This document shows positions 1-36,016 of a stretch of DNA of 36,016 bases, one piece after another. The notes below the pieces were generated by a model. The model was not told the origin of the DNA and did no database searches. It saw only the letters and a list, made by a program, of their open reading frames with translations. Position 1 is the stretch's first letter. Each line of letters opens with the position of its first letter. Origin of the DNA: Chloroflexota bacterium. GTDB taxonomy: Bacteria > Chloroflexota > UBA11872 > VXOZ01. The stretch covers positions 1 to 36,016 of the forward strand of contig JAPOQA010000018.1 in assembly GCA_026710945.1 (NCBI GenBank). The letters run 5' to 3'. The translations under genes were made by a program, and so were the position numbers.

Positions 1-48
1 GACGAATTCACGCTTAGCATCCACAACAGTACTCTCCTTCCAAGGCAT
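1..48 (-). CDS. IS481-family transposase, N-terminal 16 residues only
   Basis: Partial gene cut by the window edge. The minus strand from 48 to 1 encodes MPWKESTVVDAKREFV, the kind of opening seen in IS481-family DDE transposases, where the N-terminal helix-turn-helix follows. An AAGGAGG ribosome binding site lies six bases before the ATG, which fixes the start. No catalytic residues fall inside the window. The copy at 35969-36016 is identical. Confidence 0.75.
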   Translation of the reverse strand, partial: MPWKESTVVDAKREFV

Positions 49-136
49 GAGGCACCTCCTTCTTTACTCAGAAAGAGTGCCATACTGTGTAAAGTATGTC
101 TGCGCACACCCGTTAAGTATCTCTCTGGTCTATACA
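1..136 (-). mobile_element. IS481-type insertion sequence, left-hand copy (5' end only)
   Basis: This is the exact reverse complement of 35881-36016. The element's outer end is at 136 (TGTATAGACC read on the minus strand), followed inward by two imperfect direct repeats (ATACTTAAC and ATACTTTAC, 23 bases apart), a ribosome binding site and the transposase start. This arrangement of a double repeat in the terminus and a short leader matches IS481-type elements. The window stops inside the transposase, so the rest of the element is not seen. Family assignment rests on the terminus and the protein start only. Confidence 0.8.
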
Positions 137-146
137 GAGGGCCAGG

Positions 147-788
147 GTGAGGGGAGACCGGTACCCCTCCGTCTCGACTTCAACTGCCTGGCAGAGGTAC
201 GCATGGGTCTGCAAAGGGTTAGCCGTCTTCGCGTGCATGCTATTCCTTGTACAGTGCGGCGGCGAGATAGCAGCGCCGCAGACGAATGAAACACCCCTAG
301 TACCCGTCCCCGCGGCGCAAGCGACGACATGGGTGTCTTGCCTGCCGCCGCAAGGGGATCCGCTGGCAATGCCCGATTACCTGTGTCCCTCCCCAGCGCC
401 GGGGCAGTATATGCTCACACTTACCGAACAGGAATTGACTCCAAAGATCGTAGCAGCCATCGCGGCAAGCGACGATGAAGGGGAGGTATCGAACGTCGTC
501 CTTACGTTCGAGTCTGACGCCTTCGATATCCGGGGCAGGCTGGAGCGACCATTCCGCGCGACAATTCAGGTGAGCGGACGCCTCGTCGTGCGCAACGGCA
601 GGATAGAGGCTGAGATGGTGAAGGGGAAGATTGGCTTCATTTCTGTGCCGGCATGGTACATTGCGGAGGCCACCGCTGAGGTCAATGAGAAGCTCGACTC
701 CTATTTCAGGACGGAGTACGGGATACGGGTGACAGACGTCAAGATCCAGCCGGGAGAGCTCCTACTTACCGGCGAAGACCTGCGCTAA
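147..788 (+). CDS. putative lipid-binding lipoprotein (LmeA/DUF2993-like)
   Basis: A 213-residue protein with a basic N-terminus, a hydrophobic segment at about residues 24-36 and a lipobox-like LVQC followed by GG, so probably a secreted lipoprotein. After a Pro/Thr-rich linker, residues 88-213 alternate beta strands: LTLTEQELTPKI, a strand pair running through VVLTFE and IRGRLERPF, then VPAWYIAEATAEVNEKL and a final LLLTGEDLR. This resembles DUF2993/LmeA-type lipid-binding folds common in Actinobacteria and Chloroflexota, but identity is low and no function is proven. The start is GTG at 147 with no clear Shine-Dalgarno. It lies only 11 bases from the IS end and inside a repeated word, so the native promoter or N-terminus may have been replaced by the insertion. 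ATG at 237 would remove most of the signal peptide and is unlikely. Confidence 0.6.
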   Translation: MRGDRYPSVSTSTAWQRYAWVCKGLAVFACMLFLVQCGGEIAAPQTNETPLVPVPAAQATTWVSCLPPQGDPLAMPDYLCPSPAPGQYMLTLTEQELTPKIVAAIAASDDEGEVSNVVLTFESDAFDIRGRLERPFRATIQVSGRLVVRNGRIEAEMVKGKIGFISVPAWYIAEATAEVNEKLDSYFRTEYGIRVTDVKIQPGELLLTGEDLR

Positions 789-952
789 GCAGTTGGACGT
801 CGTTGATGTATACTTGCCGGTGCGCGCGATCCACGCTCCCACGTCTGTAGCGGTGAACCGGAGTTCGGGAGGCTTGTCCCCCGCTCCTTGGTACGAGAGT
901 TCACACCATCTCTGGCAAGTCGCTAAGAGTGTGAAGAAGCAATAGTCCAAAC

Positions 953-1768
953 ATGCCTGAGCTTCCCGAAGTCGAGACCATTCGCCGCAGTTTAGTGCCG
1001 CATCTTGCCGGCGACGGCATAGCCGCGGTGCCGTTGCTCGACCCCCATGCCGTGGCTGAACCGGACCCGGCCGAAATCGTCGCATTGCTGCCTGGACGGC
1101 GCGTCTCCGCCATCAGACGACGCGCGAAGTACTTGGTGTTTGACCTCGAAAATCTCTCTCTGGTAGTGCACTTGCGCATGAGCGGGCGGCTCAAACTCGT
1201 GCGACCGGTGGAGGACATGCGCTATCTGCGCGCCCAGTGGAATCTCGAATCAGGCCGTGTGCTCTGCTTCTATGACGTACGCCGGTTCGGCCGGATCTGG
1301 CTGGTGGATGATGCCCGCCTGGCAGAACTTTTTGCGCCGCTTGGCCCCGAGCCGTTCGACCCGGCGCTTACGGCTGGCATATTGCGGGAACGTCTCGCGC
1401 GTCACACTACTTCGTTGAAGGCGCTTCTGCTCAATCAGCACTTCATTGCCGGTCTCGGCAATATCTATGTGGATGAAGTGCTCCATGCCTGTAAACTGCA
1501 CCCCCGTCGTCCGGCCAATGCACTCGATGAAGAGGAAACCGCCGCGCTGCTCGCTACAACGCGACAGATACTGCGCGCAGCGATTGCCAACGGGGGTACG
1601 ACGTTCGACGCCGTCTACAGCGATGCTGAAGGAAGACCCGGCCGCCACCGGGAGCACCTGGCAGTCTACCGCCGCACAGAAGAGCCCTGCCTTACTTGCA
1701 GCACGCCCATCGAGCGCATCGTCGTCGCGCAGCGCGGCACCCACCTCTGCCCGCAGTGCCAACACTGA
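953..1768 (+). CDS. mutM: formamidopyrimidine-DNA glycosylase (Fpg/MutM)
   Basis: Bifunctional base-excision repair enzyme that removes 8-oxoguanine and FaPy lesions and cleaves the DNA strand by beta/delta elimination. At 271 residues it is full length. The N-terminus is MPELPEVETI, so Pro2 (the Schiff-base nucleophile after Met removal) and Glu3 are present, and Lys59 sits in RRAKYLVF. The H2TH region contains LLLNQHFIAGLGNIY. The C-terminal zinc finger has Cys246, Cys249, Cys266 and Cys269, with the catalytic Arg261 in QRGTHLC. ATG at 953 is set by the obligatory Pro2. Only a weak purine stretch precedes it. It stands alone, 164 bases after the lipoprotein gene, and could share its transcript. 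The family call is certain. Confidence 0.98.
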   Translation: MPELPEVETIRRSLVPHLAGDGIAAVPLLDPHAVAEPDPAEIVALLPGRRVSAIRRRAKYLVFDLENLSLVVHLRMSGRLKLVRPVEDMRYLRAQWNLESGRVLCFYDVRRFGRIWLVDDARLAELFAPLGPEPFDPALTAGILRERLARHTTSLKALLLNQHFIAGLGNIYVDEVLHACKLHPRRPANALDEEETAALLATTRQILRAAIANGGTTFDAVYSDAEGRPGRHREHLAVYRRTEEPCLTCSTPIERIVVAQRGTHLCPQCQH

Positions 1769-1860
1769 CCGCCGGTCCTTCGGTGGACTTTAAAAGTGGA
1801 TGGCGTGGGCGCGGTTGCGCCTTGACGGGTTCCAGTGCAGGATATACTTTCTCGAATTTG

Positions 1861-1890
1861 CGCCGGGAAATGCGGCAGATACTCCCGGCG
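1861..1890 (+). other. 8-bp stem-loop in the mutM/ABC intergenic region
   Basis: CGCCGGGA (1861-1868) pairs perfectly with TCCCGGCG (1883-1890) around a 14-base loop. It is followed by AATCTCGTTT, a poor T-tract, so it is at best a weak terminator for mutM, 92 bases after the mutM stop codon. Confidence 0.35.
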
Positions 1891-1898
1891 AATCTCGT

Positions 1899-1927
1899 TT
1901 GACCGACTCGGCGGTGCATGCTAGCAT
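1899..1927 (+). promoter_or_regulatory. candidate sigma-70 promoter for the ABC transporter pair
   Basis: TTGACC (1899-1904), a 17-base spacer and TAGCAT (1922-1927): five and four matches to the -35 and -10 consensus at the ideal spacing. It would give a leader of about 105 bases before the first ABC gene. A second, weaker match, TTGACG-15-TATACT, lies at 1822-1848. Confidence 0.45.
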
Positions 1928-1931
1928 GCAC
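1914..1931. promoter_or_regulatory. 18-bp perfect palindrome overlapping the -10 box (operator candidate)
   Basis: GTGCATGCTAGCATGCAC is perfectly self-complementary over 18 bases and covers the proposed -10 hexamer at 1922-1927. A dimeric repressor bound here would block polymerase, so I read it as an operator candidate for the exporter operon. No regulator gene is adjacent. Confidence 0.4.
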
Positions 1932-2040
1932 ATTAACGTAAACGTGCGGGTAAGTGTCTAGCTTGGGCTTCCCTAAGACTAGGAGTACGGTACCGTGCGA
2001 AGTCGGCAGGAAGAGATGAGGAGGTGCACAGCAGCCGAAT

Positions 2041-3936
2041 ATGGATACGCTGCGCCGACTCTTCTTCTACACATGGCGATACCGGAAGCTTGCCTTCCTC
2101 GCTTACGGTGCGCTCGCTGGCAGCGCGCTCCTTAGTCTGATAATCCCGCGACTGATCGGTAGTGTCGTCGACGAAGCACTGCCGCCACCGGAGACGCAGG
2201 CGGCAGACAATGCCGGCGAACTGGCGGTTGAAGCCACCGGGTCTTTGCTCGGGCTCGAACCAGTCCAGATTTTGTTTGCCTTCGCCGGACTAATTCTTGT
2301 CGCCACATTGATCAAGGGTATCTTTACCTTTTCACAGGTGTTCCTGGGCGAATATCTCTCGCAGCGCACCTGTTTCGATCTACGCAACCGCATCTTCAAT
2401 CAATACCAGCGCCTCTCATTTGCATACCACGATCGCTCCCAGACCGGGCAGCTCATGTCGCGGGCGACGAGTGACGTGGAGCAAATCCGCTTCTTCGTTT
2501 CGCAGGGCCTTATTAACGGGGCTCTGATGATTTTGACGTTCATTGCCGTGCTTGGCATTCTTCTGCTCACGCATTGGCAGTTGGCGCTCCTTTCCTTGGC
2601 GACGATGCCGGTGCTCTTCGTAATTGCCGTGCTCTTTGCGCGCCAACTCCGGCCGATGTTCAGCCTGGTGCAGCAGGAGACGGCCCAACTCAGCACCGTC
2701 CTGCAAGAGGACCTCTCCGGCATGCGCGTGGTGCGGGCGTTTGCGCAAGAGGACCAGGAGACGGCCAAGTTCTTGCACAATTCCGATCGCCTGGCGGTGG
2801 CTACGTCACGAACAATGGAGCTCTTTGCCATGCGCAACCCACTGCTCCAGTTCATCGCCGGTATTGGTACCACGGCGGTGGTCTGGTACGGCGGTCTGTT
2901 AGTGATTGCCGAAGGCATGAGCCTTGGCACGCTGGTTGCCTTTACCGGCTACCTCATGCTGCTCCAGCGCCCAATCCGCATGCTGGGCATGACAATCAAT
3001 ACGTACGCGCGAGCGGTCGCAGCAGGCGAGCGGATCTTCGAAATCCTCGACACCCAGTCGGAGATCGAGGAAAAGCCCGACGCAATCGACATGGCCACAG
3101 TGGCCGGCAACGTCAAGTTCGATTCAGTGTCTTACGACGCGAGCGGACTGCCTGTGCTCAAGGACATCACCATCACGGCAACAGCAGGTCAAGTGATCGG
3201 TATCGTCGGCAGCACCGGGTCCGGCAAGAGCACCATCATTAACTTGCTGCCCCGCTTCTATGATGTTACTGCCGGACGCATCACCTTGGACGGCCACGAC
3301 ATCCGCGATCTTACTTTTCGGGCGCTGCGGCAACACGTAGGGCTCGTAGCCCAGGAGACCTTCCTCTTTGCCGCCTCCATTCGAGAGAACATTGCGTATG
3401 GTCGACCGGACGCGACTGAACAGGGCATCATTGCGGCTGCCAAAGCTGCGCAGGCCCACGATTTCATCGAGGAGTTTCCGGATGGCTATGAAACGCACGT
3501 CGGCGAACGCGGCGTAACGCTCTCCGGCGGACAGAAGCAACGCGTCGCGATTGCCCGCGCACTGCTGCTGAATCCTCGCGTCCTTATCCTGGATGAGTCC
3601 ACGTCGGCGGTAGATACGCGCACTGAAGCGGCGCTGCAAATGGCGCTGAAAGCGCTCATGCGCGGACGCACGACGTTCATCATTGCGCAACGTGTCTCCA
3701 GCGTGCGCGAGGCAAACGAGATCGTCGTTCTGGACGAAGGAAGAATTGTGCAGCGGGGCACACATGGAGACCTGGTGACGCAGGAAGGTCTCTACCGCGA
3801 CATGTACGTCTATCAGTTGCAGGAGCAAGAAGAGCACATGGAGCGGCAGCAGGCGGCGCAAGCAGACGGCGCCGGCCTCGGCAATACTCTGGTCGCGGCT
3901 GACCTTGCAGATTCACCGAGAGGTGAGGCCGGATGA
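2041..3936 (+). CDS. ABC exporter half-transporter, subunit 1 (degenerate ATP site)
   Basis: A 631-residue type IV ABC half-transporter: a six-helix membrane domain (about residues 10-330) fused to a nucleotide-binding domain. Walker A is GSTGSGKST (390-398), the signature LSGGQ (494-498), Walker B RVLILDES with Asp518 and Glu519, and the switch position is IIAQR, so the usual H-loop His is Gln550. An Ala/Glu-rich insert of about 30 residues separates TM1 and TM2. The ATG is preceded by GAGGAGG 16 bases upstream, which is a long spacing. It overlaps the next gene by four bases (ATGA), so translation is coupled and the two products should form a heterodimer. The architecture matches multidrug/lipid exporters of the LmrCD, TM287/288 and YheHI kind; the substrate is unknown. 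Confidence 0.93.
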   Translation: MDTLRRLFFYTWRYRKLAFLAYGALAGSALLSLIIPRLIGSVVDEALPPPETQAADNAGELAVEATGSLLGLEPVQILFAFAGLILVATLIKGIFTFSQVFLGEYLSQRTCFDLRNRIFNQYQRLSFAYHDRSQTGQLMSRATSDVEQIRFFVSQGLINGALMILTFIAVLGILLLTHWQLALLSLATMPVLFVIAVLFARQLRPMFSLVQQETAQLSTVLQEDLSGMRVVRAFAQEDQETAKFLHNSDRLAVATSRTMELFAMRNPLLQFIAGIGTTAVVWYGGLLVIAEGMSLGTLVAFTGYLMLLQRPIRMLGMTINTYARAVAAGERIFEILDTQSEIEEKPDAIDMATVAGNVKFDSVSYDASGLPVLKDITITATAGQVIGIVGSTGSGKSTIINLLPRFYDVTAGRITLDGHDIRDLTFRALRQHVGLVAQETFLFAASIRENIAYGRPDATEQGIIAAAKAAQAHDFIEEFPDGYETHVGERGVTLSGGQKQRVAIARALLLNPRVLILDESTSAVDTRTEAALQMALKALMRGRTTFIIAQRVSSVREANEIVVLDEGRIVQRGTHGDLVTQEGLYRDMYVYQLQEQEEHMERQQAAQADGAGLGNTLVAADLADSPRGEAG

Positions 3937-5843
3937 TTAGCGGCGGCTTCGACATGGGAGGCAGTTGGCGCGGCGGTGGCATGAGTTCCCGCGGCGGCAT
4001 GGGTTCGCGTGGGGGCTGGCGGGGTAGCGACGATACGGTAGACGTTGACCCGGACGGCAAGGTTTTCGACCAGAATGTCGTGCGGCGGATGCTGCCCTAC
4101 CTCACACCCCACCGGGGACAACTCCTGGTGGCAGTGTTTCTCGTACTGGTGACGTCAGCAGCCATGACGTCGGGGCCGTTATTGATCAAGATCGCAATCG
4201 ACGACGGCATAGATAAGAGTAACCCGCGCCTTTTGGCCTTTGCAGCCATCTTCTATTTGCTTAGCCTTGTCGTCATGGGTGTTTCTTCTTATACCCACGG
4301 CGCCTTGATCGCCGCAATTTCGCAGCGCATGCTCCACTCCCTCCGCGTGCGCGTTGTCTCCCATCTGCAGAAGCTGTCCTTCCGTTATCTCGACAGTAAC
4401 GAGATTGGCGTAATCATTGCGCGCGTTACCAGCGACGTGAATGCGCTCAATAATGCATTCTCCCAGGGCACAATGACGCTCGTGGCCGATCTGCTGGGTC
4501 TCGTTCTAATTCTCGTCGTAATGATGATTTTGGACCCCGTGCTTTCCCTTGCGACGTTCGTGGTAATGCCGTTGATGTTCTTGATTACGCGCGTCTTTAG
4601 CGGACAGGCGCGGTCGCGTTTTCGTGAGGTGCGCCATCGCGTGGGCAAGGTCTATGCCAACTTGCAGGAGAACATCAGCGGTGTGCGTGTTGCGCAATCC
4701 TTTACCCGCGAGGACGTAAATTACCGCGAATTCCGAGGCACGAATCGGGAAAACCTCGACGCCTCGGTCCGCGCCGCGAGAGTGATGGCGGCGTTCCCGC
4801 CAGCCGTAGAATTGGTGACTGCACTCGCTATCGGTATCGTCATCGTTTTCGGGGGCTACCGCGTTCTGAATGGGAATCTCTCTGTGGGGGCGCTGGTGGC
4901 GTTTCTCTCATTCGTTCAGCAGTTTTTCAATCCCATCCGTGAGATATCGGCCTGGTACACCAACCTCCAGCAAGCGATGGCAGGCGGCGAGCGCATCTTT
5001 TCGCTGCTCGATACCGATCCTGAAATCACCGACAAGCCGGATGCGTTGGCGCTGCCGGCGGTGAACGGTCACGTCCGCTTCGCAGATGTGACTTTCGGCT
5101 ACGATCCCGAGCAACCGGTGCTTTCCGAGATTGATCTTGAGGCCAAACCCGGTGAGACGATTGCGCTCGTCGGCCCCACCGGCGCGGGCAAGACCTCCAT
5201 CGTCAACCTCCTCATGCGGTTCTACGATGTGCAGGAAGGGAGCATCACTATTGACGGCCACGACCTCCGCGACGTGCAAATCCGTACGCTGCGCAGTCAA
5301 GTGGGCATGGTGCTGCAGGATAGTTTTCTCTTTTCCGGCACAATTCTGGAAAATATACGTTACGGCCAACCCGACGCCAGCATGGCGGAAGTCGAGGCAG
5401 CGACACGAGCCGTGGGCATTCACGCGTTCATCAGTCGCCTGCCGGACGGCTACAACACGGCGGTGATGGAACGCGGCGGACGGCTCTCCGTAGGACAACG
5501 GCAGTTGATCTGCTTTGCCCGCGCCCTGCTCATCGATCCGCACATTCTCATCTTGGATGAAGCCACGAGCAGCGTGGACGCCCACACGGAAATCCTCATC
5601 CAGCGCGCGCTTGCCACGCTTCTGCAAGGGCGCACGGCATTCGTGATCGCCCACCGGCTCTCTACCATTAAGAATGCGGATGCCATTCTCGTGCTGCGAG
5701 ACGGGAGAATCGTCGAGCGGGGCGCGCACGACGAGTTGCTGGCAGCACAGGGGTTCTACGCGGAACTCTACACTACCGGCGTGACCGCAGGCATGGAGGG
5801 CGAGGAAGCCGCCGAAGAGCCAAGCCCGGTCCCATCTACATAG
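3933..5843 (+). CDS. ABC exporter half-transporter, subunit 2 (catalytic ATP site)
   Basis: A 636-residue partner of the preceding gene, sharing the ATGA overlap. A Gly/Arg/Met-rich, probably disordered N-terminus of about 35 residues precedes the membrane domain. The nucleotide-binding domain has Walker A GPTGAGKTS (414-422), Walker B ILILDEATS with Asp542 and catalytic Glu543, and H-loop His574 in VIAHR. Its signature is LSVGQ (518-522) rather than LSGGQ. In a head-to-tail dimer this weakened signature pairs with the Gln550-containing site of subunit 1, while the intact site pairs with LSGGQ of subunit 1. One ATP site is thus degenerate and one is canonical, as in known heterodimeric exporters. 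Substrate unknown. Confidence 0.93.
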   Translation: MISGGFDMGGSWRGGGMSSRGGMGSRGGWRGSDDTVDVDPDGKVFDQNVVRRMLPYLTPHRGQLLVAVFLVLVTSAAMTSGPLLIKIAIDDGIDKSNPRLLAFAAIFYLLSLVVMGVSSYTHGALIAAISQRMLHSLRVRVVSHLQKLSFRYLDSNEIGVIIARVTSDVNALNNAFSQGTMTLVADLLGLVLILVVMMILDPVLSLATFVVMPLMFLITRVFSGQARSRFREVRHRVGKVYANLQENISGVRVAQSFTREDVNYREFRGTNRENLDASVRAARVMAAFPPAVELVTALAIGIVIVFGGYRVLNGNLSVGALVAFLSFVQQFFNPIREISAWYTNLQQAMAGGERIFSLLDTDPEITDKPDALALPAVNGHVRFADVTFGYDPEQPVLSEIDLEAKPGETIALVGPTGAGKTSIVNLLMRFYDVQEGSITIDGHDLRDVQIRTLRSQVGMVLQDSFLFSGTILENIRYGQPDASMAEVEAATRAVGIHAFISRLPDGYNTAVMERGGRLSVGQRQLICFARALLIDPHILILDEATSSVDAHTEILIQRALATLLQGRTAFVIAHRLSTIKNADAILVLRDGRIVERGAHDELLAAQGFYAELYTTGVTAGMEGEEAAEEPSPVPST

Positions 5844-6226
5844 ATTCGCTTACTTGTCACGACTACAATGTAACGTAGTTCTCTACCGGTTCCTGGGAGT
5901 TCCAAAGACGATTACCCTCGCGTTGTATCACTGCTGCTCCTTGCAGACTGCCATGACAACCCTCACTTTCACCGGCAGACGCGAGGCAATTGGGGCCTGG
6001 GGTGCGAACGCTGGTAGCGCAGAACAGATCCGCTGCACCGGTCTTGCAATGGCAATGGCGAGAGCAACAACTCGACCACAAACCACCGACTGACAGATTG
6101 ACTGGATCGCCTTGAAATTGCATACGTTTGGCATAAAGCACTGTATGGTATAATGAGCGTGCTGACTACGTAGCGATCCGTAGCGCAATTCGCCTTGCAA
6201 AGGGCGTCTACCATAGGAAGAGCATA
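5844..6226. other. gene-free stretch upstream of ftsH
   Basis: Open frames here encode no recognisable protein. Its right half holds the ftsH promoter and a roughly 65-base leader. No terminator hairpin with a T-tract was found for the ABC operon. Confidence 0.6.
6127..6154 (+). promoter_or_regulatory. ftsH promoter with extended -10
   Basis: TATAAT at 6149-6154 is a perfect -10 box preceded by TGG, giving an extended -10 (TGGTATAAT). The -35 region, TTTGGC at 6127-6132 with a 16-base spacer, is weak, as is usual for extended -10 promoters. Transcription would start near 6161, about 65 bases before ftsH. Confidence 0.65.
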
Positions 6227-8185
6227 GTGGATAGCAAGTGGTTGAAGAACGGGTTTGTCTACCTGGTCATTACCGTCGCCATCTTGGCCATTATCTTTAC
6301 GCTGTTTGCCCCCCAGACCCGCGAGAACACGACGGTCTCTTTAAGTGAATTCATGGCCGCGGTGCAGGAAGCGGCGTGGAATGAGCAAGTCCCAACCGTT
6401 ATCGTCTCAGGTAATAAACTGATTGCTGAGATAGAAGACCAGCGCCTTACTGCCCGCATGATGGATGATACGGATATGCTCGAGGCGCTGCACAGCCGCG
6501 GGATTCCTGATGACAAGATAAAGCTGACGGTACAGGAGCCCAGCCAATTCAGCAACCTGCTCCCCATCCTGGGTACGTTTCTCCCGATTCTCATCTTTGG
6601 CGGCATTTTGCTGCTTATGATGCGCCAGGCGCAGGGCACGAACAACCAAGCGCTCTCTTTCGGTAAGAGCAAAGCCAGAGTCTTCAAGAGCAACAATCCG
6701 ACGATTACGTTCGCGGAAGTGGCGGGCGTGGAGGAAGCCAAAGAAGAGCTCCAAGAGGTCGTGGCATTTCTCAAGTACCCGGAGCGCTTCCAAGCCTTGG
6801 GTGCGCAGATTCCCAAGGGAGTCCTGTTGGTCGGCCCTCCCGGCACCGGCAAGACGCACATCTCGCGCGCCGTGGCCGGTGAGGCAGGCGTGCCTTTCTT
6901 CAGTATCAGCGGTTCTGAGTTTGTCGAGATGTTCGTGGGTGTCGGCGCCTCGCGCGTCCGCGATCTCTTCGACCAGGCGAAGCGCAATGCGCCATGCATC
7001 GTGTTCATTGACGAAATCGACGCGGTGGGACGGCAGCGCGGCGCGGGACTGGGCGGCAGCCATGACGAGCGCGAGCAGACGCTAAACCAGATCCTCGTCG
7101 AGATGGACGGCTTCGAAATGAACACCAGCGTGATTGTGTTGGCAGCGACGAACCGCCCAGACGTGCTCGATCCGGCGCTCCTGCGCCCAGGCCGCTTCGA
7201 CCGGCAGGTGGTCCTCGACAGCCCCGACGTGCAAGGCCGTGAGCACATTCTGCAACTGTACAGCAAGGATAAGCCGCTGGCGGATGACCTGGACTTGGAG
7301 ACCATCGCCCGACAGACGCCGGGCTTCTCCGGCGCCGATCTGAAGAACCTGCTCAATGAAGCGGCGTTGCTGGCCGCGCGGCGCAACAAGAAAGCCATTA
7401 GTCAGGAAGAGGTTGAAGAAGCGGTTGAACGCGTCCTCGCCGGCCCGGAACGGCGCAGCCGCATCATAAGCCCGCGCGAAAAGAAAGTCACGGCGTACCA
7501 CGAGGTGGGCCATGCTTTGGTGGCGCAATTGCTGCCGGACGTCGACCCGGTACACAAGATTTCCATCGTAGCGCGGGGTCGCGCCGGTGGGTACACCCGG
7601 GTCCTTCCGCCGGAGGACCGCCACCTATGGACGCGATCGCAATTCAGACAACAGATGGCCTTTGCCCTGGGCGGCTACGCGGCGGAAGTGCTGATCTTTG
7701 GTGAAATGACAACAGGCGCTTCCAACGATATTGAAATGGCCACTACCTTGGCGCGGCGCATGGTCATGGAGTACGGCATGAGCGAGAAACTCGGCCCCCG
7801 CGCATTTGGCCGCAAAGAAGAGCTCATCTTCTTGGGCCGAGACATCCAAGAACAGCGCAACTACAGCGAAGCGGTGGCGCAAGATATCGACGGTGAAGTC
7901 GAAGGACTGATTCAGGAGGCCCATGATCGGGCATCGAGCATTCTCACCGAGCACAGGGACAAGCTCGTGGAGATTGCCGATACGCTCATGGAAGTTGAGA
8001 CATTCGACGGGAAGGCCTTCAGTGCGTTCTTCGAAGAAGAGCCTGAACCCTCCGACGACGTGGATACCCAGGCGGCAAGTACGCTGGTGGACAATGAAGA
8101 CCAGCAGCCGTCATCGCCCCCACAGGACAGCGATGACAGCGCACAAAAACCCCGCACCCGACCGTATCCTGGCATGGCCACATAG
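6227..8185 (+). CDS. ftsH: ATP-dependent zinc metalloprotease FtsH
   Basis: Membrane-anchored AAA+ protease that extracts and degrades misassembled membrane proteins and unstable regulators as a hexamer. At 652 residues it is full length. TM1 is at about residues 9-27, an extracytoplasmic domain follows, and TM2 is at about 109-130. The AAA domain has Walker [10 protein letters not shown] (203-211), Walker [11 protein letters not shown] and the second region of homology ending RPGRFDR. The zinc site is HEVGH (425-429; HEAGH is more usual) with the third ligand Asp501 in ASNDIEMAT. An acidic Ser/Pro/Asp-rich tail of about 50 residues closes the protein. The start is GTG at 6227, with AGGAAG six bases before it. 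It is monocistronic, between its own promoter and a strong terminator. Confidence 0.98.
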
Positions 8186-8241
8186 CCACGCATAGCCGGA
8201 CCCGCCGCTGGCAGGTCCAGGTAGGCTCGGCAGAAATGAGG

Positions 8242-8265
8242 GAGCGCCCGTTTGGGCGCTCTTTT
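8242..8265 (+). terminator. rho-independent terminator of ftsH
   Basis: GAGCGCCC (8242-8249) and GGGCGCTC (8254-8261) form a perfect 8-bp GC-rich stem with a GTTT loop, followed directly by TTTT. It lies 57 bases after the ftsH stop codon, between convergent genes. Confidence 0.85.
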
Positions 8266-8370
8266 GCTTTCGCAGGTAGGGTGCTCGCCGCGACTCGTGT
8301 ACAGAAGCCGTTCCTGAGAGCGGCTTTGCCTTCTTACCACATTGGTCCGGTGATTTCAGTCGCCACCTGC

Positions 8371-9822
8371 CTAGGCCGACACCTGCCGGCCCAAAGCCTT
8401 GAGAGAAGCAACCATCTGCTCACACGCGCCCGAGGCAAGCATGGTGCAGCTTGGCTCAAAGCCGCCGCGGTCCGCCTCTGCCCGGGGTGGAATGTAATTG
8501 ACGTAGCCGTTGGTGCAAGATGAGACGATACTGCCGCGCCACCCCTGTTCTGCCGCCCAATCTGACAGAGCTATGCCTGTCTCGGCAAAGACCTCTGCGG
8601 GGGAAGTAAGCACTAACACACCGCCGATTTGCAGCGCCTGCAGAGTTACCGCCACGCGCTCGCGCTCTAGGTCGGCCCGGCGGGTCTCCAGGTCACCCCA
8701 CTTCAGTTGATAGCGCAGGAAGGCGCTTTCCTGATAGATGGCCCAGCGTTCCCGAATGTCATTGGCACTATCGGCAGGCACGTGCGCCATCTTGCGCAGG
8801 GATTCCTCTAGCTCAGCCAGCCGAGTCTGCTGTTTTTGCCGCGCTTGATATGGCTTCAGGGGCAATTCTATCTCTTGCTTTATGGCGCCGATCGTGTGCG
8901 GCCCGGCAATCTCCTCCAAATTGCTCGCCGCCTCGCGCAAGGCACTGCCAAACTGCTCGCCCACCCGCTCTACCTCCCTGTAGGTAGGTTCGCGATAGCG
9001 CGTGCGCACGTCGCCGCTACAGCCTTGCAGAAAGAGCGCCCTACCGCCCAATTCGCGCTCTGCTTGCCTGACAAGAATGCCGGGATAGTCTGCACAGGTA
9101 TGCTGATCGGCGAAACTGTGTGTTACCGGATGGCACGCGGCGCTTACGATACTGGCGATAGTTGCTTCTCCGGCGCCTTCAAATGCCAACAGGCGCAAGC
9201 GGTCGTCCACAATCCCACCGGGGACTATAGGATCGCTCTGCATACCCAATTGCTCCCGCGTCGCTCCCAATGCGCCGGTCAACCGCTCTACGATGCTCTC
9301 CCAATTCGGTTCTGCGCCAATGAGCATACACACGACTTCGGGTAGCACGACCCGGCGGTTATAGGCGACGTTGCCGTACCGCGCCGTGGCGTAGCGAATG
9401 CGCGAAACCGGCTCCAAACGTTGGCCCGCCTGGTACACGGCGGAGACGATCAGATCGTTCAACGTCTCCTGCCACGGTGAGGGCGGCGCGTCAAAGGGCT
9501 CCAGCAGTGAGTTGTTCGAGTGATTGTGCGTACACGCGATGGCGATGTTTTCCGTAGGGATGTGACAGCGCAACGCAATGCGAGCGACGACCTCCTGGTA
9601 CTGGTCGTCACGCATGGTGCAGAGGTCTACCGAGACAATCGCCAGCCGAGTTTCGCCCTGCTCCAGCACCATTGCCCGCGCCCAGCAGTCATCGTACCGA
9701 CCCTCTACAACCACGGGCGCTCCACCGCCGCTGTAGGCCAAGGGCAACGGCACGCCGAGCGGCGGGGTGATGCGCTCGGCGCCGGTGCCGAGCCTCAGTT
9801 GACCCGGTCGGAAATCTGCCAA
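8371..9822 (-). CDS. neutral/alkaline ceramidase-like protein (N-terminal domain family)
   Basis: A 483-residue protein matching the pattern of the neutral/alkaline non-lysosomal ceramidase N-terminal domain. It opens RLGTGAERITPPLGVPL, followed by ARAMVLEQGETRLAIVSVDL, the metal-site segment IACTHNHSNNS, then AACHPVTHSFADQHTCADYPG and FLQGCSGDVRTRY. True ceramidases are secreted and carry a C-terminal immunoglobulin-like domain. This one has no signal peptide and ends after the catalytic domain, so it is probably a cytoplasmic hydrolase of unknown substrate rather than a ceramidase proper. The start is TTG at 9822, supported by AAGGAG about nine bases upstream. It lies downstream of a solute-binding lipoprotein on the same strand. 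Confidence 0.75.
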   Translation of the reverse strand: MADFRPGQLRLGTGAERITPPLGVPLPLAYSGGGAPVVVEGRYDDCWARAMVLEQGETRLAIVSVDLCTMRDDQYQEVVARIALRCHIPTENIAIACTHNHSNNSLLEPFDAPPSPWQETLNDLIVSAVYQAGQRLEPVSRIRYATARYGNVAYNRRVVLPEVVCMLIGAEPNWESIVERLTGALGATREQLGMQSDPIVPGGIVDDRLRLLAFEGAGEATIASIVSAACHPVTHSFADQHTCADYPGILVRQAERELGGRALFLQGCSGDVRTRYREPTYREVERVGEQFGSALREAASNLEEIAGPHTIGAIKQEIELPLKPYQARQKQQTRLAELEESLRKMAHVPADSANDIRERWAIYQESAFLRYQLKWGDLETRRADLERERVAVTLQALQIGGVLVLTSPAEVFAETGIALSDWAAEQGWRGSIVSSCTNGYVNYIPPRAEADRGGFEPSCTMLASGACEQMVASLKALGRQVSA

Positions 9823-10208
9823 TGGAGCGCTCCTTCTACAGTTCCGTCATTTCGAGGGAGAGCGAGGACTCTCCAGCGATCGCGGGAGATCTTTGGCGCC
9901 TTGGTTCCCAGGGTGAATCGTAAAGACAATTGACATAGACCAAAATTTCGGATGTGACAACCTGCTTTTCGGCCTAGCAAAAATATCTTGCAGCACATGA
10001 AGATGGATTTGGCGCGCCCGCACGGGGGCGAGCTTGCGCGGGAATGACGGCCCAAATCACCTCGCCCAGTAAGCACGTAGGGGCACGATATATCGTGCCC
10101 CTACACAATGCAACCAACTTCTTCCCAGGCCAGTCGCCACCTACCGGGCGCGGCGATTGCGCCAAAGGCACACCCAACGCAAGCCCGGTGGGCGCGTGAA
10201 GCTGCCGT
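9823..10208. other. gene-free stretch with repeat words
   Basis: Open frames here show no protein-like sequence. The stretch carries the word GCGCGGGAATGACGG (10036-10050), typical of bacterial intergenic repeats, and the 28-bp palindrome at 10077-10104. It also contains the ribosome binding site of the ceramidase-like gene. Confidence 0.6.
10077..10104. repeat. 28-bp perfect palindrome (REP-like), possible terminator
   Basis: The 14 bases GTAGGGGCACGATA are followed immediately by their exact reverse complement. Palindromes built on GTAGGGGCACG are widespread intergenic repeats in Chloroflexota and other bacteria. It lies about 105 bases beyond the stop codon of the solute-binding protein gene (minus strand) and could end its transcript, though there is no T-tract. 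Confidence 0.6.
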
Positions 10209-11621
10209 CTACTTGCCGCCGAGTGTCTCGTTGATGAGATCGGCCGCCCAGCGCGCGTACTCCGCGGCTGTGAGATTTCCGGCAAGGAACTCACGATACT
10301 GACCGTTAAGGTCGCCGGAGATGTCACCAAACTCCGTGAACGTCCAGAGGCCCCAGCCGGCCGGCTTCGTGGTACGCGAGTGGAGCAAGAACGCTCTGGG
10401 GTCGACGCCCAAGCTATTCTTGTAGCCATCTTGCGCCAACGTTGACGCGTTGTCATCCAAGAGAGGCGACACGACGTGACCTGCCGACGGTGGATAGCGA
10501 CCACCGTTTTCCGGCTGAAGGAGCCACTTGAAGAGCTCCCATGCCAAGTCATTCTGGTCGGTGCCGTCGTCTGCCATTTGCAATGGGTGCGTCCACGTGC
10601 GGCCTGATTGGCTCGGCCCCTCGCCGGAATACGGCATAGTCGCCAGCGCCCACGTGAATGGCGCGTCGCGGAACGACGTGCACGTAAGCTGCATTGCCAC
10701 TTTACCGGACATGAAGACGTTGCCGCTCTGCCCACCCATGGCCGCCTCACGCTCATCAGCGTTCGGTGTCACGCGGTGCTTATCGCCGAAATCACGCCAC
10801 CAGTCCAGCGCGTCGATAAACTCCGGCGTGTCTATCGTTGCCCGTCCCTCCTCGGAGTCCCACGGACCTACGCCCCAGAAGGTGCCGGTACCGATGCCGC
10901 CGCCATTGGAGCAGGTTATGCCGCCGCCGTGGCCAAACTGCGTGCGGTCTTCATTGGTAAGCTGCGTAGACAAGTCCAGGAGTGTTTCCATGTTCCAGTC
11001 GGTGTCGTTAAGGTCTACGGGCAGGGGATTGATGCCGGCCGCCTCGAAGATCTCCACGTTGTAGGCCATTGAGTCTACCGACATGGTGATGGGCATACCG
11101 AGAATTCTGCCTTCTACGGTCCACATGTTTATGGCCGGGGCCGCAAAAGTGGCGGCGGGATCAATCTTGTCCCGCGTAAAGAACGGCGCGAGGTCGATCG
11201 TCACACCGGTCTCGAACGTGGTGAGGACCGCGCTCCAGCCGTTCTCCATGATGTTGATGGGATCGCCCGCCGCCTGTGCCGCGTAGAATTTCGTTCTCAC
11301 CTCGCCCCAGCCCCCGGACGGCACCAGATCAACCGCGATGTGCGGCATCTGCTCGGTGAAGTCGGCGAGGATTGGCTCCAAGACCGGCCGCGTGGTGGGT
11401 TTCTCCGCCGAGATCATGTCGATTGTTGCGGTTTCGACCTCCGGCATTGCCGTGGCCTCAGCCTTGGGCGCCTCCTCCTTCATCTCCTCTTTGGGAGCTT
11501 CCTCGGGCGCTGTCACGGTCGCCTGACCGCACGCTGCGGCAATCACTATGCCGAGCGCGCTTGCTCCCGCGCTCGCGAGCGCCGTACGCCGCGTGACCTT
11601 CATAGAACGCACAATTCCCAT
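10209..11621 (-). CDS. ABC-type extracellular solute-binding lipoprotein
   Basis: A 470-residue substrate-binding lipoprotein of the family 1 (sugar/oligosaccharide) type. The N-terminus has a twin-arginine-like VTRRTALASAG, a hydrophobic core and the lipobox IAAACGQ, followed by a long Ala/Glu/Pro/Lys linker to about residue 65. The mature part shows typical features: FYAAQAAGDPINIMENGW, TMSVDSMAYNVEIFEAAGINP and FMSGKVAMQLTCTSF. ATG at 11621 is chosen because GGAGG lies nine bases upstream. The internal Met7 has no such site. No permease or ATPase gene is nearby, so it must work with a transporter encoded elsewhere. The ligand is unknown. Confidence 0.85.
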   Translation of the reverse strand: MGIVRSMKVTRRTALASAGASALGIVIAAACGQATVTAPEEAPKEEMKEEAPKAEATAMPEVETATIDMISAEKPTTRPVLEPILADFTEQMPHIAVDLVPSGGWGEVRTKFYAAQAAGDPINIMENGWSAVLTTFETGVTIDLAPFFTRDKIDPAATFAAPAINMWTVEGRILGMPITMSVDSMAYNVEIFEAAGINPLPVDLNDTDWNMETLLDLSTQLTNEDRTQFGHGGGITCSNGGGIGTGTFWGVGPWDSEEGRATIDTPEFIDALDWWRDFGDKHRVTPNADEREAAMGGQSGNVFMSGKVAMQLTCTSFRDAPFTWALATMPYSGEGPSQSGRTWTHPLQMADDGTDQNDLAWELFKWLLQPENGGRYPPSAGHVVSPLLDDNASTLAQDGYKNSLGVDPRAFLLHSRTTKPAGWGLWTFTEFGDISGDLNGQYREFLAGNLTAAEYARWAADLINETLGGK

Positions 11622-11983
11622 TACGGAATACCTCCACTAGAGTTGTGCCTCTGACTGAGGAGCGACCGCGATTGCAACGATCTCCTCAGCGTGGCAATGC
11701 CTTACCTCACCTATAGTTCTATACGACTTTGAGTTGCTCGTCAAGACTGTCGCACCGCAACTATCGAGAAGGTGCACCACTGAGCGGGGATTAATGACAC
11801 ATAGAATGGAACCGAGCCGCCCTGCTTACCCAAAGAAAGCTGCAGTATGTATTGAGATCGCTGGACTCGCGTCATGCTTCTGCTACTATCGAGACAGACT
11901 TCCTTGCACTCGCATCACGCAGGGAAAACCTAACCTACGCCGGCACATCAACCCAGTGATGTTGATCAACTGTGGAGAACATT
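11622..11983. other. gene-free divergent intergenic region
   Basis: Separates the minus-strand solute-binding protein gene from the plus-strand VOC gene. No convincing coding sequence. It contains an inverted repeat CTGAGGAG/CTCCTCAG (11655-11662 and 11682-11689) in the leader of the solute-binding protein gene, and a candidate minus-strand promoter. Confidence 0.5.
11718..11744 (-). promoter_or_regulatory. candidate promoter for the solute-binding protein gene
   Basis: Read on the minus strand: TTGACG (11744-11739), a 15-base spacer and TATAGA (11723-11718). The hexamers are good but the spacing is short. The leader would be about 90 bases and contains the 8-bp inverted repeat around 11655-11689. 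Confidence 0.3.
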
Positions 11984-12364
11984 ATGAAACCGAGAGGCGT
12001 CGATTTCTTCTGCTACACCGTCGGTGACATCAGCAAGAGCGCGGACTTCTACGAGAACACACTGGGCCTCACGCTCTTTGCGTGGGTCGATCCGGGCTGG
12101 GTAGAGTTTGCGGTCGGTGACACGCCAACAGTGCTCGCGCTGCGGTCCTCTCGCGAGGACCATGCCGCGAAAGGAGAGGCCAGCAGCGCCGCAATTGCAA
12201 TAGCGGTCGATGACGTGCACCAAGCCATTGACGAATTACGCGCGCAGCACGTGGACGTGGTGCTCGAGCCCGGCGAACAGGCCACCTGCTACGCGGCCGG
12301 AATCGCTGACCCGGACGGCAACCTGATTCTTCTCCACAGCCGCAAGGATGGGACGGCAGGCTAG
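11984..12364 (+). CDS. VOC-superfamily (glyoxalase-like) protein lacking usual metal ligands
   Basis: A 126-residue vicinal-oxygen-chelate fold protein: VDFFCYTVGDISKSADFYEN at the N-terminus, AIAIAVDDVHQAIDELRAQ in the middle, and IADPDGNLILLHS at the C-terminus. In metal-dependent members the first motif begins with a His and the last has Glu after DPDGN-hydrophobic. Here these positions look like Phe8 and Leu, so it may be a non-catalytic or binding protein of the bleomycin-resistance type. A longer GTG start at 11972 is open, but GGAG at 11974-11977 sits six bases before the ATG at 11984 and decides for the shorter form. It is divergent from the solute-binding protein gene. Confidence 0.8.
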   Translation: MKPRGVDFFCYTVGDISKSADFYENTLGLTLFAWVDPGWVEFAVGDTPTVLALRSSREDHAAKGEASSAAIAIAVDDVHQAIDELRAQHVDVVLEPGEQATCYAAGIADPDGNLILLHSRKDGTAG

Positions 12365-12399
12365 CGAACGTCCAACAGGGCGCCACCGAGATTTCCACT

Positions 12400-12873
12400 T
12401 CAGTCAGTGACTTCCGCGCGCGCATAGGTTGCCTCGACGGCCACGGCTTCTTCGCCGTCGGGGGTCACGTTGTGCATGACGACGTGCAGCGCCGCCGGCT
12501 CGGCCGGTCGGATGACGATGCGCCAGCCCCAGTCCGGGCCCGGCGGCGCGGCGTAGCTGCCGCGCACGTCGACGTCGCCGCTCTCTTCGACGGCGCCCGT
12601 GCAGGCCAGCACGTCGTGCGACATATGCCACGAATCGATCCAGTGAACCGTCATCCTGCCCTGCTCTGGTTGGCAACCTATCAGGAGGGAGCCTTCCTGC
12701 CGCGCGCCCCGGTAGCTCCAGTCGTAGTCCAGACGTAAGAACCGGCCACCCAGGAGCGGGGTCAGTTCCATCGAGGACGCGGAATCCTCGGGCTTGCCCG
12801 AGAAGGGATCGTGCAGGCGGTTGGACCCTTGCCAGCACCCCGCCATGGTCGCCAGCCGTTTCATAGTACCCAT
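12400..12873 (-). CDS. DUF1579-like protein
   Basis: A 157-residue cytoplasmic protein recognisable as DUF1579-like. It opens MKRLATMAGCWQGSNRL and continues SSMELTPLLGGRFLRLDYDW, MTVHWIDSWHM and GWRIVIRPAEPAALHVVMHN, which predicts a beta-barrel of lipocalin-like strands. The function of this family is unknown. The start is ATG at 12873; the second in-frame ATG (codon 4) is possible, and the GAGG upstream is 11 bases away from the first. It is convergent with the VOC gene (35 bases between stops) and lies 82 bases downstream of the PLP enzyme on the same strand, so it may be the last gene of that transcript. Confidence 0.7.
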   Translation of the reverse strand: MGTMKRLATMAGCWQGSNRLHDPFSGKPEDSASSMELTPLLGGRFLRLDYDWSYRGARQEGSLLIGCQPEQGRMTVHWIDSWHMSHDVLACTGAVEESGDVDVRGSYAAPPGPDWGWRIVIRPAEPAALHVVMHNVTPDGEEAVAVEATYARAEVTD

Positions 12874-12955
12874 AGGTTGTTTACCTCAGACTCGAGGCTT
12901 TTTCCGCCGTCACAATCGCCGGTCCGCAGATAGTCATGTCGCTCTCTTGCACCTA

Positions 12956-14002
12956 CTAGACCGCGGCCATCATCTCTTCGTGGTACGCGAACAGCGCCGG
13001 AATGCCGCCGGTGTGGACCATGATCACCGGCTGGTCGGACGGCAGGTCGCCGTTTCGCGCCATGTTAATGACGCCGGACATCGTCTTGCCGGTGTAGACC
13101 GGTTCGAGCAATATACCCTCGAGCTGGGCGGTGAGCCGGATGGCTTCCATGCCTTCATCAGTTACCGCGCCGTAGCCTGCGCCGAGATAGTCATCCGAGA
13201 CGTGGACCTCATCCGCGGAAAGGCCGCACGGAATGTCAAGCTGTTCCGCCAGCCGCTGGGATCGCGCCGCCACGGTCTCACGCTGCTCGTCCGCAGGCTC
13301 TTTGATCGTGATGCCAACCACTCTAATTGGCAGGCCCAGCACTTTGATACCGGCCGCAAAACCCGCGTGGGTCGTGCCGGAGCCGGAAGTGATGAAGATT
13401 GTGCTTGGCGGATTGGGAAGAGAATCTAGCTGGGTAGAGAGCTCCAGCGCGCAGCTCAAGTAGCCGCACATGGCCCGCAGCGCCGGTTCGGGGTACATGC
13501 TCGTGATGCGGTACGGCTTCCTGCCCTGGGCGCGCAACTCCGCCTCAATGGGATCGATGCGCGCTTGCAGGCCGTCGATATTCACGTCTTCCAACACCGT
13601 GACGTTTGCGCCAAAGATGTGATCGAGCAGCAGGTTGCCTTGTACCTCGTTGTGGAGGCCGCCGGCCAGGACGAGGAAGCATTCCAGGCCCACTTTAGCA
13701 CAGGCAGCAGAGGCCTGGCGGCACTGGTTCGACTGGGTATCAGCCCCGGCGACCACGCTATCGCAGCCCTGAGCTAGCGCCGAACCTAACTGAAACTCCA
13801 GGTTGCGGGTCTTGTTGCCACCGAGGGCGAGGCCCGTGAGGTCGTCGCGCTTGATGTAGATCGGCGGCCCGCCCACGGCCTCTGAGAGTCGGGGGCAAGC
13901 GTCTAAGGGCGTGGGAAACGTGCCGAGCTCGACGCGCGGCTGTTCTGCCAGTTTCGCTGCCAACTCGTCTTGTGAAAGAATCTGTGCGCTCTGTACGGCC
14001 AT
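12956..14002 (-). CDS. PLP-dependent D-cysteine desulfhydrase / ACC deaminase family enzyme
   Basis: A 348-residue fold-type II PLP enzyme. The PLP-binding lysine is Lys64 in LGGNKTRN. ADTQSNQCRQ (about residues 88-96) is the substrate-carboxylate loop, SGSGTTHAG the phosphate-binding loop, and VHTGGIPALFAY closes the protein. These features are shared by D-cysteine desulfhydrase, L-cysteate sulfo-lyase and 1-aminocyclopropane-1-carboxylate deaminase, which cannot be told apart safely by eye. The likely reaction is elimination from an amino acid, releasing ammonium and an oxo-acid. ATG at 14002 has AAGGAG seven bases upstream. Its neighbours are a Gfo/Idh/MocA oxidoreductase upstream and a DUF1579 gene downstream. 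Confidence 0.88.
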   Translation of the reverse strand: MAVQSAQILSQDELAAKLAEQPRVELGTFPTPLDACPRLSEAVGGPPIYIKRDDLTGLALGGNKTRNLEFQLGSALAQGCDSVVAGADTQSNQCRQASAACAKVGLECFLVLAGGLHNEVQGNLLLDHIFGANVTVLEDVNIDGLQARIDPIEAELRAQGRKPYRITSMYPEPALRAMCGYLSCALELSTQLDSLPNPPSTIFITSGSGTTHAGFAAGIKVLGLPIRVVGITIKEPADEQRETVAARSQRLAEQLDIPCGLSADEVHVSDDYLGAGYGAVTDEGMEAIRLTAQLEGILLEPVYTGKTMSGVINMARNGDLPSDQPVIMVHTGGIPALFAYHEEMMAAV

Positions 14003-14099
14003 GTTGGTGCTCCTTTGTTTTTTTCAAAGTTTCCCAAGAATTACGGAGACGTACCGATGCAGCCCGTGTTATGTGAAACACGCCGCTGCCGCGCAAGAG

Positions 14100-14120
14100 G
14101 CGCAGGTTTGTAACCTGCGC
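14100..14120. repeat. 9-bp stem-loop, REP-like intergenic word
   Basis: GCGCAGGTT and AACCTGCGC flank a three-base loop, followed by TACCGGAGTGCAGGTTTGT, which partly repeats the stem. This GCAGGTT/AACCTGC word is a familiar dispersed intergenic repeat in bacterial genomes. It lies between two minus-strand genes. Confidence 0.5.
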
Positions 14121-14209
14121 TACCGGAGTGCAGGTTTGTCGCTATGCCCTTGCTACACAAGAGACTTGGGCCGCAACCTAGTTGAATTCTTGGTGACAGT
14201 GTACCGTGC

Positions 14210-15253
14210 TCAGTCTTTTCGTACCAGATAGCCGCGGATGTCGTACGCGCCGGGCTGCTCCACCGGCAGGACGCCTTCGTCAACGGCCAATCCAAGCGGA
14301 TATTCCGTAATTTCCAGCGGAAAGTTGACGATGCCGCGCGTGTAGGTGGATGCGGAAATCGCCAGCAGCACTTCCAGCGCCTGGCGTCCGTTTTGCGCGT
14401 GTCCGCGATGCTCGCGGCGCCCTTCGATCCACTCGATTAGCTCTTTCGCCTGGAGGGCTTGCGCATTCGGCTCCTTGAAGGAGATCTCTCGGACGCCGTC
14501 GGTCGTGAGCAGCCGAATGCCGTTGCTCACAGGGAAGATGCTGCCGTGGGAGCCGTAGACGATGCAAGGTTGCACGCGGCGATCATCACCGATATCCGAC
14601 TCCAATACCCCTCGCACACCGCCCGCAAAGCCGATGAGGGCTTGGGCGCGGTCCTCGATGCGCTCGGCGCGTTCGTAGCGGTCGGTGCGGCGCTCGACGG
14701 ACCCCATGACCCATGCCACTTTCGGGTCGCCGAGGATGTAGCGGGCATAATCTACGTTGTGTATAGAGCTGTTTGACAAGCCACCGCTCTGCTGGATGTA
14801 GAGAAACTCCACGCGGCCGATGGCGCCATCCTGGATGAGACTGCGAATGGCGTTCGTCTGCGTGCGAAAGCGCCCCTGGTGACCGATCACGAGCTTGGAG
14901 CCGTGCTCCTCGGCAGCGGCAATCATCGCGTCAGCCTCGGCCAGCGTGCGCGCCATGGGCTTCTCGCAGATGATGCCCGGCACTTTGGCTTCAGCGGCGG
15001 CGATCGTCATAGGCGCATGCAGACCCGGCCACGAGCAGACGCTGATAATATCCAGGTCTTCATTTGCTAGCATCTCGTGATAGTCGGCGTAGCCGTTGGG
15101 AATGCCGTGCTCTTCCTGTAACTCTGCCAGTGACGTTGGATGGATGTCCGCTGCCGCCGCCATGGTTACGTTTTCCAATTCGGCATATGCCTGCGCGTGC
15201 GACTTGCCCATCCACCCGCAACCGATAATGCCTGCGCGATACTTGTCCGCCAT
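14210..15253 (-). CDS. Gfo/Idh/MocA family oxidoreductase (copy 1)
   Basis: A 347-residue NAD(P)-dependent oxidoreductase. The N-terminal Rossmann domain has AGIIGCGWMGKSHA (nucleotide loop at about residues 8-15) and the family hallmark ICEKPMA (about residues 95-101). The C-terminal alpha/beta domain has LSNSSIHNVDYARYILG, carrying the usual catalytic-region His and Asp. Family members act on sugars, inositols and amino-sugars; the substrate here is unknown. ATG at 15253 is preceded by GGAG at six bases. It may be the first gene of a minus-strand unit with the PLP enzyme (207 bases downstream, with a REP-like hairpin between them). Confidence 0.9.
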   Translation of the reverse strand: MADKYRAGIIGCGWMGKSHAQAYAELENVTMAAAADIHPTSLAELQEEHGIPNGYADYHEMLANEDLDIISVCSWPGLHAPMTIAAAEAKVPGIICEKPMARTLAEADAMIAAAEEHGSKLVIGHQGRFRTQTNAIRSLIQDGAIGRVEFLYIQQSGGLSNSSIHNVDYARYILGDPKVAWVMGSVERRTDRYERAERIEDRAQALIGFAGGVRGVLESDIGDDRRVQPCIVYGSHGSIFPVSNGIRLLTTDGVREISFKEPNAQALQAKELIEWIEGRREHRGHAQNGRQALEVLLAISASTYTRGIVNFPLEITEYPLGLAVDEGVLPVEQPGAYDIRGYLVRKD

Positions 15254-15515
15254 AGTGAACTCCTACGCGATTGCCATGAAACTCGTGGCTCCATTGTACA
15301 GAGATTCTCTCGCCGAAGGAGACCCTTACGAGGCCCTGGCTCGCACGCGAGAAGCTGCCCCTCCCTGGAATGACTTTGCAGATTCCCTTTCGCCTCATTG
15401 GAAGAAGGAAGTCATGTCGGTAAAGAACAGCTTCACGGCTTGCAAACCCAAACTACTCACTTCCCTCTGGATTCCCGCTTGCGCCGGAATTAAGGAGTTA
15501 TGCAAAGGTCTTCTC

Positions 15516-15536
15516 GGAGAGGGCCGGGGTGAGAGG
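15516..15536. repeat. GAGAGGGCCGGGGTGAG intergenic word
   Basis: The same word, with minor changes, abuts both IS ends (137-158 and 35859-35880 in reverse). It is a dispersed intergenic repeat word in many bacterial genomes; here no IS is attached. Confidence 0.45.
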
Positions 15537-15638
15537 ATACGGTCCCTGTTCCAACTCACTCCCCGTGCTCTCCGGCGGTAGGCAACTCTCTACACCGGCA
15601 AGAGAAATGTGGCTACTGCGTATCTCGCAGCCTCAAAG

Positions 15639-15667
15639 TTTCCAACGGGCATGGTAGCTGCTATCAT
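15639..15667 (+). promoter_or_regulatory. candidate promoter for oxidoreductase copy 2
   Basis: TTTCCA (15639-15644), a 17-base spacer and TATCAT (15662-15667): four and five matches to consensus at ideal spacing. The leader would be about 65 bases. Confidence 0.4.
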
Positions 15668-15734
15668 GATTTTCAAATCTGCGTGGGGCAAATGTCTCTA
15701 CCTTGTACATGTGAGCCAAGAGGAGGGTCCGATC

Positions 15735-16715
15735 ATGGCGAATTCGTTGCGAACCGGTGTAATCGGGTGTGGAGGTCTGGGGCCGAGCGAAGCGAAGATC
15801 TCGCATGAGATGGAAGACATCGAGTTAGTCGGCGTGGTGGATGTGCACAAGGAGTCCGCTCAAGCGGTCGCGGATGAGCTTGGTGTCAAGGCGTTCACCG
15901 ACCACCGCGACCTCCTCGCTGAAGGGCTTGATGCGGTCTTGGTGGTAACGCCCACCTGGACGCACCGGGAAATTTGCGTCGATGCGGCAGAAGCCGGCAT
16001 CGCCATCTTCTGCGAGAAGCCCATGGCGCTGCAGCTCGATGACTGCGATGCCATGATCGCCGCCGCCGACAAGGCTGGCGTACCGTTGATGCTGGGTTTC
16101 GTGATGCGGTACTGGCCGACCTACGTCGAGGTGCACAAGCGGTTGCAAAACGGCGATATTGGCGATCTCAAGCTGGCGTGGTCGACACGCCTGAGCGGCC
16201 GGCCCCCGTTTGGCGTGGGCGAGTGGCGGCTGAAGCGCGAGACGGTGGGCGGCACGTGGTCGTCGTCGGTGCACGAACTTGACCTGCTCCTCTGGATGGG
16301 AGGCCCCGTTGCTTCCGTGCACGGCAACGCCACGTTCGGCACGTTTGCCAATACCGACGTTGAGGATACCTTTATCACGACGTTGAACTATGAAAACGGC
16401 GCTATCGGTTCGCTGCACAGCAGCCAGATCTACCCGGCGGGCGCGTCGAACTTCGGCATTGCCGGTACCAAGGGCGCCATTCACATCAACCGGCATTCCG
16501 GACCGACTTTGGTGACCCACGACGGCAAGCGCGAGGAGATCGAGTCCGAGCCGAGCAGCGTGGGCATGACGAACCAACTCGCCGCCTTCTACGACAGCGC
16601 GCGCAACGGCACGCCGCCCATGCCGGACGGTAACGACGGCCGCCGCGCCTTGGAAGTGTGCCTGGCGACATTTATGTCCGCGGAGCAAGGCGGGGACATA
16701 CATCTGCCGCTCTAG
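15735..16715 (+). CDS. Gfo/Idh/MocA family oxidoreductase (copy 2)
   Basis: A 326-residue NAD(P)-dependent oxidoreductase. The Rossmann loop is TGVIGCGGLGPSEA near residue 7, the hallmark is FCEKPMAL, and the second domain has WRLKRETVGGTWSSSVHELD, with the His expected in the catalytic region. The frame is open back to 15609, but AGGAGG at 15721-15726 lies eight bases before the ATG at 15735 and the Rossmann strand begins a few residues later, so the shorter start is right. The gene is on the plus strand, divergent from copy 1 and only distantly similar to it. It is not a local duplicate. The substrate is unknown. Confidence 0.9.
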   Translation: MANSLRTGVIGCGGLGPSEAKISHEMEDIELVGVVDVHKESAQAVADELGVKAFTDHRDLLAEGLDAVLVVTPTWTHREICVDAAEAGIAIFCEKPMALQLDDCDAMIAAADKAGVPLMLGFVMRYWPTYVEVHKRLQNGDIGDLKLAWSTRLSGRPPFGVGEWRLKRETVGGTWSSSVHELDLLLWMGGPVASVHGNATFGTFANTDVEDTFITTLNYENGAIGSLHSSQIYPAGASNFGIAGTKGAIHINRHSGPTLVTHDGKREEIESEPSSVGMTNQLAAFYDSARNGTPPMPDGNDGRRALEVCLATFMSAEQGGDIHLPL

Positions 16716-16791
16716 CGCTGTCGCTCTGGCCGGTAAGCAAGTTTCGCTACTTGGTTGCACCCACAGGTGTACACCGAATCGGCGTGGGCCA

Positions 16792-16800
16792 TGCTATAGT
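16792..16800 (+). promoter_or_regulatory. extended -10 promoter before the coiled-coil gene pair
   Basis: TGCTATAGT: an extended -10 (TG-n-TATAGT) without a recognisable -35. The surrounding ATGCTATAGTA recurs at 17650-17660 before the solute-binding protein gene. Confidence 0.45.
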
Positions 16801-16933
16801 AAAGTTGGTACCGTAGTGAGGTCCATTCAATCAGGGTAAGGTCGAACGTGTGTGGATAACGAATCCAAGCATGTTCTTTCACGCCTGTGCGGTGGTTAGC
16901 ACGCTGGTAGTGGCGCCAGTACGGAAGTAGCTG

Positions 16934-17227
16934 ATGGCGATCATAGACACCCACAAGACGTTCACAGCATTTGTGAAAGCGGGGATACCCGAGCGCCAGG
17001 CTGCGGTTTTGGTAGACGCCATAGGCAACCGGCACGATAGCTTGGTGACTACGGACGTATTGAACTCGGCACTAGCCGAGTTGAAAGCTGAGTTGAAAGT
17101 CGAAATCGCCGACTTGAAAGTCGACATTACCGACCGCTTCAGCGCCCAGCAGCGCTGGCTTGGCGGTCTCGTCTTCACCACGGCCGGCTTGGTGATAGCG
17201 GCGTTTGGCTTCCTGCTGCCGGCGTAG
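16934..17227 (+). CDS. small coiled-coil protein with C-terminal membrane anchor (DUF1640/CCDC90-like), tandem copy A
   Basis: A 97-residue protein beginning MAIIDTHKTFTAFVKAGIPE, a short helical region that includes RQAAVLVDAI. A heptad-like Leu/Lys/Glu stretch follows (about residues 45-65: ALAELKAELKVEIADLKVDI), then a C-terminal hydrophobic segment, LGGLVFTTAGLVIAAFGFLL. The order of helical head, coiled coil and tail anchor resembles DUF1640/CCDC90 proteins, the family of the mitochondrial uniporter regulator MCUR1, but this is a resemblance in architecture rather than a proven assignment. The ribosome binding site is weak (GGAAG). Copy B begins 37 bases downstream and is nearly identical over both ends. 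Confidence 0.7.
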   Translation: MAIIDTHKTFTAFVKAGIPERQAAVLVDAIGNRHDSLVTTDVLNSALAELKAELKVEIADLKVDITDRFSAQQRWLGGLVFTTAGLVIAAFGFLLPA

Positions 17228-17546
17228 CACGCCGGGAGCAATTCGATCCGAGAGAGGACAGCCGATGGCGGTCTTTGACACTCATAAGACGTTCACAGCG
17301 TTTGTGAAAGCGGGGATACCCGAGCGCCAGGCTGCGGTTTTGGTTGACGCCATAAGCAACCAGCATGACAACCTCGTGACGACAGATGCGTTAAACGCGG
17401 CAATCTCCGACTTGAAAGTAGATATTGCCGACCGCTTCAGTGCCCAGCAGCGCTGGCTTGTCGGTCTCGTCTTCACCACGGCCGGCTTGGTGATAGCGGC
17501 GTTTGGCTTCCTGCTGGCGGTGTTCTTGGGCCTTCTTCCGGCGTAG
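16937..17546 (+). repeat. tandem gene duplication (copies A and B)
   Basis: Positions from 16937 and from 17268 align at nucleotide level. A block of about 40 bases encoding VKAGIPERQAAVLV is identical, as is most of the 3' part encoding DRFSAQQRW and the membrane segment. The copies differ in the coiled coil (copy A has about ten extra residues) and at the C-terminus, where copy B has a 21-base insertion encoding extra hydrophobic residues. This is a recent tandem duplication with indels in the repeat-prone parts. Confidence 0.85.
17265..17546 (+). CDS. small coiled-coil protein with C-terminal membrane anchor (DUF1640/CCDC90-like), tandem copy B
   Basis: A 93-residue paralogue of copy A: MAVFDTHKTFTAFVKAGIPE, a shorter heptad stretch (AISDLKVDIADRF) and a longer hydrophobic C-terminus, LVFTTAGLVIAAFGFLLAVF followed by LGLLPA. 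An open frame extends upstream to 17205, but AGAGAGGA at 17251-17258 is six bases before the ATG at 17265, which also aligns with the start of copy A. It probably sits in one transcript with copy A. Such proteins presumably oligomerise through the coiled coil at the membrane. No enzymatic motif is present. Confidence 0.72.
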   Translation: MAVFDTHKTFTAFVKAGIPERQAAVLVDAISNQHDNLVTTDALNAAISDLKVDIADRFSAQQRWLVGLVFTTAGLVIAAFGFLLAVFLGLLPA

Positions 17547-17650
17547 CATGCCCACGAGAGTATAGTACCGCTCTTACCTTATCGCTTTGCGTGGAGCAAG
17601 CGCTGTCCCATTCCTGCGCAAACTGCGTGCTCAACGAGCAGCAGGGACTA

Positions 17651-17659
17651 TGCTATAGT
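17651..17659 (+). promoter_or_regulatory. extended -10 promoter of the second solute-binding protein gene
   Basis: TGCTATAGT, identical to the element at 16792-16800, with no clear -35. It lies 82 bases before the start codon of the solute-binding protein. Confidence 0.45.
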
Positions 17660-17740
17660 AGTAAGGCTACGGAATCGGTAGTCTGTTCAATCGGAACAGG
17701 GATAAGCAAGTGTACTTTAGACCCATTGAGGAGGTCTTGC

Positions 17741-19132
17741 ATGCTTAGTGAGAAGCGCATTTCAAGAAGCCAGTTCCTGCGCGGCGGTGCCGCGTTGGTT
17801 GGCGGCACGGCGTTGCTGGCTGCCTGCGCCCAGACGGGTGCAACTGCCATGGCCCCTGCAGAGGGCGCCGAGATGGCAAAAGAGGCGGATAAGCCGGCAA
17901 TGATGGAGCCGACGGAAGTCACCTTCCTGTGGCCCCACTATTCGGCGGGTAAGACCCGCTGGCTGGAGTGGATCCTGGAGACCTACAACGCCAAGGAGAC
18001 CGGTGTCACGGTTAACACCCTGGACGTTGCCGGCAGTTTTGGCGGCAATCCCAGGTCGAAGCTTCTCGCCACGGTGGCGGGCGGCGCGGCCCCGGACATG
18101 GGCTGGTTTGGTGTAGGGCTGCATCCCTTTTCCGGTATCTTGTACGATGCCAACGAACTGCTCAAAGGCATGAAGTACGATATGAGCCAGCTCAATCAGA
18201 CGCTGGTGAATGGTCTTACGTGGCAGGGCAAATTGATTGCGGCGCCCATCGGCATCAACACCACGGCGTGGTTCTACAACAAGGACCTTTTCGACAAGGC
18301 CGGCGTGTCCTATCCCCAAGATAGCGACACGTTTGAAGACCGCCTCGCAGCGGCGCAGAAGGTGTCCGCCAGCCTGAGCACGTCCGATGAGAAGATCTGG
18401 GGCGTGGCGACTATACACTACGTCGCTTACTGGATCGCGGGCATGTATCAGGGCTTCATGGACGATTCCGGTACCGAGGTTGTGGTAGACGGTCCGCTGG
18501 GACTCGAGTCGGTCCAATGGTGGCGCGACAACTGGGCGAAGTATGAAGTCGGCCCGCGCGCTGAGGACTACAACCGCCAAGAGGACGCGCAGTTCTTCAA
18601 TTCATTCGCCAACGGCAAAGTCGCCATGGCCGTCTACGGCACGTGGGGCTTGGAGCCGATCCGGCGCCATGAAGCCGGCGTGAACTTCGACATCGTCGAG
18701 CAACCGACGGCGGTTGGCGACGGTCAGGAAGGCAAGGGCGCGTTCTTCGGCATCGAGGAAATCTTCACGGTAGCCACCACCAAGAAGTTGGACGCCGCTG
18801 CCGAGTTCCTTTCGTTCCTCGTTGGAGAGGAACACCTGAGCTGGACCGGCGGCCAGGGCAACATCATCCCGGCGATCAACTCGATCGCCGAGGAAGTTTT
18901 CGTCCCGTCGGAGGATTCACCGGATCCGTCCAACCTGCTGGCGTTCGCCCGGGCAGCTGACTACGCCAAGCCGTACTTCCCGCATCCCCAATACGGTGAA
19001 TTGCGGGGCGCTTACGGCGAAGCCATGACCCCGTGGTGGAACGAAGAAGCAACCACCGCCAAGCAGGCCCTTGAGAAGGCAGAGGAAGACTGCCAGGTCA
19101 TCGTGGACGACTGGAACGCCGCCAACCTGTAG
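17741..19132 (+). CDS. ABC-type extracellular solute-binding lipoprotein (second)
   Basis: A 463-residue substrate-binding lipoprotein of the family 1 type. The N-terminus MLSEKRISRSQFLRGGAA leads to a hydrophobic core and the lipobox LLAACAQ, then an Ala/Met/Glu/Pro linker. The mature part includes SKLLATVAGGAAPDMGWFG, AAPIGINTTAWFYNKDLFDK, FANGKVAMAVYGTWG and FFGIEEIFTVATTKKLDAA, typical of sugar-binding proteins. The signal resembles a Tat motif with one arginine of the pair replaced. The frame is open from 17591, but GAGGAGG (17728-17734) six bases before the ATG at 17741 and the signal peptide fix the start. No permease genes are adjacent. The gene is bracketed by the coiled-coil small proteins, and a strong terminator follows. 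Confidence 0.9.
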   Translation: MLSEKRISRSQFLRGGAALVGGTALLAACAQTGATAMAPAEGAEMAKEADKPAMMEPTEVTFLWPHYSAGKTRWLEWILETYNAKETGVTVNTLDVAGSFGGNPRSKLLATVAGGAAPDMGWFGVGLHPFSGILYDANELLKGMKYDMSQLNQTLVNGLTWQGKLIAAPIGINTTAWFYNKDLFDKAGVSYPQDSDTFEDRLAAAQKVSASLSTSDEKIWGVATIHYVAYWIAGMYQGFMDDSGTEVVVDGPLGLESVQWWRDNWAKYEVGPRAEDYNRQEDAQFFNSFANGKVAMAVYGTWGLEPIRRHEAGVNFDIVEQPTAVGDGQEGKGAFFGIEEIFTVATTKKLDAAAEFLSFLVGEEHLSWTGGQGNIIPAINSIAEEVFVPSEDSPDPSNLLAFARAADYAKPYFPHPQYGELRGAYGEAMTPWWNEEATTAKQALEKAEEDCQVIVDDWNAANL

Positions 19133-19179
19133 GTTGAGGGTCTAACAACGCGTTTTCACATACCTTGGCTGGAGATTAG

Positions 19180-19219
19180 AAGCCTGGAGAGTTTAGCACT
19201 CTCCAGGCTTCCTTTTGTT
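19180..19219 (+). terminator. rho-independent terminator of the solute-binding protein gene
   Basis: A perfect 13-bp stem, AAGCCTGGAGAGT (19180-19192) with ACTCTCCAGGCTT (19198-19210), a five-base loop and a T-rich tail (CCTTTTGTT). It lies 48 bases after the stop codon. Confidence 0.88.
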
Positions 19220-19297
19220 AGCTATTGTGCGAATGTGCCGTTTGAACCCCAGGAGTCCTAGCTGCAGGTGAGAACTGTATTGCTCAACACCCTAAGA

Positions 19298-19310
19298 GGG
19301 GGGGGGGGGG
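19298..19310. repeat. homopolymer run of 13 G
   Basis: Thirteen consecutive G in the intergenic region between a terminator and a convergent small gene. It is not inside a coding sequence or a recognisable promoter. The rest of 19220-19419 shows no gene. Confidence 0.9.
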
Positions 19311-19419
19311 ACAAGTCCCCGCGCTACAGCGTCTGAGGCGGGGATTCAAAACCTGCGTCTACCTGTCGAAAGGCAACTCCACGTGATTGCCTCTTTCCGT
19401 ATCGCGCGGCTCCTCTCTG

Positions 19420-19704
19420 CTAATTGGAGAGGAATTGCGTCAGCAGGAAGACGACGATCACCACCTGCACGCCCGCGGCCGTAAACACCATCGCGCCCAA
19501 GCGCAGCGTCAAGTCATGCCGCAGGCGCAACTCCAGCGCTTCCAGGTCTGCCTTGGTCGTCTGCGCTAGCGCTTCCAGGTCGACCTTGGTCGCCAGGGAG
19601 TCTTGGCCCACGCCCACCACGCGCACAATTGCTTCCGCCTTCTCATCGTCAAGACCGGCGTTTTGCAGGAGTTTGAAGGCTTCGTGGGTATCCATAATCG
19701 CCAT
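19420..19704 (-). CDS. small coiled-coil protein with C-terminal membrane anchor (DUF1640/CCDC90-like), third paralogue
   Basis: A 94-residue minus-strand relative of the tandem pair. MAIMDTHEAFKLLQNAGLDD matches their DTH-K/E-x-F opening, then come KVDLEALAQTTKADLEALEL (heptads) and a hydrophobic tail, MVFTAAGVQVVIVVFLLTQF. An in-frame GTG at 19722 exists, but ATG at 19704 aligns with the paralogues and has GGAG eight bases upstream. It has diverged much more than copies A and B, so it is an older paralogue. It is convergent with the second solute-binding protein gene. Confidence 0.7.
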   Translation of the reverse strand: MAIMDTHEAFKLLQNAGLDDEKAEAIVRVVGVGQDSLATKVDLEALAQTTKADLEALELRLRHDLTLRLGAMVFTAAGVQVVIVVFLLTQFLSN

Positions 19705-19814
19705 CGGTCTCACTCCGCTCACTTGCCAAGGGCGTCCAGTCCTCCGTTCACGTCAATTGTACCAAGTTTCGCTGCCGTGCCGCTGAATTCTCTTAGCCCG
19801 ACCGCTGCCTGTTT

Positions 19815-19840
19815 GCACTTCGACAAGCTCAGTGCGAACG
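19815..19840. repeat. dispersed intergenic word (TTCGACAAGCTCAGTGCGAA)
   Basis: A widely distributed intergenic repeat word in bacterial genomes, containing the short inverted repeat GCACT/AGTGC. It lies between two minus-strand genes. Confidence 0.45.
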
Positions 19841-19890
19841 GAATAGCGAAGATTCGTACCATTGAAACTATAGAACTCTACTTGAGGCAA

Positions 19891-20889
19891 TTACGGGTTT
19901 GGTACTTCCAGCGTCTTGCCGGTCTTCGCGGCTTCTATGGCCGTTAGGCACGCGATGGCGCTGCGGGCGCCCTCACGAACGTCGCAGAAGAGCGGGGTAT
20001 CGTCGAGGAGGCTATCTACAACGGTGTCAACCTCCGCAGCATAACCGGCGCGCGTTGGTTGCGGGGGCGTGGGCAGCGGCACTGCCTTGTTCGTCTCTCT
20101 ACGGTGTATCTTGTCCCAGACCACGCTCGCCTCGCTGCCGTGGAGTTCGAGGCCGTAGAAAGAGTCGAAGACATAATTCGACGCCCAACACACCGTAACG
20201 CTGCCCGTGGTGCCGGAGGCAAAGCGGTACACCGCCGTCACCGACTCGTCGATAGGATTCCCGGGCATCGCCAGGCCTTGATTTTCCATGGCCTGCACTT
20301 CCACCACGTCGCCCGCGTACCAACGCATTAAGTCCACCGGATGCACGCCCATGGTGAGCATCGGCGGAGAATAGCTGCTGTTCGCAGTCTTGAGGAAGCT
20401 TTCGCCCCTCTGCATTGCGTTCGTAAGGTAGTGCGTACGCATCGCATAGAGCGAACCAAGCTCTCCGGTATCCACCATCCCCTTGAGCATCCGGAAGAAG
20501 GGCCGCGTGCGCAGCACGTGTCCAACCGCCACCCGCGTCGCGGCGCAGTCCGCGCGTTCCACAAGGCGCACGCAGTCTTCAATGCTCGTCGCCATCGGCT
20601 TTTCCACGAACACGTGCTTGGCGGCGTCGAGCGTGGCGAGCGCAAATTGCGCGTGGAGCCTATCCGGCGCGTGGATGGAAACCATATCTATGCCGTCGTG
20701 GTCCAAGAGCTTTGCGAAGTCGGCATAGCCATGCGGCACGCCGTACTTCTCTTGCAGCGCCTGGCGGTGATCGTCCCGCACGTCGCAGATGGCTGCAACC
20801 TCAACGCGGGGGTTGGTAGTGTACGCCTCCAAGAACCGTCCGCCATTGCCGCCAAGTCCGACGATGCCGACCCGAAGCTTGGTACTCAC
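19891..20889 (-). CDS. Gfo/Idh/MocA family oxidoreductase (copy 3)
   Basis: A 332-residue NAD(P)-dependent oxidoreductase: Rossmann loop VGIVGLGGNGGRFLEAY, hallmark VFVEKPMATS, and MLTMGVHPVDLMRWYAGDVV with the family His/Asp in the second domain. The start is GTG at 20889, supported by GGAG six bases upstream. It lies 130 bases downstream of an SGNH hydrolase on the same strand, so the two may be co-transcribed, perhaps removing an acyl group and then oxidising a sugar. That pairing is inference. The substrate is unknown. Confidence 0.9.
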   Translation of the reverse strand: MSTKLRVGIVGLGGNGGRFLEAYTTNPRVEVAAICDVRDDHRQALQEKYGVPHGYADFAKLLDHDGIDMVSIHAPDRLHAQFALATLDAAKHVFVEKPMATSIEDCVRLVERADCAATRVAVGHVLRTRPFFRMLKGMVDTGELGSLYAMRTHYLTNAMQRGESFLKTANSSYSPPMLTMGVHPVDLMRWYAGDVVEVQAMENQGLAMPGNPIDESVTAVYRFASGTTGSVTVCWASNYVFDSFYGLELHGSEASVVWDKIHRRETNKAVPLPTPPQPTRAGYAAEVDTVVDSLLDDTPLFCDVREGARSAIACLTAIEAAKTGKTLEVPNP

Positions 20890-21019
20890 ACAAATCTCCT
20901 TTTGCGCCTGTTAGACCACTTATTAGCCAGCGCCCGTGCGCTGTGATGCGACTTCCAGCGCTCAATGCACAGTTTTTCCAATCATCCCCGCGCCGCCCGG
21001 GTGACTGGAATGCGAGGTC

Positions 21020-21772
21020 TTAGATATCGCCATATCCTACCGCTGCCAAGAAAGCGCGGGCAATCACAGCATGGCCGGGCAAATCGGGATGAATGCGGTC
21101 CGCAGCCCACTCTGCCGGAGGCTGCGCTTCCAGCGCTATATCGAAGGCGGCTTGGGTGCGGACAAGAATGGCGTCAAATTCCCCGGCGAGACGGTGTACG
21201 ACCTCAATGTACGCATCGATATGGGCACGGAAATGCATCCAGCCGGCCGTCAAGAGGGGATCGTCTCGCACGCCGCTCGCGCGCAAGTTGCCGAATTGCG
21301 CCTGCACCTCTGTCAGACTTAGGCCTGACACCACTTCCGCATCGCCTTGCAACGGCGGCGCAATCACATAGGGCTCCATCAGAATGAGCTTGCCATTGGC
21401 AGCAGCCGCAGACTGTTGGAGAAGTGACCGATACGTCGCTTCATACTCGGCGAGCGGAACGTGATCAACCATGTTGCCAACAATGAGCCGCCCTACGTCG
21501 TTGATGCCGATCTTGACCGAGAGCCAGTCCGCTTCCTCGGCAAGTACGTCCGCGTCCCAACGCGCCGCCAGGTCGCGCACCGTGTTGCCGCCAATGCCTC
21601 GGTTGACCACCGACAGGCCATACTCGGGATAGCGCGCGTGGAGGAGGGCTCGCACAAGACTTACGTAGCCCCTCCCATAGGGACCGTCCTGCTCCGTGCG
21701 CCTTCCACAGTCAGTAATGCTATCGCCGGCAAAGACGATTTTCTCTTCAAGTCCGAAACAAAGCGTTCCCAT
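21020..21772 (-). CDS. SGNH/GDSL-type hydrolase
   Basis: A 250-residue esterase-like protein. Block I is VFAGDSITD with nucleophile Ser18, block II NRGIGGNTV supplies the Gly, block III KIGINDVGR supplies the Asn, and block V DRIHPDLPGH supplies the Asp and His. It has no signal peptide, so it is cytoplasmic and probably deacylates small carbohydrate esters. A stretch of about 35 residues after EPYVIAPP (QGDAEVVSGLSLTEVQAQFG onward) is longer than usual for this spot. ATG at 21772 has AAAGGA six bases upstream. It is upstream of oxidoreductase copy 3. Confidence 0.9.
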   Translation of the reverse strand: MGTLCFGLEEKIVFAGDSITDCGRRTEQDGPYGRGYVSLVRALLHARYPEYGLSVVNRGIGGNTVRDLAARWDADVLAEEADWLSVKIGINDVGRLIVGNMVDHVPLAEYEATYRSLLQQSAAAANGKLILMEPYVIAPPLQGDAEVVSGLSLTEVQAQFGNLRASGVRDDPLLTAGWMHFRAHIDAYIEVVHRLAGEFDAILVRTQAAFDIALEAQPPAEWAADRIHPDLPGHAVIARAFLAAVGYGDI

Positions 21773-22210
21773 TCATCGTCCTTTTGACCATGTTGCTCCG
21801 TCGCGAAAGTCACTGGAACTCTGCTTGGCACCATTTGGACGTACCAACGGCGCAAGAGCAGAAACTGTGGCGATGTGGTTGCCGAGCAGAAGGGGGGTTT
21901 TCAGCACGTGCGGCGAGCAGGCCGCCATAGAACGGGTCGCAGACGATTAACTTGCGTTGGCATGTGCGTCAGAATGCCGCGTTGCCTGCCGTCCTGGCAC
22001 AGAGCGTACCCGAGAAGTCTGTTACTCCGTGATGTCATTGGCGGTGCGCTCCGCCAATGCAATGATCGGTACGTTGAAGCGTACAGGAGAGCCTGCGCAA
22101 CGGGAGCGGCAGCACCTGGTTGGTTTATTGTCAGCCAGGAAACCACTACAGTAGACTACCATGTACTGTTTTATTCGCCAGACGGACCCACTTCAGAAAA
22201 GGCGCAATGC
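21773..22210. other. gene-free stretch
   Basis: No frame encodes a recognisable protein, and long plus-strand frames here run through the real minus-strand gene at 22211. It contains a 9-bp inverted repeat at 22036-22059. The stretch would have to carry the catalytic domain if the 22211-22618 gene were part of a full recombinase, and no such motif is seen. Confidence 0.5.
22036..22059. repeat. 9-bp perfect stem-loop
   Basis: CATTGGCGG (22036-22044) and CCGCCAATG (22051-22059) around a six-base loop. It lies about 150 bases beyond the stop of the minus-strand gene at 22211. No T-tract on either side. Confidence 0.4.
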
Positions 22211-22618
22211 CTAATACAGAGGATGGTCCTGTCGCAACCAGTTTACCGGCGCGAGAGATTCTGCCGGTTCCGTATCTTCCGCGAGATCGGGCTCGATATC
22301 GGTATCGTCGTAAATGCCTTTGATTTGATTTGTTTCAAGAACTTGCATATCTACAAGATCGTCAAAGAATCTTTCAAGGACCTTATAGCGGTCATACCAT
22401 TCAGCCGGATTTTCAAATTTCTCAGACCACTCTGCAAAATAGATGACGACGTCACGTACCGATATTTCGTAGATTGTCTTCCGATTGCACATAGAGAGAC
22501 CAAATTCTCTCAGCCATCTAATCCTCTTACCCGTCTCCGTTCGTGAAAGCCGCCTTTGATTTGCGAGATAGGAGGTGTAAATTCGAAGGACAGTATCAAC
22601 ATCGGTACTACTCGCCAT
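22211..22618 (-). CDS. stand-alone recombinase-like core-binding (SAM-like) domain protein
   Basis: A 135-residue, largely helical protein. VLRIYTSYLANQRRLSRTET, then RIRWLREFGL, TIYEISVRDVVIYFAEW, and YKVLERFFDDLVDMQVLETN follow the helix pattern of the N-terminal core-binding domain of tyrosine recombinases, which clamps DNA. The catalytic domain (Arg, His, Arg, Tyr) is absent; the protein instead ends in an acidic tail (DDTDIEPDLAEDTEPAES). ATG at 22618 has AGGAGG six bases upstream, which argues that it is translated. The coding sequence looks more AT-rich than its neighbours. It could be a truncated integrase or a small DNA-binding regulator derived from one. The assignment is by pattern only. 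Confidence 0.55.
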   Translation of the reverse strand: MASSTDVDTVLRIYTSYLANQRRLSRTETGKRIRWLREFGLSMCNRKTIYEISVRDVVIYFAEWSEKFENPAEWYDRYKVLERFFDDLVDMQVLETNQIKGIYDDTDIEPDLAEDTEPAESLAPVNWLRQDHPLY

Positions 22619-22838
22619 CTATTGCCTCCTGACCCAGACAGTTGAACTTATGTGAATAGCGTACGCCCTTAATTCTAAGCGAAAATTAAGCATTCGTCAA
22701 CAGTTTCTTGCACGATTTGCGCCCGTATTTTGATCCCACAAAGGGCCTCTTCCCTAGAGTGGAGATGCGTTTCCGTGCTGCCTGTGTCATAGTTAATATG
22801 TGTGCCTTGCTTACGAATTGAACTGGTAAAGTGAGTCT

Positions 22839-23969
22839 ATGAGCAGCATTTCAAAGTCTTCCGAGGTGGAGGACGTCTCTAAGGAAGCACCGGAGAATCC
22901 ACCGTTGCCGCAGCCTCAGGGCATCCGCTTCTCGCAACGCACCAAGGTCATGGTGGTCTTGCTGCTCCTCGTCGTTGCGGTCTTCTTTGTGTACGGCGTG
23001 CGGGCCATTATCTGGCCGTTCATTTGGGCGGCGGTCTTGGCATACCTGTTGGCGCCTCTCGTCTCCTGGGTCTGTAGACATACGCGTCTGCATCGCTTCT
23101 GGGTGACCTTGATTCTCATGGGCTTCTTCGTTGGCGGCATTGTGCTGCTCTTTACATTCGGCTACCCGCCGTTGAGTCGTGAACTTGAAGGCCTTCGCGG
23201 CAGCCTGCCAAGTATTGTCGAGAATCTCGATAATACTCTCGCCTCGTACGCGCAGGTTGATCTCTTTGGGTTAGAAACCGTAATTGGAACATCCGGCGAG
23301 CTGTTGGCGGGGGCGCTGGATTCTGCTACTTCCACAATGGTCGATGCCGCACTAGACATCGCGATTCACGTTGTGGAACTCATGCTGAAATTCCTGCTCT
23401 GTCTCTTTGCCACGTTCTATTTGTTACTTGAATCGAATCGTTTTGGGACGTGGGCGCGGCGCATCGTACCGGCGCCCTACCGGCAAGAAATGGCAACGTT
23501 GGGTGGTCAGGTCGATCGCATGCTCGGCCGCTTTATTCGCGGCGAATTGATGCTGGTAATAATCATGTCGGTAGCGACCTACATCTCCTTGCGTCTCTTG
23601 GGCGTGCCCTATGCATTGGTGCTTGCCCCCGTAGCGGGCTTCCTGGAGCTGATCCCGTTTATCGGCCCTGTCATGGCGGCAACGCCCGCTGTGTTGCTCG
23701 CGTTGGTTTACCCAAGCCCGTTCGGTTGGTCGCCGGTAGTGAACGCGATTGTAGTTGCCCTCGTGTACACCGTTTTGCGGCATCTGGAAGACTATCTCAT
23801 CATCCCGAACGTCGTGGGCCGGTACGTGCAGCTTAATCCAGTATTGACAATTTTTGCAATCTTAGCCGGAGGCGCGCTCTTTGGCATCTCCGGCATGTTG
23901 CTCGCCATCCCAACTGCGGCCATTCTCCGCATTGTGCTTAACTACCTCTACGTGAAGCTAACTACCTAG
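22839..23969 (+). CDS. AI-2E family (PerM/TqsA-type) membrane transporter
   Basis: A 376-residue polytopic membrane protein. After a charged cytoplasmic N-terminus of about 35 residues come paired helices (VMVVLLLLVVAVFFVYGVRA; FIWAAVLAYLLAPLVSWV), a soluble loop (LSRELEGLRGSLPSIVENLD), and further helices including the family-typical VPYALVLAPVAGFLELIPFI and a C-terminal block with HLEDYLIIPNVVGRYVQLNP. These mark the AI-2E transporter superfamily, whose members export signals or act as ion antiporters; the substrate here is unknown. The ribosome binding site is weak. The GNAT gene begins nine bases after its stop codon, so the two form an operon. Confidence 0.92.
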   Translation: MSSISKSSEVEDVSKEAPENPPLPQPQGIRFSQRTKVMVVLLLLVVAVFFVYGVRAIIWPFIWAAVLAYLLAPLVSWVCRHTRLHRFWVTLILMGFFVGGIVLLFTFGYPPLSRELEGLRGSLPSIVENLDNTLASYAQVDLFGLETVIGTSGELLAGALDSATSTMVDAALDIAIHVVELMLKFLLCLFATFYLLLESNRFGTWARRIVPAPYRQEMATLGGQVDRMLGRFIRGELMLVIIMSVATYISLRLLGVPYALVLAPVAGFLELIPFIGPVMAATPAVLLALVYPSPFGWSPVVNAIVVALVYTVLRHLEDYLIIPNVVGRYVQLNPVLTIFAILAGGALFGISGMLLAIPTAAILRIVLNYLYVKLTT

Positions 23970-23978
23970 GCCTCCCGC

Positions 23979-24515
23979 ATGCGTGTACGCCGCGCCGAGC
24001 GCAGAGATATCGACGCTTGCATACGGCTCGATTCTTCTTACCAAACACAAACAGTATGGGCTATGGAGACGCGCTGGGAAGGCAAGCGGAAGCTCTCCGG
24101 CTTTAACGTGCGCCGCCTGCCACGTGTCTTAACGCTGCACCCGCCGCTAGACCCCGACGACTTGCATGCGGACTGGAGGAACGGCGACCTCTTCTTGGTG
24201 GCAGAAGTAGAACAAGTGATCGTGGGATACTTGGACATGCTTTCGCCCCGGCGGCTCGGCACCGGTCTCTTGCAATGCATCGTTGTCCGGCCCGATCTGC
24301 GTCGGCGGGGAGTGGGTTCAGCCCTGCTGCGCACGAGTCTGAATTGGGCTAAGCACAACCAACTGCAGGGACTGTGCATGGACGTCCAATCGAGAAACTA
24401 TCCCGCCATACAGTTCTTGAACAAGAATGGATTTGTGTACAGCGGATACAATGACCGGTACTACCCCACTCAGGATGTGGCACTATTCTTCGACTATCGA
24501 CTGGGACTCACTTAG
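23979..24515 (+). CDS. GNAT family N-acetyltransferase
   Basis: A 178-residue acetyltransferase with the RimI-type layout. It opens MRVRRAERRDIDACIRL, then LFLVAEVEQVIVGYLDML, the acetyl-CoA binding motif A IVVRPDLRRRGVGSALL (about residues 104-120), and motif B with YPAIQFLNKNGFVYSGYNDR. It transfers acetyl from acetyl-CoA to an amine, protein or small molecule; the acceptor is not predictable. It follows the membrane transporter gene by nine bases and is followed by 122 bases before hom. There is no obvious functional tie to the transporter. Confidence 0.9.
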   Translation: MRVRRAERRDIDACIRLDSSYQTQTVWAMETRWEGKRKLSGFNVRRLPRVLTLHPPLDPDDLHADWRNGDLFLVAEVEQVIVGYLDMLSPRRLGTGLLQCIVVRPDLRRRGVGSALLRTSLNWAKHNQLQGLCMDVQSRNYPAIQFLNKNGFVYSGYNDRYYPTQDVALFFDYRLGLT

Positions 24516-24637
24516 GAGCAAAGGCGGGAACTGATTCAGAGTGGCTCCCTGTAGAAGAGCACTCAGGTGGCTCCGGTAAAACCAGAACTAGAAACGTGTA
24601 CCGATAAGGTAGCCGCGGCTAAGGAGCAAGGTACGAG

Positions 24638-25957
24638 GTGAATGACGATAAGACCATAAATATTGGGTTGCTGGGCCTTGGCGTCGTCGGCAGCGGCGTT
24701 ATGCGCATCGTCCGCGAGAAGGCCCGCGTGCTTGCCATGGAAACGGGCCGCGATCTGCGCGTCAAGAAGATTCTGGTGCGAGACATGGCGAAAGCCCGGG
24801 AAATCAGCGTCGAGCCGGCGCTATTGACAACCAATCCCGCCGAAATTCTGGAAGACCCATCGATACACATCGTGATCGAACTAATCGGCGGCGTGGAACC
24901 GGCGTACACGTACGCAAAGCGTGCTATACAGGCCGGCAAACATCTGGTTACGGGCAATAAGGACGTGATGGCAAACCACGGGCCCGAACTCCTGCGCCTA
25001 GCCAATCAGCAAAACGTCGACATTTACTACGAAGCGAGTGTCGGCGGCGGCATTCCGCTGATCGGCCCCTTCCGTTCAGACCTGGTCGCCAATGAGATTC
25101 ATGCAATCTACGCCATTATCAACGGCACGACGAACTATATCCTGACCCGCATGTCCCGAGAAGGCGCCGCTCTTGCGGATATGCTGTCGGAAGCGCAGAA
25201 TTTGGGCTTTGCCGAGGCCGACCCGACGAAGGACGTGGAGGGCATTGACGCCGCCTACAAACTGGCAATCCTGACGTCCCTGGCCTTTCGCACTCAAGTT
25301 GACCCCGCAGCCATTTACCATGAAGGCATCATGCAGCTTGAGCCTGCAGACTTCCGTTACGCGGAGGACCTTGGCTACGTGATAAAGTTGCTTGCGCTTG
25401 CCCGCCAAGACAACGGCCGGTATGAAGCGGCGGTCCACCCGGCCCTAATTCCGCAAGCCGCGCCGCTCGCCAGCGTGGAGGGCGTGTATAATGCAGTGTA
25501 CGTCGTGGGCGATCTGGTGGGAAACGTGATGTTCTACGGTCGCGGCGCGGGCTCGGAGCCGACGGCCAGCGCCATAGTCGCCGACGCCATTGACGTGGCC
25601 CACAACATAATTAGCGGTGTAACCAACCGTATTCCGTATGCCATTGATGCCACGAAGTCGCTAAAACCGATTGACGAGATCGAAACCCGATTTTACTTTC
25701 GGCTGTGGGTCGCCGATCAACCGGGAGTGCTGGCCAAAATTGCGGCTATCTGCGGAGAACATCGCATAAGCATTGCTTCCGTGATCCAAAAAGAAGCCGA
25801 CCCGGTCAATCAAACGGCTGAGCTCGTTTTTACTACCCACGATGCCTATGAGCGGGCCATGCAGGCTGCCGTGCAAGACATTGCGGCCCTGGAAGTGGTG
25901 AAGAGAGTTGCCGGCTTTCTCCGCATTGTGGACTTGGGTGAGCCGGTGCGTACATAG
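24638..25957 (+). CDS. hom: homoserine dehydrogenase
   Basis: NAD(P)-dependent reduction of aspartate semialdehyde to homoserine in the threonine/methionine branch. 439 residues, full length. The Rossmann loop is IGLLGLGVVGSGVM (near residues 9-22), followed by GKHLVTGNKDVMA, the substrate region YYEASVGGGIPLIGPF, NGTTNYIL and the catalytic-region AEADPTKDVEGIDAAYKL. The C-terminal ACT domain (about residues 357-430; VADQPGVLAKIAAICGEHRI) is the usual site of threonine feedback inhibition. The start is GTG at 24638, with AAGGAG 11 bases upstream. thrC follows after 97 bases, and the pair forms a threonine biosynthesis unit. Homoserine kinase is not in the window. Confidence 0.97.
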   Translation: MNDDKTINIGLLGLGVVGSGVMRIVREKARVLAMETGRDLRVKKILVRDMAKAREISVEPALLTTNPAEILEDPSIHIVIELIGGVEPAYTYAKRAIQAGKHLVTGNKDVMANHGPELLRLANQQNVDIYYEASVGGGIPLIGPFRSDLVANEIHAIYAIINGTTNYILTRMSREGAALADMLSEAQNLGFAEADPTKDVEGIDAAYKLAILTSLAFRTQVDPAAIYHEGIMQLEPADFRYAEDLGYVIKLLALARQDNGRYEAAVHPALIPQAAPLASVEGVYNAVYVVGDLVGNVMFYGRGAGSEPTASAIVADAIDVAHNIISGVTNRIPYAIDATKSLKPIDEIETRFYFRLWVADQPGVLAKIAAICGEHRISIASVIQKEADPVNQTAELVFTTHDAYERAMQAAVQDIAALEVVKRVAGFLRIVDLGEPVRT

Positions 25958-26054
25958 CGAAAAGTATCAGAGCAAACCAGTGGCAGGTCTGCGCGATTCT
26001 GCCGCACACCTACCTTAGCCGGATTTTGTTCCGGAGGAGTCAATCTCTCGCCGC

Positions 26055-27140
<1,086 letters not shown>

Positions 27141-27220
27141 TTCCTAGTCGGCTGGCACAAGTCTTGCGAGTCCTGGTCGACTGAGAGTCAGACTCTTCAA
27201 ATTCCGTGAAGTCTCGGTAG

Positions 27221-27234
27221 TTCGCGATCGCGAA
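27221..27234. repeat. 14-bp perfect palindrome TTCGCGATCGCGAA
   Basis: Centred on GCGATCGC, between the convergent thrC and TPR genes. No other function is evident. The remaining 215-base gap shows no gene or terminator with a T-tract. Confidence 0.5.
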
Positions 27235-27355
27235 TCAGACACTGCCTACTGGGATGGGGAGTTCTCTCAGTATCAACTGCCAGTGCCGCGCCACGCTCTC
27301 AGCACACGACAACTCTTGGCGCAATCCGGGAAGACTTCACCAACCTACGCACCGT

Positions 27356-28609
27356 CTAACAGGAAAGCGCCTGTTTCCGGGCCTCGTCGCGGTTGGCCTC
27401 GCTGGTGCGGCCCATGGCGCGGTAGATTTGGGCGCGGATGCTGAAGACGTCGCGTTCATTGGGGCCGGCTTCCGCCGCAGAATTGGCGTCGGCCAGCGCG
27501 GCGTCGAGCCGGTTCTTAGCCAGAAAGACCTTGGCGCGTCCTACGTAGGCCCAACTCGCGTGATCGCTCAGTTGCAGGGCTCTATCCGCGTCGGACTCCG
27601 CCGCGTTGAGATCGCCGAGGCCAAGCTTCACCAGCGAGCGGGTATCGTAGCACTCGGCGCATTCGTCATCGAGTTCAATTGATCTGTTGGCGTCTTCAAG
27701 GGCTCTTTCATACTGGCCGGCCTTGGCGTAGGCCCAGGCGCGGGCGTTGTAGCCGAAACTGCCCTCCGGCGCCATATCGATCTCCCGCGTGGCATCGGCG
27801 ATGGCGTTCTCGTACTGCTCCAATGCCAGGTAGACGGCAATGCGCGCCAGATACGCCCCTGAGAAATTTGGCACCATCTCCGTGACGATATTTGCATCCG
27901 CCAAGGCGTTCATGCAGGCGCCTACCTTGATGCCCAGATACGCGCGCACGCGGTAGGCCTCGGGGTTTCCCGGATCGAGGAGTATCGCATCGTCAGCATC
28001 CTCCAGCGCCTTTTCGTATTCGCCCATGGCCTGGTACACCTTGGCGCGGGTCAAGTAGCGGTGGGCGGTTTCAGAATCCAGCGAGATTGCGTAGTCGGCG
28101 TCATCCAGCGCCGATTCGTAGTTCTCCTGCAGCAAGTAGACGTTCGCGCGCATACCATAGGCATCGGCCATGCCGGGATCCGCTGCGATTACCGTGTCGA
28201 GGTCTTCCAACGCCTTGCTATAGCGATCGAGTTGCACGGCAACGATGGCCCGAACCAAACGGAATTGCGGATTCTCGCCCTCCAGCTCTACGGCGCTATC
28301 CAATTCCCGCATGGCGCCGTTGAAGTCGTATTCGTTGATGAACTCGATTGCGCGCGTGAAATGCTCCTGCGCCGCCACTTCCGTGCCGCCGCGCATGTTG
28401 GCAACCGTCTGCTGTTGGACGGGCTGCAGGAAACGGGGATAGATGACAAAGGCAAAGAGCGCGACGACTACAATTATGCCAACAACGATGATGCCGAGGG
28501 TGCGTTCGCGCTGGGTTTTTCGTCGCAACTCCGGATCGTCGGCGTCTTGCGGGCCGCGCGCGGGCCGTACGTCATCTTCGTTTTCGTCCGGGGGAATCTG
28601 CTCGCTCAT
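27356..28609 (-). CDS. membrane-anchored TPR-repeat protein
   Basis: A 417-residue protein: a charged cytoplasmic N-terminus (MSEQIPPDENEDDVRPARG), one TM helix at about residues 36-60 (LGIIVVGIIVVVALFAFVIY) and then roughly nine tetratricopeptide repeats to the end. The repeats are recognisable by the recurring pattern AxxDADxAIxLDPxxxxAYxxRAxxY with small spacings (for example YEKALEDADDAILLDPGNPE). Such proteins act as scaffolds for protein complexes, and the partner cannot be named. A GTG at 28621 is in frame, but GGAGG five bases before the ATG at 28609 favours the latter. It lies 39 bases downstream of the acetamidase gene on the same strand. Confidence 0.85.
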   Translation of the reverse strand: MSEQIPPDENEDDVRPARGPQDADDPELRRKTQRERTLGIIVVGIIVVVALFAFVIYPRFLQPVQQQTVANMRGGTEVAAQEHFTRAIEFINEYDFNGAMRELDSAVELEGENPQFRLVRAIVAVQLDRYSKALEDLDTVIAADPGMADAYGMRANVYLLQENYESALDDADYAISLDSETAHRYLTRAKVYQAMGEYEKALEDADDAILLDPGNPEAYRVRAYLGIKVGACMNALADANIVTEMVPNFSGAYLARIAVYLALEQYENAIADATREIDMAPEGSFGYNARAWAYAKAGQYERALEDANRSIELDDECAECYDTRSLVKLGLGDLNAAESDADRALQLSDHASWAYVGRAKVFLAKNRLDAALADANSAAEAGPNERDVFSIRAQIYRAMGRTSEANRDEARKQALSC

Positions 28610-28648
28610 GGCATCCTCCACGCCATCGTGATAGGAACTGCGCCGGTA

Positions 28649-29542
28649 TCACTCTCTTGCTACTTTAGGAAATTCTACCCAAGATGTCACGTCCAGGCCG
28701 CAGTTGGCGGCTTGACCGATCCGCACGTCGCCATAAGCGCTAATCAGCATGAAGCCCTCATGGTACGGCACATTCAGTTGCCGCGAGAGCAACCCTGACA
28801 TGTCCGCCACCGCTTCACGTGTGGCAACTTCCAACGTCTCGCCGTGCCCGTACGTGATCCAGGACTGATCGGTCTCCCACCACACTTTCTCCCAGCCGGC
28901 ATTCTTCACCACGTCAATTTGCACCGTCACGTCGGCTGAAATCTCAATTGCGCCGCCGGTCGACTCCGCATCACCCATAGACGCGTGCACGTCGCCCAGG
29001 CCGAATTGCGCGCCCGGCACCCACACCGGCAGGTGCACCACCGTGCCCTCGGCAATGCTGTTGCAGTCCATATTGCTCCCGTTGATGTCGGGGTCGGCGG
29101 TGTAGACGACGCGATCAGGTAATGCAGTGCCGACGACGCCGACCATCGGGCGTGCAGGCAGGCAAATGCCGTTATCGAGAACGAGGGTGTCGCCTTGCAC
29201 GTCTACGATGACAATCGCCGGTGATTCTGCCGCGTCGGCCAGAATGCCGAATCCCGGCGTAAAGCGCAGGATACCGGGAGGTACCAGCGCAATCTCTTCA
29301 ATGCGAACGTTGAGTCCGTCCCCAGGCATCGCTCCGCGCACGGTGACCGGTCCGCACGCCGGATTCGACTCACGGGTCTTACGCACGGAGAGGTAGAAGT
29401 CCAGGTCTTCTCGCCGCTTGATCCGTCCGGTAGAGGAATCATGGGTCTCAAGCGTGAGCCGGTCGCCGGATGCTATTTCAGCTATCGCTGGCACGTCCTT
29501 ATCGAAACTGTACGTATAGTTTTCACGTGCAATTCGTTGCAT
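28649..29542 (-). CDS. acetamidase/formamidase family protein
   Basis: A 297-residue FmdA/AmdA-type amidohydrolase, which releases ammonia from short amides (formamide, acetamide). It shows the family segments GPVTVRGAMPGDGLNVRIEE, PRHIG-like ARPMVGVVGTALP, the glycine/asparagine-rich NMDCNSIAEGTVVHLPVWVP, and the metal-site region FGLGDVHASMGDAESTGGAI. The C-terminal part has SAYGDVRIGQAANCG. ATG at 29542 has a modest AAAGG six bases upstream. The order is acetamidase then TPR protein on the minus strand, probably co-transcribed. The true amide substrate is not certain. Confidence 0.92.
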   Translation of the reverse strand: MQRIARENYTYSFDKDVPAIAEIASGDRLTLETHDSSTGRIKRREDLDFYLSVRKTRESNPACGPVTVRGAMPGDGLNVRIEEIALVPPGILRFTPGFGILADAAESPAIVIVDVQGDTLVLDNGICLPARPMVGVVGTALPDRVVYTADPDINGSNMDCNSIAEGTVVHLPVWVPGAQFGLGDVHASMGDAESTGGAIEISADVTVQIDVVKNAGWEKVWWETDQSWITYGHGETLEVATREAVADMSGLLSRQLNVPYHEGFMLISAYGDVRIGQAANCGLDVTSWVEFPKVARE

Positions 29543-30037
29543 CGCTTGCCTTTCAAATCCGACGAGGCGCTCCGAACGCTGTTGCTACGACAAGAGCTTG
29601 TTCAATACGGCGACAATAGCATAGATTGCCAAACTATGCCTACTACCACGCATCCGTTTGCGGGGTGGATTCGTGGCATGAGAGGCGTGCGCGCTGCCAT
29701 TCTCGCACCTGCGTGTGCTGGGAGCGAATTGGGCCGTGGGCCCCGGTACGGGTGCCTCGCCCATCGGTCCGGAGACCGCGACACCAGTGATCGCGGCAGG
29801 TTCGCTATGCCGATCTGCCATGCGGGCGCGTCTGCCTACGACCCACACAGACGCCCTGCAAACACTCGTCGAACCATGAAAGTCTCTAGCCGGCAGGAGA
29901 GCGGGCCCGTGAGATCTTACTACCTGGAAAGACGAGGGAATAACGAACTTGACTTGATTCTTGGGACGGCAATTGGCAGTCCCCGCCGGAAGGCGGGGTC
30001 TTTCAATCCAAGGCTTGTCCGGGGAAGAGGGGCTTAG
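29543..30037. other. gene-free stretch
   Basis: No frame gives a credible protein. It lies between the start of the acetamidase gene and the end of the retropepsin-like gene (both minus strand). It holds a GC-rich hairpin at 29981-29998 and should contain the acetamidase promoter, which I could not identify with confidence. Confidence 0.55.
29981..29998. repeat. 7-bp GC hairpin (REP-like)
   Basis: CCCCGCC, a GGAA loop and GGCGGGG, followed by TCTTTC. It lies 40 bases beyond the stop codon of the retropepsin-like gene on the minus strand. On that strand it lacks a T-tract, so a terminator role is doubtful. Confidence 0.4.
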
Positions 30038-30463
30038 CTAAGAACCTGGTTTGGGGAATTCTATTAGCACTTTTCCAGTGTACCCCTCGTAACGCAGGTG
30101 CAAGTTGCTTAGCAGGTTTCTTCCTATGAGGACCTTGCAGCTGAACCCGTTTTCTTCAAGGGGCAATCCACCGAACTCATCACGCCAAGCACACTCCAAC
30201 TGTGGTATGTAAATGTCTGCCATATAGAAAGGCGTAACTCTTTTCTCATGCGCCCCAACAAGCTGCCGAGAGTCTGTTTGCTTGAGGCTTAGGCGCTTTG
30301 CAAGTTCTAGGTCAATGCAGCTGTAAGTTGCGCCGGTGTCCAGAAGTGCTGGCATTGGACAAGTGTTTATGAGTTTGGTGTCAAAACCAATCATTACTTC
30401 GATCTGTGGGCCATCTTGGACGAGGAGGTCTTTGTCCATAGGCCCAATGTCAGCGGTGAGCAA
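30038..30463 (-). CDS. retropepsin-like aspartic protease domain protein
   Basis: A 141-residue single-domain clan AA protein. The catalytic motif is PALLDTGATYSCID with Asp42, Thr43 and Gly44, and the second hallmark is CKVLIGRNLLSNLHLRYEGY, the hydrophobic-Ile-Gly-Arg sequence near the C-terminus. With one Asp per chain it must act as a homodimer, like retroviral proteases. It has no signal peptide. The start is TTG at 30463, with GGAGG five bases upstream and lying inside the end of the preceding gene (14-base overlap). The two are therefore translationally coupled. The substrate is unknown. Confidence 0.8.
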   Translation of the reverse strand: MLTADIGPMDKDLLVQDGPQIEVMIGFDTKLINTCPMPALLDTGATYSCIDLELAKRLSLKQTDSRQLVGAHEKRVTPFYMADIYIPQLECAWRDEFGGLPLEENGFSCKVLIGRNLLSNLHLRYEGYTGKVLIEFPKPGS

Positions 30464-30722
30464 CTTTGCCTCCCCCTATCAAGGCGGAAACCGGAAGGTG
30501 CTCCGGGTAGTTTCTGACTCTCCGAATCAAATAGGGGTCATCGCCATAGGCTTCCATCGCTCCGTCGGCGGCATCGGAGTAAGTGCCGTAGAAGCCAGCC
30601 AGTCGCCGGTCATGGAACACCACCCACTCTCCGAAGTGATTGTCCTCTAGCTCCTTGCGCATCTCATTGTACGCAGCGATGTTCTCATCCAAAGAAGCAG
30701 CAGGATGTGCACCGGCAGCCAC
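30450..30722 (-). CDS. DUF5678-like small protein paired with the retropepsin
   Basis: A 90-residue protein: NEMRKELEDNHFGEWVVFHD, then RRLAGFYGTYSDAADGAMEA and PYLIRRVRNYPEHLPVSALI. The pattern of a Leu/Glu helix, G-E-W-V-V-hydrophobic, a self-strand and a final strand ending in R-V fits DUF5678-like proteins, which I know as frequent neighbours of retropepsin-like genes. Its start is GTG at 30722 with AAAGGA rather far upstream. It overlaps the protease gene by 14 bases. The function is unknown; it may be a partner or a substrate of the protease. Confidence 0.65.
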   Translation of the reverse strand: MAAGAHPAASLDENIAAYNEMRKELEDNHFGEWVVFHDRRLAGFYGTYSDAADGAMEAYGDDPYLIRRVRNYPEHLPVSALIGGGKVAHR

Positions 30723-31136
30723 GATCCTATCCTTTCACGTTTACTCCTTTACGTCCCTTCCGCTAACACTAGCATACCATAACTTCCAAGCGGGGCAAGG
30801 GATCTCCATGAGTCGCAAAGTTTGGGGATAGTGTGGGGTTTGCGCAGCATTTGTGTAAGCTCTTGCGCTGTTGAGTGCACATTTAGCGTGTTTCGCACAA
30901 TTCGACTTCAACGATTGACAAGTCGGACGATCCCTAAACTAACCTCGCCGCTTCCCATCTACTTCTTCCCAAAGACTCCCCGCTGCCACCCACCACTACA
31001 GCGCGGGATTTGACTTGTCACAAACATTCAAGTCAGGTTCGTTAGTCCCATAGTCTGCGCTCAGCATGTCCCTGCAGTGGCGCGTGGTATAATACAGGCA
31101 ACCAACTGACTGATTGACAAACCAGAAAGACACTCT
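30723..31136. other. gene-free divergent region before recJ
   Basis: Short frames here do not look coding. The right end carries the recJ promoter. The left part should hold the promoter of the DUF5678/retropepsin pair. No strong hairpin was seen. Confidence 0.55.
31085..31093 (+). promoter_or_regulatory. recJ promoter, extended -10
   Basis: TGGTATAAT: a perfect TATAAT (31088-31093) preceded by TGG, the same nine bases as in the ftsH promoter. The -35 region is not recognisable. The leader is about 37 bases. Confidence 0.6.
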
Positions 31137-32867
31137 ATGCTATCTCCCCGCTACCGCTGGCAGGTAGCGCCTCTCGCTCCGGTGACGCTCTTTAATTCCT
31201 TGCCAACGTGCAATCGACTGGTAGTGCAACTGCTCTTCAATCGCGGCTACAGAACACCCGAAAACATCCAAGGCTTTCTCCAGGGCGAAGATGTGCGGGA
31301 GAACGATCCGTTTCTCCTCAAGGGTATGGACGCAGCGGTCGCCCGCATTCTCGAGGCAGTGCGCAACCGTGAGTGTATTGGGGTGTTTGGGGATTACGAC
31401 GCGGACGGCATCAGCGCCGCCGCCATTCTCCGCGAGGCGCTGGACCATCTCGGCGCAAAGGTCGTCGTCCGCTTGCCACACCGCGTTACGGATGGCTACG
31501 GGATTACGGACCAGTCGATCGAAGCGCTTGAGGCGGAGGGGGTTGGGCTGCTCGTAACAGTCGATTGCGGCATAAGTGCCGTCGGCCCGGTGGCTCTGGC
31601 GAAGCAACGAGGGATGGATGTGATTGTGACGGATCACCACCAGCCTCCACCGGAGCTCCCCGCAGCACACGCCATCATTAATCCCTGGCTGCACGACTGC
31701 CAGTACCCATTTCCGGAACTCTGCGGGGCCGGTCTGGCATACAAGCTGGCCTGCGCGCTCCTTACCGCGGTGGGATTGGTCGGCGATGCGGTGTCCGCCA
31801 CACTTACCGAACTCCGCGCATTTGCCGCCCTTGCAACCGTCGCGGACGTTGTGCCTTTACGCAGCGAAAACAGAGCAATCGTTACGGCGGGCCTCGCGGC
31901 GTTGCGGGATACCGAGCATGCCGGCTTGTGCGCGCTCATGCAGGTTGCCGGTGTGGATCCGGCGACAATCAATAGCCGCAGTATTGGCTTTGCGCTGGCC
32001 CCGCGCCTCAACGCGGCCGGACGGATGGCCCATCCCCGCCTTGCTTACGACCTATTGACGACAAAGGACCACGCACGCGCCCAGGTCTTGGCCGCAGAGT
32101 TGCAGCAGCTCAATCAGCTTAGACAGCAAGAGACGAAACGTCTTGTCGCCGACGCGCAAAGTCAAGTTGAACCGGCCCAGCAAGACGAGGCCTTGCTCTG
32201 GGTCGAGGGCGAGGATTGGCCGACCGGAATAATCGGCCTGGTGGCCGGCAAGCTCTCCGAGGAATTTGGCAAGCCGACGCTCGCCGTTGCCGTAGGCGAC
32301 GCCGAAGCGATTGGCTCTTGTCGCAGTATTCAGGGTTACGACATCGCCGCTGCGCTTGCCGCACGGGGAGACCTCATGCGGCGCCACGGCGGCCACCCCC
32401 AGGCTGCCGGGTTTGCGGTTGTAAATGAACGGCGTGCCGCCCTGCGAGATGCGCTGCAGGCTGACGCGCGCCGGTTGCTTGAGCCCACCGACTTGCAGCC
32501 GCGACTAGATATTGACTGTCAGGTAGCGGCCCACAAGATGGACCTCAACCTTCTTGACGAAATCAACGTCCTCTCCCCCTTTGGAGCGAGTAATCCGGAA
32601 CCGCGCTTTCTCAGCCGGAGCCTCGCATTGAGTGGTACGCGCGTTGTCGGCACCAACCACCTCCGCACAACTTTTGCGCTAAATGGCACGTCCATTACAG
32701 GTATCGGCTTTCACATGGCAGACCGCGCCCGGGGGCTGAGCCAGGGGCAGACCCTCGATGTGGTATATTCGTTGCAAGAGAATACGTGGGGCGGCTTTTC
32801 TCGTCTCGAGTTTGTCCTGCAAGACTTGCAGGCAGCTAACGCTGACCAAAGTTCGAATGGCGAGTGA
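31137..32867 (+). CDS. recJ: single-stranded-DNA-specific exonuclease RecJ
   Basis: 5'-3' exonuclease for single-stranded DNA used in recombination, mismatch and base-excision repair. At 576 residues it is full length. The DHH phosphoesterase motifs are DYDADG (86-91), DCG (143-145) and DHH (166-168), all metal ligands. The DHHA1 domain has RRHGGHPQAAGFAV with Gly418-Gly419-His420. An oligonucleotide-binding domain at the C-terminus ends with VVYSLQENTWGGFSRLEF. The ATG at 31137 has only a poor purine-rich site. The Rel gene starts 19 bases after its stop, so the two are probably one transcript. Confidence 0.97.
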   Translation: MLSPRYRWQVAPLAPVTLFNSLPTCNRLVVQLLFNRGYRTPENIQGFLQGEDVRENDPFLLKGMDAAVARILEAVRNRECIGVFGDYDADGISAAAILREALDHLGAKVVVRLPHRVTDGYGITDQSIEALEAEGVGLLVTVDCGISAVGPVALAKQRGMDVIVTDHHQPPPELPAAHAIINPWLHDCQYPFPELCGAGLAYKLACALLTAVGLVGDAVSATLTELRAFAALATVADVVPLRSENRAIVTAGLAALRDTEHAGLCALMQVAGVDPATINSRSIGFALAPRLNAAGRMAHPRLAYDLLTTKDHARAQVLAAELQQLNQLRQQETKRLVADAQSQVEPAQQDEALLWVEGEDWPTGIIGLVAGKLSEEFGKPTLAVAVGDAEAIGSCRSIQGYDIAAALAARGDLMRRHGGHPQAAGFAVVNERRAALRDALQADARRLLEPTDLQPRLDIDCQVAAHKMDLNLLDEINVLSPFGASNPEPRFLSRSLALSGTRVVGTNHLRTTFALNGTSITGIGFHMADRARGLSQGQTLDVVYSLQENTWGGFSRLEFVLQDLQAANADQSSNGE

Positions 32868-32886
32868 CACAATATAGGGCTATCCG

Positions 32887-35304
32887 ATGGCACTGGCACA
32901 CTCCGCCACGTCACCCGACGAGACCCAATTACGCACGGTCGACGAACTGCTCGCGGCTGTAGCCGCGTATGTGAGCGGAGAGCCCGACGCGCGCAAGCAG
33001 GAACTCAACCGCATTCGACAGGCCTTTGCCTTCGCCGACCGCGCCCACGAAGGGCAGGTACGCAAGTCCGGCGAACCCTTTGCGCAGCACCCCCTCTGCA
33101 CCGCGCTCCTGCTCGCCGAAATCCGCATGGATACCAGCACCATTTGCGCCGGTCTGCTCCATGACTGCGTGGAAGACACCGACGTAACGCTGGATGACGT
33201 GAGTACTCAATTTGGCGACGACGTGGCATTGCTCGTGGACGGTGTTACCAAGCTCACCCAGCTCGACTTCTTGAATCTGGAAGATACCCAGGCCGAGAAC
33301 CTCCGTAAGATGTTTCTGGCGATGGCACGGGACATCCGGGTGGTGATCGTCAAGCTCGCGGACCGCCTGCACAACATGCGCACGCTGGCCTATGTTGAGC
33401 CGGAACGGCAGCGCCGCAAAGCCCACGAAACCCTGGAGATTTACGCGCCCCTCGCCAATCAACTCGGTATGGGTCACTGGAAGTGGCAGTTGGAGGACGT
33501 GGCCTTCGCCGTGCTCCATCCGGATGTCTATCGGCAGATTGAGGCCACCTTAGCGGAGAGATCCTCGGCGCAGGACACGGTTCTGCAAGAAGCGCTGCAG
33601 ACCCTCACGCACGAACTCAAGCGCGCCGGCATTCAGGGAGAGGTGACCGGCAGGCCGAAGCAAATTACGAGTACGTGGTTCAAGATGCAGCGGAAGGGCG
33701 TGGGTATCCAGGAAATCTACGACCTCATTGGCCTGCGCGTCATTGTCAGCACCGTGCAACAGTGCTATGCCACGCTCGGTTTAGTGCATACCCTGTGGAA
33801 GCCGATACCCGGCCAGTTCGACGACTACATCTCGGTACCAAAGTCGAACAACTATCGTTCATTGCACACTGCCGTCATGGGACCGCGCGGCCAGCCGGTG
33901 GAAGTGCAACTGCGCACCGAGCACATGCACCAGGAAGCTGAACTGGGCGTTGCCGCACATTGGCGCTACAAAGAGGGAGCGCGGGGTGGAAACGTGGAAG
34001 AACGCCTGGCCTGGCTACGCCAGTTGCTGACCTGGCAGGAGGAACTCTCCAGCGCGCGCGATTTCGTTGAGACCGTCAAGGCCGACATCTTCGAGGACCA
34101 GGTCTTCGTGTTCACGCCACGTGGAGATGTGAAAGCCCTGCCCGCCGGTTCCACGCCAATCGACTTTGCCTATCGCATTCATACCGACGTGGGACACCGT
34201 TGCATCGGCGCCAAGATCAACGGCCAAATCAAGCCGCTCTATACGGAGCTTCAGAATGGCGACGTCGTCGACATTCAGACGAGCAAGTCGCCGAAAGGCC
34301 CCAGCCGCGACTGGATCAACGTCGTCAAGAGCAGCCACACCCGCGAACGTATTCGCCAGTGGTTCAAGAAACAAGAACGCGCGGAGAACGTCGCGCGGGG
34401 CAAAGACATGCTGGACAAAGAGATCCGGCGCTTGGGGCAGGGCGACCTGAACAGCGTGGATGAGGCGCGCGTTCGCACGTTGTGCAAGTCTTTCACCTTC
34501 AACACGGCGGAGGACCTCTTTGCGGCCATCGGCTACGGCGCCATTTCCACCCAGCAAGTGGTCACGAACCTGAGTCGTTCCAGCGAGCAAGCGGGACCCG
34601 CTCCTGTAGAGCCGAGTTTTCTACCTGCGGAACCGCGAACGGATAGGACGACGGGTACGGTGCAGGTGATGGGCGAGGGCAACATGCTTACCCGTCTCGC
34701 AACCTGCTGCAAACCGTTACCCGGCGATCACATTGTCGGCTACATTACGCGCGGGAGGGGCGTTACCGTACACCGCCGGGACTGCCGCAACGTGCACAGC
34801 GTAAAGGACAAAGAACGCCTGGTGCCGGTGGATTGGGGCGATCAAGTATTATGTCATGACGCGCGCAATTTGCCGCTTCACCTGGCGCAGTGCTGCGGCC
34901 CCCAGGAAAATGACAAGATCAAGGGCTACATTGTCGATGGCGGGGTGGAGGTCCATCGCAGCGACTGCCGCCGCGTGCGTCAGAATGGCCCGCCGGGTAC
35001 TCTCGCCGATGTATCTTGGTCCCGCGCGAGCAAGCAACAGACCCTCTATCCGGTAGCCCTGCGCGCCGAGTGCATGGATAGACCGGGGCTCCTGCGCGAC
35101 ATTAGCACCGTCGTGACCGAAGAGAAATTCAACATCAATGCCGCCAATGTTCACACCGACGGCGGCACGGCCACCATTACCTTCACGGTCGAGGTAACCG
35201 GCGTGGGCGGACTGGCCGATCTCATGGCCAAAATCGAACGCGTCGGCGGTGTCGTCAGTGTGCAGCGTGACGTGCGCACCGACCGGCCCCAACGAGATAG
35301 CTGA
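32887..35304 (+). CDS. bifunctional (p)ppGpp synthetase/hydrolase (Rel/SpoT) with duplicated zinc-finger domain
   Basis: Makes and degrades the alarmones pppGpp/ppGpp. 805 residues, against roughly 720-750 for usual long Rel proteins. The HD hydrolase domain is intact (His54, His92, Asp93, and HDCVEDT at 92-98). The synthetase domain has RPKQITSTWFKMQRKG and SNNYRSLHTAVMGP, but the loop that is usually RxKD in bifunctional and ExDD in RelA enzymes reads QFDD (310-313). A TGS domain follows (VFTPRGDVKALPAGSTPIDF). Two zinc-finger (ZFD/RIS) modules come next: Cys607/Cys608, His629, Cys633 and Cys669/Cys670, His690, Cys694. The ACT domain begins near residue 728 (ALRAECMDRPGLLRDISTVV). It is downstream of recJ by 19 bases. 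Confidence 0.96.
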   Translation: MALAHSATSPDETQLRTVDELLAAVAAYVSGEPDARKQELNRIRQAFAFADRAHEGQVRKSGEPFAQHPLCTALLLAEIRMDTSTICAGLLHDCVEDTDVTLDDVSTQFGDDVALLVDGVTKLTQLDFLNLEDTQAENLRKMFLAMARDIRVVIVKLADRLHNMRTLAYVEPERQRRKAHETLEIYAPLANQLGMGHWKWQLEDVAFAVLHPDVYRQIEATLAERSSAQDTVLQEALQTLTHELKRAGIQGEVTGRPKQITSTWFKMQRKGVGIQEIYDLIGLRVIVSTVQQCYATLGLVHTLWKPIPGQFDDYISVPKSNNYRSLHTAVMGPRGQPVEVQLRTEHMHQEAELGVAAHWRYKEGARGGNVEERLAWLRQLLTWQEELSSARDFVETVKADIFEDQVFVFTPRGDVKALPAGSTPIDFAYRIHTDVGHRCIGAKINGQIKPLYTELQNGDVVDIQTSKSPKGPSRDWINVVKSSHTRERIRQWFKKQERAENVARGKDMLDKEIRRLGQGDLNSVDEARVRTLCKSFTFNTAEDLFAAIGYGAISTQQVVTNLSRSSEQAGPAPVEPSFLPAEPRTDRTTGTVQVMGEGNMLTRLATCCKPLPGDHIVGYITRGRGVTVHRRDCRNVHSVKDKERLVPVDWGDQVLCHDARNLPLHLAQCCGPQENDKIKGYIVDGGVEVHRSDCRRVRQNGPPGTLADVSWSRASKQQTLYPVALRAECMDRPGLLRDISTVVTEEKFNINAANVHTDGGTATITFTVEVTGVGGLADLMAKIERVGGVVSVQRDVRTDRPQRDS

Positions 35305-35880
35305 TTTGAGGATTTACGCAGTACCAACCACTGAGCTCCTCAAGATGTGGTCAAAGCGTGGCCCGGCGCTTTGTCCTTCGCTTGGGTGGTACGCTTGCCG
35401 GGCAGTAGGACATCTTCATTGCCTGGCTGGCGGCAAGGGTTGAACTACCTGGCGGAGGTCTGGCGGCTGGTACCATGGTATGCATGGCAGCCCCGCGCAA
35501 GCCGAAATCCAGCTTCTTTTCGGCGCGAAACTCTTTCCCCGATTTTGCTATACGTTGGTACTTCTTGCCGTTTCGCCGTATAGATTCCCGCACTTGCAGA
35601 AGTGATGGGTAGCAGATCGTCGGCACGCCGGATTCTTTTTTTCTTGCGCATTGCGTCGACTTTGGTCCAGCCCAGGCAAGATGCGCAATGTCCTCGCCTG
35701 CAATTGTCGGTTCGCAATGCTCTTTGCAAGTGGGGAACACCGCTGGCTACTGACGCAAGGCCCATAGCTATGGCATAGAGTTTTCGTAGACTCGGCAAAT
35801 TCTGTGGTCTGGCAAAACTGAGCATCTGCACTACAGACTGTGCAAGTCGGATGCGCAAGTCTCCCCTCACCCCAACCCTC
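35305..35880. other. gene-free stretch between Rel and the right IS end
   Basis: Frames in both directions look non-coding. It contains a run of seven T (35636-35642) without a good hairpin before it, and the inverted repeat TTGCGCAT/ATGCGCAA (35644-35651, 35681-35688). Its last 22 bases are the repeated word also found beside the left IS end. Confidence 0.5.
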
Positions 35881-36016
35881 TGTATAGACCAGAGAGATAC
35901 TTAACGGGTGTGCGCAGACATACTTTACACAGTATGGCACTCTTTCTGAGTAAAGAAGGAGGTGCCTCATGCCTTGGAAGGAGAGTACTGTTGTGGATGC
36001 TAAGCGTGAATTCGTC
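35881..36016 (+). mobile_element. IS481-type insertion sequence, right-hand copy (5' end only)
   Basis: Begins TGTATAGACC at 35881 and contains two imperfect direct repeats ATACTTAAC (35897-35905) and ATACTTTAC (35920-35928), then the transposase ribosome binding site and start. It is identical, in inverted orientation, to 1-136. The remainder of the element lies beyond the window. Confidence 0.8.
35969..36016 (+). CDS. IS481-family transposase, N-terminal 16 residues only
   Basis: Partial gene cut by the window end; encodes MPWKESTVVDAKREFV. AAGGAGG at 35956-35962 lies six bases before the ATG. Identical to the minus-strand copy at 1-48. The domain and catalytic residues are outside the window. 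Confidence 0.75.
   Translation, partial: MPWKESTVVDAKREFV

Follow-up and report, generated by a model that had tools for sequence, protein, structure and literature searches.

Does the Rel protein encoded at the end of a 36,016-nucleotide stretch of Chloroflexota DNA (the whole stretch analysed, hereafter the window) hold the ribosome twice, or does its second zinc-finger module serve another role? Rel is nearly universal among bacteria, and its zinc-finger domain (RIS or ZFD) normally clamps it onto the ribosome. The Rel of the window contains two RIS modules in series, and our searches of the open-licence literature turned up no RSH protein described with a duplicated RIS or zinc finger. 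A survey of the RSH superfamily describes a fixed six-domain layout, from which the rare exceptions are losses (PMC3153485). In contrast to the losses reported before, the tandem RIS is a gain, an old and conserved duplication of a ribosome-anchoring domain.

The rel gene is the final gene of the window and occupies positions 32887-35304 of the forward strand. Its 2,418 bp encode 805 amino acids with zero internal stops, and the reading frame, Pfam domains, and conserved catalytic residues identify the product as a predicted bifunctional long RSH protein. The domains follow in the order HD hydrolase, synthetase, TGS, alpha-helical, RIS1, RIS2, and ACT. Pfam recognizes, in order, HD_4 (2.8e-52), RelA_SpoT (5.9e-41), TGS, RelA_AH_RIS (residues 480-641), and ACT_4 (residues 719-794), and the match to TIGR00691 exceeds its cut-off. 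The ACT/RRM domain, residues about 720-797 (35044-35278, forward strand), is positioned directly after the second RIS module, as delimited by the ACT_4 match and by Foldseek matches to the Rel ACT domains 3ibw, 2ko1, and 6lxg. The best solved relatives of the protein are mycobacterial Rel, Bacillus Rel, and E. coli RelA, and the source genome yielded one Rel match when searched. An alignment of 43 Rel proteins contains invariant HDxxED residues of the hydrolase domain (H92-D93/E96-D97) as well as invariant D159, N163, R256, K258, D279, and E339, of which D279 and E339 are the catalytic Asp and Glu of the synthetase. Because the residues of both active sites are invariant among these relatives, the protein should be bifunctional, with hydrolase and synthetase activities. 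The HD, synthetase, TGS, helical, RIS, and ACT features of long RSH proteins are all present, and the departure from the published layout is in the number of RIS domains, which is one in that layout (PMC3153485). Thus, by all tested features except the single RIS, the protein is a Rel of variant layout. A recJ-like gene is located 19 bp upstream of rel, at positions 31137-32867; RecJ-type motifs are found upstream of rel in 6/6 genomes of the window's genus but not upstream of rel in families f3 and f4.

Both RIS modules are complete and are arranged between the helical domain and ACT with a period of 62 residues. Module 1 comprises residues 592-650 (34660-34836, forward strand) and is canonical, with an intact TRGRG loop; its assignment is based on the alignment with E. 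coli RelA, dN/dS, and the pattern of predicted secondary structure. Module 2 comprises residues 654-713 (34846-35025, forward strand) and is diverged; it was assigned from profile searches, hhalign, conserved ligands, and the same AlphaFold2 pattern. The putative zinc ligands are C607/C608/H629/C633 in module 1 (codons at 34705, 34708, 34771, and 34783) and C669/C670/H690/C694 in module 2 (codons at 34891, 34894, 34954, and 34966). Cys607, Cys608, His629, and Cys633 align without gaps to Cys612, Cys613, His634, and Cys638 of E. coli RelA, and the position of R629 is aligned as well. The two modules end in V-x-W strands, VDW (648-650) and VSW (711-713). An initial sequence-only reading of the window had proposed two tandem CC...HxxxC modules, each followed by a V-D/S-W strand, and the residues and strands are as it described. 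The span that it gave, 34681-34974, lies inside the modules and covers residues 599-696 only, so that the full modules extend beyond it on both sides. The extra module had also been suggested to explain the length of the protein, and the excess over single-module relatives is 61-63 amino acids.

Comparisons of sequences and profiles show that module 2 is genuinely homologous to the RIS. The two modules of the 805-residue Rel share 44% identity over 54 aligned residues, and across carriers of the tandem the protein identity between modules is only about 30-45%. In 18/18 proteins, the pair scores 10-19 standard deviations above 2,000 shuffled versions of module 2, none of which scored as high. 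By hhalign, the profile of module 2 aligns to those of single-copy RIS domains with an E-value of 2.7e-17, and a profile built from module 2 only matched RelA, Rel, and SpoT chains alone in the PDB, always on their RIS (1e-11 to 8.8e-07). The Pfam family PF19296 (RelA_AH_RIS) fails to recognize module 2 in 18/18 members. A Pfam match of module 2 to DUF6233 (E 0.0043 for the whole protein) is under the cut-off of that family and was treated as chance.

AlphaFold2 predictions were made with clade alignments, once from the C-terminal part and once from the full-length protein (mean pLDDT 70.8 and 77.4, respectively), and the same module pattern was obtained both times. Each module is predicted with moderate confidence to consist of a short strand, a beta-hairpin, a short helix adjoining the last Cys, and a closing strand. 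In the metal-free model, the pLDDT of module 2 is about 64-86 per block. With pTM values of 0.42 and 0.52, the positions of the modules and ACT relative to one another are unreliable. Foldseek matches to the prediction are led by ribosome-bound RelA and Rel, followed by ACT domains.

The tandem RIS is present in 29/41 genomes of the window's class: 6/6 in family f1, which contains the window's genus, 19/19 in f3, and 4/5 in f4. A single RIS is found in the remaining f4 genome (G011) and in the sister families f2 and f5 (nine and two genomes), from which the tandem is absent. A profile search of 359 other Chloroflexota genomes, drawn evenly from across the phylum, detected no tandem; in this search tandem Rels score 165-214 bits and the best single-module Rel 109. 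The tandem was likewise absent from 299 sampled Pseudomonadota and, at E<=1e-33, from 348 sampled Bacillota, in searches with a profile built from Chloroflexota that a very different independent duplication in these two phyla could escape.

In a maximum-likelihood tree of Rel calculated with the columns of module 2 left out, all carriers group in a single clade (bootstrap 99, SH-aLRT 93), with G011 nested inside. The tree indicates that the history of the tandem is one gain and one loss. Several independent gains are unneeded, as the insertion site is shared, the linker is alignable, and the tree requires two changes. The Rel of G011 has a single RIS and a long branch, and appears to have lost module 2 cleanly. 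The duplication is old, because likeness of the two modules in DNA is confined to one 28-nt core (79%), which rules out a recent event, and because the carrier families are only about 50% identical across the whole Rel. The tandem architecture, and its origin in one duplication of the entire ~60-residue RIS in an ancestor shared by several families within one Chloroflexota class, are almost certain. The internal duplication proposed in the sequence-only reading is thus well supported by profile homology, conserved ligands, the complete domain unit, and the single origin, and it does define a clade, with one loss.

The two modules have diverged unequally. In all 29 carriers, module 2 retains its four putative zinc ligands together with Ile678 and Gly680, and Val689 is retained in 28 of them; Val711 and Trp713 are invariant in 18 aligned members. 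The Cys-Cys...His-x3-Cys pattern of the RIS is therefore present in module 2, whereas the PGDxIxGxIT(R/Q)GRG loop with Arg629 is not: the PGDxIxGxITRGxG signature is lost from the 29 carriers, and in 29/29 the module is one residue short exactly where Arg629 is located in the E. coli protein. In module 1 of the carriers, ITR is invariant and position 629 is occupied by Arg or His. In f3, RGHG replaces RGRG of module 1 in 19/19 genomes, which places His where E. coli RelA has Arg629 (e.g., L007:1741-2118 and L011:3232-3609). Because the f3 module 1 itself has His, loss of the Arg629-type arginine alone does not prove lost ribosome contact. In three genus-level groups, dN/dS calculated by a simple counting method with Jukes-Cantor correction only is 0.12, 0.12, and 0.31 for module 2 and 0.02, 0.06, and 0.05 for module 1. 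The values for module 2 are two to six times those for module 1, yet below 1, indicating that module 2 is under purifying selection and that the divergence is asymmetric, with module 1 unchanged. The mean net positive charge is slightly higher in module 2 (2.3) than in module 1 (1.4), and with this charge module 2 may bind rRNA directly in another mode.

Arg629 in the RIS loop of E. coli RelA touches ribosomal RNA at the A-site finger. The RIS and ACT of E. coli RelA form one superdomain on bridge B1a, in which the helix of the RIS rests on the A-site finger, ACT touches the A-site finger and L16, and D675 contacts L16 (PMC4974054). RelA binding is severely impaired when the A-site finger is deleted (PMC5829649). 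The toxicity of RelA without its RRM is countered by the ZFD substitutions R629E or C612A/C613A, changes that are expected to interfere with recognition of the A-site finger and the ribosome (PMC7058999). Autoregulation through the C-terminal half operates in cis (PMC6719525). In the Rel of the window, Asp731 of ACT corresponds to E. coli D675 and is kept. Because the surface of module 1 is canonical and ACT retains Asp731, the usual ribosome dock of these two domains is probably kept. The sequence-only reading had suggested that the duplication may change ribosome or ligand sensing, and the absence of the Arg629 equivalent and its loop from module 2 points to a ribosome contact that is changed rather than doubled.

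We favor a reading in which the tandem duplication was kept, module 1 and ACT are canonical, and module 2 is a specialized extra, and give it a probability of roughly 0.55 as a whole. Module 1 and ACT would dock on the A-site finger and bridge B1a as in E. coli RelA. Module 2 would sit between them as a zinc-stabilized accessory element that presents a different surface, and would add or replace one contact, with neighbouring rRNA, with a ribosomal or other protein, or with the enzyme's own N-terminal half. This contact would tune the placement of ACT and the control of the synthetase/hydrolase switch by the C-terminal domain. For the accessory, non-canonical role of module 2 taken by itself, the odds are about even. 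A more specific and tentative proposal is that module 2 is a neofunctionalized zinc finger, a second Rel-specific input between anchor and ACT for a ribosomal, protein, or metal signal; if so, the stringent factor of the carriers would receive an additional regulatory input undescribed in model bacteria.

Module 2 might instead bind to a site like that of module 1, the A-site finger or the S19 side, as a backup or for a tighter hold. It shares domain family and ligands with module 1, is mildly basic, and has a similar HR..C core. However, the conserved loop is gone from module 2, with the Arg629 equivalent deleted in 29/29, one RIS and ACT already fill the A-site-finger site in the E. coli structures (PMC4974054), and the A-site finger is not lengthened in the five carriers compared, so that a second hold of this kind is unlikely. 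A co-lengthened A-site finger was also rejected as the reason for module 2, since in the 23S comparison neither the five carriers nor G011 have an H38 loop of unusual length. The 23S rRNA gene L164 of the same-genus genome G001 is about 3,791 nt long, compared with 2,925, and the extra ~0.9 kb contains an open frame resembling a LAGLIDADG homing endonuclease (GFVDGEGYFF...), which suggests an intron. The f2 genome G012 has two 23S matches (L166 and L169, 2267 and 1777 bits), which may be divergent copies or contamination.

A metal or redox sensor, in which zinc would be held less tightly at the second CC/H/C site and Rel activity would switch with the zinc or thiol state, is improbable: the four ligands are retained while the remaining module 2 drifts, as the function of a metal site needs, but structural zinc alone predicts the same retention. 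It is similarly improbable that module 2 is a near-neutral ornament, tolerated without a function of its own and retaining folding needs only. Its faster evolution fits this explanation, as does its loss from G011, whose Rel has no other visible damage; nevertheless, module 2 is kept in 29/30 genomes of the carrier clade, in three families with Rels about 50% identical, and its dN/dS is well below 1. A mis-assembly or frameshift can be dismissed, as the frame is open in 29 independently assembled genomes and the module copies are too far apart in protein and barely alike in DNA.

The pair constitutes a natural experiment that can separate the roles of the RIS in zinc-dependent structure, ribosome binding, and autoregulation, because one copy is canonical and the other is without the ribosome-contact loop. 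G011, with module 2 lost, provides a natural deletion control.

Among known systems, the Rel proteins of Bacillus subtilis and Mycobacterium (6htq, 8fr8) share with the Rel of the window the full HD-SYNTH-TGS-AH-RIS-ACT arrangement and both catalytic sites, and their RIS aligns closely with module 1. They have one RIS, whereas here a diverged second RIS precedes ACT. E. coli RelA (5iqr, 5kps, 5l3p) is similar in the Cys-Cys-His-Cys spacing of module 1, the Arg629 position, and ACT, but it is hydrolase-dead and has one RIS, and its Arg629 position is missing from module 2. PF19296 spans the helical domain and module 1 (480-641) and not module 2. Acinetobacter SpoT (7qpr) has one RIS only, which is still matched by the module 2 profile at 8.8e-07.
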